Source: Chloroflexota bacterium (GTDB lineage: Bacteria > Chloroflexota > Dehalococcoidia > UBA2979). From it: 64,000 nucleotides of DNA. Under the pieces are notes generated by a model. The model was not told where the DNA came from and made no database searches. It saw only the letters and a program-made list of their open reading frames with translations. Shown here one piece after another: positions 1 to 64,000 of this stretch; position 1 is the stretch's first letter; each line of letters opens with the position of its first letter. The stretch lies in contig VGPD01000003.1 of assembly GCA_016875635.1 (NCBI GenBank), positions 29,896-93,895 of the forward strand. Direction: 5' to 3'. Both the position numbers and the translations under genes were made by a program.

Positions 1-2
1 GG

Positions 3-824
3 AACTGGAACGCCGAGCAGGACCAGTTGTACCTGTTCAAGGTCAGGGAACACGTCCAGCGCATCCGCCAGAGTGCGAAGATCATGCGCATGGGCCTCCG
101 CTTCAGCGACGACGAGGCCGCCGACATCATCCAGCAGGTGGTGGAGAAGTCCGGCTTCAAGGAGGACGTCTACGTCCGCCCCATGATCTACATGTCCGCG
201 GAGGTCGTGGGCGTGCGCATGCACAACCTCGAATGGGACTTCCTCGTCTACGTCACGCCGTTCGGCGCGTACCTGGACCCGGACCAGGGCGCCCGCTGCG
301 CCACCTCCTCCTGGCGGCGCGTGGACGACACCTCGATCCCCGTGCGGGCGAAGGTGAACGGCCTCTACGTCAACAACGCGATGGCCAAGAGCGAGGCCCA
401 ACTCAACGGCTTCGACGAGGCGATCATGCTCAACCAGGACGGCCACGTCTCCGAGGGCTCCGGCGAAAACATCGTCATGGTCCGCAACGGGAAACTGATC
501 ACGCCGTCGCCGAGCGACAACATCCTCGAGGGCATCACCCTCGAAACCGCGCTCGAACTTGCGGCGCGCGAGATGGGCCTCGGCGTTGAGCGCCGCTCGA
601 TCGACCGCTCCGAGCTCTACATCGCCGACGAGATCTTCATGACCGGCACCGCCGCCCACCTCACCCCGGTGGTCGAGGTCGACCGCGTCCCCGTCGGCGA
701 CGGCCGGCCGGGCCCGATCGCGAAGCGGCTCCAGTCGCTCTACTTCAGCAGCATCACCGGTCGCCAGCCGGCGTACAACTCATGGCTCACGCCCGTGTAC
801 GCCCGCGCGGGCGTCCGCGCGTAG
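3..824 (+). CDS. ilvE: Branched-chain amino acid aminotransferase, 5' end cut by window edge
   Basis: Frame is open to the window edge (NWNAEQDQLYLFK...). Fold-IV aminotransferase motifs VNGLYVNNAMAKSEAQLNGFDEAIMLNQDGHVSEGSGENI; adjacent to the ilv/leu cluster. Confidence 0.9.
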   Translation, partial: NWNAEQDQLYLFKVREHVQRIRQSAKIMRMGLRFSDDEAADIIQQVVEKSGFKEDVYVRPMIYMSAEVVGVRMHNLEWDFLVYVTPFGAYLDPDQGARCATSSWRRVDDTSIPVRAKVNGLYVNNAMAKSEAQLNGFDEAIMLNQDGHVSEGSGENIVMVRNGKLITPSPSDNILEGITLETALELAAREMGLGVERRSIDRSELYIADEIFMTGTAAHLTPVVEVDRVPVGDGRPGPIAKRLQSLYFSSITGRQPAYNSWLTPVYARAGVRA

Positions 825-923
825 CGTCCAGGCCGCGCCACCGATCACGCCGCCCGTAGCCAGCCGGGCGCGTAGACTCGGAGGCGCGGCATCCACGCTC
901 CCGGGCGGGCCGCGGGAGGTCTG

Positions 924-1829
924 TTGCACTACCAGCCACCTCGGACGCTGGGCCTGATGATGGGCGGCGTGCTGGTCGCATGGGCGATCGCCGTCGCCGT
1001 GCTGCTCGCCGTTTTCGCCCACGGGCGGAGCACCGACCTCGCGACCGTGGGGGCGTGGCTCGGCGTCGGGTGCGCGGGCACGCTCGCCGCGCTCTTCGTC
1101 TACTGGACGATGGCCCTCGCCTCGCTCCGTTACACGGTCGACCGCAACGGCCTGGTCATCGCGTGGGCCGGCATCCGGCAGGTCGTCCCCCTGCAGGCGA
1201 TCGAGCGCCTCGTGCCGGGGACCTCGCTGGAGGTGCCGAAGGTGCGCGGGATCTCGTGGTACGGCTACCACATCGGCAGCGCCGAGATCCGCCGGATCGG
1301 GTCGGTGCTCTTCTACTCCACGCACCAGGCGCCGGAGCAGGTCCTGTACGTCATGACCAACGAGCGCAACTACGCCATCTCCGTCCCGGACCCCGCCGCA
1401 TTCGCCCGTGAGATCCAGGTGCGTCAGGACCTCGGGCCCACCGCCGAGGTCACCCACCACCTCGAGCAGACGCTGCCGACCCTGCAGGGGTTCTGGCACG
1501 ACCGCCGCGCGCTCCTGCTGCTCACGGCCTGTGCCGCGCTCGCCGTGGCCAACGCGGTGCTCCTCGGCGTGCGCTACGGCTCGCTGCCCGAGGTGCTGCC
1601 TTACGTCTTCCCCCCCGGCGACCCGCAACCACTCGCGGATGCCGCCCTCCGCTCGCGCCTGATCGATGTGCCGCGCGCCGCCGCCGCCGTCCTCGGCCTG
1701 GACGTCGCGCTGGCGCTCGCCTTCGCCCTCTGGGACCGCGTCGCCTCCTACACCGTGCTGATGGCAGGTGTCGGGGTCCAGGTCGCGCTGCTCGCGTCGC
1801 TCGGCGTCGCCCTGGCGCGCGCCTCGTGA
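924..1829 (+). CDS. Membrane protein with bacterial PH-like domain, function unknown
   Basis: Two N-terminal and several C-terminal hydrophobic segments around a PH-like core (LRYTVDRNGLVIAWAGIRQVVPLQAIERL). TTG start. Confidence 0.6.
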   Translation: MHYQPPRTLGLMMGGVLVAWAIAVAVLLAVFAHGRSTDLATVGAWLGVGCAGTLAALFVYWTMALASLRYTVDRNGLVIAWAGIRQVVPLQAIERLVPGTSLEVPKVRGISWYGYHIGSAEIRRIGSVLFYSTHQAPEQVLYVMTNERNYAISVPDPAAFAREIQVRQDLGPTAEVTHHLEQTLPTLQGFWHDRRALLLLTACAALAVANAVLLGVRYGSLPEVLPYVFPPGDPQPLADAALRSRLIDVPRAAAAVLGLDVALALAFALWDRVASYTVLMAGVGVQVALLASLGVALARAS

Positions 1830-3013
1830 CGGACGTCGAGGTCATCGTCGTCGGGGCCGGGCCGGGCGGGAGCACGGCCGCACGAGGGATCGCCGCCGCT
1901 GGCGCCTCCGTGCTGCTCCTCGACCGCGCGAAGTTTCCACGCGACAAGCCCTGTGGCGGTGGCGTGACCGTCCGTGGCGCGAACATCCTTCCGTTCTCCA
2001 TCGACCCGGTCGTCGAGGACATCGTCACCGCCGCCCGCATGCGGCTCCGCGAGCGGCGCGAGGTCACGCGCGACGCGAAGGCCCCGCTGACGTACATGAC
2101 CCAGCGACGCCGGTTGGACGCGTTCCTCGTCGAGAAGGCACAGGCCGCCGGCGTCGAGTTCCGCGACGGCCAGACCGTGACCGACGTGACACGCCACGCC
2201 GACGGCACCTTCGAAGTCCGCACGAAGGATGGGACGCACCAGGCGCGCGTGGTCATCGGCGCGGATGGCGCGAACGGCATTGTCGGCAACCGCCTCGGCT
2301 ACGAGGCCGCGGGCGAGAGCGCCGTCGCGCTGGAGGGGAATATTGCGTTCCCCGGCGGCGTGCCGGCGGAGTTCCGCGGCAAGGTCACGCTGAACTTCGG
2401 CCACGTCCCCGGCGGGTACGGCTGGGTCTTCCCGAAGGGCGACCACATCAACGTCGGCGTCGGCGGGTGGAAGGAGGCGGCGGGCCCAATCCTGCGTCCG
2501 GCGCTCCGGCGTCTCTGCCGCACCTACGGCCTCGACTTCGACACGGTCACCAACCTGCGCGGCCATCACCTCCCGATGCAGCGACGCGGGATGGTGATCG
2601 CCGCGGCCGGGTCGGCCGTCGTCGGTGACGCCGCCGGCCTCGTCGACCCGCTCTCCGGCGAGGGCATCACCGCCGCGCTCCTGTCCGGGACCGCCGTTGC
2701 GCCCGCCGTGCGCGACTACCTCGACGGCCACGTGCCGACGCTCGCCGGCTACCAGGCAACCCTCGCGCGGGAGTACCTGCCGGAGTTCGAGGCGTCCCGT
2801 GCGCTGATGGAGATCTTCAACGTGAACCCGGCGCCGTTCGTCTGGATGCTCCAGCACCTCGGGCCGTTCTGGGACGGCGCCGTCCGGATGATCCGCGGCG
2901 AGGTGACCTACCTCGACCTCACGCACGTCGCGGGGCCCGTGAGTTACGCCCTGCTCGGCCCCACGGCGAAGGTCAGCCGCCTGATCACCGCGCGCCGCGT
3001 GCCGCGCGGCTGA
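1826..3013 (+). CDS. Geranylgeranyl reductase family FAD-dependent oxidoreductase
   Basis: N-terminal GAGPGGSTAARGIA dinucleotide-binding motif, PCGGGVT, and GDAAGLVDPLSGEGI. Overlaps the upstream gene by 4 nt. Confidence 0.85.
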   Translation: MTDVEVIVVGAGPGGSTAARGIAAAGASVLLLDRAKFPRDKPCGGGVTVRGANILPFSIDPVVEDIVTAARMRLRERREVTRDAKAPLTYMTQRRRLDAFLVEKAQAAGVEFRDGQTVTDVTRHADGTFEVRTKDGTHQARVVIGADGANGIVGNRLGYEAAGESAVALEGNIAFPGGVPAEFRGKVTLNFGHVPGGYGWVFPKGDHINVGVGGWKEAAGPILRPALRRLCRTYGLDFDTVTNLRGHHLPMQRRGMVIAAAGSAVVGDAAGLVDPLSGEGITAALLSGTAVAPAVRDYLDGHVPTLAGYQATLAREYLPEFEASRALMEIFNVNPAPFVWMLQHLGPFWDGAVRMIRGEVTYLDLTHVAGPVSYALLGPTAKVSRLITARRVPRG

Positions 3014-3026
3014 CCGAGGCTGCGCT

Positions 3027-4592
3027 GTGCGCCCCCCGGACTGGGCCCTACGAGTACTTCGACGGGTCGGGCGCGTACGCGAAGAACATCACGCGCGCCT
3101 CGACGCCGGCCGGGGCGCCATTCGAGGCGCCGCGCTGGCGCTCGCCGTCGTGGGCGTCCTCGGTGCGGGATGCGGCCTCGCGAGGAACGTGCCGGCAACA
3201 CCGGCCGAAGAAGCGGTGTTTCGGCCGGGGAAGACGGAGACCGCGACGCCGGCCAGCACCGCGCCATCGCTCCCGGCGGGGCAGGTGGAGCAGGCGCTGC
3301 GCGAGGTGATCTGCTGGTACGAGAACGCCTCGAAGGCCCGTGCCTGCCTGCCTCCGGGCGAGGCGAGCGCGCGCGTGCTGGAGTCGATCGGCGCGTCAGG
3401 CGACCGGCGGTTCATCGCGCCGCTGGTGGACATGCTCTGGCTCGACCTCGGCTGGGAGCGGCCCGTGCGTGAGGCGCTGGAGCAGGTGAGCGGCCAGCGC
3501 TACGCGACCGCCGCCGAGTGGTACGCCGCCATCGAACGCGACCCGCCACCGCTGCCGGACGGCTACGGCGAATGGAAGGGACGGCTCCTCAGCCTGATCG
3601 ACACTCGCTACCTCGACCTCGTACCCAAAGACGGGAGCGGTGTCCGCCCCGAACGATTGGTCTGGGGCTTCGGCGACACCCGCAGCCCGACGACCACCAC
3701 CACGAAGGTGATCAGGGCGACCGAGGAACGCTACCTCGCGGCAACGGATGTCGTGTTCGGGGTGCGCCTCAACGAGGCCTCACGCGCCTACCCGGAACGG
3801 ATCATCGCCTGGCATGGCGTGGTACAGGACCGTGCCGGCGACAGCGAGATCGTGGTGTTCCACTGCCTGCCCTGCGGCGGCGTGGCCGCCTACCGGCGCG
3901 CAGCCTCGGACGGAAGGTCATACACGTTCGGCGTCGCAAACCTGGTCACCGGCTCACGGCGCCTCCTCTTCGACGCGGAGACGATGAGCCTGTGGGACCC
4001 CGTCAGCGGACGCGCGGTGGCCGGCCCGCTCGCCGCGAAGAACGTCGCACTCACGCCGCTCGCTATCACGCGCACCACATGGGGCGAATGGAAGGACCGC
4101 TATCCGACCGGCGCCGTGCTCGCGCTCGATACCGGCTTCGTGCGCGACTACGCCGAAGGCGCCGCGCTGCGGGCCGAGGGCGGGCTTGAGCGCCCGCAGT
4201 TCCCGGCCGGCAGCCTCGACTCCCGCCTCCCCGCGAAGATGCGGGTAATCGGTGTGAACCTCGGCGGCGTCTGGCGTGCCTATCCCGTCGACGCAGTCGA
4301 GCAGGCCCGAGTCGTGCAGGAGACGATCGCGGGCGTCACCGTCGTCCTCGTCTCCGCCGGGCCGGGCAAGGGCGTGCAGGCGTATGACGCGCAGGGCACC
4401 CGCTTCGATCGCGTCACCGGCGCCGGGGCCGCCCTCGAAGTCTCCGACCGGGACGGCGGGCGCTGGTTCGTCGACGACGAGCGGCTGCTGAACACGCGCA
4501 ACAGCCGGGTGCGGCCCGCGCTCCCCTCGGCGCACCTCTGGTGGTTCGCCTGGGCCGGCGCCCACGCGGACACCACCGTCTGGAAGCCCTGA
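3027..4592 (+). CDS. DUF3179 domain-containing lipoprotein
   Basis: Lipobox-like LGAGC; DUF3179-type FGVRLNEASRAYPERIIAWHGVVQD...FHCLPCGG. Confidence 0.7.
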   Translation: MRPPDWALRVLRRVGRVREEHHARLDAGRGAIRGAALALAVVGVLGAGCGLARNVPATPAEEAVFRPGKTETATPASTAPSLPAGQVEQALREVICWYENASKARACLPPGEASARVLESIGASGDRRFIAPLVDMLWLDLGWERPVREALEQVSGQRYATAAEWYAAIERDPPPLPDGYGEWKGRLLSLIDTRYLDLVPKDGSGVRPERLVWGFGDTRSPTTTTTKVIRATEERYLAATDVVFGVRLNEASRAYPERIIAWHGVVQDRAGDSEIVVFHCLPCGGVAAYRRAASDGRSYTFGVANLVTGSRRLLFDAETMSLWDPVSGRAVAGPLAAKNVALTPLAITRTTWGEWKDRYPTGAVLALDTGFVRDYAEGAALRAEGGLERPQFPAGSLDSRLPAKMRVIGVNLGGVWRAYPVDAVEQARVVQETIAGVTVVLVSAGPGKGVQAYDAQGTRFDRVTGAGAALEVSDRDGGRWFVDDERLLNTRNSRVRPALPSAHLWWFAWAGAHADTTVWKP

Positions 4593-4659
4593 CCCCGGAC
4601 GGCGCATTTCCGCTACCGTGCGCGCATCGGACGAATCCGGTGACGTGGGGGTGACATCG

Positions 4660-4986
4660 ATGATCTACGAGTTGCGCATCTACACGGCGAACCCCGGAAA
4701 GATGGGCGCGCTCCAGGCCCGCTTCCGCGACCACACCGTCCGCCTCTTCGAGAAGCACGGCATTAAGAACGTCGGCTACTGGACGAACTCGATTGGCGGC
4801 CGCAGCGACGAACTCTGGTACATGCTCGGGTTCGAGAGCCTCGCCCAGCGCCAGGCCGCCTGGGCCGCCTTCCAGGCCGACCCCGACTGGCAGAAGGCCC
4901 GCGCCGACTCCGAGAAGGACGGCGCCCTCGTCCACCACATCGAGAACCGGATCATGAACCCTACGGACTTCTCGCCGCTGAAATAG
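4660..4986 (+). CDS. NIPSNAP family protein
   Basis: MIYELRIYTANPGKMGALQARFRDHTVRLFEKHGIKNVGYW. Start chosen inside ORF 4618..4986. Confidence 0.8.
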   Translation: MIYELRIYTANPGKMGALQARFRDHTVRLFEKHGIKNVGYWTNSIGGRSDELWYMLGFESLAQRQAAWAAFQADPDWQKARADSEKDGALVHHIENRIMNPTDFSPLK

Positions 4987-5016
4987 GTGGACTTGAGCAT
5001 CCGGGACTTCCCCTAG

Positions 5017-5045
5017 TTGACGGCGCGCCGCCGGTCAGCCACACT
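5017..5045 (+). promoter_or_regulatory. Candidate promoter of the ilvB leader: TTGACG, 17 bp, CACACT
   Basis: -35-like TTGACG at 5017-5022 and -10-like CACACT at 5040-5045, about 10 nt before the leader ATG at 5056. Confidence 0.45.
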
Positions 5046-5055
5046 CAAAAGCGTT

Positions 5056-5139
5056 ATGGCGAATCTGACTTCCCCCCTCGCCGTCTCTGCGCAGGCTGCC
5101 ACCCTCGGCGGTCTCCTCCTCGTACTCGTACTTACCTAG
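5056..5139 (+). CDS. Putative Leu/Val-rich leader peptide upstream of ilvB (MANLTSPLAVSAQAATLGGLLLVLVLT)
   Basis: 27-codon ORF with the run CTC CTC CTC GTA CTC GTA CTT just before ACC TAG, 120 nt upstream of ilvB, followed by a hairpin with a short T tract. Confidence 0.65.
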   Translation: MANLTSPLAVSAQAATLGGLLLVLVLT

Positions 5140-5170
5140 GCGGCGCCTGCTCTCGCAGACGTCGCCTGTG

Positions 5171-5192
5171 CCGCTCGCGTGTCGAGCGGTTT
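5171..5192 (+). terminator. Attenuator-like hairpin CCGCTCG-CGTGT-CGAGCGG followed by TTT
   Basis: Perfect 7-bp stem between the leader stop codon and the ilvB start. Confidence 0.5.
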
Positions 5193-5255
5193 CCGCGTAT
5201 CCCCCGGACGTGAACCGCGCGGCCTGACCGCGCACCGCCAGCGAAGGACCCTCCG

Positions 5256-6947
5256 ATGACCAAGATGACCGGCGCCGACATCGTCCTGACCTGCCTCGAA
5301 CGGCTGGGCGTGGACACCATCTTCGGATACCCCGGCGGCGTCGTCCTGCCCCTGTACGACCGCTTCCCCGCCCACCCGAAGGTCCGCCACATCCTCGTCC
5401 GCCACGAGCAGGGCGCGGGACACGCGGCGGACGGCTACGCCCGCGCCTCAGGCCGCCTCGGCGTCGCGCTGGCCACTTCCGGCCCCGGCGCGACGAACCT
5501 CGTCACCGCGATCACGAACGCGCACATGGACAGCGTCCCCACGCTCTTCATCACCGGGAACGTCGCCCGCAACCTGCTGGGCCGCGACGGCTTCCAGGAG
5601 GCCGACATCACCGGCATCACGATGCCGATCGTGAAGCACAACTACCTCGTCATGCGCGCGGAAGACCTCGCGCCGGCGTTCGCGGAGGCCGCCTATCTGG
5701 CGATGTCCGGCCGCAAGGGCGCAGTGCATATCGACATCCCGAAGGACGTCTTCCTGGAGGAGGCGGAGTTCGTCTGGCCGGAGCACGTCTCGGTCCGCGG
5801 CTACCGAGTCCCTGGTGAGGCCTCCATCGCCGACGTGCAGCGGGCCGCCGCAATCATCGACAGCGCGGAACGCCCGATCATCTTCGCCGGCCACGGCATC
5901 CTGCTCGGGGACGCGACCGAGGAACTGCGCGCGTTCGCCGAGCGCGGCGGCATCCCAATCCTGAACACTCTGCTCGGGCTCGGGTCGATCCCGCCGGAGC
6001 ACGTCCTCTCCTACGGGATGATGGGGATGCACGGCTCCTACTGGGCGAACCACGCCGCGAGCAACGCCGACGTGATCATCGGCCTCGGGATGCGCATGGA
6101 CGACCGCGCGCTCGGCCGGTTCCAGGACATGAACCCGACCGCCCAGATCGTCCACGTCGACATCGATCCCGCCGAGCACGGCAAGAACCTGCCGACGGCG
6201 CTGCCGGTCATCGGCAACGTGAAGCACGTCCTTCAGCAGCTGACCAACGCCATCGAGCGGAAGTCTCACGTCGACTGGCTCCGCTGGATCAACGATATCC
6301 GCGACGGACACCGCGCCTCGATGTCGGTACCGCCGGGGAACGAACTCACCACGCAGTACGTGGTCTCGAAGATCGCGGAGTTCGCCGGGCGCGAGGCCGT
6401 GTTCACCACCGGCGTCGGCCAGCACCAGATGTGGGCCGCTCAGTTCATGAACATCGGCCGGCCGCGCCAGTTCATCACCTCGGGCGGCCTCGGCACCATG
6501 GGCTTCGAGGTGCCGGCGGCGATGGGCGCGGCAGTGTCCTGCCCCGACCGACAGGTGTGGACCATCTGCGGCGACGGCGGCTTCCAGATGACCTTCCAGG
6601 AGATCGCCACCATGGTGGACGAACAGATCCCCGTGAAGATGGCCATCATGAACAACGGCTTCCTGGGCATGGTCCGCCAGTGGCAGGAGTTGTTCTACGC
6701 GAACAACTACGTCTCCGTGGCGATGTCCCAGCCGGACTTCCTGAAGCTAGCGGACGCCTACGGCATCAAGGGGATCCGCGTCACCGACCAGTCGCAGGTG
6801 GAAGACGCCATCCGCGAGGCCGCGGCCTACGCCGGGCCCGTGATCCTCGACTTCCAGGTGCAGGCGGAGGGCAACGTCTGGCCCATGGTCCCCGCCGGCG
6901 CCGCCCTGAGCGAGACCATCGAGGCGCCCGAGGGCGTCGCCCGCTAG
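5256..6947 (+). CDS. ilvB: Acetolactate synthase, large (catalytic) subunit
   Basis: ThDP enzyme motifs RHEQGAGHAADGYARASGRLGVALATSGPGATN and ICGDGGFQMTFQEIATM; followed by ilvN and ilvC. Confidence 0.95.
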   Translation: MTKMTGADIVLTCLERLGVDTIFGYPGGVVLPLYDRFPAHPKVRHILVRHEQGAGHAADGYARASGRLGVALATSGPGATNLVTAITNAHMDSVPTLFITGNVARNLLGRDGFQEADITGITMPIVKHNYLVMRAEDLAPAFAEAAYLAMSGRKGAVHIDIPKDVFLEEAEFVWPEHVSVRGYRVPGEASIADVQRAAAIIDSAERPIIFAGHGILLGDATEELRAFAERGGIPILNTLLGLGSIPPEHVLSYGMMGMHGSYWANHAASNADVIIGLGMRMDDRALGRFQDMNPTAQIVHVDIDPAEHGKNLPTALPVIGNVKHVLQQLTNAIERKSHVDWLRWINDIRDGHRASMSVPPGNELTTQYVVSKIAEFAGREAVFTTGVGQHQMWAAQFMNIGRPRQFITSGGLGTMGFEVPAAMGAAVSCPDRQVWTICGDGGFQMTFQEIATMVDEQIPVKMAIMNNGFLGMVRQWQELFYANNYVSVAMSQPDFLKLADAYGIKGIRVTDQSQVEDAIREAAAYAGPVILDFQVQAEGNVWPMVPAGAALSETIEAPEGVAR

Positions 6948-6967
6948 CCGCGGCGTAAGGAGTTCAG

Positions 6968-7543
6968 ATGAAACACACCGTTGCCGCCCTGGTGGAAGAC
7001 CGTCCCGGCGTCCTGAACCGCGTCGCGTCACTGTTCCGCCGCCGTGGATTCAACATCGACAGCCTCGCCGTCGGGACGACCGAGGAGCCCGGCATCTCCC
7101 GGATGACCATCGTCGTGGACGGCCCGGAGTGGGTCGGCGACCAGGTGGAGAAGCAGCTCGACAAGCTGATCGACGTCCTGACGGTTGAGACATTGAGCGA
7201 CGATGAGGCGGTCGTCCGCGAGCTGGCCCTGATCAAGGTCGCGGCCCGCCCGGACCAGCGCCGGGAGATCCTCGATATCGTCGATATCTTCCGGGCGCAG
7301 GTGGTGGATGTCTCTACGACCACGCTGGTGGTCCAGTTGACCGCCGCCGCCAGCACCCTGGACGCGCTCATCGAGAACTTGCGGCCGTACGGCATCCGCG
7401 AGATGGTGCGCACCGGCCGGATTGCCCTCGCGCGCGGCGCGAAGACGACGGCCATCCACGAGCACGAGGCGGCGGAATCGAAGCGGTTCCACCACGAATC
7501 CGGCCGTCTGCCGGAGGGCGATCTGCCCTTCGTGAGCAAGTAG
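6968..7543 (+). CDS. ilvN: Acetolactate synthase, small (regulatory) subunit
   Basis: ACT domain MKHTVAALVEDRPGVLNRVASLFRRRGFNIDSLAVGTTEEPGISRMTIVV. Confidence 0.95.
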   Translation: MKHTVAALVEDRPGVLNRVASLFRRRGFNIDSLAVGTTEEPGISRMTIVVDGPEWVGDQVEKQLDKLIDVLTVETLSDDEAVVRELALIKVAARPDQRREILDIVDIFRAQVVDVSTTTLVVQLTAAASTLDALIENLRPYGIREMVRTGRIALARGAKTTAIHEHEAAESKRFHHESGRLPEGDLPFVSK

Positions 7544-7618
7544 CGAGTCCAGCAGCGTCAACGGGCGGACGCGACGCGCCGCCACGAGGACACGACCAGA
7601 CATCGAGGGGGATCGAAC

Positions 7619-8620
7619 GTGGCCAAGATTTTCTACGACTCCGACACCGACCTGTCTCTGCTGAAGGGGAAGAAGGTGGGGATCATCGGGTTCGGCTCTC
7701 AGGGCCACGCCCACGCGCTGAACCTGCACGACTCCGGTGTCGACGTCGCGGTCGGCCTCTACCCCGGCTCGAAGTCGTGGCCCCTCGTACAGGCCTCGGG
7801 CCTGAAGGTCGGCACCGTCGACGATGTGTCGCGCGACGGCGACATCATCATGATCCTCGTCCCCGACCAGATCCAGAAGCAGGTCTACGACGACCACATC
7901 GCGCCCTACCTGACCCCCGGCAAGACGCTGATGTTCGCCCACGGGTTCAACATCCACTTTGGCCGCATCCAGGCGCCCGAGGGCGTGGACGTCTCGATGA
8001 TCGCGCCGAAGGGCCCCGGCCACCTCGTGCGCCGCGTCTACACCGAGGGCGGCGGCGTGCCGGGCCTCGTGGCCGTCCACCAGGACGCGAGTGAGACCGC
8101 GCTGCAGACGGCGCTGGCGTACGGCAAGGGCATCGGCGCCGCGCGCTCGGGCATCCTCATGACCACGTTCCTGGAGGAGACTGAGACTGACCTCTTCGGT
8201 GAGCAGGCGATCCTCTGTGGCGGCCTGACCTCGATGATCCTGAACGCCTTCGAGACGCTGATCGAGGCTGGCTACCAGCCGGAGTCCGCCTATTTCGAGA
8301 CCTTCCACGAGGTGAAGTTGATCGTCGACCTCATGTACGAGGGCGGCATGGCGAAGATGCGCGACTCGATCTCCGACACCGCCGAGTACGGCGACTACAC
8401 GCGAGGGCCTCGTGTCTCTCCGCCGGCACAGAAGGCAGAGATGAAGAAGATCCTGGAGGAGATCCAGAACGGCCAATTCGCCCGCGAATGGATCCTGGAA
8501 AACCAGGCTGGCCAGCCTCACTTCCGCGCCCTGCGCCGCCGCGGCGCCGAGCACCCGATCGAGCAGGTCGGTGCGGAGGTCCGGAAGATGATGGGCTGGC
8601 TGAACCAGGGGAAGAAGTAG
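7619..8620 (+). CDS. ilvC: Ketol-acid reductoisomerase
   Basis: [59 protein letters not shown] start. Confidence 0.95.
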
Positions 8621-8663
8621 TCCTTCGATGACCGCGCGCCCGCGTCCCGTCGCCTCTCCCCGT

Positions 8664-8682
8664 CCCGTACACGCCGTACGGG
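8664..8682 (+). promoter_or_regulatory. Hairpin CCCGTAC-ACGCC-GTACGGG in the leuA leader region
   Basis: Perfect 7-bp stem in the ilvC-leuA gap. Confidence 0.4.
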
Positions 8683-8717
8683 GTGTCGAGGTGCGCGCGT
8701 CGCGAGGCGCGGTCGGG

Positions 8718-8739
8718 GCGGCCGGTGAAGACCGGCCGC
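8718..8739 (+). promoter_or_regulatory. Hairpin GCGGCCGGT-GAAG-ACCGGCCGC in the leuA leader region
   Basis: Perfect 9-bp stem with tetraloop, just upstream of the Leu-codon run. Confidence 0.5.
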
Positions 8740-8787
8740 TCGTCACGTCCGCGCTGACGCTGCTCGGCGGTCTGCTCCTGCTTACCC

Positions 8788-8825
8788 GGCCCTCGGCCGC
8801 CCCACACTGGGCGGTAGGGAGGGCC
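8788..8825 (+). promoter_or_regulatory. Extended hairpin downstream of the Leu codon run: GGCCCTC[gg CCGCCC cacact GGGCGG tagg]GAGGGCC
   Basis: Nested perfect 7-bp and 6-bp stems immediately after the Leu-rich coding stretch, upstream of leuA. No T tract follows. Confidence 0.5.
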
Positions 8826-8865
8826 CTCCGCCACCATCGAAGTCACATCGCAGGAGCACACTGAC

Positions 8866-10437
8866 ATGACAAGCGAATCTGACAAGGTCTACATCTTCGA
8901 TACCACCCTGCGCGACGGCGAGCAGTCCGCCGGCATCTCGTTCTCGATGGACGAGAAGGTGGAGATCGCCCGCCAGCTGGCGAAGCTGAACGTGGACATC
9001 ATCGAGGCCGGCTTCCCCGCCACCTCGCCCGGCGACCGCGAGGCGATCGCCCGCATCACTCAGGAGGTGAGGGGCCCCGTCATCGCCGGCCTCGCCCGCG
9101 CCGTGGAGGACGACATCGACATCGCCTACGAGGCGGTGCGCCGCGCCGAGAGCGCGCGGATCCACGTCTTCCTGTCCAGCAGCGACATCCACCTCGCGCA
9201 CCAGTTGCGGAAGAACCGCGAGGACATCATCGAACTCGCCCGCTTCGGCGTGTCGCGGGCAAAGGGATACGTCTCCGACGTCGAGTTCTCGCCGATGGAT
9301 GCGACGCGTTCGAACCGCGATTTCGTCTACCAGATCGTGCAGGCCGCCATCGAAGAGGGCGCGACCACGATCAACATCCCGGACACAGTGGGGTATGCCA
9401 TCCCCGAGGAGTTCGAGGACCTGATCCGCTCGATCATGAAGAACGTGCCGGACATCCAAAAAGTTCGGCTCTCCGTCCACTGCCAGAACGACCTTGGCAT
9501 GGCGACCGCGAACTCGCTGGCGGGCATCCTCGGCGGCGCGCGCCAGGTCGAGGGCACCATCAACGGCATCGGCGAACGGGCCGGCAATGCTTCGCTCGAG
9601 GAAGTCGTGATGGCGATCAAGACGCGCCCCGACTTCATGAAGGTCCACACGGACGTCAACACCCGTGAGTTCTACGTCGCCTCGAAGATGGTCGAGCGCT
9701 ACTCCGGCATGATGATCCAGCCGCACAAGGCGATCGTCGGCAAGAACGCCTTCCGGCACTCCTCCGGCATCCACCAGGACGGTGTCCTGAAGATGCGCGA
9801 GACGTACGAGATCATGGACCCGGCGTCGATCGGCATCCCCGCCGGGAACTCGATCGTCCTCACGAAGGTCTCCGGCACGCACGCCGTCCGCTCTCGGCTG
9901 GCCGACCTCGGCTTCACGCCGACGGACGAGGAGTTCACCCGCATCTTCGCCGCGTTCAAAGACGTGGCGGACGTCCGTGACGAGGTCGACGACCGCGACC
10001 TGATGGCGATCGTCGCCGAGCAGACGCAGTCGAAGATCGAGGACACCTGGAAGCTCGACCTCCTCCAGGTCAGCACCTCGGACCACGGCAGCCCGACGGC
10101 GACCGTGCGCCTGCTGGACGCGGCCGGGCAGCCGCACGAGGACGCGGCGATCGGCAGCGGGCCGGTGGACGCGGTCTACCGCGCGATCAACCGCGTGACC
10201 GGCGCCGAGAATGTGCTCACGGAGTTCTCCGTGAAGTCCGTCACCGAAGGCATCGATGCCCAGGGCGAGGTCACGATCCGCATCGAGACGGGCGGGGTGG
10301 TCTACCAGGGCCGCGCCGCCGACAACGACATCCTGGTCGCGAGCGCGCGTGCCTACCTGCACGCGCTGAACCGCTCAATCGCTGTCGCCCAACACGCGGC
10401 TACTCAGCATGCGGTTGCCCAGCGATCCGCTCAGTAG
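8866..10437 (+). CDS. leuA: 2-isopropylmalate synthase
   Basis: FDTTLRDGEQSAGISFSMDEKVEIARQLAKLNVDIIEAGFPATSPGD; C-terminal LeuA dimer region; followed by leuCD. Confidence 0.93.
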   Translation: MTSESDKVYIFDTTLRDGEQSAGISFSMDEKVEIARQLAKLNVDIIEAGFPATSPGDREAIARITQEVRGPVIAGLARAVEDDIDIAYEAVRRAESARIHVFLSSSDIHLAHQLRKNREDIIELARFGVSRAKGYVSDVEFSPMDATRSNRDFVYQIVQAAIEEGATTINIPDTVGYAIPEEFEDLIRSIMKNVPDIQKVRLSVHCQNDLGMATANSLAGILGGARQVEGTINGIGERAGNASLEEVVMAIKTRPDFMKVHTDVNTREFYVASKMVERYSGMMIQPHKAIVGKNAFRHSSGIHQDGVLKMRETYEIMDPASIGIPAGNSIVLTKVSGTHAVRSRLADLGFTPTDEEFTRIFAAFKDVADVRDEVDDRDLMAIVAEQTQSKIEDTWKLDLLQVSTSDHGSPTATVRLLDAAGQPHEDAAIGSGPVDAVYRAINRVTGAENVLTEFSVKSVTEGIDAQGEVTIRIETGGVVYQGRAADNDILVASARAYLHALNRSIAVAQHAATQHAVAQRSAQ

Positions 10438-10449
10438 GGGGAGGTCCGA

Positions 10450-11850
10450 GTGCCGAAGACGATCATCGAGAAGATCTGGGAGCAGCACGTCGTCCGCCGC
10501 CAGGCGGGTGAGCCGGACCTGCTCTACATCGACCTCCACCTGGTGCACGAGGTGACGAGCCCGCAGGCCTTCGAGGGATTGCGCCTGACCGACCGAAAGG
10601 TCCGGCGGCCCGACCTCACCCTGGCGACCATCGATCACAACGTGCCGACAACCGACCGTCGCCTGCCGAACCCCGACCCGCTCTCCGCGCAGCAGATTGA
10701 GACGCTGCGCCAGAACACGAAGGACTTCGGCGTCCCGCTGTGGGACATCTTCGACCTCCGCTCGGGGATCGTGCACATCATCTCGCCGGAAGAAGGGCTC
10801 ACCCAGCCCGGCATGACGATCGTCTGCGGCGACTCGCACACCTCGACGCACGGCGCGCTCGGCGCGCTCGCCTTCGGCATCGGCACCTCCGAGGTCGAGC
10901 ATGTGCTGGCGACGCAGACCCTCCCGCAGATGCCGCCGAAGACGATGTCCGTCGAGGTGACGGGCAAGCTCGGACCCGGTGTCACGGCGAAGGACGTCGT
11001 CCTCGCCATCATCAACAGGATCGGCGTCGACGGCGGCGTCGGCCACGTCATCGAGTACCGCGGCGACGTCATCCGCGACCTCTCCATCGAGGCCCGGATG
11101 ACCGTTTGCAACATGACGATCGAAGGTGGCGCCCGCGCCGGCCTCGTCGCCCCGGACGAGAAGACCATCGAGTACCTCAAGGGCCGTCCCTACGCACCGA
11201 AGGGCGAGGACTGGGACAAGGCCGTCGAGGCATGGAAGGCGCTCGTCACCGACGAGGGTGCGACCTTCGACACCTATGTGACGCTGAAGGGCGAGGAGAT
11301 CGCCCCCTACGTCACCTGGGGGACGACGCCCGCGCAGAGCGTCCCGGTCACGGCCGCCGTACCGAAGCCGGAAGACGCCGTCTCCGCCGCCGCGAAAGAG
11401 ACGGCGGAACGCGCGCTCGTCTACATGGACCTCCAGGCCGGCACGCCGATCACGAAGATCGCGGTCGACCGCGTGTTCATCGGTTCCTGCACGAATGGCC
11501 GGATCGAGGACCTGCGCGCCGCCGCCAGTGTCGTCAAAGGGAAGCACGTCGCGTCGACCGTCCGCGCGATGGTTGTCCCCGGCTCCGGCCTGGTGAAGAA
11601 GCAGGCCGAGTCGGAAGGCCTCGACCAGGTCTTCAAGGACGCGGGCTTCGAGTGGCGTGAACCGGGCTGTTCGATGTGCCTCGGCATGAACCCGGACATC
11701 CTGCTCCCGGGCGAGCGTGCCGCCAGCACCAGCAACCGCAACTTCGAGGGCCGCCAGGGCGCCGGCGGACGCACCCATCTCGTCAGCCCGGAGATGGCGG
11801 CCGCGGCCGCCGTCGAAGGCCACTTCGTCGACATCCGGGGGTACAAGTAG
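10450..11850 (+). CDS. leuC: 3-isopropylmalate dehydratase, large subunit
   Basis: [35 protein letters not shown] and [17 protein letters not shown]. Confidence 0.95.
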
Positions 11851-12474
11851 ATGCGCGCGATCAAAACCGTCAAGGGCAACGCGATCCCGCTGAACCGCGC
11901 GGACGTGGACACCGACCAGATCATGCCGAAGCAATTCCTGAAGCGCATCGAACGCTCCGGGTACGGCCCATTCGCCTTCTTCGACTGGAAGAAGGACCCG
12001 AACTTCGTCACGAACAACCCGGCCTACGCCGGCGCGCCGATCATGATCGCCCAGCAGAACTTCGGCTGCGGCTCCTCGCGCGAGCACGCCGTCTGGGGCC
12101 TCGAGGACATGGGGATCACCGCGGTGATCGCCCCGTCGTTCGCGGACATCTTCCGCAACAACTGCTCGAAGGTCGGCCTCCTGACCATCGTGCTGTCGCA
12201 GGAGGACGTGGACTACCTGATGTCGCGCGCCGAGGAACTCCCCGGCGGCAGCATCGTCATCGACGTCGCCGCGCAGACCGTCTCCGTCGAGGGCACCGGA
12301 TGGTCCCGCCACTTCGACATCGACCCGTTCGTGAAGCACCGCACCCTGAACGGCCTCGACGACATCGGCCTGACGCTCCAGCACGCCGACGACATCGAGA
12401 CGTTCGAGAAGGAGCGCCCATCGCTCAAGCCGGACACCTCCGGTGCCTTCAAGGACCCGCTCAAGATCGGCTAG
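11851..12474 (+). CDS. leuD: 3-isopropylmalate dehydratase, small subunit
   Basis: NRADVDTDQIMPKQFLKRI and NFGCGSSREHAVWGL. The ATG directly abuts the leuC TAG. Confidence 0.95.
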   Translation: MRAIKTVKGNAIPLNRADVDTDQIMPKQFLKRIERSGYGPFAFFDWKKDPNFVTNNPAYAGAPIMIAQQNFGCGSSREHAVWGLEDMGITAVIAPSFADIFRNNCSKVGLLTIVLSQEDVDYLMSRAEELPGGSIVIDVAAQTVSVEGTGWSRHFDIDPFVKHRTLNGLDDIGLTLQHADDIETFEKERPSLKPDTSGAFKDPLKIG

Positions 12475-13396
12475 TCCCCTCCCCGCCGCCGTCGTCGCCG
12501 CGCTCCGCCGTGTCGATCCGGCGGCGCGGCCCGCGTCGGCGGCGTTGCTCGGCGCCGGCTACGCGTACGCCGCCTACAGAGTCCCCTCACCGTCCGGCGA
12601 CTGGGCTGTCCGTCTCCCCAAGCGCACCGATGGCGAGTGGGGCCACGACCGCGTCGAGGACCTCGAACGCGAGGTGCGCTTTTTCAGCCTGCTCGCGGAC
12701 TACGACTTCGGCACGACCGTCCTGCGCGAGACCTCGTTGCTGCGCGACCCGCGAGGCCGCACGCTCGGCGCCGTTCACCGCTATGTCCCCGGCGCCCAGG
12801 TCGCGACAGCAGGCCTGCCCAGAGGCGCAGCCCGCGAGGCGCTCGCCCGCGACCTCGCCCGCTTCCTCTCGCGGCTGCACGCGGTGCCGCTTCCGATCGC
12901 CAAGCAGGCCGGCCTCGAATCCGTCAGCCTCGGGACCTCCACCTACACTCCACTGACGAAGCAGTCCCTCCCCTACCTCGGCGAGGCGACGGCCCGATGG
13001 CTGCGCGGGATGACCGAGGCCTTCCTCGCTGGCGGCGGGACGGCAAAGGCCCCTCGCCGCGTCATCCACGCCGATATCAGCCCCGCGCACGTCCTGCTGG
13101 ACGGCCGGCGGCGGCTCTCCGGGGTCATCGACTTCGGCGACATCCTCGTCGCCGACCCGGCCCTCGACTTCGCCGGCCTGCTCAACATCTTCACCTGGCG
13201 CGACCTCGAAAGTGTCTGGACGTACTACGAGTGGCCTCTCGACGCCGACGTGGAACGCCGCGTGCGCTACTACATCGCCGTGCAGGCGATCTTCCAGGTC
13301 GCCTACGGCGCGGACGGCGTCGGCCCGCAGGAGCGTGCGGACGGCATCCGCCGCCTGACGGCGCGGGCGGCCGCCGCGGCGCGCCGCACCGTCTGA
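12443..13396 (+). CDS. Aminoglycoside phosphotransferase (APH) family protein
   Basis: APH-fold [15 protein letters not shown]...[18 protein letters not shown]. Start uncertain; the GTG overlaps leuD. Confidence 0.8.
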
Positions 13397-13479
13397 TCCC
13401 GGGCCCGGTCACGGCCCTGATCCAACCGAACCCACGCGCTACACTCGCGCCTCACCAGACCGACGAAAGCGAGCACCGC

Positions 13480-14571
13480 ATGGCGACCTTCGACATCCTT
13501 GTCCTCCCCGGCGACGGCATCGGCCCGGAGGTCGCCGCTGAGGGCGTGCGCGTGATCGAGGCGGTCGGACAGAAATTCGAGCACGTCTTCAAGTTCACCC
13601 ACGACGTCGTCGGCGGCGCGAGCATCGACGCCCACGGGGTCGCGATCCGGCCGGAGACGCTCGACCGTGCGAAGGCCTCGGACGCCGTGCTCTTCGGTGC
13701 GGTCGGTGGCCCGAAGTGGGACAACCCGCTCGCCGATGTACGCCCCGAGCAGGGCTTGCTTGCCCTGCGCTCCGGCCTCCAGCTGTGGGCCAACCTGCGC
13801 CCGGTCGTCGCCATCCCGGCGCTGCTTCACGCCTCCACGCTCAAGCCCGAGATCATCGAGGGCGTCGACATCCTCGTGATCCGCGAACTCACCAGCGGCC
13901 TCTACTTCGGCAAGCCGCAGGAGCGCCGAGTCGTGAACGGCCGCCGCGAGGCCGTCGACACGAACTACTACAACGAGGACGAGATCGCGCGCATGGCCCA
14001 CCTCGGCTTCCGCACCGCACGCGGGCGGAAGAAGAAGCTGACCAGCCTCGACAAGGCGAACGTGATGGCATCCTCCCGCCTCTGGCGCGAGGTCGTCACC
14101 GAGATCGCCCCACAGTACCCGGACGTGAAGCTGGAGCATGTCCTCGCGGACGCGATGACGATGCACCTCATCCGCCGCCCGCGTGATTTCGACGTCGTGA
14201 TCGCCGACAACATGTTCGGCGACATCATCACCGACGAGTGCTCGATGCTGACCGGCTCGATGGGGATGCTCCCGTCGGCCTCGCTCGGCACGCTCGGCGA
14301 GGACGGCACCGGCCTCGGCATGTACGAGCCGATCCACGGCTCCGCGCCGGACATCGCCGGCAAGGGCCTCGCCAACCCGCTCGCAATGATCCTCAGCGCC
14401 GCGATGCTCCTCCGCCACTCCTGCGGCCTGGAGGACGAGGCCCGAGCCGTCGAGGCCGCGGTCACCGCGGTCGTCGAAGCCGGCCTCCGCACCGCCGACC
14501 TCGCCACCGCGGGCGAGAAGGTGCTCGACACGAAGGCGATGGCGGACGCAGTCCTCGAACGGCTGGGTTAG
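13480..14571 (+). CDS. leuB: 3-isopropylmalate dehydrogenase
   Basis: [26 protein letters not shown] and [11 protein letters not shown]...[26 protein letters not shown] inside the longer ORF 12637..14571. Confidence 0.95.
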
Positions 14572-15659
14572 TCGATCGAGAAGTCTTGGAGACTCAATCC
14601 CTTGTTGCCGGGGACCCGGTACTTGGTTGTAGGGCCGGATCCAACTCGCTCAACTCGTGTACGGGCCATTAGCTCGTTGAGGTCGTGGACGGCCGTCGCC
14701 CGAGCGATGCCTGCTGCGTGCTCGTAGTCTTTGGCTGTAACTTCACCGAAGAAATACATAGCCCGCACGGCCCACGCGAGTCGCGCCGGCAAGTTTCGAT
14801 CCAGAAGCACCTGCTCGAAGCGTTCAGTGGCCTCACTGTGCGTTTCAACCACTGCCACGGCGCGGCCGACGTGCTTCTCAAGACGATCGAAGAACCACTC
14901 ACACCATCCCGTCAGATCAGGCGGCGTGAGTGGATAGCGGTCACCAAGGGCATTGAGGTTCGCGTAGTACTCCGACATTGGCTCGGCGAACACCTGCTCG
15001 ATGCTCACCAAACGGCTGAGCAACCATCCCCCGCGTTCGAAGAAGTAGACCGTCAGAGCGCGGGCCGTCCGACCGTTGCCATCGTCAAACGGATGGATCT
15101 TGACGAACTCCGCGTGCATGACCGCCGCGATCACCAGCGGATGGGTCTTCCCCCGCTGGTGCCGCGCCCACAGCACGAGGTCGGTCATCAACTTCGGCAC
15201 GTCGCCCGGCGGCGGTGGCAGGTAGGCACGCCCCCTCTGACCGTCGAGCACCACGTTCTGTCTGGTGCGGTATTGGCCGGCAGTCGTCGTGTGATCGGTC
15301 GTCCGCACGGTGAGGAAGTGCAACGCACGGATCAGCCCGCCGTCGATGTCGGCGTGGAAGTCGCCGCCCGCCTGTCGCGCGAATCGTGCGGCGTCGCGAT
15401 AGTCGAGGTTCTCCAGCTCGGCACGCGTACCCGCGCCTTCCCCCTGCGGACGCGCGAAGAGATTGCGGACCTCCGGCTCCGTCATCAGGTTGCCCTCGAT
15501 GCGTGTGGACATGTGTGCGCCGCGCGCCTCGGTCTGCACCTGGAGCCACCGCTGGAGCGTCGGCGGGATGTCGAGGGCGTCGAGCTCCTGCCGGAGCCGC
15601 CCCAGGTCATCGAGGAGCGGCGTCAGCCGGGCGAGGTCGAGCGCAGGCTGAAATGGCAT
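14568..15659 (-). CDS. Fic family protein (class II, N-terminal inhibitory motif, C-terminal winged helix)
   Basis: Fic motif [13 protein letters not shown]-terminal inhibitory-helix motif STRIEGN; C-terminal wHTH-like region [35 protein letters not shown]. Confidence 0.9.
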
Positions 15660-15682
15660 CAGGAGATCCTTCGTTCAATCTC

Positions 15683-15726
15683 CTGAATCATATGATTTAT
15701 CTTCTGAATCAGTCAATCATTCGATT
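15683..15726. promoter_or_regulatory. Candidate fic operator/promoter: palindrome AATCATATGATT and direct repeats CTGAATCA
   Basis: AT-rich island in GC-rich DNA; 12-bp perfect palindrome at 15686-15697; CTGAATCA at 15683-15690 and 15704-15711 (21-bp period). Confidence 0.5.
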
Positions 15727-15738
15727 GGACGACCAACC

Positions 15739-16284
15739 CTACAGCCCCACATCCAGCGGCTCCGAAGGCACCTCCCCCACCAGTATCGGCGGAAGCAGCC
15801 GACCGAGGTCGCGCGGCACGAACGTCTCGTACCCCGTGTGCGCCACGATCTCGTCCACCGACCACCAGCGGAACCAGCCCTCGTCATGCATGTAACCCTC
15901 GAGGGTGTCGATGAACTGCGGAGCGGGATCGAAGCGCTCCGTCCGGATCAGGTGGTACCGCTCGATGCCGCGGACGCGCGCAGGTCGGCCGTCGATCTCC
16001 CACGGGACGACCACATCCCGGGTCCAGACGTGCGGGCCGATCGGAAGCCGCTGCCCCGTCTCCTCCCACAACTCCCGCCCGCCCGCCTCCTCGTGCGTCT
16101 CGCTGGCCTCCACCCCGCCACCGGGCGGGAACCACAGCCACAGCCCCGCCGGTGTCGTCGCGCGAAACAGCAGGATGCACCCCGTCTCGTCGAGGATGAG
16201 CAGGCGCGTCGACGGCCGCTCCACCAGCGGCAGGCTGGCGTCGAGCGGCTGCTCGGCGGGCTGTCCACGGGTCGGTTCGGACAT
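15739..16284 (-). CDS. NUDIX hydrolase
   Basis: NUDIX box-like GGGVEASETHEEAGGRELWEETGQ. Confidence 0.85.
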   Translation of the reverse strand: MSEPTRGQPAEQPLDASLPLVERPSTRLLILDETGCILLFRATTPAGLWLWFPPGGGVEASETHEEAGGRELWEETGQRLPIGPHVWTRDVVVPWEIDGRPARVRGIERYHLIRTERFDPAPQFIDTLEGYMHDEGWFRWWSVDEIVAHTGYETFVPRDLGRLLPPILVGEVPSEPLDVGL

Positions 16285-16335
16285 CGGTACGGTTCGGATT
16301 GCTCGCGCGTTATGTCGGAGGCTACACTCGCGATT

Positions 16336-16416
16336 GTGAACGAACGCAAGTCATCGTATCGAGAGCAGGTGCCCGTCGTCCGGCCAGTGCCGGCGACGGT
16401 CATTATTCCGCGCTGA
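16336..16416 (+). CDS. Putative Val/Ile-rich leader peptide upstream of cimA (MNERKSSYREQVPVVRPVPATVIIPR)
   Basis: 26-codon GTG-initiated ORF 73 nt upstream of cimA, -10-like TACACT 7 nt before the start, C-terminal half VPVVRPVPATVIIPR, followed by a perfect hairpin. Confidence 0.6.
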   Translation: MNERKSSYREQVPVVRPVPATVIIPR

Positions 16417-16420
16417 ACCG

Positions 16421-16439
16421 CGAGGGGCGGCTCCCCTCG
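16421..16439 (+). promoter_or_regulatory. Hairpin CGAGGGG-CGGCT-CCCCTCG after the cimA leader ORF
   Basis: Perfect 7-bp stem, 4 nt after the leader stop codon. Confidence 0.5.
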
Positions 16440-16489
16440 ACGGCTCGCCAGGCGGCATCCCAACGCGCCGAGGCCCGCGGGAGATATCG

Positions 16490-18109
16490 ATGACGACCAC
16501 AGACCCTCAGCACCGCTCGCTCACCCTCTATGACACCACGCTCCGCGATGGGCTGGGCATGGAGGGACTCTCGCTCTCCCTCCAGGACAAGCTCACCATC
16601 GCGCAGAAGCTCGCCGACCTCGGCGTCCACTACATCGAGGGCGGCTACCCCGGCTCGAACCCGAAGGACGCCGAGTTCTTTGAGCGTGCCCGCAGCCTCG
16701 ACCTGAAGCAGGCGAAGCTCGTCGCCTTTGGCTCCACCAGGAAGGCCGGCGGCGAAGCCGCGACCGACCCGGCGATCCGCGCCGTCATGGAGGCGCAGAC
16801 GCCCGCCGTCACGCTCGTCGGCAAGTCGTCCTCGACGCAGGTGCGCGAGGTCCTCGAGACCACCGAAGAAGAGAACCTCGCGATGATCCGCGACTCCATC
16901 GAGTACCTCGTCGCCAACGGGCGAGAGGTCACCTTCGACGCCGAGCACTTCTTCGACGGCTTCCGCAACGACCCCGCCTACGCGCTCGCCACCCTCCGGG
17001 CGGCAGAGCGCGCCGGCGCGACGACCGTTGCGCTCTGCGACACCAACGGCGGCGCGATGCCGTGGGAGGTCGAGGAGGGCGTGCGCGCCGCACGCGCCGC
17101 CGTCGGGATCGCCATCGGCATCCACACCCACAACGACGGCGGCACCGCGGTCGCCAGCACGCTGATCGGTGTGCGCGCGGGCGCCACGCAGGTGCAGGCC
17201 TGCCTCAACGGCTGGGGCGAGCGTACCGGCAACGCCAACATCATCTCCGTGATCGCCGACCTTCAACTGAAGATGGGCATCCAGGTCCTGCCCCCGGAGA
17301 ACCTGCGACGCCTCACCGAGACCGCGAGGTTCGCGCAGGAACTCGCCAACCTGCCGCTCGACCCCCAGCAGCCGTACGTCGGCACCGGTGCGTTCGCGCA
17401 CAAGGCCGGCCTGCACGTCGCCGCGATCACCAAGTCGCCCGGCTCCTACACGCACGTCGACCCCGAGGCCGTCGGCAACACCGAACGCGTCCTTGTCTCG
17501 GAACTCTCCGGCCGCCGCAACGTCGTCGAGAAGCTGCGCGAGCAGGGCGTCGACCTCACGCTCACCGACGCGCAGGCGACCGCCGCGCTGGAGGTGCTGA
17601 AGGACCGCGAGTCCAAAGGCTACGCCTTCGAGACCGCCGAGGCCTCGTTTGAACTGCTCGTCCGCCGCACACTCGCGGGATACGCTGCGCCGTTCAGCCT
17701 CGAGGACTTCCTGATCGTGGAGCGGCGGCGTCACCTCGCCGGCACCGGCAGCCGCGAGCAGAACGAGATGCAGGCCGAGGCCATGGTGAAGGTCAAGGTG
17801 GACGGCCGCATGAGCCAGGTGGCCGCCGACGGCAACGGCCCCGTCTCCGCCCTCGACGCCGCCGTCCGCAAGGCGCTCGCCGAGCATTACCCTGGCATCG
17901 ACCGCGTCCGCCTCGAGGACTACAAGGTGCGCATCATCGATTCGAGCGCGGGGTCGGATGCCGCCGTGCGGGTGATCGTCGAATCCTCCGACGGCACCCA
18001 CTGGTGGCGCACCGTCGGCGCCTCCACCGACATCATCGAAGCCTCATGGCTCGCCCTCTACGACGCCTACGAGTTCTGGCTCCGCCGCTGGGGGCGGACT
18101 ATCGCGTAG
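16490..18109 (+). CDS. cimA: (R)-citramalate synthase
   Basis: HMGL-like LYDTTLRDGLGMEGLSLSLQDKLTIAQKLADLGVHYIEGGYPGSNPKD; C-terminal LeuA-type dimer domain; distinct from leuA in the same cluster. Confidence 0.9.
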   Translation: MTTTDPQHRSLTLYDTTLRDGLGMEGLSLSLQDKLTIAQKLADLGVHYIEGGYPGSNPKDAEFFERARSLDLKQAKLVAFGSTRKAGGEAATDPAIRAVMEAQTPAVTLVGKSSSTQVREVLETTEEENLAMIRDSIEYLVANGREVTFDAEHFFDGFRNDPAYALATLRAAERAGATTVALCDTNGGAMPWEVEEGVRAARAAVGIAIGIHTHNDGGTAVASTLIGVRAGATQVQACLNGWGERTGNANIISVIADLQLKMGIQVLPPENLRRLTETARFAQELANLPLDPQQPYVGTGAFAHKAGLHVAAITKSPGSYTHVDPEAVGNTERVLVSELSGRRNVVEKLREQGVDLTLTDAQATAALEVLKDRESKGYAFETAEASFELLVRRTLAGYAAPFSLEDFLIVERRRHLAGTGSREQNEMQAEAMVKVKVDGRMSQVAADGNGPVSALDAAVRKALAEHYPGIDRVRLEDYKVRIIDSSAGSDAAVRVIVESSDGTHWWRTVGASTDIIEASWLALYDAYEFWLRRWGRTIA

Positions 18110-19550
18110 CTGGCGCCGAGGTCGGCTTCGTCGGGCCGCCGGCGGGGAGGTAGACCGAGAACGTCGTCCCCGCCTCGGCGGTCGACTCCACGGCGACGGT
18201 GCCGCCGTGGGCCTGCACCAGTTCCTGCACGATCGACAGCCCGAGCCCGCGGTGGCGGCCGCCGGAGCGGGCGGCGTCGGCCTGATAGAAACGGTCAAAG
18301 ACCCGGGCGCGCACGTCCTCAGGGAGCGGGTCGCCCGCGTTGTGCACATCGATCAGGACCCCGCCTGATACCGCCTTCGACGTGATGGTGACCGTGCTCC
18401 CCCAGCGCGCGAAGCGGATCGCGTTGTCCACAAGGTTCGCGAGCACCTGCTCCAGCCGCCGGCCATCCGCGAGCACCGTGACGCCCGCGCCCGGGCGCGC
18501 CTCCAACCCCACCTCCGCCTCCTCCGCCTGGTGACGCAGCCGCGGCACCGTCGCCTCGACGAGGTCATCGATCGCGACATCCTCGATCTCCATGCGGACG
18601 GCGCCGGACTCGATCTCACCGAGGTAGAGCAGGTCATCGACGAGGATGCGCATCCGCTCCGCTTCTTCGTGGATCAGCTCACCCGCCTCGCGCGGGTCGC
18701 CGACGCCCTCCATCAGCGCCTGTGAGAAGCCATGGATCGAGGTGAGCGGGGTCTTCAATTCGTGCGAGACATCCGCCAGCAGGTCGCGCATCGCATGGTT
18801 GCTGCGGCTGATCTGCGCGGACATCTGGTTGAATGCGGAGGCAAGCCGTCCCACTTCGTCGCTGCCGTCCACCTCGATCCGCTGTTCGAGGTCGCCGCGT
18901 GCCATCGCCTGCGAGGCGCGCGTCATCTGGGCGATCGGCGTCGTGATCCTCGACGCCAGGATCAGCGAGAAGATCACCGCGACGACGCCCGCGCCGAGGC
19001 CGGCCAGGCCGAGCCGCGGCAGGAGCCGTGCCCACGATTGGTTGACGTCCGCCGCCGGCACGACGATCACGACCCGGGTCGGCATCTTCGTCTGCGCCAC
19101 CGCGGCGATGCCCGAGACATCGGCCTGCGCGAAGAGGTAGAACTCGCGTCCGTCGCGCGTCACGCGATACGAGCGGAACGACTCCATCCCGTCACGCACC
19201 GGCTGCTCAGGCGCACTCCCGAGGATGTCGAGCGTCTCCCCGAGCATGCCCTCGTCTGCCGCGGTGTCCATGATCACGCGCTGCTGCTGGTCCACCATCA
19301 GCACCCGGAACTGGTAGTGGTCGGCGACGTCGGCCAGTTGCGAACGGACCACGCTCGCAGGCCACCCGGCCTGCTGCAGGTTGCGCGTGCCCTCCGAGAT
19401 CGGGCCGACGAGGAGGCCGATGCGCTGCTCGGCGGCCTGGTTCTGCTCCTGCCGCAGCAGTAACACGAACCCGGACGCGGAGAGGAACAGCGCCAGCCCG
19501 ATGACCAGCGCAAAGCCGACGAACAGGCGGGCACGGAAACTCGAAAGCAT
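18099..19550 (-). CDS. HAMP-domain sensor histidine kinase
   Basis: DHp motif DVSHELKTPLTSIHGF, N box NLVDNAIRFA, G box GLGLSIVQELVQAHGG; two TM segments. Confidence 0.93.
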   Translation of the reverse strand: MLSSFRARLFVGFALVIGLALFLSASGFVLLLRQEQNQAAEQRIGLLVGPISEGTRNLQQAGWPASVVRSQLADVADHYQFRVLMVDQQQRVIMDTAADEGMLGETLDILGSAPEQPVRDGMESFRSYRVTRDGREFYLFAQADVSGIAAVAQTKMPTRVVIVVPAADVNQSWARLLPRLGLAGLGAGVVAVIFSLILASRITTPIAQMTRASQAMARGDLEQRIEVDGSDEVGRLASAFNQMSAQISRSNHAMRDLLADVSHELKTPLTSIHGFSQALMEGVGDPREAGELIHEEAERMRILVDDLLYLGEIESGAVRMEIEDVAIDDLVEATVPRLRHQAEEAEVGLEARPGAGVTVLADGRRLEQVLANLVDNAIRFARWGSTVTITSKAVSGGVLIDVHNAGDPLPEDVRARVFDRFYQADAARSGGRHRGLGLSIVQELVQAHGGTVAVESTAEAGTTFSVYLPAGGPTKPTSAPATR

Positions 19551-19558
19551 CGAGAGAC

Positions 19559-20260
19559 CTACGACTTCGCGGGCTGCGGCACCAGCTTGTAACCCACGCC
19601 CCAGACCGTCTCAATCTTCGGACGGGCCGCCCTCAACTTCTCGCGCAGCCAGGCGACGTGCACATCGATCGTGCGCGCGTCCCCGTAGAAATCCTCACCC
19701 CAGACCATCGAGAGCAGCCGCTCCCGGTCCATGGCGACGTTCGGATGGCGCATGAACGCCTCCAGCAGGTCGAATTCGCGCTGGCGGAGGCGCACATGCT
19801 CACCCGCCACGATGACGTTGCGCGCCGAGGGGTCGAGCGTCAGGTCCTCGATCGTGATCGCCTGCGGCTCACCCTCGTCGCCGGCGGCCCTGTCCCAGTC
19901 GCGCCGGCGGAGGTTAGCCTTCACCCGCGCCACCACCTCCCGCGGGTTGAACGGCTTCGTGATGTAGTCGTCCGCGCCCATTTCGAGGCCCACGATCTTG
20001 TCGACGTCGTCCGAGCGCGCGGTCAGCATAATCACCGGCACGTCCGAGTCCTTGCGGATCTCCGTGCACACGTCGAACCCGTTCAGGTAGGGCATCATCA
20101 GGTCGAGCACGACGAGGTCCGGCGCCTCCGCACGGAACCGTTCGAGGGCCTCGCGTCCGTCGCGGACAGCGACCACCTCATACCCTGCCTCGCGGAGGTA
20201 GAGCCGGAGCAGCTTGATGATGTTGGCTTCGTCGTCGGCGACGAGGATCTTCGCGGTCAT
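19559..20260 (-). CDS. OmpR/PhoB family response regulator
   Basis: MTAKILVADDEANIIKLLRLYL...LVVLDLMMPYLNGFD...DDYITKPFNPREVVARV plus C-terminal winged helix. Confidence 0.93.
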   Translation of the reverse strand: MTAKILVADDEANIIKLLRLYLREAGYEVVAVRDGREALERFRAEAPDLVVLDLMMPYLNGFDVCTEIRKDSDVPVIMLTARSDDVDKIVGLEMGADDYITKPFNPREVVARVKANLRRRDWDRAAGDEGEPQAITIEDLTLDPSARNVIVAGEHVRLRQREFDLLEAFMRHPNVAMDRERLLSMVWGEDFYGDARTIDVHVAWLREKLRAARPKIETVWGVGYKLVPQPAKS

Positions 20261-20547
20261 CGGGCGTGCCTGCGGTCCTCGACGTGCCACCACGCGGCGG
20301 CTGGTGGTGGGTGGCGGAGAGAAGGGTCAGGGCCGGCCCGGGCTCCCGAGGGAGCACCGAAGCGGTTCGCAACCGCTCCCACCACAACCTGTTTCTGCGA
20401 ACCGTCCCGTCCGGGCGCGGCCCCTTCCTGAAGATGAGGATGGCCGAGCGGGGTTGGCGTTCCTTAAGGGAAGTGTAAACAAAGTGTGCGACTTCCGGCA
20501 CACAGGCCTGGAAGCTGGCAGATCGGCAGCGACAGGGGCCGCCTCCG

Positions 20548-20784
20548 CTAGGCGGTCTTGCCGAGGTACCGGAGGACTCGCGCCATCCCCGCGTGCTCGT
20601 GGGCGTTCGAAGCAGCGTGGTTCTGGTCGGCGACCTCCCGGAGAAGTTCCTCGCGGAGGACGGAGATGGCGCGCGGCGCCTCGACGCCGATCTTAATCCG
20701 CTCGCCCTCGATTGCGAGGATCCGGACCACCACCTTGCCATCGATGACGATGCCTTGCTCCAGTTTGCGTGTGAGGATCAGCAC
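20548..20784 (-). CDS. csrA: Carbon storage regulator
   Basis: MLILTRKLEQGIVIDGKVVVRILAIEGERIKIGVEAPRAISVLREELL. Confidence 0.95.
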   Translation of the reverse strand: MLILTRKLEQGIVIDGKVVVRILAIEGERIKIGVEAPRAISVLREELLREVADQNHAASNAHEHAGMARVLRYLGKTA

Positions 20785-21056
20785 GGCGTGGCCTCCCTGC
20801 CCGGTAGCCGGTTCTGCGGTGCCGCGAAGCCACCTCTCCGATCATCGGCGGACTGAGTGTGCGCCCGCAGTCCCATGCCCGGACTAGGCCGAAGCCCGAA
20901 GCTCCTCGGTCGCACCCGGCTGGAGCACCCGCGTCCGCAGCGAGTAGCTCGCAGCATAGCAGTCACCGGAGGCGACACGGGGACACGACCTCGCGGACGG
21001 CACCAACCAGCAGCCCAACAAGGGGGGGCTAGTTGAAGCTCATGACAGGACAAGGG

Positions 21057-21305
21057 TTAGAGGCGGAGCTTGCCGTGGGACGGCTGGCGGCGGCGCTGTT
21101 TGCCGGCAGCCAGACGCTCCTCCTCCTGAATGTCCTGGGGGTCGGCTCGCTGCGCCTCGTGTACGTAGCCACAGGCGACACAGGTACCGAACTTCCCGTA
21201 CCAGTCATCTTCGACGATCATGAGGCCGCGGCAGCGCGGGCACTTCTTTGGCGGGGGGCTTTGCAGCATCTCCGCCTCCTTCGTTTCGCAGCACGTCTCC
21301 GGCAT
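21057..21305 (-). CDS. Small zinc-ribbon protein
   Basis: Two CxxC knuckles KCPRCRGLMIVEDDWYGKFGTCVACGYVH. Confidence 0.7.
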   Translation of the reverse strand: MPETCCETKEAEMLQSPPPKKCPRCRGLMIVEDDWYGKFGTCVACGYVHEAQRADPQDIQEEERLAAGKQRRRQPSHGKLRL

Positions 21306-21540
21306 CCCGCCGGTCGGGCTGTCCCGTCTGCCTCCGAGGTTAGCTGTCGGGTTCGGGCCGGTCAGTACGCCCGTCTCTGTGCGCCCTCGCTCAGAGATTC
21401 ACCCCAGGTATTGGGTCCCCCGGTCGCCGCCCTCCCGGACGGCAATTAGGCAAGTCACCCCACCCTCAATGCTCCTCGGAGATGACGTCCGTGAACCATC
21501 GTGATTGTGACGACAAGAGCATACTGGCGGTTAACGCCCT

Positions 21541-21569
21541 GTCAAGGTGGATTACCTACTCATCTTGAC
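21541..21569. promoter_or_regulatory. Inverted repeat GTCAAGGTG-N11-CATCTTGAC in the intergenic region upstream of cobT
   Basis: 9-bp arms (one G-T pair), AT-richer than the surroundings. Confidence 0.35.
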
Positions 21570-21740
21570 GTAAGCCCGGAAAGTTCTCAACACCGTCATT
21601 TACGCCAGATTCAGGCGGCTGGCCCCGCTCCGGGCCCACCGCTGCCCCGGTGCCCTCCACCGCCACGCTCGCCCCTGCCTCTCGAGTTCCTCCCGCGAGA
21701 GCCCGGCGACGCACCCGAAACCCGCGCATACACTCGCAAC

Positions 21741-22850
21741 ATGGCCACCTACCAACCCGTTGCCAATCCCGCCGCCCTCATCGCCGCGACCGCCGCCGCC
21801 ATCCGCCCGGCCGACCGAGAGGCGGCGGCGCGCGCCGACCGGCTCCAGGACCGACTCACCAAGCCGCCCGGCGCTCTCGGACGGATGGAGTCGCTGGCCA
21901 CACGGATCGCCGGGATCACCGCACAGGAGCGCCCACACCTCGACCGCCGCCTCGTCGTCGTCGCCGCGGGGGACCACGGCGTCACCGCGCAGGGCGTCTC
22001 CGCCTTCCCCGCCGAGGTCACCGCGCAGATGGTCGCCAACTTCCTCGCGGGCGGAGCCGCGATCAACGTGCTCGCCCACCATGCCGGCGCCCGCGTCCGC
22101 GTCGTGGATGCCGGCGTCCGAGGCGAGACCCCGGACCACCCCGACCTGCTCCGCCTTCGCCTCGGCCCCGGCACCGACAACATCTCCCGCGGCCCCGCCA
22201 TGACACATGCCCTCGCCGAACGCGCCATCGCCGAGGGCATCGCCCTCTTCGATCGCGAACGCGCCACCGAGGGCGTCGACATCGTCGGGCTGGGCGAAAT
22301 GGGGATCGGCAACAGCACGAGCGCCGCCGCGATCATCGCGGCCGTCACCGGCCTGCCCCCACGCACCGTCACCGGCCGCGGCACCGGCGTGGACGACGCC
22401 CACTACGAACTGAAGGTCGCCGCCATCGAGAGCGCCCTCCATGTCAACAACCCCGACCGCGCAGACGGCATCGCATTGCTCGCCACGCTCGGTGGCTTCG
22501 AGATTGGCGTGCTGGCCGGCGCGTACCTCGCAGCGGCGGCCGCCCGTGTGCCGGCAGTCATCGACGGCGTCATCTCCGGAGCCGCCGCGCTCGTCGCAGG
22601 TGCCATCGCCCCCGAAGCGGCCGAGTCGTTCCTAGCGTCGCACCTCTCCGTTGAGCCCGGCCACATGGCGACACTCGAATATCTGCGGCTGGAACCCGTC
22701 CTCGATCTGAACATGCGACTGGGTGAGGGCTCCGGCGCTGCGCTCGCCATCTCGCTCTGCGTCGCCGCCTGCCGGCTGCTCGACGAGATGGCGACCTTCG
22801 ACGAGGCCGGGGTTTCCGACTCCGACACTGCAGTCGAGCCGGAGTCCTAG
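21741..22850 (+). CDS. cobT: Nicotinate-nucleotide--dimethylbenzimidazole phosphoribosyltransferase
   Basis: RLTKPPGALGRMESLA, AAGDHGVTAQGVSAFP, GLGEMGIGNSTSAAAI, TGRGTG. ATG chosen within ORF 21501..22850. Confidence 0.95.
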   Translation: MATYQPVANPAALIAATAAAIRPADREAAARADRLQDRLTKPPGALGRMESLATRIAGITAQERPHLDRRLVVVAAGDHGVTAQGVSAFPAEVTAQMVANFLAGGAAINVLAHHAGARVRVVDAGVRGETPDHPDLLRLRLGPGTDNISRGPAMTHALAERAIAEGIALFDRERATEGVDIVGLGEMGIGNSTSAAAIIAAVTGLPPRTVTGRGTGVDDAHYELKVAAIESALHVNNPDRADGIALLATLGGFEIGVLAGAYLAAAAARVPAVIDGVISGAAALVAGAIAPEAAESFLASHLSVEPGHMATLEYLRLEPVLDLNMRLGEGSGAALAISLCVAACRLLDEMATFDEAGVSDSDTAVEPES

Positions 22851-22851
22851 C

Positions 22852-23625
22852 ATGCGCATCCTCGGCGGCGCGCCCATCGCCCTGGAGTTCCTCACGCCGC
22901 TGCGCCTGCGCCGCGTGCAGACGTACGACGACCGCACGTTCGCCGAGGCGCTGGGCTGGTACCCGTTCGTCGGCCTGCTGATCGGGCTCGTCCTGTGGTC
23001 GCTGGACCGCGGGTTGAGCGAACTCCTCCCGCCTGTCCCCACCGCCGTCCTGCTCGTCGCCTTCCTCGCGCTCGCCTCTGGCGGGCTCCATCTCGATGGC
23101 GTTGCCGACACTGCGGACGGAATGGCCGTCCAGGGCGACCGAGCCGAACGGCTCGGCGTGATGAGCGAGGGCAACACCGGCCCCGCCGGCGTGATGGCGT
23201 TGCTGCTCGTCCTGATGGCGGAGTGGGCGGCGATCGTCTCGCTTCCGGACACCGTGCGAGGCCCCGCGCTCATCGTCGCGCCCGCGCTCGGACGCTGGGC
23301 CGTCGTCCCCGTCGGCCTCCTCTTCAAGCCCGCGCGCCCGCGCGGCCTCGGACACGCGATGCAGACCGCGATGCTCCCGGTCGCCGCGCCGCTAGCCACG
23401 CTCTTCGGCGCAGGCGCCGCGCTGGCGCTCTTCGGCCTCGCCGGCGTCGTGCTCGTGATCGCCGCGACCGTCGCCGCCCTCCTCATCGCCGCCCTCGCCG
23501 CGCGCATGCTCGAAGGCGTCACCGGCGACGTCTTCGGAGCGGCGATCGAGGTGTCGCAGGTCGTCGTCTGGCTTTCGCTGGTCGCGGCCGGGATGCACGG
23601 CTGGGCCACGCCGCTGATCGGCTAA
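22852..23625 (+). CDS. cobS: Adenosylcobinamide-GDP ribazoletransferase
   Basis: EFLTPLRL...WYPFVGLLIGL...GGLHLDGVADTADGM; multi-TM; between cobT and cobU. Confidence 0.93.
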   Translation: MRILGGAPIALEFLTPLRLRRVQTYDDRTFAEALGWYPFVGLLIGLVLWSLDRGLSELLPPVPTAVLLVAFLALASGGLHLDGVADTADGMAVQGDRAERLGVMSEGNTGPAGVMALLLVLMAEWAAIVSLPDTVRGPALIVAPALGRWAVVPVGLLFKPARPRGLGHAMQTAMLPVAAPLATLFGAGAALALFGLAGVVLVIAATVAALLIAALAARMLEGVTGDVFGAAIEVSQVVVWLSLVAAGMHGWATPLIG

Positions 23626-23627
23626 CC

Positions 23628-24191
23628 GTGGGACAGCTCTGGTTTGTCACCGGCGGGGCACGCAGCGGGAAGTCGACCTTCGCTGAACGGCGCGCCATCA
23701 GCCTCGGCCGCCCCATCACCTACATCGCGACCCTCGAGCCGTTGGACGAGGAGATGCGCGCCCGCATCGCCCGCCACCAGGCGCAACGGCCGGCCACCTG
23801 GCGCACCGTCGAGACCCCCCGGACGCCGGACGAGGCCGTACGCGCGACCCCTGACGGCGACACGATCCTGCTCGACTGCCTTTCGCTCTGGGTCTCGAAC
23901 CGGCTGCTCGACCTCGGCACGGACGCACCGTCCGCCGCCGAGGTGGCATCACTGGAAGCCGCGCTCGACGCCGAGACCCACGCGCTCCTCGACCTCCTCG
24001 CACAGCGCGAGGGCAACGCCATTCTGGTCAGCAACGAGGTCGGGAGCGGACTGGTGCCGGAGTACCCCCTCGGCCGCACCTACCGCGATCTGCTCGGCCG
24101 CGTGAACCAGCACGTCGCGAAAACAGCAGCGCGCGCCTGGCTGTGTGTCGCCGGGCGCGCGCTGGAGTTGCCGCCGGTCGACGACCGCTAG
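23628..24191 (+). CDS. cobU: Adenosylcobinamide kinase / adenosylcobinamide-phosphate guanylyltransferase
   Basis: FVTGGARSGKSTFAERRA (P-loop), RIARHQAQRPATWRTVE, LLDCLSLWVSNRL, NEVGSGLVPEYPLGRTYRDLLGRVNQ. Frame of ORF 22995..24191. Confidence 0.93.
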   Translation: MGQLWFVTGGARSGKSTFAERRAISLGRPITYIATLEPLDEEMRARIARHQAQRPATWRTVETPRTPDEAVRATPDGDTILLDCLSLWVSNRLLDLGTDAPSAAEVASLEAALDAETHALLDLLAQREGNAILVSNEVGSGLVPEYPLGRTYRDLLGRVNQHVAKTAARAWLCVAGRALELPPVDDR

Positions 24192-25321
24192 CGCAGGTCC
24201 CAGGCCTGGAGTTCCGCGGAGACCGTCATCGCCTGGCCTTTCCGGACCAGGTCCACCTGTACCTTCTCGCCGACCTCGTGCTTGTCGATCGCGCGGGCCA
24301 GCTCTTCGAAGTTCCGCACCGGCTGACCGCCGACGGCCGTAATCACGTCGCCACCGGTCCCGGCGGTGCGAGTGCTCGTGCTGCGTGCGGCCGCCTGGAT
24401 CCCCGCGCGCGCCGCCGCGCCGCCTGGCGTGACCGCCGTGACATACACCCCTCGCGTGACCTTCAGGCCGAGGTCAGCCGCCACAACGTCATCGAGCGGC
24501 GTCACCGAAACCCCCAGTTGCGGGTGACGAACATCCTGCCCCTGCACCATCTGCGGCAGGAACCGCTGCGCCGTGTTCGACGGGATCGCGTACCCCAGCC
24601 CGACGAAGAAGCGCCCGTTGGGGTTCTCGATCGAGGAATTCACCCCGACCACTTCCCCCTTCATGTTGAAGAGCGGGCCGCCCGAGTTCCCCGGGTTCAT
24701 CGCCGTGTCCGTCTGGAACACATCCCGGATTGCCCGGCCTGTGAACGACGAGGTCGTCACGCGGCCGGTCGCCGAGATGATCCCGGCGCTGACCGAGAAG
24801 CTCTGCCCGAACGGATTGCCGATGGCGAAGACGGAGTCGCCGGTGCGGACGGAGTCGGAATTGGCGAACGCCACCGGCGTCAGAAGGTTCGATGGCGCGG
24901 TGATCTTCAATACCGCCAGGTCGCTTCCGGGGTCGCTGCCCAGCACCGTCGCCTTCGAGGCGGTCCCGTCGGCGAGTATGACCTTCAGGTCGCGCTGCCC
25001 CTCGATGACGTGGTAGTTCGTCAGCACCCGGCCTTCGCGGTCGATGACCATCCCCGTGCCGCTCGATCCGCCAGTCGCCGTCGCGCCCGACCCCTCGATC
25101 ACCACCACCGAGGGGCGCACCCGTTCGACCAGGTCCGCGATGCCCCCCGTCGTCGCGCCCGTGGTCTGCTGGACCGGGACGACCGCGCGGGAAGTCCCGG
25201 GGTTGACCGTGGTGACGGTGCTCCCACCAAATGCACTCAACGCGACCGCTCCGCCGATGAGCGCAGCCGCGACGACGATGCCCGCGATGGCGGATATCCG
25301 CCAGCCATTCGTATGTGTCAT
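24188..25321 (-). CDS. HtrA/DegP-type S1C serine protease with PDZ domain
   Basis: Intact triad contexts LTNYHVI, SDLAVLKI, GNSGGPLF; C-terminal PDZ; N-terminal TM. Confidence 0.93.
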   Translation of the reverse strand: MTHTNGWRISAIAGIVVAAALIGGAVALSAFGGSTVTTVNPGTSRAVVPVQQTTGATTGGIADLVERVRPSVVVIEGSGATATGGSSGTGMVIDREGRVLTNYHVIEGQRDLKVILADGTASKATVLGSDPGSDLAVLKITAPSNLLTPVAFANSDSVRTGDSVFAIGNPFGQSFSVSAGIISATGRVTTSSFTGRAIRDVFQTDTAMNPGNSGGPLFNMKGEVVGVNSSIENPNGRFFVGLGYAIPSNTAQRFLPQMVQGQDVRHPQLGVSVTPLDDVVAADLGLKVTRGVYVTAVTPGGAAARAGIQAAARSTSTRTAGTGGDVITAVGGQPVRNFEELARAIDKHEVGEKVQVDLVRKGQAMTVSAELQAWDLR

Positions 25322-25467
25322 GTCAGCCTCCCGAGGTCACCTGCGATCCGAAGAACGGATGGCATGCGCCTATCGTGACGTCGAGACGTGATCCCGCTAT
25401 CGATGAGGCGTTAAACAACGATGAACGGACGGAATGCCCCCGACGGGCCGCCGGCCCGCGTTCTGCC

Positions 25468-26265
25468 CTAGTAGCTGGGCTTCCGCTTCTCGTGGAAGGC
25501 CCGCAGCCCCTCCGCCGCGTCCTCCGTCGATTGCACGATCGTCATCGCCGCCTGTGCCGCCTCCAGCGCCTCGGGGAAGGTCTGGTCCACGGCGCGGTAG
25601 ACGAGGCGCTTCGCCAGCTGGATCGCCACGGGCGGGCCAGCCGCCAGCTTGAGCGCGGACGCCCGCGCCTCCTCCATCAGCTGCTCGTGCGGGACCACCT
25701 TCGAGACGTATCCCAATTCCAGCGCGCGGTACGCGCCAAACAGTTCACCGCTCCAGATCAGTTCGAGCGCCTTCGGCAACCCGATGATCCTCGGCAGCAG
25801 CCATGCGCCGCCGTCGCCGGGGATCAGCCCCACGTTCACGTAGCTCATGGCGAACCGGGCCTGGTCGGACGCGATCCGGACATCCGCCATGCTCGCCATG
25901 TCCATGCCGGCGCCCGTCGCGGCCCCGTTCACCGCCGCGATGTACGGCTTGTCGAGCTGCTGCACCGCCAGCGGAACCCGGTAGACCGAGTAGCGCAGCG
26001 AGTTCCGGCGGTCGGCCGCACTCCGGCCCGACATCAGGATCCGATCCTGATCGCCGGTCGCCTGGAGGTCCGCCCCGGCGCAGAACGCCCGCCCCGCCCC
26101 GGTCACGATCACTGCGCGGACACCTTCGTCCTCCGCGGACCGCCGCAGGGCATGCTCCCATTCGGTCAGCAGTTCCGAGCTGAATGAGTTCATCCGCTCG
26201 GGCCGGTTCAGGGTGATCGTCGCGACCCGGTCGCTCACCTCGTACTGGATCGCCTCGTAATCCAC
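25468..26265 (-). CDS. Enoyl-CoA hydratase/isomerase family protein
   Basis: VATITLNRPERMNSFS, GRAFCAGADLQ, AAVNGAATGAGMDMASMADVRIAS. GTG start chosen inside ORF to 26373. Confidence 0.88.
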   Translation of the reverse strand: MDYEAIQYEVSDRVATITLNRPERMNSFSSELLTEWEHALRRSAEDEGVRAVIVTGAGRAFCAGADLQATGDQDRILMSGRSAADRRNSLRYSVYRVPLAVQQLDKPYIAAVNGAATGAGMDMASMADVRIASDQARFAMSYVNVGLIPGDGGAWLLPRIIGLPKALELIWSGELFGAYRALELGYVSKVVPHEQLMEEARASALKLAAGPPVAIQLAKRLVYRAVDQTFPEALEAAQAAMTIVQSTEDAAEGLRAFHEKRKPSY

Positions 26266-26425
26266 CGCAACCTCCTCGGGAACACTTCCGGCGGGGACGT
26301 TCGGGAGTCTACACGGAGGGTAGGCGGCGTTCATGCCGTGCGTGATGCCCTGGATTCGACCGTGAATCCTCACAGAAACGACCGCCCAGTGGAAGAACCG
26401 GCGGGCGAGGAGGTACGGTGCCGTT

Positions 26426-28015
26426 ATGCGGCTCCTCCGCGCCCCCCGGGCGCTCTACCCAGCGCTGTTCGTGCTCGCTGCCCTCCTCGGGGGGTGCGAT
26501 CGTGCCGCGGACGTCATTCCCGGCGGCGGGAAGCAGACACCGGCAGCCACGGCAACCGCTGGAAACATCACCGTCGGGCCCAGAGTGGGGCCGGGCCAGA
26601 CGGTCGCCGATGCGGCGGACAATGACCTCGCCAGGGCCGTCGTGCAAGTCATCCCGTCCACGGACGACGGAAAGCCGGTCCGCATGGGCACCGGAGTCGT
26701 CGTCGACTCCGCCCGGCGGCTCATCCTGACCTCCTACCCGGTCGTCCGCCCCTACCGGGCCGACGGCGGTCCGGCCTACACGAAGATCCGGCTCGCCACG
26801 AACCGCGAGGCCGGACGCGCTCCGCAGCCGGAATACGAGGCGGAACTGCTCGTCAGCGACCAGGCGACCGGATTGGCGATCCTCCGTGTCAGCCGTGCGC
26901 TGGACGGCGCGCCGAACTTTGATCTCCCCGCCGTCATTCCCGGCGACACCGCCGGCGTGACTCCCGGCACCGTCATCCGCCTCTTCGGCCACCCCGGCGA
27001 AGGCGCGGCGCAGAATACCCTCACGGTGCAGCGGGGCGCCGTGACCGGACAGCGAAGCGAAGCGGGGCAGACCAGCCGGCTGTGGCTGAAGACCGCCGCA
27101 CGCATGCCCTCCGGTGCGGCGGGTGGCCCGGTCTTCAATCAGGCGGGCGCCCTGATCGGCGTCATGCTGCAGGAGGTCCACAACCCGAAGGCACAGGTCG
27201 GCCAGATCCGCCCCTTCCACCGTGCCGAGAACCTCATTGACCAGGCACAGAAGGACACCGAGACGTTCCGGCAGATCGCCCCCCTCTATCTGGAGGGCAC
27301 CGGCGGAGGCGTCGCGCGCCCGATCGGGTCAGACGGCATCCGTGTCGGCAAGATCTCGTTCGCGCTCAGCGCCATCGACACGCCCGCCGGCCGCGACCTG
27401 TTTGACTACGAGCAGGCCTTCAAACCCGGCATCGCCGCGCTGTACTACGAATACACCGTGGAGGGTGTCCCGGACGGCACGGTTGTCGAGGAACGCTGGT
27501 TTCTCGACAACATCAAGCAGGACTCCGTCTCCTCCTCCATGGCGTGGAAGGGCGGCTCCTTCGGGATCGTAAACGACCGCATCGCTGTCCCCGGGGCGGG
27601 TGGCCTGCCCTCCGGGCGGTGGCGCGTCGAGGTCTGGAGCGGCAATGTGCTGCGGGCACGCGGTGTCGCCTACGTTGGCGGCCGCCCCGCCTCCGAACCG
27701 GCAGCCAAGAACTTCACCGCCGGATCGCTCGCTTCGCCGGACGGGACGCCCGCTGCCCCGCCGCAATCAGGGCAGTCGCAGGTGCTCGGATTCTTCGACT
27801 ACACAGGCATGGAGGGCGTCAGCCTGATCCAGTGGATCGCCTTCCGCAATAAACAGCGCGTCTACCAGTCGCCGCCGATCGCATGGGACGGTGGCGATGT
27901 CGGAAAGTTCTGGATCGGCGTCCGCCCGATCGATGGCGTCGCCTCCGGCTCGTGGGAGTTCGAAGTCCGCGCCGATGGCAAGATCATCGGCATGGTCCCC
28001 GCCCGCGTCCCCTGA
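26426..28015 (+). CDS. Trypsin-like-fold lipoprotein with apparently lost catalytic triad, plus C-terminal domain
   Basis: Lipobox LLGGC. S1C-like GTGVVVDSARRLILTSYPVV...TGLAILRV...PSGAAGGPVFNQAGALIGV aligns to HtrA, but the His, Asp and Ser positions are substituted. Confidence 0.75.
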   Translation: MRLLRAPRALYPALFVLAALLGGCDRAADVIPGGGKQTPAATATAGNITVGPRVGPGQTVADAADNDLARAVVQVIPSTDDGKPVRMGTGVVVDSARRLILTSYPVVRPYRADGGPAYTKIRLATNREAGRAPQPEYEAELLVSDQATGLAILRVSRALDGAPNFDLPAVIPGDTAGVTPGTVIRLFGHPGEGAAQNTLTVQRGAVTGQRSEAGQTSRLWLKTAARMPSGAAGGPVFNQAGALIGVMLQEVHNPKAQVGQIRPFHRAENLIDQAQKDTETFRQIAPLYLEGTGGGVARPIGSDGIRVGKISFALSAIDTPAGRDLFDYEQAFKPGIAALYYEYTVEGVPDGTVVEERWFLDNIKQDSVSSSMAWKGGSFGIVNDRIAVPGAGGLPSGRWRVEVWSGNVLRARGVAYVGGRPASEPAAKNFTAGSLASPDGTPAAPPQSGQSQVLGFFDYTGMEGVSLIQWIAFRNKQRVYQSPPIAWDGGDVGKFWIGVRPIDGVASGSWEFEVRADGKIIGMVPARVP

Positions 28016-28027
28016 CCCGATCTCGCC

Positions 28028-29110
28028 CTATTTGATCTCGCCTCTCGTGTAGAGGCCATCGACCAGACGGCCGTCGAACGCCAGCGCCAAGTCCGGTGCC
28101 TTCGGCAGCACCTGGTACTTCACCAGCGTGTCCGCCAGCGCCTGCCACTGCTCCTTCGATGAGCGGCCAATGCCGTCGCCGCGCTGCGCCGCCTTCAGGT
28201 CTTCGTCCAGCAGGAACCGCTGCTGCGCGGCGTCCGCGCCCGGCGCGTACTTCAGGACCACCTGGACCGCCTCGTCCGGATGTGCCTGCGTCCACGCGAC
28301 GGCGCGCAGCGTGGCGCGCAGGTACCGCTCAACCAGCGCCGGCTCCTTCGTTAGCGTCTCCCGGTTGACCAGCGTCGTCAGTCCCAGCGTCGGCACCCCG
28401 AAGTCCGCGGGGTCGAGGACGTTGATCGCCACCCCCGCCCTCCGGACGGCGAACGGCTCGTTGTTCAGGAAGACCGGGTACACCTCCACTTGCTTCTCGA
28501 TGAACGCACGCACATCGAAGCCGACCGAGGCGAGCTTCACGTCGTCGCGCTTCAACCCCGCGCTCGCCAGCATGCCATCGAGTTCCGCCGGGACGACGCC
28601 TGACTTGAAGCCGATCGTGCGCCCCTTCAGGTCCTTCGGCGTCTTGATGCCGGAGTCCGCCCGCGCCACGTACCCCTGATCGCCGCGCTGCCCGTACAGC
28701 GCGACCGCCACGACCGGCAGGCCGTCGCTCGACCGCCGGAGCGCCTGCGCCGCGGTGCCCGTCGTGAACTGCACTGAACCCTCGAGCAGGAATTTCAGGT
28801 GCTCGTCCGCGCCGGACGAATGCCGGATCTCCACGTCCAGGTTTTCGTCCGCGAAGAACCCTTTCTCCTTCGCCACGTACGCCGCGACGAACGGCAGGTT
28901 CGCCTGCGGCCGGAACCCCGCCATGAACGTCACCTTCGCGGGCGCCGGCTTCGGCGTCGCGGTGCTGGTCGCCGTCGCCGATGTCGCGGCGGGCGCGGGC
29001 GGCGCCTCGTCGCCGCTGCAGGCGACAAGCGCCGTTGCCGCGATCGCGACGAGCAGCGTCGCGAGACGGGTGACAGGAGACGTGCGAAGGGCGAGCGACA
29101 TCGGAGACAC
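28028..29110 (-). CDS. ABC transporter substrate-binding lipoprotein (NMT1/SsuA/ThiY-like)
   Basis: Lipobox ALVAC; VTFMAGFRPQANLPFVAAYVAKEKGFFADENLDVEIRHSSG; beside a permease and an ATPase. Confidence 0.88.
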   Translation of the reverse strand: MSPMSLALRTSPVTRLATLLVAIAATALVACSGDEAPPAPAATSATATSTATPKPAPAKVTFMAGFRPQANLPFVAAYVAKEKGFFADENLDVEIRHSSGADEHLKFLLEGSVQFTTGTAAQALRRSSDGLPVVAVALYGQRGDQGYVARADSGIKTPKDLKGRTIGFKSGVVPAELDGMLASAGLKRDDVKLASVGFDVRAFIEKQVEVYPVFLNNEPFAVRRAGVAINVLDPADFGVPTLGLTTLVNRETLTKEPALVERYLRATLRAVAWTQAHPDEAVQVVLKYAPGADAAQQRFLLDEDLKAAQRGDGIGRSSKEQWQALADTLVKYQVLPKAPDLALAFDGRLVDGLYTRGEIK

Positions 29111-29181
29111 CTCGGCTAGTCGGGGCGTACATCCGCGAGTGACGCGGGCGCTGCACGCGAACGAGTGGAGGCGGGATCGCC

Positions 29182-29994
29182 TCAGGCGCCCGTCGACACG
29201 TGCCAGCCCAGCACGCGTCTCTCAACATAGCCAACCAGTCCGGTGAGCGAAACCCCCAGCGCCGCGAGCACGAACACGGCCGCGAACAGCGCCGGAGTGT
29301 CGAACGCCCCGTTCGCGATCAGGATCAACTGCCCCATGCCCGACGACCCCGAGAGGAATTCCGCCACCACCGCCCCCACCAGCGACAGCGGCACGCTGAT
29401 CCGCAACGCCGCGAACACGTACGGCAACGACGAGGGAAAGCGCAGCCGCCGGAACACCTCCCACCGGCTCGCCGCCAGCACGCGCAACGCGTCGAGCGCC
29501 TGCGGGTCGACCGAGCGCAGACCCACGGCCGCGTTCACCAGCATCGGGAAGAACGTGATCAACGCGGCGATCGCCACCTTCGGGCCGATCCCGAACCCGA
29601 ACCAGATCGCGAGCAGCGGATACAGGGCAACGATCGGCGTGACTTTCACCAGCAGCGCCGGCGGGTAGATCGCGCGCTCCAGCAATCGCGAGTGCGCCAT
29701 CAGCACCGCCAGGCCGAACGCGATCACGCTCGCCACCACCAGCCCGCCCACCGCCGCCGTCAGCGAGGTCGCCGCCGCCGATGTGTACCGGCCGGGCTCT
29801 TCCACCAGCGCGCGGAACACGTCGCTCGGCGGCGGAAGCAGGTATCCCTTCACGTCACGCAGACGGACATACGCCTCCCACAGCAGGAGGATCGCCGACA
29901 GCGCAACCACAGGAGGCAGCACCGTCGCAGCCAGCGGCGTCCGCGGCACGCCGATCTCGGACGCCGGGGACGTGGAAGAGGCCGGACCGTTCAC
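29182..29994 (-). CDS. ABC transporter permease (SsuC/ThiX-like)
   Basis: BPD-type permease TPIVALYPLLAIWFGFGIGPKVAIAALITFFPMLVNAAVGL. GTGA overlap with the ATPase gene. Confidence 0.88.
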   Translation of the reverse strand: MNGPASSTSPASEIGVPRTPLAATVLPPVVALSAILLLWEAYVRLRDVKGYLLPPPSDVFRALVEEPGRYTSAAATSLTAAVGGLVVASVIAFGLAVLMAHSRLLERAIYPPALLVKVTPIVALYPLLAIWFGFGIGPKVAIAALITFFPMLVNAAVGLRSVDPQALDALRVLAASRWEVFRRLRFPSSLPYVFAALRISVPLSLVGAVVAEFLSGSSGMGQLILIANGAFDTPALFAAVFVLAALGVSLTGLVGYVERRVLGWHVSTGA

Positions 29995-30776
29995 GCCGCC
30001 CCCGCATCGCCCGACCGCAACGCGGCGCGTACCGCAGCGGCGGTCGCCGCGAACGCCGGCGTCGACTCCTGCGCCTCGCTGCGCGGCCGCGGCAACGGCA
30101 CATCGATGACCGCGCGGACGCGGCCGGGGCGGCCGCTCATCACGACCACCCGGTCCGAGAGCAACACCGCCTCCGCCACCGCGTGGGTGACGAACAGCAC
30201 CGCGATCCGCTCGTGCTCCCAGATCCATAGTAATTCCAGCCGCATCGCCTCGCGCGACAGTTCATCCAGCGCGCCGAACGGCTCGTCCATCAGCAGCAGC
30301 CGCGGACGGTGCACCAGCGCCCGCGCGAGCGCCACCCGCTGACGCATCCCTCCGGAGAGCGTGGCCGGACGGTACCGCGCGAACTCCGCGATCCCGACCT
30401 GGTCGAGCAGCGCCCGCACCCGTTCCGGATCGCCGGCGCGCACGACATCGAGCGGCAGCCGCACGTTCGCCTCGACGTCACGCCACGGCAACAGCCCCGG
30501 CTCCTGCGCGACGAGTCCGAGGGCGTGCGCGCGCTGCGCCTCCCCCGGCGTGCCGCCGAGGACGCTGACCTCACCGCCTTGTGACGGCAGCAGCCCCGCG
30601 ACCAGCCGCAGCAGCGTGCTTTTCCCGCAGCCGGACGGCCCCACGACCGAGACGAACTCCCCCGCCCCCACTTCGAGGTCGACCCCGTCGAGCGCCAGCA
30701 GCGTGCGACCATCCGCCCCCGCGTAGCGATGGGTCACGCCACGCACGGCGACCGCGGGGATGGGGCTTAGGGTCAC
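29991..30776 (-). CDS. ABC transporter ATP-binding protein (SsuB/ThiZ-like)
   Basis: Walker A GPSGCGKSTLL, signature LSGGMRQRVALARAL, Walker B LLLMDEPFGALD. Confidence 0.93.
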   Translation of the reverse strand: MTLSPIPAVAVRGVTHRYAGADGRTLLALDGVDLEVGAGEFVSVVGPSGCGKSTLLRLVAGLLPSQGGEVSVLGGTPGEAQRAHALGLVAQEPGLLPWRDVEANVRLPLDVVRAGDPERVRALLDQVGIAEFARYRPATLSGGMRQRVALARALVHRPRLLLMDEPFGALDELSREAMRLELLWIWEHERIAVLFVTHAVAEAVLLSDRVVVMSGRPGRVRAVIDVPLPRPRSEAQESTPAFAATAAAVRAALRSGDAGAA

Positions 30777-30862
30777 AGGGGCCTTCCGTGCGTCGCGCGC
30801 TACGATCCGCGACGTATGGATGATAGGTGCGCCTCCCGAAGGCGGCGCGAGACGGAGGCGGC

Positions 30863-31531
30863 ATGCCCCACACCATCGCCCTCGTGGGCGGCACCGGGCC
30901 GGAAGGCCGCGGCCTCGCCACGCGCTTTGCGCTCGCCGGCCATCGCGTCGTCATCGGCAGCCGAGACGCGACGCGCGGCGAGGCGGGCGCCGCCGAGGTG
31001 CTCGCCGGCCTCGGCAGCCGTCCCCATGCCGCGGTCAGCGGCGCGGATAACGCCACCGCGGTCTCCGGGGCCGACCTCGTTGTGGTCGTCGTGCCATACG
31101 CCGCGCACCGCGCCACTCTTGAGGGCCTGCGCGACGCCCTCGCCGGCAAGATCGTCATCGATGCCGTCGTGCCCGTCGTCTTCAACCGCGGCCCCCGCCC
31201 GGTCGATGTCCCGGACGGCTCCGCGACGGAGGAGGCCGCCGCGATCCTCGGCGGATCGCGCGTCGTCGGCGCGTTCCACAACCTCGCCGCCGAGGTGCTG
31301 CTCGATCCGGACGCCAGCGCCGGCGCGGACGTCTTCGTCACCGGCGCGGACGCCGAGGCGAAGCAGGCCGTGATCGCCCTCGCCGGCGAGATCGCCGGCG
31401 TGCGCGGCATCGATGCCGGGCCGCTACGCTTCTCCCGCTTCGTCGAGCAGATCACGATCCTGCTCATCGGGATCAACGGCCGCTACAAGGCACACACCGG
31501 GCTCCGCGTCGTCGGCCTCGACGCGCATTAA
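30863..31531 (+). CDS. npdG: NADPH-dependent F420 reductase
   Basis: IALVGGTGPEGRGLATRFALAGHRVVIGSRDATR; downstream neighbour is cofE. Confidence 0.85.
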   Translation: MPHTIALVGGTGPEGRGLATRFALAGHRVVIGSRDATRGEAGAAEVLAGLGSRPHAAVSGADNATAVSGADLVVVVVPYAAHRATLEGLRDALAGKIVIDAVVPVVFNRGPRPVDVPDGSATEEAAAILGGSRVVGAFHNLAAEVLLDPDASAGADVFVTGADAEAKQAVIALAGEIAGVRGIDAGPLRFSRFVEQITILLIGINGRYKAHTGLRVVGLDAH

Positions 31532-31568
31532 TCCGGAGCACGCAGCTTCGCGCAGGCAGGAGTCCAGC

Positions 31569-32327
31569 ATGGCGGTCCCAGAGTTCCGCGTGATCGGCGT
31601 CACCGGCATGCCGATGGTGCAGGCAGGCGATGATCTCGCCGCCCAGATCATCGACGCCGCCGCCGCCCAGGGCACACCACTCGCTGCGGGTGACGTCGTC
31701 GTCGTCACGCAGCGGATCGTCTCGAAGGCCGAGGGACGGGTGGTCCCCCTCGACACCTTCGAGCCCAGCCCATTCGCCCTCGGCTTCGCCACCCGCTGGG
31801 AGAAGGACCCGCGCGTCGTCGAGGCCGTCCTGCGCGAGTCCAAGCGCGTCATCCGCCAGGTCGGCCCCGTCTTCATCACCGAGACGCATCACGGGTTCAA
31901 GTGCGCCAACGCTGGCGTGGACGCCTCCAACGTCGGCGGCGAGGGCCTCGTCTGCCTCCTGCCCGTCGACCCCGACGCCTCCTGCCGTCGCATCCGCGAC
32001 GCCATCCGCGCCCGCGCCGGCATCGAGGTCGCCGTCGTGATGTCAGACACCTTCGGTCGCCCGTGGCGCCTCGGCCAGACCAACATCGCGATCGGCGTCG
32101 CCGGCATGCTCGCGATGCGCGACTACGTCGGCAAGACCGACCTCGACGGCCACGTCCTCCGCGTCACGATGATCTGCGACGCCGACGAGATCACCGGCGC
32201 CGCGGAGATGGTGATGGGCAAACTCGACGCCGTCCCCGTCGCCATCGTCCGCGGCTTCCCGTACCAGCCGGGCGAGGGCTCCGCGCAGGAGATCGTGCGC
32301 GAGCAGGCGTTGGACCTGTTCCCTTAG
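31569..32327 (+). CDS. cofE: Coenzyme F420-0:L-glutamate ligase
   Basis: GDVVVVTQRIVSKAEGRVVPL, ITETHHGFKCANAGVDASNVGGEG, VMSDTFGRPWRLGQTNIAIGVAG. Confidence 0.92.
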   Translation: MAVPEFRVIGVTGMPMVQAGDDLAAQIIDAAAAQGTPLAAGDVVVVTQRIVSKAEGRVVPLDTFEPSPFALGFATRWEKDPRVVEAVLRESKRVIRQVGPVFITETHHGFKCANAGVDASNVGGEGLVCLLPVDPDASCRRIRDAIRARAGIEVAVVMSDTFGRPWRLGQTNIAIGVAGMLAMRDYVGKTDLDGHVLRVTMICDADEITGAAEMVMGKLDAVPVAIVRGFPYQPGEGSAQEIVREQALDLFP

Positions 32328-32330
32328 CTC

Positions 32331-33575
32331 ATGACCGGCCCCGGCACCGCGCTCCCCCTCGACGCATCGAAGCGCCACGCGCTCGAGCGCAACCTGCGCA
32401 TGCTCCCCTGGTGGTGGGCCACGCGCTGGGTCTGGCTCGGCGAGGCGATCTGGGTCGTCTACCTCACCCGCGAGCGCGGCCTGACGCTGGGCGAGGTCCT
32501 GCTCTTCCAGGCCGTCTACTCCGCGGTGGTCATCGCCGGCGAGGTCCCCACCGGGATGATGGCCGACCGCTGGGGGCGCCGCCTCAGCGTCATCCTCGGC
32601 TCCGCCGTCGCGGTCGGCGCGATGGCGACCTTCGGCCTCGGCCACACGATCCCGATCCTGCTCGCCTCCTACGCGATGTTCTCGCTCGCGGACGCGTTCT
32701 TCTCCGGCGCTGACAGCGCAATCCTCTTCGACACGCTGAAGGCCCTCGACCGCGACGAGGAGTTCACACGCTGGCAGGCACGCGAGCTGGTCGTCGGCGG
32801 CGCATCCATGGCCCTCTACACTCTGGCGGGCTCCCTCATGGTGCGCTGGGTCCCGCTGGAGGTGCCGTTCCTCGCGTCCGCGCTGCTCTCCATCGCCGGG
32901 TTCGCCCTCGCCTTCGGGCTCGTCGACCCGCCACGCGAGGGTGCGCGGCACTCCTTCACCCGCATCGGCATCCATGCGGCGCGCCAGGTCATCGGCCGGC
33001 GCACGCTGCTCACCGCCGCGCTCCTCATGGCGCTGACCACCGCTACGATCCACACCATGGGGATCACCCAGCAGCCCGTCGCGCTCTCCTATGGCGTGCC
33101 GGTCTGGTCGCTCGGACTGTTCGTCGCCTCCCAACTCGCGTTCTCCGCCCTGAGCGCCGCCATCGCCGACCGCCTCGGGCGGCGCATCGGGCTCATCGCG
33201 ATCTTCCTGACCATGCCCCTCATCAGCGCGCTCGCCCTGCTCGGCGGCGCCACCGGCCTGATCTGGCTCTACCCGATCTTCATCCTCCCCTCACTCGGCT
33301 GGAACGTGCTCTGGCCCTACGTCTCCGACTACATCGCCCGGCGTGTCGAGGACAATGTCCGCGCGACTGCTCTCTCCGTCTCATCCGTCCTCGTGCACCT
33401 CACCTCGGTCGCACTCCTCCCGCTATGCGGCTTTGCCATCGACCGTCGCGGGCTGGACACCGGCCTCGTCATGACCGCCACCGGCCTCGCCGTCGCGGCA
33501 CTGCTCGTGTTCGCTGTCTGGTGGCGCGCCGGCGACCATGCCTCCGCCGCCACCGAGGCGTACCCTGTTCCCTAG
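32331..33575 (+). CDS. MFS transporter
   Basis: About 12 hydrophobic segments; GEVPTGMMADRWGRRLSVILG and DRLGRRIGL loops. Confidence 0.88.
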   Translation: MTGPGTALPLDASKRHALERNLRMLPWWWATRWVWLGEAIWVVYLTRERGLTLGEVLLFQAVYSAVVIAGEVPTGMMADRWGRRLSVILGSAVAVGAMATFGLGHTIPILLASYAMFSLADAFFSGADSAILFDTLKALDRDEEFTRWQARELVVGGASMALYTLAGSLMVRWVPLEVPFLASALLSIAGFALAFGLVDPPREGARHSFTRIGIHAARQVIGRRTLLTAALLMALTTATIHTMGITQQPVALSYGVPVWSLGLFVASQLAFSALSAAIADRLGRRIGLIAIFLTMPLISALALLGGATGLIWLYPIFILPSLGWNVLWPYVSDYIARRVEDNVRATALSVSSVLVHLTSVALLPLCGFAIDRRGLDTGLVMTATGLAVAALLVFAVWWRAGDHASAATEAYPVP

Positions 33576-33632
33576 CCGCCCCCCTGGCCACCGTCTCGAC
33601 GCCCTGCATGCGAGGCGCGTACGCTCATCCCG

Positions 33633-33902
33633 ATGGCTGAACACGAAGACGGAGACGAGGGAGAGCGCGAGACGCCGGTCACGCCACGCGAATTGCTGCG
33701 TGGCGCACTGGTGGACGGCGCCGACCCTCGGTTCCCGCGCTGGCTCCCTCTCCCCGGGGCCATCCTCGCGGCCGGCTGGGCGGGCTATCAGACAGCGTCG
33801 GTGGACGCGGGGTTCATCACCACGCTCCTCTGGCCCGGCGTCGCGATCTTCCTGCTCGTGACGGTCGCCGCCTGGTTCGGCTGGCAGCTGGAGATCGACT
33901 AG
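33633..33902 (+). CDS. Small two-TM membrane protein
   Basis: 89-codon ORF with two hydrophobic helices; -10-like TACGCT 7 nt before the ATG. Confidence 0.6.
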   Translation: MAEHEDGDEGERETPVTPRELLRGALVDGADPRFPRWLPLPGAILAAGWAGYQTASVDAGFITTLLWPGVAIFLLVTVAAWFGWQLEID

Positions 33903-33942
33903 CGCGCGACATCGATGTCGCCGCGCGCACGGGGAGACGCTG

Positions 33943-34986
33943 GTGCCGCTGCACATCATCTACGGCGACGACGAATTCACCGCGTCCGAGGCGCTCGCCG
34001 CGTTGAAGCGAGCGCTGGACAGGGATGGCTCGCTCGCCGCGAACACCACCGTGCTGGCCGCCCGCGGACTCACGCCCTCCACGCTGCTCCAGCACGCCGC
34101 CGCGCTCCCCTTCCTCGCGCCCGCCCGCCTCGTCGTCGTGGAGGGCCTCGTGACCTCGCTCGGCGGACGTCGAGGGGCGGCCGACACCTGGCAGCCGCTG
34201 CTCGACTTCGTCCCGCAGATGCCGGACAGCAACCACATCGTCCTCCTCGAACCGCCGCCGAAACCGGGCGACCGCGAGGTCGTCGGCACGCACGCGCTGG
34301 TGACCGCGCTCAAGCGGATGCCCAACGTGACGATCACCCACTGCGCCGCGCTCAAGCCGTGGCGTGGACGCGACGGCGGCACCAGCGAGGTCGAGGCGTG
34401 GACGGAACGCCGCGCGCGCGAACGCGGGGTCGCGATCGAGCGCGCCGGCGTCGCCCTCCTCGCCGACCTCGCCGGCACGAACCTGCGGCTGATCGCGACC
34501 GAGCTCGACAAACTCGCCGCCTATACCGGCGGCCGGCCAATCACGGCACGCGACGTCGAGACCATGACCCCGCTCGCGCGCGAGGAGAGCATGTTCGAAC
34601 TCGTGGACGCGGTCATCGAGGGACGCGCCGCGCAGGCGCTCGTCATGCTCCGCCGCGTGCTGGAAGAGACTTCGGAGACCCCGATCGCCGTGATGAACCG
34701 CGTCGCGCGTCAGGTCCGCAACCTCGTCCGCGCGACCGAGCTGATCGAGGCCCGCGCCAGCGAGCAGGCGATCGGCGAGGCGACCGGCGCGCGCGGCTTC
34801 CCGCTCACCAAGCTGCTGCTTCAAGCCCGCGCCACCTCGCGCCCCGCCGCCGAGGCCGCCCTCCGCGCCGTCGAGGCCGCCGACACCGAGGTCAAGACCG
34901 GCAAACGCACCGACGTCCTCGCCCTCGAGCTCCTCGTCGTCCACCTCGCCAGCATCGCCGCCCCCACCCGCACCGCCCGCCGCTAA
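33943..34986 (+). CDS. holA: DNA polymerase III subunit delta
   Basis: IIYGDDEFTASEALAALK...LPFLAPARLVVVEGL...LTKLLLQAR delta-subunit pattern. Confidence 0.85.
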   Translation: MPLHIIYGDDEFTASEALAALKRALDRDGSLAANTTVLAARGLTPSTLLQHAAALPFLAPARLVVVEGLVTSLGGRRGAADTWQPLLDFVPQMPDSNHIVLLEPPPKPGDREVVGTHALVTALKRMPNVTITHCAALKPWRGRDGGTSEVEAWTERRARERGVAIERAGVALLADLAGTNLRLIATELDKLAAYTGGRPITARDVETMTPLAREESMFELVDAVIEGRAAQALVMLRRVLEETSETPIAVMNRVARQVRNLVRATELIEARASEQAIGEATGARGFPLTKLLLQARATSRPAAEAALRAVEAADTEVKTGKRTDVLALELLVVHLASIAAPTRTARR

Positions 34987-35152
34987 CCGCGCGCACACCA
35001 GCCTCCTTCAATCACCTCGCCAGGGACGAGCGGGGCGATGCGCCCGTCGCAATACGACAGCGGTACGCATCTACAGCACGTCGAGGCACCACGTCGATAC
35101 CGCGCCCAACAACAACGAGAGATCAAACCCTGACCCGCCAGATCTGATCTCC

Positions 35153-35236
35153 CTCCCCCTCGCCCCTCGAGGGGGAGGGGGGCGGGGAGTGGGGTGATCC
35201 TCTTCTTCTCCAACCCCCTTCCCCGAGGGAAGGGGG
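35153..35236. repeat. Tandem pair of CT/GA-rich hairpins (REP-like element)
   Basis: CTCCCCCTC-GCCCCTC-GAGGGGGAG (35153-35177) and CCCCCTTCCC-CGA-GGGAAGGGGG (35214-35236) between convergent genes. Confidence 0.6.
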
Positions 35237-35333
35237 CAGGGGGATGGGCCGACCTTCGCGCAGCGAAGGCGGTACGAGTGCCCACATCGTTGATCGATAC
35301 TCGGGAAGCCGGCGCCAGGCGGCGCCGCCGGCG

Positions 35334-36398
35334 CTACCGGTCGCGCCCCTCGCGGAGGTCGATCGCCATCGGGTTGAAGCACGCTACCCGATGCCCCGGT
35401 GCCGGCGGCTCATCGCTCCCCGGCAGCGGCCCTGCATCAACCAGGGGCGGCGACGGATCCAGGCGGCACTGCGACACCGCCTTCGGACACCGCTCCAGGA
35501 ACGCGCACTCCTCGCCCAGCGACGCCAGGTCCGGCGGATTCCCCCGCATCGGCGTCAGACGCGCCCCCGACATCACACCGGGCAGACTGCTCAACAGCCC
35601 GTATGTGTACGGGTGCCGAGGACGACGGAAGATCGTGAACACATCCCCCTCTTCGGCCACCACCCCGCCGTACATCACCATCACCCGGTCGGCCAACCGC
35701 GCGACCACGCCGAAGTCGTGCGTGATCAGCATCACCGCCGTCCCCCGGTTGCGCATGTCCTCCAGCCAGTTCAGCGTCTCCAGCCGCACCGCCGGGTCGA
35801 GGTTCGCCGTCGGCTCGTCCGCGATCACGATCTTCGGACCCAGCGCCGTCGCCATCGCGACCATTACCCGCTGAGCCATACCGCCGGACAACTGGAACGG
35901 ATACGCGTCCACGATCCGCTCCGCGTCCGGCAACAGCGGTCGCAACGCCACGATCGCCGCCGCGCGCGCCGCCTTCGGGTCCAGCCGCTCGTGCGCGAGG
36001 AAGATCTCCGCCACCTGCTCCCCCACGCGCAACGTCGGCGTCAGCCCCGCCATCGCGTCCTGGAAGATCATCGCGATCTCGCCGCCGCGCACCCGCCGGC
36101 GATCGTCTCCCTTAAGGTCGAGCAGCGATTCCCCCTGATACAGGATCGAGCCGCTCACCTCCGCGGTGGACGGCAGCAGTCCGAGCGTCGCCAGCGCCAC
36201 CGAGGATTTCCCCGCGGCTGACTCACCGACCAGCGCCAGCACCTCGCCGGGATAGAGGTCGAGCGAGACCCCGCGCACCGCCGGGATCATCCCCTCAGGG
36301 CCGCGGTACGCGGCCTGGAGATCGCGCACAGAGAGGATGGGGGTGCGTGACGTGCCCGCCACCGCGGATTCACCAGCGCCCGATGTCGCCTCGGTCAT
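35334..36398 (-). CDS. Oligopeptide/dipeptide-type ABC transporter ATP-binding protein (OppD/DppD-like)
   Basis: Walker A GESAAGKSSVALATLGLL, LSGGMAQRVMVAMA, C-terminal oligopeptide-ABC CPKAVSQCR...GHRVACFNP. Confidence 0.9.
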   Translation of the reverse strand: MTEATSGAGESAVAGTSRTPILSVRDLQAAYRGPEGMIPAVRGVSLDLYPGEVLALVGESAAGKSSVALATLGLLPSTAEVSGSILYQGESLLDLKGDDRRRVRGGEIAMIFQDAMAGLTPTLRVGEQVAEIFLAHERLDPKAARAAAIVALRPLLPDAERIVDAYPFQLSGGMAQRVMVAMATALGPKIVIADEPTANLDPAVRLETLNWLEDMRNRGTAVMLITHDFGVVARLADRVMVMYGGVVAEEGDVFTIFRRPRHPYTYGLLSSLPGVMSGARLTPMRGNPPDLASLGEECAFLERCPKAVSQCRLDPSPPLVDAGPLPGSDEPPAPGHRVACFNPMAIDLREGRDR

Positions 36399-36511
36399 CT
36401 CGCCCGCCCGCTGTCGTCTGGTGCCGTCCTGCGTCAGTACCGGGTACGCCTGCGCGCCGCCCGCGCGAATACGGTACTCCGCCGGTCGGATGACCGCTTC
36501 GCCGCAGGCTG

Positions 36512-36552
36512 GACGCAGACATGCGGCGCTGTCGGCGCCGCATGTCTGCGTC
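36512..36552 (-). terminator. 18-bp perfect hairpin downstream of lexA
   Basis: GACGCAGACATGCGGCGC-TGTCG-GCGCCGCATGTCTGCGTC, 18 nt past the lexA stop; no U tract. Confidence 0.6.
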
Positions 36553-36569
36553 TGGCTGTGGATGTCAGA

Positions 36570-37202
36570 CTAGAACGAACGGATCGTGGCGACGAGCCGC
36601 CCCTGCACCTGCACGTTGGAGGCGTCCTCCATGATCGGCGACATCGTCGCGTTCATCGGCTGCAGCCGGACCTTCCGGCCCTCGGGGTAGTACTTCTTCA
36701 GCGTGGTCTCGCCACGATCCACGATCCAAGCCGCGACGACCTCGCCCGGGTCCGCCGTCTGGCGCGGTTCCAGGACCACGATGTCGCCATCGTTGATCAG
36801 CGCGTCGATCATCGAGGTGCCCTGGACACGCAACGCGTACAGGTTCGCCTTGCCGCGCACCTGCTCGTCTGTCAGTTCGATGATGTCCAGCGGCGCGACG
36901 TTGTCCGGGTGCGTGGGGATCGGGATGCCGGCGGCGATCGGGCCGAGCAGCGGCACCTGAACGGTGCGCCGGCGACGCTCGCCCTGCCCATTCAGCAGTT
37001 CGATCGCGCGTGAGACCTCCCGGTCGCGCCGGATCAGTCCCTTCTCCTCCAGCCGCTTGAGGTTGTAATCCACAACGCTGGTCGAGGAGATGCCGCACCC
37101 CTGCTGGATGTCGCGGATACTGGGCGGATAATCATGATCCGTGATGAACCGCTCCAGAAAGCGGAGGATATCCTGCTGCTTCTCTGACAGGCCGTCCGAC
37201 AT
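36570..37202 (-). CDS. lexA: LexA repressor
   Basis: N-terminal wHTH (LSEKQQDILRFLERFITDHDYPPSIRDIQ), Ala-Gly cleavage site PIAAGIPI, catalytic GTSMIDALI and TTLKKYY. Confidence 0.95.
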   Translation of the reverse strand: MSDGLSEKQQDILRFLERFITDHDYPPSIRDIQQGCGISSTSVVDYNLKRLEEKGLIRRDREVSRAIELLNGQGERRRRTVQVPLLGPIAAGIPIPTHPDNVAPLDIIELTDEQVRGKANLYALRVQGTSMIDALINDGDIVVLEPRQTADPGEVVAAWIVDRGETTLKKYYPEGRKVRLQPMNATMSPIMEDASNVQVQGRLVATIRSF

Positions 37203-37380
37203 GGCGCGTCCTCTCCCGAGGCGGACGCCGGCTTGATGGCCGGCACCGCACTCCTACCCCCGCTACACCGACCGCGTCCTGGGCAGCGCGACCGGAACAG
37301 CCGCTTTCCGCTGTCCTGAAACCGACACCCGGAAGTCGCACTGCGAGGTTCCGGGGCAGAGACAGATGTGCGGCACAGAT

Positions 37381-37412
37381 GTTCTGTTCGGAACGAACGC
37401 TAATACCGTTCT
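37381..37412. promoter_or_regulatory. Candidate LexA operator cluster between lexA and the divergent PIG-L gene
   Basis: GTTCtGTTCgGAACgAACGctaatacCGTTCt contains nested GTTC/GAAC inverted repeats. Confidence 0.4.
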
Positions 37413-37527
37413 GTCAATTCGTCAACCATTTGTCGACACGCGGGGGGCGGGCTTCGGATCCCCGTCCGCCCGGGCCACCGGGCTAGGATCCGAGGGCGTC
37501 ACGGGCGCGCAGGCAGTTGGAGGCCAG

Positions 37528-38274
37528 ATGCCAGCGGGACTCGAGGACCTGTACGGGCGGGAACGGCCGGGGGAGCCGGATGAGGCGGCGGGCGAGTTCC
37601 GCCGCGCACTGGTGGTCGCCGCCCACCCGGACGATGCCGACTTCGGCGCCGCCGGCGCCGCCGCCCTCCTCGCACGCGCCGGCTGGGAGGTCCGCTACAT
37701 CGTGGTGACCGACGGCTCAAAGGGCTCCGACGACCCGGTGATCGCCCAGCCCGAACTGATCGCGATGCGCGCGCAGGAACAGCGCACGGCCGCCGCGATC
37801 CTCGGCGTGAAGGACGTGCGGTTCCTCGGACATACCGACGGCGAATTGGTCTGGTCGCACACCCTGATCGGCGAGATCGTCCGTGAGATCCGCGAATTCC
37901 GCCCCTACGCGGTCTACACCCACGACCCCGAAGCGGTGATCATCAGCAACGCCTTCGTCAACCACTCCGACCACCGCGCGACCGGGCTCGCGGTGGTCGA
38001 CGCCGTCTACCCCGCCGCGCGCGACCGGCTGAACTTCCCCGAACAGGTCGCCAGCGGGCTCCAGCCGCACAAGGTGCGCGAGCTCTACATCTTCGGCGGA
38101 AACGAATCGAACTTCTCCGTCGAAATCACCGAGGTCATCGAGACCAAGCTCGCTGCGATGCGCGCCCACACCTCGCAGTTCCCCCCCGACCTGCTCGACC
38201 GCATGCGCGAATACTGGCGTGACGCGGACGGCCGCTATCACGAGCAGTTTCGCCGCGTCATCATGTTCATCTAG
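37528..38274 (+). CDS. PIG-L (LmbE) family deacetylase
   Basis: LVVAAHPDDADFGAAGAAALLARAGWEVRYIVVTDGSKGSD and NHSDHRATG. Confidence 0.9.
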   Translation: MPAGLEDLYGRERPGEPDEAAGEFRRALVVAAHPDDADFGAAGAAALLARAGWEVRYIVVTDGSKGSDDPVIAQPELIAMRAQEQRTAAAILGVKDVRFLGHTDGELVWSHTLIGEIVREIREFRPYAVYTHDPEAVIISNAFVNHSDHRATGLAVVDAVYPAARDRLNFPEQVASGLQPHKVRELYIFGGNESNFSVEITEVIETKLAAMRAHTSQFPPDLLDRMREYWRDADGRYHEQFRRVIMFI

Positions 38275-38308
38275 GCTCGACGCCCGTCGCGCCCGCCGAG
38301 GTCTCCCG

Positions 38309-39337
38309 ATGCCGCTGCCGTTGCCCACCCCCGCTCGCCATTGCCCGCGTTGCGGCGCCGCGTTCGCATCGCCGGCTGCCGGCGCACGCTGCACGACCGA
38401 GGGCTGCGGCTACGCCTGGTATCCGGACCCGAAGGTCGCGGTCGGCGTCGTCGCCGAACGGGACGGCCGCATCCTGCTCGTCCGTCGCAACCACGAACCC
38501 GCGCTCGGGCACTGGGCATTCCCCTCCGGGTTCGTCGACGCCGGCGAGGTCCTCACCGACGCCGGAAAACGCGAGACACGCGAAGAAGCCGGCATCGATG
38601 TCCACATCGACCGCCTGCTCGGAGTGTGGAGCGCGGCGGACGACCCGGTCGTCTTCGTCGCCTATGCCGGCACGCTCGCCTCCGGCGAACCAGTCGCCGG
38701 CGACGAGGCCATTGAAGTCGCCTTCTTCGACGCCACGGCGCTCCCGCCGCTCGCCTTCGAACACGACCACGAGGTGATCGATGCCTGGCGCGCCACTCGC
38801 GGCGACACCCTCACCGCTGCGCGCCCGATCTCCCTCCTCCAGCAGCGCGGCATTGAAGCGGAGGTGCTCGTCCCCCTCATCCGCCGCCTCGAATCCGAAC
38901 TCGGAGTCGAACGGGCCCACGCCATCGCCCGCGAGACGATCGAGGCGATCGCGCGGCAACAGGGCCGCGACGTGGCGGATGCCCTCGGTCGCGCCGACCT
39001 CCCCGGATTCGCCCACGTCAAAGACTCGTGGGGCGGCGCCGGTGGCGACCTCGCGATCGAGACGCTCCGGCAGGACGGCGAGCGGCTCGACTTCAACGTG
39101 GTCGGCTGCCGCTTCGCGGAGATGTACCGCCGCATGGGCGCGACCGATCTCGGATTCCTGCTCTCCTGCAGCCGCGACTTCGCCCTCTCCGAGGGCTACT
39201 CCCCGGCGCTCCACCTCGACCGCACGCAGACCATCATGCAGGGCTACAACTATTGTGATTTCCGCTATCGACTGGCGCAGACCACGCCGGTGCGCGAGGA
39301 TGCGGGCGGCGGGGAGGCCGTCCCCCCGACCCAGTGA
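38309..39337 (+). CDS. Zinc-ribbon NUDIX hydrolase fused to a C-terminal ATC (L-2-amino-thiazoline-4-carboxylate) hydrolase-like domain
   Basis: N-term CPRCGAAF...CTTEGCGY then NUDIX box GFVDAGEVLTDAGKRETREEAGI. C-term FNVVGCRFAEMYRRMGATDLGFLLSCSRDFALSEGYSPALHLDRTQTIMQGYNYCDFRY. Confidence 0.8.
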   Translation: MPLPLPTPARHCPRCGAAFASPAAGARCTTEGCGYAWYPDPKVAVGVVAERDGRILLVRRNHEPALGHWAFPSGFVDAGEVLTDAGKRETREEAGIDVHIDRLLGVWSAADDPVVFVAYAGTLASGEPVAGDEAIEVAFFDATALPPLAFEHDHEVIDAWRATRGDTLTAARPISLLQQRGIEAEVLVPLIRRLESELGVERAHAIARETIEAIARQQGRDVADALGRADLPGFAHVKDSWGGAGGDLAIETLRQDGERLDFNVVGCRFAEMYRRMGATDLGFLLSCSRDFALSEGYSPALHLDRTQTIMQGYNYCDFRYRLAQTTPVREDAGGGEAVPPTQ

Positions 39338-39409
39338 ACGGCCGGCGCACCCCCGCGCCACCCAGCGCTCTGGCCCGCGTGCAGGCCGGCACCCGAGGAG
39401 GGACGCTCG

Positions 39410-39745
39410 ATGGAAGTCACGATGGTGCTCACCGAACTCGGCAAGAAGTACCACGACGACATTCGCAAACTGCTCCGCGAGGCCCTCGCGGAAGCCGGCC
39501 TCCCCGACCAGACGGTCACGGAGACCATCATCCGCAACGACGAAGAGGCCCTCCCGGCCAAGTGCCTCGGTTCCCCGACGATCCGCATCGACGGCTTCGA
39601 CGTTGAGTACATGGAACGCGAACCAGACGAGCGGACCGCCGGCGTCCGTTACTTCAACACCATGGCCGGCTGGAAGCCGGTCCCCGAAAAAGGCATGCTC
39701 GTCCGCGCCCTCCAGCGCGCGAAGGAGCGCGACCAGGGCAGATAA
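39410..39745 (+). CDS. Thioredoxin-fold-like protein lacking a CxxC active site
   Basis: LREALAEAGL...LPAKCLGSPTIRIDGFDVE resembles the C-terminal half of thioredoxin-like GSPTxRIxG proteins. Confidence 0.5.
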   Translation: MEVTMVLTELGKKYHDDIRKLLREALAEAGLPDQTVTETIIRNDEEALPAKCLGSPTIRIDGFDVEYMEREPDERTAGVRYFNTMAGWKPVPEKGMLVRALQRAKERDQGR

Positions 39746-39764
39746 CCCTTCGCCGTGAGCCACC

Positions 39765-39799
39765 GACGGCCCGCCCACCCTCAAGGTCGGCGGGCCGTC
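39765..39799. terminator. 11-bp hairpin GACGGCCCGCC-N13-GGCGGGCCGTC
   Basis: Perfect inverted repeat just downstream of the 39410..39745 gene. Confidence 0.55.
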
Positions 39800-39964
39800 C
39801 TGTATCCGTGCGCATGCGCCACATCGAAATGGCCGCACGGCGTGGAGCGCTCGTCACGATGCGACCGTGGACCGACCAGACACCCACATCGATGACGTAC
39901 GCAATCGCGCCGTCGCCGCGCGCCCGCCTGCGCTACGCTGTCCCGCGCACCCCAGGGGGACGCC

Positions 39965-41041
39965 ATGAAGGTCGCCGTCGGCCTGCACCGCTACGCCATC
40001 GAGAACTGGCCCGAGGTCACCGCCTTCGCCCTCGAATCGGAACGGCTCGGCGTCGACTCCCTCTGGAGCGCCGAGGCATGGGCGCACGACGGCGCCACGC
40101 CGCTCGCCTACCTCATCGCCAAAACCACCACACTCAAGTTCGGCACAGGCATCCTCCAGGTCGGCACCCGCTCCCCCGCTCTCGTCGCGATGACCGCGAT
40201 GACCCTCGACTCCATGTCCGGCGGACGCTTCATGCTCGGCGTCGGCACCAGCGGCCCTCAGGTCATCGAGGGCTGGCACGGCATCCCGTTCCGCAAGCCG
40301 ATCCAGCACACGCGCGAGGTCATCGAAATCTGCCGTCGAGTCTTCAACGGCGAGACCGTCTCCTACGACGGCGAGTTCTACCACCTCCCCCTCGACCAAC
40401 AGCACGGCGGATCCGGCGAGGGCAAGGCACTCCGTTCCGGCGCGCCCGCGACGCCCCATCTCCCGATCTACATCGCCTCGCTGGGACCGAAGAACCTCGA
40501 ACTCACCGGCGAACTCGCCGACGGCTGGCTGGGCACCTCATTCCTGCCGGAGCACGCCGCCCAGTTCATCGACCCGATCCGCGAGGGCGCGCGCAAAGCC
40601 GGCCGCGACTTCTCCAGGATCGACATCGCCGTCGGTGGCACCGTCTGGTTCACCAGCGACGTCGAGAAAGCCGCCGAGACGCTGCGCCCCGGCCTCGCCT
40701 TCTCCCTCGGCGCCATGGGTTCGAAGCAACACAACTTCTACAACAACGCCTACTCGCGACAGGGCTACGCCGATGAGGCGAAAGAGGTTCAGCGTCTCTG
40801 GCTCTCCGGCAAACGCGACGAAGCCCGCGCCCGCGTCCCGCTGGAACTCATCATCGGCACGAACCTCATCGGCGACGAAGCCATGGTGAAGCAGCGCCTC
40901 CGCGACTACCGCGACGCCGGCGTCACCACCTTCCGCCCCGGCCTCCACGGCGACACCTTCGAGGAGCGCATGACCTCACTCGGCCGCCTGATGGACCTCG
41001 TCCACGAAGTCAGCACCGAAGGAACAAAGGCCGCGCGCTGA
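39965..41041 (+). CDS. LLM class (F420-dependent-type) oxidoreductase
   Basis: VTAFALESERLGVDSLWSAEAWAHDGATPLAYLIAKTTTLKFGTGI...GRFMLGVGTSGPQVIEGWHG. Confidence 0.88.
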   Translation: MKVAVGLHRYAIENWPEVTAFALESERLGVDSLWSAEAWAHDGATPLAYLIAKTTTLKFGTGILQVGTRSPALVAMTAMTLDSMSGGRFMLGVGTSGPQVIEGWHGIPFRKPIQHTREVIEICRRVFNGETVSYDGEFYHLPLDQQHGGSGEGKALRSGAPATPHLPIYIASLGPKNLELTGELADGWLGTSFLPEHAAQFIDPIREGARKAGRDFSRIDIAVGGTVWFTSDVEKAAETLRPGLAFSLGAMGSKQHNFYNNAYSRQGYADEAKEVQRLWLSGKRDEARARVPLELIIGTNLIGDEAMVKQRLRDYRDAGVTTFRPGLHGDTFEERMTSLGRLMDLVHEVSTEGTKAAR

Positions 41042-41059
41042 CCGCAGCGCTTTGTTTAT

Positions 41060-41656
41060 TCAGCGTGCGATCACGGCCATGCGGATCACCGTCCGCGTCC
41101 GCTCCGGCGGCACGCGGGCCGGATCGCTCAGGTAGACCTCGATGTGACGGCTGCCCGGCCGGTAGCCCGCCTCCCGGATGAATGCCATCAGTCCGTCGAT
41201 CGTCGGCTGCCCCTGGTCGAACGCGCCAATATGCATGATCCGGGCCTGCGCCCCGGACGGCAGCGCCGCCAGCTTCACCCGGTCCAGTAGCGGCGTCTCG
41301 GGATGCTTCTCCCGCGCGGCACGGATCGCCCGACGCAGAGCAGCCGTGTCCACGGCGTCCGGGACCGCGATCGAGGCCGTCCATCTCCAGTCTTCTGTCC
41401 CCTTGAAATCGGCGATCCGGAACACGGCCTCAGGCGGCAGCACCGGGTAGTCGAGCGACTGCTCCGCTCGGATCTGGAATTTCAGCGTGTACGCCACGGA
41501 GTAGAGCGTCGCGAAAATGGGCCCCATCGTCTCCGCCCCCGGCGGTCGGGTCTCGGCGATCGTGAGGGCACGACGCGGCGGCACTTCGATCAGGTCAGGC
41601 TTCTTGCGCGCCGTGTACAGCGGGGCCCATTCCTTCTTCAACTCCAGTCGTTCCAT
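41060..41656 (-). CDS. GyrI-like small-molecule-binding domain protein
   Basis: Starts MERLELKKEWAPLYTARKKPDLIEVPPRRALTIAETRPPG; C-term AYRPGSRHIEVYLSDP-type pattern. Confidence 0.75.
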   Translation of the reverse strand: MERLELKKEWAPLYTARKKPDLIEVPPRRALTIAETRPPGAETMGPIFATLYSVAYTLKFQIRAEQSLDYPVLPPEAVFRIADFKGTEDWRWTASIAVPDAVDTAALRRAIRAAREKHPETPLLDRVKLAALPSGAQARIMHIGAFDQGQPTIDGLMAFIREAGYRPGSRHIEVYLSDPARVPPERTRTVIRMAVIAR

Positions 41657-41873
41657 CGCTCAGGTCCTTCCGCGAGACTGGCGGATCTGCCGTGGATCTA
41701 CCTCAGAGTGCTGGCGCGGGGCACGGGGGTGACAGGGCTATTCGACCGCCATGGGCAGGGACGTTCGTCCGAAGTGCGGGCATGACCGGTCACGCCAGGC
41801 TGAGGCAGCCGACGCAGCCCGACTCACGCACCACCCTGAGCCGCACAAGGAACAAGGTCGGGCGAGGGAAGGC

Positions 41874-42359
41874 CTACGCCAGATGCGGTACCGGGCACGG
41901 CACGGCCTGCGCCGGCAGCGAATCCGCCACGGCACGCGCGACCACATCGAGGTCGACCGGGGCGAGGTGCGCCTGCGCCCATTCCATCAGCTCGCGCTCT
42001 TCCCAGCGGATGTGCGCCGAAAGCGCCGCGCCGAACCGCACCAAGATCCCCGCCCGCGTCGCGACATTCGATCCGCGCACCTCGGCCGCCAGGTCGGTGA
42101 GCTCTCGGTGCTCCCGCTGCGCCCGCCCCGCGAGCGCGAGGCCGCCCTCCTGTTTCGCCGCGAGCAACGGCAACAGCGCCCGCGCCTCGACGATCAGGTG
42201 TGGCGTCATCGCCTCGTCCCAGTAGCGCAGCACATCGCGGACGAGCGCCGAAGCCTCCCGCGGCTCCGCCGTCGCGAGTTCACGCTGGATGCGCAGCGCC
42301 AGTGTCAGCGCGTGGTGGTGGTCGCGCGAGAGCCGCGCGAGTCGTGCGTCACGAGTCAT
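41874..42359 (-). CDS. Hemerythrin-like domain protein
   Basis: LSRDHHHALTLALRI...HLIVEARALLPLL...EHRELTDLA...HIRWEERELMEWA. Confidence 0.8.
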   Translation of the reverse strand: MTRDARLARLSRDHHHALTLALRIQRELATAEPREASALVRDVLRYWDEAMTPHLIVEARALLPLLAAKQEGGLALAGRAQREHRELTDLAAEVRGSNVATRAGILVRFGAALSAHIRWEERELMEWAQAHLAPVDLDVVARAVADSLPAQAVPCPVPHLA

Positions 42360-42401
42360 GCGTATAGGCTACGGCCCGGCCACCGCGCACACTACTCCGC
42401 C

Positions 42402-43631
42402 TCACTCGGCGCGCAGTCGCACTCCGAGCACCCCGGCGAGCTCGATCAACGTCGGCGTCCCGGTCTCCCCGGCGACGCGGCCCTCCAGCAGCGCCCGGGC
42501 GAGGTCACTGACGACCTCAATCGCCTTCGAGGTATCGAGGTCGTCGTCCATCGCGGCCTGGAACGCGTTGCGGTACGGCTGCACCCGCAGCCGGTCGGGA
42601 GGCCCTCCGGGAGCGACCGCCGCACGCTCCAGCAGCCGCGCCGTCTCCTCGCTGCGCGCCAGCACGCCACGATCAAAGTCGCGGTCGTCGCGCCAGCGCA
42701 CCGCCAGCAGCGAGAGCCGGATACCGTTGCCCGTGTGCCCCTCGCCCAGCAGGTCGCTCACCTTCACCAGGTTGCCCAGCGACTTCGACATCTTCTGCCC
42801 GTCGAGGCCCATCGTGCCGTTGTGCAACCAGAATGCCGCGTACGGCGCCCGCCCGCTCGCCGCCTCCGACTGGACGATCTCGGAGTCGTGGTGTGGATAG
42901 CGGAGGTCCTTGCCTCCACCGTGGATGTCGATCTGCTCGCCAAGATGGCGACACGCCATCGCCGAACACTCGATGTGCCAACCGGGCCGGCCCGCGCCCC
43001 ACGGCGAGGCGAAGGTCGCGCCCTCGTCCGGACACGGCTGCCAGACCAGGAAGTCGAGCGGGTTCCGCTTCAGATGCTGCGGCTCTTCCGGCATCGAGTC
43101 GCTCTTGAAGTCGAGCAACGCCTGTCCGCTCAGGCCCGCGAGCACCCCGAAGTGGGGGGTCCGTGTGACGTCGAAGAAGACGTAGCCGTCGCGCTCGTAC
43201 GCGAAGCCCTTGTCGATCAACCGCTGCACCGTCTCGATGATCTCGGGGATCGTCTCGGAGACGCGCGGGTAGGCGTCCGGCTGGAGGACGTCCAGCGCGC
43301 TCATCTCGTCGAGGTAGATCTGCTGGTTCCGGTCGGTCAGTTCGCGGATGGTCATCCCCAGCCGCCGCGAGACCCGGACCATGTCGTCATCTACATCCGT
43401 GATGTTCTGGACGTGACGCACCTCGTACGCGTTGAACTCCAGCCACCGACGGAGCGTGTCGAACGCAACATAGACCAGGGCGTGTCCCAGGTGACCGACG
43501 TCGTACGGGGTGATGCCGCACACATAGATCGAGACGGTGCGGTCCTCGCGCGGGACGAACCGCTCGACTCGCCGGGTGAGCGAGTTGAAGAGACGCAGGT
43601 TGTCGTACGGAAGCGGCTGGAGCACGCGCAC
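42402..43631 (-). CDS. Short cysteinyl-tRNA synthetase-like ligase, closer in motif spelling to MshC
   Basis: 409 aa; YVCGITPYDVGHLGHALVYVAFDTLRRWLEF...VQNITDVDDD, GWHIECSAMACRHLGEQIDIHGGGKDLRYPHHDSEI, KMSKSLGN; no long C-terminal domain. Confidence 0.8.
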   Translation of the reverse strand: MRVLQPLPYDNLRLFNSLTRRVERFVPREDRTVSIYVCGITPYDVGHLGHALVYVAFDTLRRWLEFNAYEVRHVQNITDVDDDMVRVSRRLGMTIRELTDRNQQIYLDEMSALDVLQPDAYPRVSETIPEIIETVQRLIDKGFAYERDGYVFFDVTRTPHFGVLAGLSGQALLDFKSDSMPEEPQHLKRNPLDFLVWQPCPDEGATFASPWGAGRPGWHIECSAMACRHLGEQIDIHGGGKDLRYPHHDSEIVQSEAASGRAPYAAFWLHNGTMGLDGQKMSKSLGNLVKVSDLLGEGHTGNGIRLSLLAVRWRDDRDFDRGVLARSEETARLLERAAVAPGGPPDRLRVQPYRNAFQAAMDDDLDTSKAIEVVSDLARALLEGRVAGETGTPTLIELAGVLGVRLRAE

Positions 43632-43722
43632 CTCGTCAGGTGGTTGCCAGGTGGCCGCTCGGGCACCTCAATGGCGGCGGGATCGTAGCACCGACAGGCC
43701 GCCCGATAGGCGGATGAGACGA

Positions 43723-43752
43723 ACACACCCCCGGCGGTCGCCGGGGGTGTGT
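43723..43752 (-). terminator. 13-bp hairpin ACACACCCCCGGC-GGTC-GCCGGGGGTGTGT
   Basis: Perfect inverted repeat just downstream of the histone-like gene on the minus strand. Confidence 0.6.
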
Positions 43753-43780
43753 CGTGTCCAGGGGGCTCGAGTGGTTCTTG

Positions 43781-44116
43781 TTACTTCTTGGCGGCGGGCT
43801 TGCGCGCCGCCGGCTTCTTCGCCGCCGCCTTTTTGGCGGCTGGCTTCTTCGCGGCGGGCTTGCGCACCGCCGGCTTCTTCGCTGCCGCCTTCTTGGCGGC
43901 TGGCTTCTTCGCGGCGGGCTTGCGCACCGCCGGCTTCTTCGCCGCGGCCTTCTTGACGGCGGGCTTCTTGGCCGCCGGCTTTCGGGCCGCTGTCTTCTTG
44001 ACCGCAGTCTTCTTCGCGGCCGGCTTCTTGACTGCCGGCTTCTTCGCAGCCGGCTTCTTCGCGGCCGGCTTCTTGGCTGCCGGCTTCTTGGCAGCGGGCT
44101 TTTTCGCAGTGACCAT
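43781..44116 (-). CDS. Lysine/alanine/proline-rich histone H1-like DNA-binding protein
   Basis: Whole protein is AKKPA-type pentapeptide repeats (MVTAKKPAAKKPAAKKPAAKK...). Confidence 0.8.
   Translation of the reverse strand: MVTAKKPAAKKPAAKKPAAKKPAAKKPAVKKPAAKKTAVKKTAARKPAAKKPAVKKAAAKKPAVRKPAAKKPAAKKAAAKKPAVRKPAAKKPAAKKAAAKKPAARKPAAKK
43799..43978. repeat. Three tandem ~60-bp repeats inside the H1-like gene
   Basis: TGCGC(A/G)CCGCCGGCTTCTTCGC... recurs with exact 60-nt period at 43801, 43861 and 43921. Confidence 0.75.
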
Positions 44117-44207
44117 CAGTTACACCTCACCGTCACGAGGCCCCGGACGAACGAAATGCTAACACGAATGTGCGTAGTGACAATATTTTCTCGAGTCAAA
44201 ACCGGAA

Positions 44208-44224
44208 AAAAGTTGACAACTTTT
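44208..44224. promoter_or_regulatory. Palindrome AAAAGTTG-A-CAACTTTT upstream of the H1-like gene
   Basis: Perfect 8-bp arms in an AT-rich island. Confidence 0.4.
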
Positions 44225-44368
44225 CCCCCGCCCCCTTACCCCGTCTCCCCGCCTCACCAATGTCGATCATCCGGCACCGCGATCGAATCGCTCGCACGAT
44301 CGTGGGTCTCGATCCCGACTCGCAAACACACACTGCTCGCATGACACACGCTGCGTAGACTCGACTGC

Positions 44369-44890
44369 ATGGCTGACGACACACACACCGAGATCGACGA
44401 CCGTGCATTCTTCGAACGCGTCGACCCGTGGCTCGCGCTGCAGGATGGCCGCCGTCAACTCGTCGAGGCGATCGAAGCATGCGACTCCCGCGCGGGCTTG
44501 CGGATGCTGGCGATCCCGGAATTCGCCAGCCTGGGCGAGAGCACCGGCTCACTCAACGCGCTGCTGCTCGCGCACGCCGCACACGACCGGGCGCACGCCG
44601 CGTTCTTCGCTTCGCTCAATGCCGGGGACGGCGGACGCACGTCGACACCAAATGCCACGGCAATCGCCGATGACTGGTCGAGTGTCCGCGCTGAGGTCGA
44701 CCTCGCGCGTCGGGTGATGCTCGAATCTGCCGCGACCCTTGATCCGGAATACTGGGAGCGACCGCTGCTCCCGCCATGGGAGGGCGGCGAACAAGAACAC
44801 CTCGCCTCCCTGTTGATCGTCCGCGCGATGTGCGACGGCATCCTGGCCGCCGCCATTGCGGCGCTCACTTCCGAGGTCACCGCGCCGTAG
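44369..44890 (+). CDS. DinB-like helical-bundle protein, tentative
   Basis: All-helical composition, LNALLLAHAAHDRAHAAFF; -10-like TAGACT 7 nt before the ATG. Confidence 0.45.
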   Translation: MADDTHTEIDDRAFFERVDPWLALQDGRRQLVEAIEACDSRAGLRMLAIPEFASLGESTGSLNALLLAHAAHDRAHAAFFASLNAGDGGRTSTPNATAIADDWSSVRAEVDLARRVMLESAATLDPEYWERPLLPPWEGGEQEHLASLLIVRAMCDGILAAAIAALTSEVTAP

Positions 44891-44951
44891 CCCGCCGTAT
44901 GGCATCGCGCGGTAGCATCGGGCGGCAGCGGTAACAGGGGGGACACGACGA

Positions 44952-45704
44952 ATGCGGATCGCACGAGTGCAGTTTGAAGGTGGCATCTACACGGCACGCA
45001 TCGAGGGGGAGACGGCCCACCTCCTCGAAGGGGATCTCTTCGACCGGCCCATCGAGATGGGTCGCGCGGTGCCGCTGGCCCAGGTCCGGTTGCTCGTCCC
45101 GAGTGTTCCGACGAAGGTCGTCGCGATCGGCATCAACTACAAGAGCCACGCCGGAGAGCGCCCGGCACCCGGCGAACCCCAGGGATTCCTGAAGGCGCCG
45201 TCCTCCCTCATCGCGCAGGGAGAGGCGATCGTCCTCCCCCCGGACAGCACGAACGTCCATATGGAGGCTGAGGTCGTCGCCGTCATCGGCCGGCGCGCAC
45301 ACGCGATCAGCGAGGCCGAAGTGGACGCGCACGTCTTCGGCTACACCGCCGGCAACGACGTCTCCGAGCGTGACTGGCAGAAAAGCGACCTCCAGTGGCT
45401 CCGCGCAAAGTCCAGCGACACATTCACCGCCGTCGGGCCCTGGATCGAGACCGACCTGAAGCCCGAGGCGATCACTGTCGCCGGCCGCATCAACGGGCGC
45501 GTCCAGCAGGAGTCCGACACCAGCCTGCTCATCCACTCCGTCCGTAAGTGCATCGCCCACATTTCCCGCTACGTCACACTCGAACCGGGCGACCTGATCT
45601 TCACCGGCACGCCCGGCCAGACCGCCGCGATCGTGGACGGCGATGTGTGCGAGGTCGAGGTGGGCGGCGTCGGCGTCCTGCGCAACCCCGTGCGACGGGG
45701 ATAG
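44952..45704 (+). CDS. Fumarylacetoacetate hydrolase (FAH) family protein
   Basis: VVAIGINYKSHAGE, MEAEVVAVIGRRAHAISEAEVDAHVFGYTAGNDVSERDWQ, GDLIFTGTPGQTA. Confidence 0.92.
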   Translation: MRIARVQFEGGIYTARIEGETAHLLEGDLFDRPIEMGRAVPLAQVRLLVPSVPTKVVAIGINYKSHAGERPAPGEPQGFLKAPSSLIAQGEAIVLPPDSTNVHMEAEVVAVIGRRAHAISEAEVDAHVFGYTAGNDVSERDWQKSDLQWLRAKSSDTFTAVGPWIETDLKPEAITVAGRINGRVQQESDTSLLIHSVRKCIAHISRYVTLEPGDLIFTGTPGQTAAIVDGDVCEVEVGGVGVLRNPVRRG

Positions 45705-47164
45705 TGACGGACGTGCCGCGCCCGCTCCGCGTCGCCGCGCTGCAACCCCGGACCTTCGAGGCGGGCGACCATGCTCGCGCATGGGAATCGCTGCTCGCCC
45801 GCGTCGATCAGTCGATCGAGGGACACGCGCTTCTCGTGTTGCCGGAGGCTGCGATCCCGGGGTGGGCGTTGCTCTCCCGCGACGCGGTCGCGGCACTCGC
45901 GCTGCCGCCCGAGGATGTCTGGCTCAGTGCGCTCGCCGAGCGGTCTCACCGCACCCGCTGCGCGATCGCGGCAGGGCTCGTGCGACGCGACGCGGACGGC
46001 GCCCTGCGCAACGAGCTCGTCCTCTTCGGGCCGGACGGTCGCGAACTCGCGCACGCCGGCGAGCGCACGGCCTCGGGCTGGTTCTCGCGCGGGCGTGGCC
46101 CGGCCGTTGCCGAGATCGGAGGCCTGCGCATCGGCCTCATCGTCGGCCGCGACCTCGCCCGCCGTGACCTGACCCGCGGGCTCGCGGGCGTCCACCTGCT
46201 GATCGCCGCTGCCGCCCCGCGCGACGCCGGTCGCGTCCCCGGCGCGGAGGCGAGCCTTGAGTCCGCCCTCCTCGCGGCGCGTGCCGCGCTGCTCGGCGCG
46301 TGGGCGATCGCCGGAGGCAAATCGGGAAGCGAGGGTGGCCTGCTGCGCTACGCGGGAAGCGCAGGCGTGATTGACCCGGCAGGACAGTGGAGCGTGCGCG
46401 CCCCCGCTGACGGACCCGGCATCGTATCCGCCGAGATCGACATCGACGCCGCGCCCGGGCCAGCCCTCGACTTCGCCATGCTGCCCGCGAGCGACACGAC
46501 TGCCGCGACCCGCGAACCAGTGCGTGGCCAGGTGGCGGCGGTCGCCTTCGACCCGCTCCCCTCCGCCGTCAAATCGACCGAACGCCTGCGCACGCTCGTG
46601 CATGCAGCAGTCGCCTCGGGCGCACGGCTCGTCGTGTTGCCTGACCTCGCCGGCACCGAGCCGCGCGCCGTCACCGCGACCGAGACACTCCCGTTCCTCA
46701 AAACACTGAGCACCGAAACCGGCGCCACGATCTTCGCCGGGCTGGCCGAACGCGCCGACGGCGTCACATACAAGACCACATACGCCGTCGAAGGCGGCGA
46801 GGTCCTCGCCACGCACCGGCAGTCCGTGCTCGACCGGGATGAACGTGCCGCCGGGTTCCGTGCCGGAGGACAGGCCCCCTCCGTCGTCCACACCGCACAC
46901 GGCGCCGTCGGCTTGCTGTGCGGCGCGGAAGGACTTGCCGTCGCCGCACCCGCCGGTGCCAGCGTGGCGGTGTGGTGCGCCGGGGACGCTGCTGCGCCCG
47001 TGGGCGGCACGGCACGCGCCATCGCCATCGAAGACGGCGTTGCCGTCGTGGCCGCTGGATCGACTTCCCGTGCCGGGGGCGCCTTCGTCATCGATCCCTC
47101 GGGGCGCATGCTGGGTGCAACACCCCCGGGCGAAGCCCTCGTGGCGACGGCGCGGCTGCCCTAG
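45704..47164 (+). CDS. Tandem carbon-nitrogen hydrolase (nitrilase superfamily) protein, degenerate active sites
   Basis: Two nitrilase-like repeats (LLVLPEAAIPGW...IGLIVGRDL; LVVLPDLAGTEP...VGLLCGAEG). GTG overlaps the upstream TAG. Confidence 0.7.
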   Translation: MTDVPRPLRVAALQPRTFEAGDHARAWESLLARVDQSIEGHALLVLPEAAIPGWALLSRDAVAALALPPEDVWLSALAERSHRTRCAIAAGLVRRDADGALRNELVLFGPDGRELAHAGERTASGWFSRGRGPAVAEIGGLRIGLIVGRDLARRDLTRGLAGVHLLIAAAAPRDAGRVPGAEASLESALLAARAALLGAWAIAGGKSGSEGGLLRYAGSAGVIDPAGQWSVRAPADGPGIVSAEIDIDAAPGPALDFAMLPASDTTAATREPVRGQVAAVAFDPLPSAVKSTERLRTLVHAAVASGARLVVLPDLAGTEPRAVTATETLPFLKTLSTETGATIFAGLAERADGVTYKTTYAVEGGEVLATHRQSVLDRDERAAGFRAGGQAPSVVHTAHGAVGLLCGAEGLAVAAPAGASVAVWCAGDAAAPVGGTARAIAIEDGVAVVAAGSTSRAGGAFVIDPSGRMLGATPPGEALVATARLP

Positions 47165-47180
47165 CGCGGACGGCGCGGCT

Positions 47181-47591
47181 TCAGTCCCAGAGCGTGCGGC
47201 GGGCGGCGCAATGGTGACACATCATCTGCACGAGCCGGACCTCACCCTCGAGACGCCGCTCGGTGACCTGACGGTCAACGAGATGCTCATCGCAGAAACG
47301 AAGACGGCAGCGTTCGCATCCATGCTGCATCCGCTCCTCGCAGCCGTCGTCCGCGCACATCGACATCCCATTCGACGGAAGGTGGGCCTCGAGCCACATG
47401 CGGTGTGCCGCGACGTCAGCGAATTTCGCGACACAGGCCTTCCGCTGGCAGACCTCGTAGTAGTCGGGATGCAACGTCCCGTGCCCGGCGCAGAACGGCT
47501 CCGCACAGTAGACACAGACGCCGACGGGGTCACGGCCGCAGGCGCGGCGCAGGAATCCGCCAACGAACGAACAGGCACCCTCGACTGGCAT
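47181..47591 (-). CDS. Cys/His-rich zinc-binding protein
   Basis: Multiple metal-binding pairs CVYCAEPFCAGHG, CERCRLRFCDEH, MMCHHCA. Confidence 0.65.
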   Translation of the reverse strand: MPVEGACSFVGGFLRRACGRDPVGVCVYCAEPFCAGHGTLHPDYYEVCQRKACVAKFADVAAHRMWLEAHLPSNGMSMCADDGCEERMQHGCERCRLRFCDEHLVDRQVTERRLEGEVRLVQMMCHHCAARRTLWD

Positions 47592-47663
47592 CGTCGGACG
47601 GCTCCGTCCACGGGAGGAACGAGTGGACGCCGATTGTCGCACACCGATGCCGGACGACCCGCG

Positions 47664-47870
47664 TCAGCGGGCTTGCGTGAGGACCATCAGGCTGCCGGCA
47701 GAGCGCCCCACTGACATCACGGCCAGCACCCGCTGGGTGGCCACCTCCACCACCGTGACACGGCCGCCAGCCATGTCGGCGACATAGAGGCGTGCGCCGT
47801 CGGCGGAGAAGGCGAGCCCGTCAGGCGTCCCGGCAACCGTGACCGCGCGCACCCCGCCCGCTGGAGCCAC
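47664..47870 (-). pseudogene. C-terminal fragment of a YVTN-type beta-propeller protein
   Basis: VTVAGTPDGLAFSADGARLYVADMAGGRVTVVEVATQRVLAVMSVG is a single propeller blade; no further blades upstream. Confidence 0.5.
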
Positions 47871-47898
47871 TGGCGCCGCCGAATACCATGGACGGCTC

Positions 47899-48237
47899 CT
47901 ACGACCGCGCCTGCAGCAGCAGGCCGGCCGGCAACCCGGTCTCGGCCGCCAGCACGCGCAGTTCGTCCGGAGTCAGCACGGCCACCGTCTCACCTCTCTC
48001 CGTGTCCACGATCCGCACGCGCATCTCGCCCGAATCGTCTGTGACGATCCGCGCGACGAGGTGCTTCCGCCCTTCCTCGTGCAACGCCACCGCGAGCTCT
48101 ACGATCCCCGGCTCGGCGTGCCCATCCTGATCCCGGCGCCCCTGACGAGGATTACCCCCGTCACGTCGGCGTTGGTCCGGCGTGATGGCCACCGGGCCGA
48201 GCGCGGGTTGCCCGTGTTCAATCCGCAGGTCGGTCAT
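47899..48237 (-). CDS. FlaG-like flagellar protein
   Basis: C-term LVARIVTDDSGEMRVRIVDTERGETVAVLTPDELRVLAAETGLPAGLLLQARS matches the FlaG C-terminal pattern; directly downstream of flagellin. Confidence 0.55.
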   Translation of the reverse strand: MTDLRIEHGQPALGPVAITPDQRRRDGGNPRQGRRDQDGHAEPGIVELAVALHEEGRKHLVARIVTDDSGEMRVRIVDTERGETVAVLTPDELRVLAAETGLPAGLLLQARS

Positions 48238-48406
48238 CAGCGCACCGTCCTCGCGAAGACCAGCGCGCTGTCCGGCGACAGGCAGAGGATCCTCGTCCGG
48301 ATTCTCGGCCGGGGCGCACCGACCGCACAGTCGGGGTTCCCCCAAGATCGTGGCCGGCACACCGCATCAGCGGCCTCCCCTCGACCCCAATGGGCACAGC
48401 ACAGCG

Positions 48407-49605
48407 TTACTGGCTGCGGAGGAGCGCCAGCACAGCCTGCGGCGCCGTATTCGCCTGGGCGAGGACCGCCACGCCAGCCTGTTGCATGATCTGTTGCGCC
48501 ACCAGCTGGCTGGAAACCTGTGCGAAGTCCGCATCCCGGATACGCGATTCCGACGCCGAGAGGTTCTCCACGGAGACCGCCAGGCTGTTTACCGCCGACT
48601 CCATCTGGTTCTGTGCCGCACCGAGCTTCGCGCGGAACAGGGACACCTGCGTCATCGCCGTGTCCACCGACTGCAGCAGAAGGTCGGCCTTCGCCGTCGT
48701 GGACACGACGTCACTATCCACGATCAGCGTCCCCATCTTGTTGGCGTCGCCCAGCGCCGCCAGACGCATGTCCGAGAACGGGACCGAGATGTTGTCAGTG
48801 GCTTCAGCGCCTACCCGGAAGCGGGCGGGCCACCGGGCCCGGTCACGACCGTCGCCCCGTTCAGGGCGTCCGCAATGTTGGCGCCCGTGTGGTTGGCGGC
48901 GTTCGCGTCGTGGAACAGGTTGAGCGTCACGCCGAGTTGCTCGAAGGTCACGGCCTGCGCCCCACTGGCGCCCATCGCCTGCACCGTGAACGTCTCGTTC
49001 CGGATGAACCCGGCGCCATCGTCATGCGTCAACGTGAGGACAGCGCCTGCCGCCGACAGCGTGTACGTCTCACCAGGATCCGCGGTCGAGACATCGATGG
49101 ACGAAACCGAGGTCGTGGCGCCGCCGCTCGCATACGTGACGGTGTCCGCCGTGGAGTTCGCCGCGTCCATGCTGACCGACAACGCGCCGGTCAGGAGCTG
49201 CTGACCGTTGAACCGCGTGCGGTTCCCGATGTTGTCGATCTCGGAACCGAGCGCGAGGATCTCCTCGCCCATCGCCTGGCGGTCGGCCACCGCCAGCGTG
49301 CTATTCCCCGCCTGGACGCACAGCTCACGGATGCGCTGCAGGATGTTGGTGACCTCGTTCAGCCCACCCTCCGTCGTTTGCAGCATGGAGATGCCGTCCT
49401 GCGCATTGCGCTGGCCCTGCGGCATCCCGCGGAACTGGGCGCGCATCTTCTCCGAGATCGCCAGGCCGGCGGCGTCGTCCGCGGCCCGGTTGATGCGCAT
49501 GCCGCTGGAAAGCTTCTCGAAGAGGTTCCCGAGGCGGTGGTTCGTGCTGGCGAGGTTCCGCTGGGCATTCAGCGCGGTGACGTTGGTGTTGATCTGGATC
49601 GACAT
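48407..49605 (-). pseudogene. Flagellin, interrupted by a frameshift near 48811-48840
   Basis: N-term MSIQINTNVTALNAQRNLASTNHRLGNLFEKLSSGMRINRAADDAAGLAISEKMRAQFRG (frame ending 48811) and C-term RFRVGAEATDNISV...ASESRIRDADFAQVSSQLVAQQIMQQAGVAVLAQANTAPQAVLALLR (frame ending 48407). Confidence 0.85.
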
Positions 49606-49710
49606 GGGTAGCCTCCCGCACCGAATCGACGGCGAACGCCGTGACACGGACCGGGGATGATTTCGCAGGCGGCTGCGCTTCGTGATCGGGAGGCACCCTA
49701 GTCCGGGGCG

Positions 49711-50859
49711 CTATCTCCCCCGGGGTTGGCCGGTTTGAACCTGCATGACCACCTGCGTGTAGGCGGAGTCCGGCTCGAACGGCCCGACCTCGGCCACGCC
49801 GGATCGCCCGTCGGAGTGCTGGAATTGCATCTGTGTGGAACTGCCGGACGGGACGTCCTGCAGCACCTGCCACCCGTCCTTCTGCAGCGCGTCCTTCAGA
49901 CGGCCGGCCAGGGCAGTGCTGCCATCCTTCGAGATGGCGGACGCGGAGAACCCCGCACCACCTGCCTGCTGCACCCACTGGAACTCGGTCACGATCAGCG
50001 CGTCGAAGAACCCCTTCACGGGGAACTTGCCCGGCAGGACCAGCGACGCGGGTTCGGTGAACGTGCGCTTGTCGACCTCGGAGGGTGGCGCGATCTGGAC
50101 CACATAGGTGACGCTCGTGCTGGGCGTCTTCTCAGCGGCGAGCGACTGTTGCGCAGCAGCAAGCGACTTCCGATCGCTGGCGGCAACCTCGCCGACCTTC
50201 ACGATCCGGTCGCCTTCCTTCAGCCCGGCCGTCTTCGCGGCTCCCGCGTCCACCCGCTTGACCGTGAGGTCGTCCCCCAGCGACGCCGCCAGCTCCGGGA
50301 CCGTCGCCCCGCGCGTCACGCTCAACGTCGTCTGCTTCCCGCCCCGCTCCACGACCAGGCGGTACGTGGCGGTCGCCGGACGCTGGTTCACGATCGCCGT
50401 CCCCTGGAGGTCCCCTCCGCTCGACGACTGGAACCGCAACAACGTGCCGGACGGATCAGCCTGCGCCCCCACCACCTGCCACGGTCGGGCGTCCAGTTGC
50501 TCCTGAACCTTCTTCACCACTTCGACCGGGGCCTCCGCAACGTCGTAGATCAGCCATACGAGGTGCGCGCCGTCCGGCTTGCGGACGACATAGGAACCGA
50601 CCAACTTGCCCGCAGGGTGGACAGGAAGTTGGACCTGTTCTGTCCCGCCTGACGCCGCACCCGGATTCAGGAGATCGACAAGGTTCGGCGGCAGTTTCGC
50701 GTCGTAGACCAGGACGTCCGCGGAGGGATCTTCTCCGACGCGCAGCCACCGTTCGGTCAGCGGTACCGCGCTGTCGGTGCTGTCGTTCCCGTCCCGGCAG
50801 GATGTCGCGAGCGGGGTCAACGCAAGCACGGCGAGGAGGGCGAGGAGTCCGCGCCGCAC
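49711..50859 (-). CDS. PDZ-like lipoprotein of unknown function
   Basis: Lipobox-like ATSC; PDZ-like VKRVDAGAAKTAGLKEGDRIVKVGEV. Confidence 0.55.
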   Translation of the reverse strand: MRRGLLALLAVLALTPLATSCRDGNDSTDSAVPLTERWLRVGEDPSADVLVYDAKLPPNLVDLLNPGAASGGTEQVQLPVHPAGKLVGSYVVRKPDGAHLVWLIYDVAEAPVEVVKKVQEQLDARPWQVVGAQADPSGTLLRFQSSSGGDLQGTAIVNQRPATATYRLVVERGGKQTTLSVTRGATVPELAASLGDDLTVKRVDAGAAKTAGLKEGDRIVKVGEVAASDRKSLAAAQQSLAAEKTPSTSVTYVVQIAPPSEVDKRTFTEPASLVLPGKFPVKGFFDALIVTEFQWVQQAGGAGFSASAISKDGSTALAGRLKDALQKDGWQVLQDVPSGSSTQMQFQHSDGRSGVAEVGPFEPDSAYTQVVMQVQTGQPRGR

Positions 50860-50965
50860 GTCTGTGTCCTTCGATGGAGGGTGGGCTTATCCGCCCGAGT
50901 GTAGCACCGCCGCGCCCGCTCCCGGATTCATTTTACCGGTGCGGCGCGGCGGGCTGAGGTCTCCA

Positions 50966-51042
50966 TGGGGTGGGTGAGGGGATTTGAACCCCCGATCTTC
51001 AGGGCCACAACCTGACGCCCTAACCGCTAGGCCACACCCACC
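50966..51042 (-). tRNA. tRNA-His (anticodon GTG)
   Basis: Minus strand GGTGGGTGTGGCCTAGCGGTTAGGGCGTCAGGTTGTGGCCCTGAAGATCGGGGGTTCAAATCCCCTCACCCACCCCA: anticodon stem TCAGG/CCTGA with loop TTGTGGC, G-1, C73, encoded CCA. Confidence 0.95.
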
Positions 51043-51103
51043 ACGGAAAGGTGATCGTAGCATCCAGCACTGACACCGGGAATCGTCCGCGGTGGCGCCC
51101 GCG

Positions 51104-52207
51104 CTAACCGACGAGATAGCGGAGCGGGTCCACCGGGCGTCCGTTCAACTGGAGGCCGAGCGCGATCCGCGCCCCGCTGTCCACGATGCCGACCGGCTGT
51201 CCGCGGCGGACCGACTAACCATCGGCCGGCAACTCACCCTCCACGCCCCGCATCGTGCTCGACCAGCCATTGCCATGGTCGATCGTCAGCGTCGCCCCCT
51301 CGTCGCCGTGGGTGACCCGGACCGTGCCGTCCGCGGTGGCGCGCACGGGGCTCCCCTCCCGCGCAAAGAGGTCAATCCCGTCGCCCGCCGGGCTGCTGCC
51401 GGTGCGGTCCACCGGCATCGTCAGGACGCCCACCGGCCCGTGCCCGCCGAACACCCCTGCCTTGTTCGGCGACTTCGTGAAGACGGGACGCATGTCGCCG
51501 ACGATGGCCGACAGGTACTGCCGCGTCTCCAGCGGCAGGGCCGACTCCCAGCGTTCGCCATGCGCCGCGACCAGCTGCTGCACCTTCCCCAACCCGGCGT
51601 TGTAGGAGGCCAGCGCCTTCCGCACTTCCCCACCCCACGCGCCGAGGTAATGGTCCATCGACCGCGCCCCCGCGAGGAGCGAGGAGCGCGGGTCAGTGCG
51701 GTCGACGTTCGGGTAGTACTGCGGCATCAACTGGGCGATGCCCTCCGCGCCGGCCGAAGACTTCCGCAGCCCGAAGACCACATCCGGCGCGAAGCCAGAC
51801 TCCTGCTGGATCTGCCGCTCGAAGATCGTGCCGTAGCCCGCGCCGATCACCTGCTCCCCGGTGCTGCGGGCCATCTGCCGCCAGCCGTACGGGTCTGCAC
51901 CGTCCCCGGTGGCGGCCGACTTCAACCGGGCCGCGACATCCGCGATCGACATCGGGCGCTGCGTGTCGACCGACGGGCGCGACGAAAGCGCCAGCCCCCG
52001 TGCCCCGCCCTCGCGCAGGGACGCGATCTCCGCGCGCACGCCTTCGATCTCCGACCGCGTGCTCGAGATCTGGCGCTCCAGGGCCGCCGCAAACGACGCG
52101 GGCGCCACAGGCTGAGCGCGACGCACGCCCTCGGCTGGTGCGCCGGCACCCGAAGGGCCCGTCGAGATCGGGGTCAGACCATCCACACGAACTCCTCGCG
52201 ACGTCAC
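51104..52207 (-). CDS. Lytic transglycosylase (SLT) plus degenerate M23/LytM-like domain, interrupted by in-frame TAG at 51215-51217
   Basis: SLT motifs IQQESGFAPD and GAEGIAQLMPQYYP; M23-like GDGIDLFAREGSPVRATADGTVRVTHGDEGATLTIDHGNGWSSTMRGVEGELPADG*SVRRGQPVGIVDSGARIALGLQLNGRPVDPLRYLVG*. Confidence 0.8.
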
Positions 52208-52299
52208 CCCGCCGCGAAGTCAGGCTATCGGTCGATGGAGGCTCGCCCGTATCGGGGAAGTCCCGTGCTCACCCGGCCGAGCACCCTGAGCCGCAAGGA

Positions 52300-52812
52300 C
52301 TACAGGGGCTCACCGACGGTGCGGTACCTGCCGGCGTAGAACACCAGCGGATCGACATCGGGGCGGTCGACCGCCATCTCTTCGACCCGGCCGACAACGA
52401 TCATGTGATCGCCACCGGCGTAACGCGCCTCAATGCGGCATTGTGCCCACCCCATGACCCCGTCCAGGATCGGCACCCCGATCGAACCGATGCGGTAGGG
52501 CACGCCCCCCATTGGCGCGGCATGCTCACCGTGCTCCGCGAACAGGGCGGAGAACGCCTGCTGGTCAGCGGCCAGAATGTTCACGCCAAACGTCTCGGTC
52601 ACCTCGAACATCGGGTGCATCGAAGTGCCGTGCTGAATGCAGACGAGGATCAGCGGCGGGTGGAGCGAGAGGGAACAGAATGCATTCGCGGTCATGCCGC
52701 GGACAGTGTTGCCGACCTGCACTGTCAGGACTGTGACCCCGGTGGCGAAATGGCCACCCCAGTTTCGGAACTCGCGCGAGTCGATCTCCGGCACTGGCCG
52801 CCTCCTGAGCAT
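52300..52812 (-). CDS. Flavin reductase family protein
   Basis: FRNWGGHFATGVTVLTVQ...GMTANAFCSLSLHPPLILVCI...FGVNILAADQ. Confidence 0.9.
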   Translation of the reverse strand: MLRRRPVPEIDSREFRNWGGHFATGVTVLTVQVGNTVRGMTANAFCSLSLHPPLILVCIQHGTSMHPMFEVTETFGVNILAADQQAFSALFAEHGEHAAPMGGVPYRIGSIGVPILDGVMGWAQCRIEARYAGGDHMIVVGRVEEMAVDRPDVDPLVFYAGRYRTVGEPL

Positions 52813-52907
52813 CGGAATGCTAGCACGCAGATTCGCCCCACCCCCGCCCGGCCCGTGCGTATACTCCGCCCGCCGCTGACCTCGCCGGGCGTCTCCAGGA
52901 GGCTCCG

Positions 52908-53585
52908 ATGCCCTTCATCACCGCGAATGGGATCTCCCAGCATTACGAACTGGCCGGGGACGGCCAGCACACCATCGTCTGGATTCACGGTATCGGCTCC
53001 CGACTCGAAACCTGGGCCACCACCACACCCGGATTCCCCGCGTTCCGCCACCTGACCTATGACGTACGCGGCATGGGCGAGAGCGGACACGAGGAGGGAC
53101 CGGTCTCACTGGCCACCTGGGCACGTGACCTCGATACGCTCATGGAGGCCCTCGGCATCCGCAGCGCGATCGTCGCGGGGCACTCGATGGGTGGCGCGAT
53201 CGCCCAGCGGTTCACCATCGACTTCCCGCACCGCGTCGAGGGGCTGCTGCTCTTCGCCACCTCCAGCCGGGTCGGCGGCGCGCTGGCCGCGGGATGGCTG
53301 AAGCGCGCGGCCGAGTTCGAAGCGGAGGGTAACCGCGCGATGGCGGAGACCAATCGTGCGGTCGCGGCTTACCGCATGGACGAGGACCTCAAACGGATCA
53401 CCGCACCGGCACTGATACTCGTCGGTGGCGACGACCCGCAGACGCCGCCCGGAGGTTCAGTCATCATCTCCCGCTGCATCCCCAACTCCGAGCTGGAGAT
53501 CTTCCCCGGGATCGGACATTCGATTTATCGGGAGGAGCCGAAGTCAATCGACCGCGCGAGACACTGGCTTACCCGGTTCCAGTAG
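52908..53585 (+). CDS. Alpha/beta hydrolase
   Basis: VWIHGIGSRLETW, nucleophile elbow VAGHSMGGAIAQ, terminal GIGHSIYREEP. Confidence 0.9.
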   Translation: MPFITANGISQHYELAGDGQHTIVWIHGIGSRLETWATTTPGFPAFRHLTYDVRGMGESGHEEGPVSLATWARDLDTLMEALGIRSAIVAGHSMGGAIAQRFTIDFPHRVEGLLLFATSSRVGGALAAGWLKRAAEFEAEGNRAMAETNRAVAAYRMDEDLKRITAPALILVGGDDPQTPPGGSVIISRCIPNSELEIFPGIGHSIYREEPKSIDRARHWLTRFQ

Positions 53586-53596
53586 CGGCCCCGCGG

Positions 53597-53758
53597 CTAC
53601 CCGGCCATCCGATCCGGGGCAGACTCACCGGGCCCGTACGCCTCACGCAGCCACTCAAAACCGGAAGCCAGGTAATCCCCGCAGGAGACGCACAGCCGCA
53701 GGCTGCGCAACCCGGTCGAGCGATGCGCCACCTTCCCCTCGCCCGTCAACTGGACCAT
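53597..53758 (-). CDS. Possible small CxxC protein (53 aa)
   Basis: ATG ORF MVQLTGEGKVAHRSTGLRSLRLCVSCGDYLASGFEWLREAYGPGESAPDRMAG; weak evidence only. Confidence 0.3.
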   Translation of the reverse strand: MVQLTGEGKVAHRSTGLRSLRLCVSCGDYLASGFEWLREAYGPGESAPDRMAG

Positions 53759-53765
53759 CCGCGCC

Positions 53766-54528
53766 GTGGAAATCTGCACTTCCGAGGCGCTGCGCCGGCA
53801 GGGTGGAACACTCCTCGCCCCCGTACTGCTCGATGTGACGGACGAGGCCTCGATCACGTCGGCCGCCCGACAGGTCGACGTCGCGGTGGGCACAGCCGGC
53901 CTGGGCGCCCTGGTGAACAACGCGGGGATCGCTGTCGTCGGTGCGTGGGAGCATCTCGCGCGTGAGCGGCTGCTTCAGCAGTTCGAGGTCAACCTGTTCG
54001 GCACCATCGCCGTGACACAGGCGTTCCTGCCGCTGATCCGGCGCGGACGTGGACGGATCATCACGGTCACCTCGATCGCCGGAAAGCACGCACCCCCCCT
54101 TCTTCGGCCCCTATGCCGCGTCAAAGCGCGCGCTCGAGGCGTTCGGCGACTCGCTGAGGCTCGAGCTGAAGCCGTGGGGGATCCACGTCAGCCTGATCGA
54201 GCCAGGGGCGATCGATACCCCGATCTGGGGAAAGGGCCTCTCCCTCGCGGGTGACGTCGCAAACGAGATGCCGTCAGACGCCCAGGACCGCTACGCCCCC
54301 TACATCGAGGCCGCCCGCCGCACGGGCGAACGGGCGGGCCGCCGCGGCATCCCACCCGCGCGGGTGGCGGAGGCGATCGCCCACGCTGTCCGTTCGCCTC
54401 GGCCAAAGGCCCGCTATCTGGTCGGACGGGACGCGCGTGTGCGCGCCCTCGCCATGCGGCTGCTGCCGGGACGCGTCATCGACCGGTTCACCTGGCGTGG
54501 AATGCGGATGCCGCTGCCGCCTCGCTGA
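53766..54528 (+). pseudogene. Short-chain dehydrogenase/reductase, N-terminally truncated and frameshifted
   Basis: Frame 1 EALRRQGGTLLAPVLLDVTDEASI...LVNNAGIAVVGAW...ITVTSIAGKHAPP continues in another frame as PFFGPYAASKRALEAFGDSLRLELKPWGIHVSLIEPGAIDTP; the glycine-rich TGxxxGIG start is absent. Confidence 0.75.
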
Positions 54529-54534
54529 CGGGCC

Positions 54535-54666
54535 TCACTTCTTCTCGTCCCCGCCCTTGCTCGTCTTCGTCGGTGCCTGTGCCGGCGGCACACGGCGCGC
54601 CTTCGGCCCGGCCACCACGAAGGCGAGCACGAAGGAGGCCCCGAGCGCGACGAAGATGTCGACCAT
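54535..54666 (-). CDS. Small single-pass membrane protein (43 aa)
   Basis: MVDIFVALGASFVLAFVVAGPKARRVPPAQAPTKTSKGGDEKK: one TM helix and a basic tail; below the ORF-track size cutoff. Confidence 0.4.
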   Translation of the reverse strand: MVDIFVALGASFVLAFVVAGPKARRVPPAQAPTKTSKGGDEKK

Positions 54667-54830
54667 GTCCGGATCGTCGGCAGGGACGCCATGAACCGCA
54701 GGGAGCGGAACACTGAGGAGGATTCGAGCGTCTAAGAAAGGTCCCCTCCCTCGCTGTCCCCTGCGGCGAGTCCGCGCATAAAATGGAATTGCTTACCCGA
54801 TCAGTCTCATCACTGGTTCCGGAGTCCGCA

Positions 54831-55535
54831 ATGACACGACAGATCCAGATGGCCGTCCTCGCGCTGATCGGCGCCAGCGCCCTCGTGAGCGCGGTGCTGG
54901 TCGCGACCGGGACGATCGGCGGAGACGGCATCTCCCTCCGGTCGAACGCAAAGAACAGCCCGGTGCCCGCCGTCGCCGGTGCGTCCGCCACACCTCGCGT
55001 CCAGGACTCCGTCCCGGCATGGACAAAGAAGTACGGAGAGCCCAAGGGGACGGACTTCGCGCGGCTGCGCATCCCGTCGATCGGCGTGAACGCGCCAGTC
55101 GGGGCGTGGGCGGTCAAGGGCACCGTGATGCCCGAACCATACGGCCCGGTGGATGTCGCCTGGTACGACCTTTCCGCGTTCCCCGGACAGGGCGGCTACC
55201 CGGGCACCGGCAAGAACGCGGTTTTCGGAGCGCACGCCGACCTAAACCGCGACATCGCCAGCATCGGACAGCACTACACCGGACCGGCCGTGTTCTGGAA
55301 CCTCGACCAGTTGAAGGCGGGAGACCGCATCGACATCGACATCAACGGCCAGACGCTGAAATACTCGTTCGTCTGGTCACGCGAGGTGGACGCGAACACG
55401 ACGGACTGGGGCCAGCACTGGAGCAGCAACGTGAAGGTGGACTCCATCACGCTGTACACCTGCAGCGGGAAGTTCAACCCGGACACCCACGAGTACAGCA
55501 CGCGCCTCATCATCCGCGCGGAGCGATTGAAGTAG
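54831..55535 (+). CDS. Class E/F-like sortase
   Basis: N-terminal TM; LRIPSIGVNAPVG, FGAHADLN, catalytic ITLYTCSGKFNPDTHEYSTRLIIRA. Confidence 0.85.
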   Translation: MTRQIQMAVLALIGASALVSAVLVATGTIGGDGISLRSNAKNSPVPAVAGASATPRVQDSVPAWTKKYGEPKGTDFARLRIPSIGVNAPVGAWAVKGTVMPEPYGPVDVAWYDLSAFPGQGGYPGTGKNAVFGAHADLNRDIASIGQHYTGPAVFWNLDQLKAGDRIDIDINGQTLKYSFVWSREVDANTTDWGQHWSSNVKVDSITLYTCSGKFNPDTHEYSTRLIIRAERLK

Positions 55536-55555
55536 CGTGGGGCAGCGGGCCTTGC

Positions 55556-56521
55556 CTACGCCCAACCCCGGTTCCGGAAGTACACACATTGCCCGACGGA
55601 GATCGCGACCATCCCCGAGCCGATGATCCAGAACGCCGGGTCCGTCCACACCGGTGACTGCACCATGTTCATGCCGAACGCGCCGGTGATGAAGGTCAGC
55701 GGCAGGAACATCGCCGTCAGCACCGTCAGCCGCTTCATCACGTCGCTCAACTGGTTGTTCACCGTCGCGAGGTGGACCTCCAACGCGCCCGTCATCAGTT
55801 CCCGATACGAGTCCACGATCTCGAACAACCGGATCAGATGGTCGTGGACGTCGCGAAAGTAGATCATGTGCTCGCTGCTGACGATCCCGTACGCCGGCGA
55901 TGTGAAGCGGGTGAAGATCTCGAGGTGCGGCGAGATGAGCTTCCGCAGCGTGACCCCGTTCCGCTTCATCGCAAAGATCCGCTCCAGCAGCGCGTTGTCC
56001 GGGTGGAGGATCACCCGGTCCTCGATGTCGTCCACGTCGTCCAGCATCTGGTCGAGCACCGGGAACAGCGAATCCACCACCCGGTCGGCGATCGCGTACA
56101 GCAGGTACCCCGCGTCCGAAGCTATCATCGAGGGCAACCGCACCTCGAGGTCCTCCCCGGGCAGGAGCGCCACCAGGTGCGGATCGCGGCCGGTCAGGAT
56201 CCAGTTCGGCCCGATCACCGCATCGAGTTCATGCTCTTCCAGCCTCGGGACAACCGGGTCATACCCCACGCTGTGCATCACGAGCACCGAGTAGCCGTCG
56301 AACTGCTCGAGTTTCCCGCGCTGCCCGCGGTGCTTCAGGTCCTCCACCGTCAGGTGGTTGAGCGAGAGTCCGGCCGAGACCGTGTCGATCTCTGGTAGCG
56401 ACTGCTCGTCGATGTCGAACCACACGAGCGCCTTCGGGTCGGCGACCAGCGCGAGCCCCGCCTCCAGCGAGAGGTTGAGTTCCACCGTTCCGTCGCTGCG
56501 ACGCGCGCGGACGATCAGCAT
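55556..56521 (-). CDS. CorA family divalent cation transporter
   Basis: C-terminal two-TM region with FITGAFGMNM (GMN motif). Confidence 0.93.
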   Translation of the reverse strand: MLIVRARRSDGTVELNLSLEAGLALVADPKALVWFDIDEQSLPEIDTVSAGLSLNHLTVEDLKHRGQRGKLEQFDGYSVLVMHSVGYDPVVPRLEEHELDAVIGPNWILTGRDPHLVALLPGEDLEVRLPSMIASDAGYLLYAIADRVVDSLFPVLDQMLDDVDDIEDRVILHPDNALLERIFAMKRNGVTLRKLISPHLEIFTRFTSPAYGIVSSEHMIYFRDVHDHLIRLFEIVDSYRELMTGALEVHLATVNNQLSDVMKRLTVLTAMFLPLTFITGAFGMNMVQSPVWTDPAFWIIGSGMVAISVGQCVYFRNRGWA

Positions 56522-56524
56522 GCG

Positions 56525-57025
56525 CTAGACATACCGTGCGCTGACCATCAACACGACGGCGAGTACGCCCAGGATCGAACCGATCCGGCTGTTCCGTCGG
56601 AGGCCCGCCTGCAGCCGGGCCATCTCCGCTGCCTGCGCCGGTGTCGGTGCACCGCTGATCTGAGCAGCAACCGCGTCCATCCGACGCAGCACGCCGCCGG
56701 CCATGCTGCCGATCCCGGCCGAGGCGACGGCAGCGACCGTGCCCAGCCCGATCGACCACCCCCATGAGGTCACAAAGAGGTCTGCGCCATCGCGCCCGGG
56801 CGTCCGCACCACCAGTGCCAGGCCCATCAAAATGCTGACGCTGGCCGCAGCAGTCAGCACCATGCTCAACTTCTTGCCGACTGCACGCATCGCCGGGCCC
56901 TGCACGGCGGGGCCGTCCGCCCTCAGCGCGGGTTCGATCACCCACGCCATCAGCAGCGCGCCACCAACCCAGAGGACACCGGGCAGGACATGCAGCACCC
57001 GCAGCAGGATCAGTTCAGCGTTCAT
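56525..57025 (-). CDS. Membrane protein, DUF2269-like/CopD-like
   Basis: ILLRVLHVLPGVLWVGGALLMAWVIEPALR; four TM helices. Confidence 0.55.
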   Translation of the reverse strand: MNAELILLRVLHVLPGVLWVGGALLMAWVIEPALRADGPAVQGPAMRAVGKKLSMVLTAAASVSILMGLALVVRTPGRDGADLFVTSWGWSIGLGTVAAVASAGIGSMAGGVLRRMDAVAAQISGAPTPAQAAEMARLQAGLRRNSRIGSILGVLAVVLMVSARYV

Positions 57026-57251
57026 CCGACCTCCTGAATGACACGCGGCAACCGGCCCCCGGGCCATCGCCGTTGTCCCCGCACCGCACATACTACCCTC
57101 GCATCCCGCCCTCACGGCATCCATCGAATCTATGGCGACCTCGGGGGCACCATGGCCCGACCCCCACTCCGCCGTGGAGTAACGATCGCCGTCCGCTATA
57201 GTCGCGCCACTTGCTACGGTGCCCGCCGTCGACGCTCACGATGAGGGTTCT

Positions 57252-58430
57252 ATGAACAGTCCACACACCGCCCAGGTCCGACTGCTGTTGAGCGCTGCAC
57301 TCGCGCTCTTCACGTTCACCGTTGTCATCGGCATCCTCAACGGCACCGATCTCGTCGACTTCAACCACAAGGCGCTGCTCACCCACGTCCACGTCGGCAC
57401 GCTCGGCTGGATCACCATGGGCGTGATCGCCGCGGCGCTCTGGCTCTTCGCCCTCGGCGACGCACCCGGCAAGGACGCCGGCCTCATACGCCTCCTCGGC
57501 TACGCCACGCCGCTCACGATCACGGCCTACTCCCTCGCCTTCCTCACCACGGCCAGCGTCGTGCGTCCCCTCCTCGGGACGCTCGTCGGCCTCGTCATCC
57601 TCGCCACCTTCGTCTGGACCGTGCGTCAGGCCAAGGGGCGCACCCTCAGCGTCCCCCACATCGCCATCCTCGGCTCCGTCCTCATGTCCGTCCTCGGCGC
57701 CGTCCTCGGTGTCCTGCTCGGCCTCCGTCTCGCTGGAAACGAATCGATCCCGGAGAGCATGGGAGAGGCCCACCCCGCCGCCATGGTTGTGGGCTCCCTC
57801 GTCCCGGTGGGCATGGCCTTCATCGAATGGGCGCTCGACGGCAAATCGGTCGAGCGGAAGGCCACGCTGGCCGGCTGGATCCAGGTTGGTTAGCCTCTGC
57901 TCGGCGGTGTGTTCGTGATCGCTGGGTTTCTCTTCGACAGCATCGCGCTCGTCACATTCAGCCTGCCGTTTGAGGTGATCGGCCTCGTCATCCTGATCGT
58001 GCGGATGCGGCCGGCCCTCATGGCAACCTCGTTCACCGCCACCACCACCGCCCGCCACGGCTTCATGGCGCAGGTCTACCTCATCGTCAACATCGCCCTG
58101 CTCGTCTACCTGATCGGCAAGTATTTCTCGAAGGAACTCGATCCGCCTCTGAGCACCTTGCTCGCCCTCGACCACTCGATCTTCGTGGGCGTTATGACCA
58201 ACGGAATCCTGGCCCTCATCATGCGCTTTCGCCGTCCCGTCCCGGCGATGGTTGACCACCTCGTCTTCGTCGGCCTGAACGCCGGGTTCGCCGTCTTCAT
58301 CGTCGGCCTCCTCGCTGAGTCCGCTCCGTTGAAACAGACCGGCACCCCGATCATGGGCCTCGCCATCCTCCTCGCCGTCGCCACCGGCATCCCCGCCCTG
58401 CGAGGTGCGACACAGGACGCGAGCGCATAG
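57252..58430 (+). CDS. Multi-TM membrane protein (heme-copper-oxidase-subunit-I-like HVHVGTLGW family), interrupted by in-frame TAG at 57891-57893
   Basis: Same frame before and after the TAG: ...FIEWALDGKSVERKATLAGWIQVG*PLLGGVFVIAGFLFDSIALVTFSLPFEVIGLVILIVRMRPAL... Confidence 0.65.
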
Positions 58431-58579
58431 CCGCCGATTGGAAATCGGTCGCCGGGCCCCGTAAGGAAGGCGGCCGGTTCGTGAGGATTGCCCGCCGTGA
58501 CACGCGGGTGCGACACTGATCGACATCCATTTTCCATCATGATCTTGCTTCAAGATCCGATGCCAAGGAGGAACCCGCT

Positions 58580-59296
58580 GTGTCTGACTTCGCCGCCCTC
58601 TCCACACGCCTGCAGGCCGCCCTCGGCCTCCAGGTCCCGCCCATCGCCATCACCTTCGCCGCCGCGACACCGGGGGGCGTCCCCGCCTTCGATGACCCGA
58701 TGCCCGCCCCGCACGAGGTCGACGGCCGCACCGGCCGCGTCTCCGCCGGATGCGTCTTCTGGATGAAGTCCACCGACCGCACCTTCTCCACCGTCGCCGA
58801 GGACCACGCCAACTGCTCCGTCGGCTCCGTCACCCACGGCTTCAAGACCATCAACGAGGTCGCCGCGAACGGGGACGTCGCCGCGCTCCTCGAGAGCGGC
58901 TGGGTCACGATGGACATGGTCCCGATGATCCCGGTCGTGACGCAGAAGCCCGCCGCCGTCGTCTACGGCCCCCTCACCGAGGCCACGACACCCGACGTCG
59001 TCCTCCTCCGCATCACCGGCCGCCAGCTGATGGTGCTCTCCGACGCCTTCCCCGGGCTGCGCATCGAGGGCAAACCGCAGTGCCACATCATCGCGGCAGC
59101 CAAGGAGCATGGTGAGATCGTCGCCAGCGTCGGCTGCCAGCTGAGCCGCGTCCGCACGGGCATGTCGAACGCGGAGATGACCATCGCCATCCCCGCCGCC
59201 CGTCTCGACGAGGCCGTCACCGCCCTCGAACGCACCGGCGCCATCGACAACACCGTCGCCCGCTACGCCGCCGCGGACATGGTCCGCTTCGCGTAG
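58580..59296 (+). CDS. DUF169 domain-containing protein
   Basis: LGLQVPPIAITF...SAGCVFWMKS...HANCSVGSVTHGFK...GCQLSRVRTGMSNAEMTIAIP. Confidence 0.8.
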   Translation: MSDFAALSTRLQAALGLQVPPIAITFAAATPGGVPAFDDPMPAPHEVDGRTGRVSAGCVFWMKSTDRTFSTVAEDHANCSVGSVTHGFKTINEVAANGDVAALLESGWVTMDMVPMIPVVTQKPAAVVYGPLTEATTPDVVLLRITGRQLMVLSDAFPGLRIEGKPQCHIIAAAKEHGEIVASVGCQLSRVRTGMSNAEMTIAIPAARLDEAVTALERTGAIDNTVARYAAADMVRFA

Positions 59297-59318
59297 CAGC
59301 GCGCCCCGCGCCGTCGAT

Positions 59319-59354
59319 CAGAGAGCCGCCACGCGACTGCGTGGCGGCTCTCTG
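59319..59354. terminator. 16-bp hairpin CAGAGAGCCGCCACGC-GACT-GCGTGGCGGCTCTCTG between convergent genes
   Basis: Perfect inverted repeat 22 nt after one stop codon and 8 nt before the other. Confidence 0.7.
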
Positions 59355-59362
59355 TCTTCCGG

Positions 59363-59707
59363 TTACGCCGGCGTCCCATACTCGTTCGGCCCGCCGCTCG
59401 GCTGGATGTAGAGGTAGACCAGGTAGAGCCACCCCACCACCGGGATCAGGACCAGCAGGATCCACTTCCACGACTTGCCGATGTCGTGCAGCCGTCGCAC
59501 GCCGATCGCGAGGTTCGGCACCAGCAACGCAAGGTCGAGCAGGATCTGGAACACCCTCGACGTCCCCACCACGTTGTCCAGCGTGCCGGCGACCACGCCC
59601 GCGGCGACCGTGAACAGCACCCAGTACCAGAACGCGCGGCGCGGCGTGCGTCCCGTGAACACCGCGTAGTTGTTGAACCCCGACCGCACCGCTTCGGTAA
59701 ACGTCAT
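59363..59707 (-). CDS. DUF805 family membrane protein
   Basis: TFTEAVRSGFNNYAVFTGRTPRRAFWYWVLF...AIGVRRLHDIGKSWKW. Confidence 0.88.
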   Translation of the reverse strand: MTFTEAVRSGFNNYAVFTGRTPRRAFWYWVLFTVAAGVVAGTLDNVVGTSRVFQILLDLALLVPNLAIGVRRLHDIGKSWKWILLVLIPVVGWLYLVYLYIQPSGGPNEYGTPA

Positions 59708-59828
59708 GGCTGACCCCTCATTCCATAACCCACCGCGCACAGACAATACGCTCACTCGCCTGCCCCTCACACAGATACCACAGTGGCGTACCCTGCCCGC
59801 GCACCGCGCAGATTCGGGGAGGCTCACC

Positions 59829-60659
59829 ATGCCGTACGAGGACATCACCTATGAAGTCGACGGCCCGATCGCGACGATCCGGCTCAACCGCCCGCAGTAC
59901 CGCAACGCCCAGAGCCTTCGCCTCCTCGACGAAGTCGGCCTCGCCTTCGACGAAGCCGGACGCGACAAGGACGTCCGCGTCCTCATCGTCCGAGGCTCCG
60001 GCGGCAACTTCTCCTCCGGCCACGACCTCGGCACACCCGAAGGCACCGCGTACCGCGAGTCCCTCGGCGCCGTCGACGGCCTCGACCGCTACGACCAGTT
60101 CAAGCGCTACAACCTGGACCTCCTCATGCGCTGGCGGAACTTCCCCAAGCCCACCATCGCCATGGTCGAGGGCTACTGCATCTACGCCGGCTGGATGCTC
60201 GCCGGCTGCCTCGACCTCGTCTTCGCCGCGCGGGACGCACGCTTCCTCCCCGGTTTCATCGAGTACATGTCCGTCCCCTGGGACCTTGGAGTGAAACGCG
60301 CGAAGGAACTCGTCTTCGAAAGCCGCTTCCTCACCGCGCAGGAGGCCCACGACTACGGCTTCGTCAACCGCGTCCTCGCCACCGAAGACCTGGAGCGCGA
60401 GACCTACGCCTACGCCCGACGCGTCGCGGAGAACCACCCGATGACCGTGCGCATCTCGAAAGTCGCGATGAACAAAGCGCAGGACATCCAGGGCTACAGC
60501 AGCCACCTCGAGGACGTCCTCGGCGACTACATGGCCTGGTCGTCATACATGCAGGGCGAGTCACGCATGCAGGGTCAGCGACGCCTCGCCGCCGTCGACC
60601 TCGCCGTCCGCGGCCTCCGAGGCGACCGCTACGGCCTCTCGGACACGTCGGGCGTCTAG
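59829..60659 (+). CDS. Enoyl-CoA hydratase/isomerase family protein
   Basis: IATIRLNRPQYRNAQS, GGNFSSGHDLG, MVEGYCIYAGWMLAGCLDLVFAA. Confidence 0.9.
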   Translation: MPYEDITYEVDGPIATIRLNRPQYRNAQSLRLLDEVGLAFDEAGRDKDVRVLIVRGSGGNFSSGHDLGTPEGTAYRESLGAVDGLDRYDQFKRYNLDLLMRWRNFPKPTIAMVEGYCIYAGWMLAGCLDLVFAARDARFLPGFIEYMSVPWDLGVKRAKELVFESRFLTAQEAHDYGFVNRVLATEDLERETYAYARRVAENHPMTVRISKVAMNKAQDIQGYSSHLEDVLGDYMAWSSYMQGESRMQGQRRLAAVDLAVRGLRGDRYGLSDTSGV

Positions 60660-61987
60660 GTCGAAGGCTGGTCCGCCGAAGCCGGGCGTCGAGGCGTGGG
60701 CGTGAGCATGATCAAGACGGCGGCTGCCAAGTAGGTCGCCGTGAAAAGGTAGAACGCCACCGTATACGAACCGAAGCGGTCGTACGCGACCCCCGCGAAC
60801 ACCGGCCCGCCCGCGCTCGACACGATCGTGAACGGCTGCGCCATGCTCCGCACCGTGCCGAGGCTCAGGCGGCCGAAGAAGTCCGCCCACACCACCTCCT
60901 GCACCGTCACCACCCCGCCGATCCCCAGCCCGAGCGTGAAGATCGAGGCGTACAGCGCCGCCAGCGTGTGCGACCACAGGATCAGCGTGATCCCCAACCC
61001 CATCAGCCCGAACTCCGCCGCCGCGCACCGCCGCACCGGGAACCGGTCGAGCGCGATCCCCCACAGCGGCTTACACAGCAGCCCGGACACACCGATCATC
61101 CCGAACGCCCCCGCCGCCTGCGCTCGCGTGAACCCCGCGTCCGTCATGTACGGAATCAGGTGCAACAGCAACGCGCCCATCCCCGTGCTCGCAAGCCCGA
61201 ACGTGGCCACCAGCATCCACAACGTCGGCGTCCGAGCCGCCGCCTGCCGCGTCCACCGCACATCTGAGGCCGCACGCGCCGATATCTGCGCGCCCACGGC
61301 CGGCGCACCATCGCCGTCCGGCCGGAGACCGAAGTCCTCCGGACGCCGTCGCATCGCCACCAGGGCAGCGGGGATCACGGTCACCCACACCGCCACACCG
61401 ATCGCCGCCCACGCCGCACGCCACCCCCACGCATCGATCATCCAGTTCGCCACCGTCGGCAGCACGAGCGCCGCTACCGAGGTCCCCATCACCCCGATCG
61501 CGATCGCACGACCGCGACGCCGCACGAACCAGTTCGACAGCGCCACGTTTACGACCAGGTTCCCCATCCCGATCGAACCGACCGCCACGAGCCCCGCCCG
61601 CACCACGTAGTACTGCCACAGCTCCTGGACCTGACCCAGCGCGATGAACCCGAAGCCGCCGATGATCGCGCCACCGACCATCAATGCCCGACCGCCGCGC
61701 ACGTCCATCCGCCGCCCGATCGCGACGCCGAGGATCCCCGTCACGAACGTCGTCAGCGTCTGCCCGAGCGAGATGTCCGTACGCGACCAGCCGAGCTCTT
61801 CCGTCATCGGCTTCAGGAAGACGCCCATCGAATACGCCGTGATCCCCATCGACATCATCGAGGAGACAAACGCAACGCCGACGATGTACCAGCCGTAGTA
61901 AAACTGGCGGCCGAAGACCTGCGTCGGCAGCGGGAGGCGCGCTGGCCTCTCGATCGTCTCGCTGGTCGTATCAGCCGGCAGTGCCAT
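60656..61987 (-). CDS. MFS transporter (OFA/monocarboxylate-like)
   Basis: FYYGWYIVGVAFVSSMMSMGITAYSMGVFLKPMTEELGWSRTDISLGQTL; 12 TM. Confidence 0.9.
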   Translation of the reverse strand: MALPADTTSETIERPARLPLPTQVFGRQFYYGWYIVGVAFVSSMMSMGITAYSMGVFLKPMTEELGWSRTDISLGQTLTTFVTGILGVAIGRRMDVRGGRALMVGGAIIGGFGFIALGQVQELWQYYVVRAGLVAVGSIGMGNLVVNVALSNWFVRRRGRAIAIGVMGTSVAALVLPTVANWMIDAWGWRAAWAAIGVAVWVTVIPAALVAMRRRPEDFGLRPDGDGAPAVGAQISARAASDVRWTRQAAARTPTLWMLVATFGLASTGMGALLLHLIPYMTDAGFTRAQAAGAFGMIGVSGLLCKPLWGIALDRFPVRRCAAAEFGLMGLGITLILWSHTLAALYASIFTLGLGIGGVVTVQEVVWADFFGRLSLGTVRSMAQPFTIVSSAGGPVFAGVAYDRFGSYTVAFYLFTATYLAAAVLIMLTPTPRRPASADQPST

Positions 61988-62043
61988 GGCGCACCTCGGT
62001 CCCGCACGGGGGCGACTCCGGCGGGGAGTGTACCCCCGGCGGC

Positions 62044-62859
62044 CTACCGCCCCGTCCACTGGGGTGGGCGGCCCTCGATAAACGCGCGCTGCCCCTCGCC
62101 CGCATCTTCGGCGAGCGCGTTCCGCGTGCCCGCCCACGCCTCGTTCTGCAACTGCCGGTCGAGCCCCTCGCGCGTCAGGTCGTTCACCAACTGCTTCGTC
62201 AGCTCGATCGTGACCGAGGAGCCGCTGGCGAGTTTCGTCGCGAGCGCCATCGCCTCATCCATCAGACGGTCAGGCTCGACGAGGCGGTTCACGAGGCCCC
62301 ACTGATGCGCCGTCGCCGCGTCCACTTCATCGCCCGTCATCATCATCTCGATCGCGCGGCCGCGTCCGATCAACTGTGTAAGATGAAAACTCGTGCCCGT
62401 GTCCGGCACCAAGCCCCGCCGCGCGAAGACCGAGATGAACCGCGCGGCCGTCGAGGCGACCCGGATGTCCGCCACCAGCGCCAGCGACAACCCTGCCCCC
62501 GCCGACACGCCATTCACCGCTGCGATCACCGGCTTCGGATAATGCCCCAGCGCTGAATAAAGGACGCCCCAGTGGCCAATCGGCCCTCTCAGCATTCGGC
62601 GGTGCCCGGCCTGCTCATCCATCTCCACGTCGGCCGCGCGGTCCTCGGGCGTCCCCGCCAGATCGGCGCCCGCGCAGAAGCCACGTCCTGCGCCGGTGAT
62701 CACCACGACCTTCGTCTCGTCGTCATGCTCCGTCGACTCGACCACATCCAACAGCTCATGGACCATGCGAGGGCTAATCGCATTCAGCCGCTCCGGGCGG
62801 TTGAGCGTCACCAGAGCGACGCCACGCTCCCTACTGAACAGCAGATCCTGATACTCCAT
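62044..62859 (-). CDS. Enoyl-CoA hydratase/isomerase family protein
   Basis: VALVTLNRPERLNAIS, GRGFCAGADLAG, AAVNGVSAGAGLSLALVADIRVAS. Confidence 0.9.
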   Translation of the reverse strand: MEYQDLLFSRERGVALVTLNRPERLNAISPRMVHELLDVVESTEHDDETKVVVITGAGRGFCAGADLAGTPEDRAADVEMDEQAGHRRMLRGPIGHWGVLYSALGHYPKPVIAAVNGVSAGAGLSLALVADIRVASTAARFISVFARRGLVPDTGTSFHLTQLIGRGRAIEMMMTGDEVDAATAHQWGLVNRLVEPDRLMDEAMALATKLASGSSVTIELTKQLVNDLTREGLDRQLQNEAWAGTRNALAEDAGEGQRAFIEGRPPQWTGR

Positions 62860-62961
62860 GCGCCGCCACCTTCCGCGCTCCACCTGCTCGAATGGCAAGC
62901 GTTGCCCGGCCTGATTCGGCGCAGTATGCACTGTTCGTCAAGCACGCGGGTAATCGAAAGA

Positions 62962-63480
62962 CTACCGCAGCAGGTCGTCCCCGGAACCGAGGCGAAGGGT
63001 ACGCCCGAGCCAGCCGCGCACCCGCTCCGTGCTCACCGCCGCGAGTAAGACGAGCACCACGAGCGCCGCCACGAAGATCGCGCCCCGACCCGCCGCGTTC
63101 GCACCATAGATCAGCGCCCAGATCACGCTGAACAGCGCCCCCAGCATGATCCCCGTCCGCAGCACATCGAGGGCCGCCGTCGCCGCGATCCCCCCGAGCA
63201 GCGCGACCGCGGCGATCCCCGTCACGGCCAGGAGCACGTTCCGATGGTGGACCTTCTCATCCGCCTGGAACCGCTTGATCTCTTCGTCGTACTTCCGCAT
63301 CGCCTCAGTCTGCTTCGGGTCGGGCGTCGCGGCCGGCGCGGGCGCGTAGCGCATCTCCGCCTCCACCGGGTACTCGGGGCGGTCGGGCCCCGGATAGAAC
63401 GTCAGCGTGCCGAAGCCGACGGTGAGCGCGAGGAACAGCGCGATCGCAGTCGCGTAGAGGAACCGGACGGCAGTACGCAT
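62962..63480 (-). CDS. Membrane protein of unknown function
   Basis: N-terminal TM, charged linker DPKQTEAMRKYDEEIKRFQADEKVHHRN, then three TM helices. Confidence 0.6.
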   Translation of the reverse strand: MRTAVRFLYATAIALFLALTVGFGTLTFYPGPDRPEYPVEAEMRYAPAPAATPDPKQTEAMRKYDEEIKRFQADEKVHHRNVLLAVTGIAAVALLGGIAATAALDVLRTGIMLGALFSVIWALIYGANAAGRGAIFVAALVVLVLLAAVSTERVRGWLGRTLRLGSGDDLLR

Positions 63481-63548
63481 CGCTCAGGCCTTCCCACGCC
63501 GCGGAGGCGCGACGGCTGCCCTCAAAGTCTACGCCGCGCCTGACCGCA

Positions 63549-64000
63549 TCAGTCGACGTCCAGCACGGCCTTCCCCGCCACCTGACGGCCGAACAGCGCC
63601 GCTCCCGCCTCCGCGATCCGCGACCACGACCCGCGCCACCCAACGTCCACCTGCAACTTCCCCGCTTGCATCAGGCTCATCAGGTACGCAATGTCCTCCC
63701 CGGAGTGCGGGCCCTTCGTGAACGCCTCGATCGTCCGCTTCATCCCCACGAGCGAAGCGAACGCCGCCGGCTCCTGCGACGTCGTGCCGATGCACTGCAC
63801 CACCCCGCCCTCGCCGAGCAGCGCCCACGCCTTCACGAGTTGCGAACCGCCCACGCTATCGATCACCACATGGATCGGGCTCGCCACACCATCGAGGCCC
63901 ACCACCACCTCGGCGGCCCCCAGCGCACGCAACCCCTCGCCGCGCGCCGTCGACCCCACACTCGCGATCACATGCGCGCCGCCGAGCGCCGCCAGTTGCA
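63549..64000 (-). CDS. Zinc-binding alcohol dehydrogenase / quinone oxidoreductase family, 5' end cut by window edge
   Basis: LAALGGAHVIASVGS...ALGAAEVVVG...VVIDSVGGSQLVKAWALLGEGGVVQCIGTTS; frame open to the edge. Confidence 0.85.
   Translation of the reverse strand, partial: QLAALGGAHVIASVGSTARGEGLRALGAAEVVVGLDGVASPIHVVIDSVGGSQLVKAWALLGEGGVVQCIGTTSQEPAAFASLVGMKRTIEAFTKGPHSGEDIAYLMSLMQAGKLQVDVGWRGSWSRIAEAGAALFGRQVAGKAVLDVD

Follow-up and report, generated by a model that had tools for sequence, protein, structure and literature searches.

Does the short open reading frame (ORF) that precedes ilvB in the 64-kb stretch of Chloroflexota DNA analysed here (the window) encode a leader peptide, and, if ribosomes translating it control the genes downstream, how is their position read? 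An earlier note had described a TTGACG-17 bp-CACACT element, a 27-codon ORF with seven Leu/Val codons in a row, and a perfect CCGCTCG-CGTGT-CGAGCGG hairpin followed by TTT, and had proposed ribosome-mediated attenuation. All three elements are present upstream of ilvB, the hairpin with its TTT at 5171–5192, and were checked both by reading the sequence and by script (Table 1). The proposal of attenuation itself is supported, with qualifications: the ORF and its codons are conserved and the stems covary, but the hairpin of the note turned out to be the second of two and a poor canonical terminator, and a competing antiterminator was not found.

Table 1. Features of the ilvB leader region, in positions of the window
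Feature	Position	Strand	Details and support
Sigma-70-type promoter TTGACG-17-CACACT	5017–5045	+	-35 at 5017–5022, 17-nt spacer, -10 at 5040–5045
Leader-peptide ORF MANLTSPLAVSAQAATLGGLLLVLVLT, stop TAG	5056–5139	+	ATG at 5056; leaderless or nearly so; kept in 41 family ilvB regions
hp0, tentative hairpin in the leader ORF (AGGCTGCC / GGCGGTCT)	5093–5114	+	just 5′ of the control codons; predicted in many members
Control codons CTC CTC CTC GTA CTC GTA CTT	5113–5133	+	codon conservation by position; GTA enrichment
hp1, begins at the stop codon	5137–5168	+	core GGCGGCG 5139–5145 / CGTCGCC 5160–5166; predicted fold and coevolution
hp2 (GCCGCTCG-CGTGT-CGAGCGGT) and short T run	5170–5192	+	core CCGCTCG 5171–5177 / CGTGT / CGAGCGG 5183–5189, then TTT 5190–5192; degenerate terminator-like, conserved CGTGY loop
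ilvB, acetolactate synthase large subunit	5256–6947	+	ATG at 5256; NCBIfam TIGR00118 and neighbours

The leader region of the window

The leader ATG starts 11 nt past the final -10 base, a near-leaderless start that is absent from the earlier note. Most ilvB and leuS leaders of the window's family (see below) combine a TTGAC(G/A/T) -35 element with a -10 element resembling GATACT or CACACT, and the distance from the first -35 base to the leader ATG is nearly constant across them, at 36–42 nt. Judging from this promoter–ATG distance and the transcription start that it predicts, the ilvB leader mRNA would be leaderless or near-leaderless. A generic promoter and terminator scan called no site at the leader locus, because the -10 element departs from the consensus used and the U-tract is not long enough.

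The ORF encodes 27 amino acids and ends in CTC CTC CTC GTA CTC GTA CTT ACC TAG. Such an ending is rare: of the 814 small ORFs (8–60 aa) in the window, no other has at least six consecutive L/I/V residues near its end, and 20 windows simulated with a first-order Markov model yielded no ORF with a comparable run. Downstream of the leader the genes are arranged as ilvB-ilvN-ilvC-leuA-leuC-leuD-(APH-like)-leuB, where the ORF between leuD and leuB (12443–13396, plus strand) encodes an APH-like phosphotransferase (Pfam PF01636). Elsewhere in the window, a c-di-AMP riboswitch (ydaO/yuaA, RF00379, 79.7 bits) lies at 21314–21462 on the minus strand.

In addition to the hairpin described before (hp2), we found a second and stronger one, hp1, which the earlier note lacked. 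In all 56 elements the distance between the T of TAG and the start of hp1 is 0–2 nt, independently of the length of the peptide, and hp2 begins 0–8 nt past hp1.

Conservation of the ORF, its codons and its hairpins

We analysed the family of the window's genome, whose members (44 genomes) were retrieved by an IlvB search at 65–96% identity. The leader is present in all 41 readable ilvB upstream regions; 39 of these loci were detected by a covariance model and two, from AT-rich genomes (L191, L200), by eye. The three assemblies that gave no readable leader region are G003 and G027, with no full-strength ilvB match, and G063, with no leader match. Conservation of the ORF and its codon run in related genomes, and covariation of the stems, had been suggested as checks on the original proposal, and both are found. 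A covariance model built on the leader end (R1) matched nearly every family genome. A model of hp1 and hp2 (R2), used to search the family for further operons, gave confident matches at ilvB and leuS alone, along with marginal ones; a marginal match at G063:C4, when opened, contained no ilvB leader. The stop codon is TAG in 39 of 39 ilvB leaders and 17 of 17 leuS leaders detected by model.

Comparison of duplex energies within and between species revealed coevolution of the arms of both hairpins (z = -6.2 for hp1 and -8.7 for hp2). When 40 elements were aligned (a few short leuS rows only imperfectly), 94.5% of the cells pair (95% in hp1 and 93.5% in hp2), with 34 double changes as against 10 in shuffles; in hp2, four of the five pairs have changed on both sides. 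Sliding the structure along the alignment abolishes the signal. hp0 was supported neither by the same duplex test (z = -1.0) nor by a test against synonymous shuffles (mean z = -0.56).

The codons at the end of the ORF are conserved position by position, the ilvB consensus being CTC GTA CTC GTA CTT, one variable codon and TAG. GTA accounts for 55 of 69 Val codons near the ends of the ilvB leaders, as compared with 8 of 316 in nine ORFs of the window and 0 of 13 in leuS leaders (p about 2e-44 and 4e-8, respectively; the rows are related, so these values are indicative only). CTT is also enriched (51 of 207 versus 6 of 276). leuS is preceded by an element of the same build, whose leader ends in a Leu-rich run; in the window's own assembly (G000), no leuS match was found above the family cut-off. 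A scan upstream of valS revealed Val leaders with GTA at 10 of 30 family loci, among them that of G000 (L225, G000:C20:22600-23600). There, a Val-rich small ORF with GTA codons, MDTKRVRAVLVAVVPVVVR, ends in TAG and is followed by a hairpin past the stop and then by a second hairpin with TTTTGTT.

The conserved choice of the rare codons GTA and CTT, together with the Leu-only leuS leaders and the Val leaders of valS, argues for codon-specific sensing of charged tRNA. Base composition would not easily account for the codon contrast between ilvB and leuS within one family. Across 58 model-detected leaders, synonymous codons differ predictably by operon, with GTA at ilvB and valS and GTC at leuS, and this operon-specific use provides a natural test of isoacceptor-specific sensing.

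Proposed sensing and readout of ribosome position

We consider it highly probable that the ilvBNC-leuACDB cluster is under a ribosome-sensing attenuator. Transcription would start at the ATG or a few nucleotides before it, and ribosomes would load on the leaderless message and translate the peptide. If Leu-tRNA or Val-tRNA (Val being read via the rare GTA) is short, the ribosome would stall on the control codons; if both are plentiful, it would reach TAG. A ribosome extends about 12 nt 3′ of the codon that it is reading (PMC4833913). On TAG it would mask the 5′ arm of hp1 and block the hairpin, and a stall at the earlier control codons would leave hp1 free to form. The state of hp1 would then lead to a transcription stop when amino acids are plentiful, or to continuation when they are scarce, at or near hp2. 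Of this scheme, the ORF, its codons, the two hairpins and their conservation are shown by the sequences, and the transcription start, the stall, the block of hp1 and the stop at hp2 are predicted.

In folding with the ribosome footprint imposed, hp1 is lost in the stop state and largely retained in the two stalled states (L028 is an exception), and hp2 does not respond consistently to the position of the ribosome. It also counts against the model that a ribosome halted on the final control codons (GTA at -3 and CTT at -2) would partly mask hp1 too. In a duplex test on set segments, which a hidden or non-conserved competitor could escape, no conserved helix competing with hp2 was found, and only hp1 and hp2 showed clear within-species complementarity. 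hp1 and hp2 are adjacent without overlap, and the 3′ arm of hp1 pairs less well with hp2 of its own species than with that of others, indicating that cross-pairing is avoided. The usual antiterminator step is therefore missing from the scheme, and the ilvB leader appears to lack the mutually exclusive antiterminator of the classical trp/ilv-type attenuator.

It is possible, though we hold this only tentatively, that the leader is an attenuator without a competing antiterminator, in which ribosome position sets hp1 only and the readout is either a non-canonical stop (hp2 with its CGUGY loop and poor U-tract) or Rho. Such a device would serve ilvB and leuS in one Chloroflexota family, which has a related Val leader before valS, as opposed to the T-boxes used for ilvB in some other families of the class.

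The likeliest output of sensing ribosome position is termination at hp2, ahead of Rho or translation. At ilvB, T makes up 51% at each of the first two positions after hp2, about 40% over +1 to +9 and about 12% beyond, and the valS leaders close with a clearer hairpin and T-run than those of ilvB. The U-tract of hp2 is weak in many ilvB leaders, and at leuS, where T enrichment after hp2 was looked for, there was none and no U-tract. Two 20-kb parts of the window showed no enrichment of terminator-like sites, and for this reason canonical terminators may be rare here.

With the same sensor, termination could instead depend on Rho and take place in the C-rich sequence that separates hp2 from ilvB, the hairpins serving as barriers or loading control and not as an intrinsic terminator; this is somewhat less plausible, and we regard it as unlikely. 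The genome has a rho gene (TIGR00767), the tail past hp2 is C/A-rich and T-poor beyond +9, hp2 of leuS has no U-tract, and Rho was put forward for actinobacterial cys leaders without terminators (PMC1262725). However, the T enrichment directly past hp2 at ilvB and the clear hairpin with T-run at valS point the other way, and there is no obvious route by which ribosome position would gate Rho.

It is also conceivable, but rather improbable, that the same sensor acts on translation or mRNA stability, translation of the leader altering access to the ilvB start or cleavage by RNase. The lowest-energy fold of the window leader (a fold of this single sequence) pairs the CTC codons with the ilvB Shine-Dalgarno region, and the actinobacterial LEU element, a pseudoknot in which Leu codons pair with the Shine-Dalgarno box, was described as working in such a way (PMC1262725). 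The spacing between hp2 and the start of the IlvB match, however, varies widely, in part because some genomes have their true start further upstream.

At ilvB the hp2 loop is unusually conserved while the hp2 stem covaries, as would be expected if a trans-acting protein bound the hairpins through the CGUGY loop and the peptide were of little weight. We consider this very improbable, as the loop is conserved neither in most leuS leaders nor in several ilvB members, and codon identity tracks the regulated amino acid operon by operon. It is extremely improbable that the ORF is a functionless product of chance or an artefact: small ORFs are common (the 814 of the window), but this ORF, its codons, its stop codon and both stems are kept family-wide.

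Precedents and neighbouring leaders

The attenuator proposed above would be a known kind of switch with an unusual build, in a little-studied Chloroflexota family. In a literature search of partial coverage, leader-peptide attenuation of these genes was not found described for Chloroflexota, and an Rfam search of the leader returned no family above chance even at E<=10.

The closest precedents are the actinobacterial leaderless leaders before ilvB and leuS. Streptomyces lividans has the leaderless leader peptides IlvL (ilvBHC) and LeuL2 (leuS) (PMC8079986), that is, leaderless short ORFs with Leu/Val/Ile codons at the same two genes, followed by hairpins; they differ in peptide sequence, in the U-rich terminator region described for them, and in phylum (Actinobacteria). 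The ilvBNC attenuator of Corynebacterium glutamicum (ilvB-II motif) likewise has a BCAA leader ORF with the control codons CUU and GUA, and its translation start is one nucleotide from the transcript start (PMC11857589, PMC10272879). Its overlapping antiterminator and terminator are supported by mutations, whereas a conserved competing helix was not found here. In Mycobacterium tuberculosis ilvB1NC, too, there is a BCAA uORF (LVVI in that case) with GUA as a regulatory codon, and a ribosome at the stop was proposed to mask an upstream structure (PMC13236596). That system, however, has an antiterminator overlapping the terminator, a U-tract and a leader of 166 nt, which in the sense reported is not leaderless (PMC13236596). 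Among the other uORF motifs that Narunsky and colleagues describe for ilvB (PMC10272879), ilvB-OMG and ilvB (Leptospira) also place uORFs with many BCAA and Thr codons ahead of the gene but differ from the Chloroflexota leader in lineage and structure.

For most of the other families of the class, the search upstream of ilvB found no BCAA leader. Some of these regions contain a T-box (L128 and L130, by Rfam), which is a sensor of tRNA charging as well but binds the tRNA directly and involves no peptide; the ilvB leader of the window has no Rfam match to the T-box family (RF00230). T-boxes and leader peptides thus serve the same gene within one class, and the leader raises the question of how ribosome position can be read without an obvious antiterminator.

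We also noted a class-I tRNA synthetase gene in G000, ileS by its look (L224, G000:C53:2500-3600), which by eye has an apparent T-box with both GGGTGGTACCGCGG and a terminator, so that a single genome may contain T-boxes as well as leader peptides. Outside the family, the region upstream of ilvB in G059 (L111) contains a T-box-like GGTGGTACCGCGG and a terminator, and then an ORF whose product ends in LVLLPLPLI, a possible case of tandem control. Finally, small ORFs with WWW are found upstream of trpE at L282, L286, L291, L292, L298 and L304. They do not form a uniform family of leaders; several have their stop close to the trpE start, suggesting, from this arrangement, a Trp leader with translational coupling.
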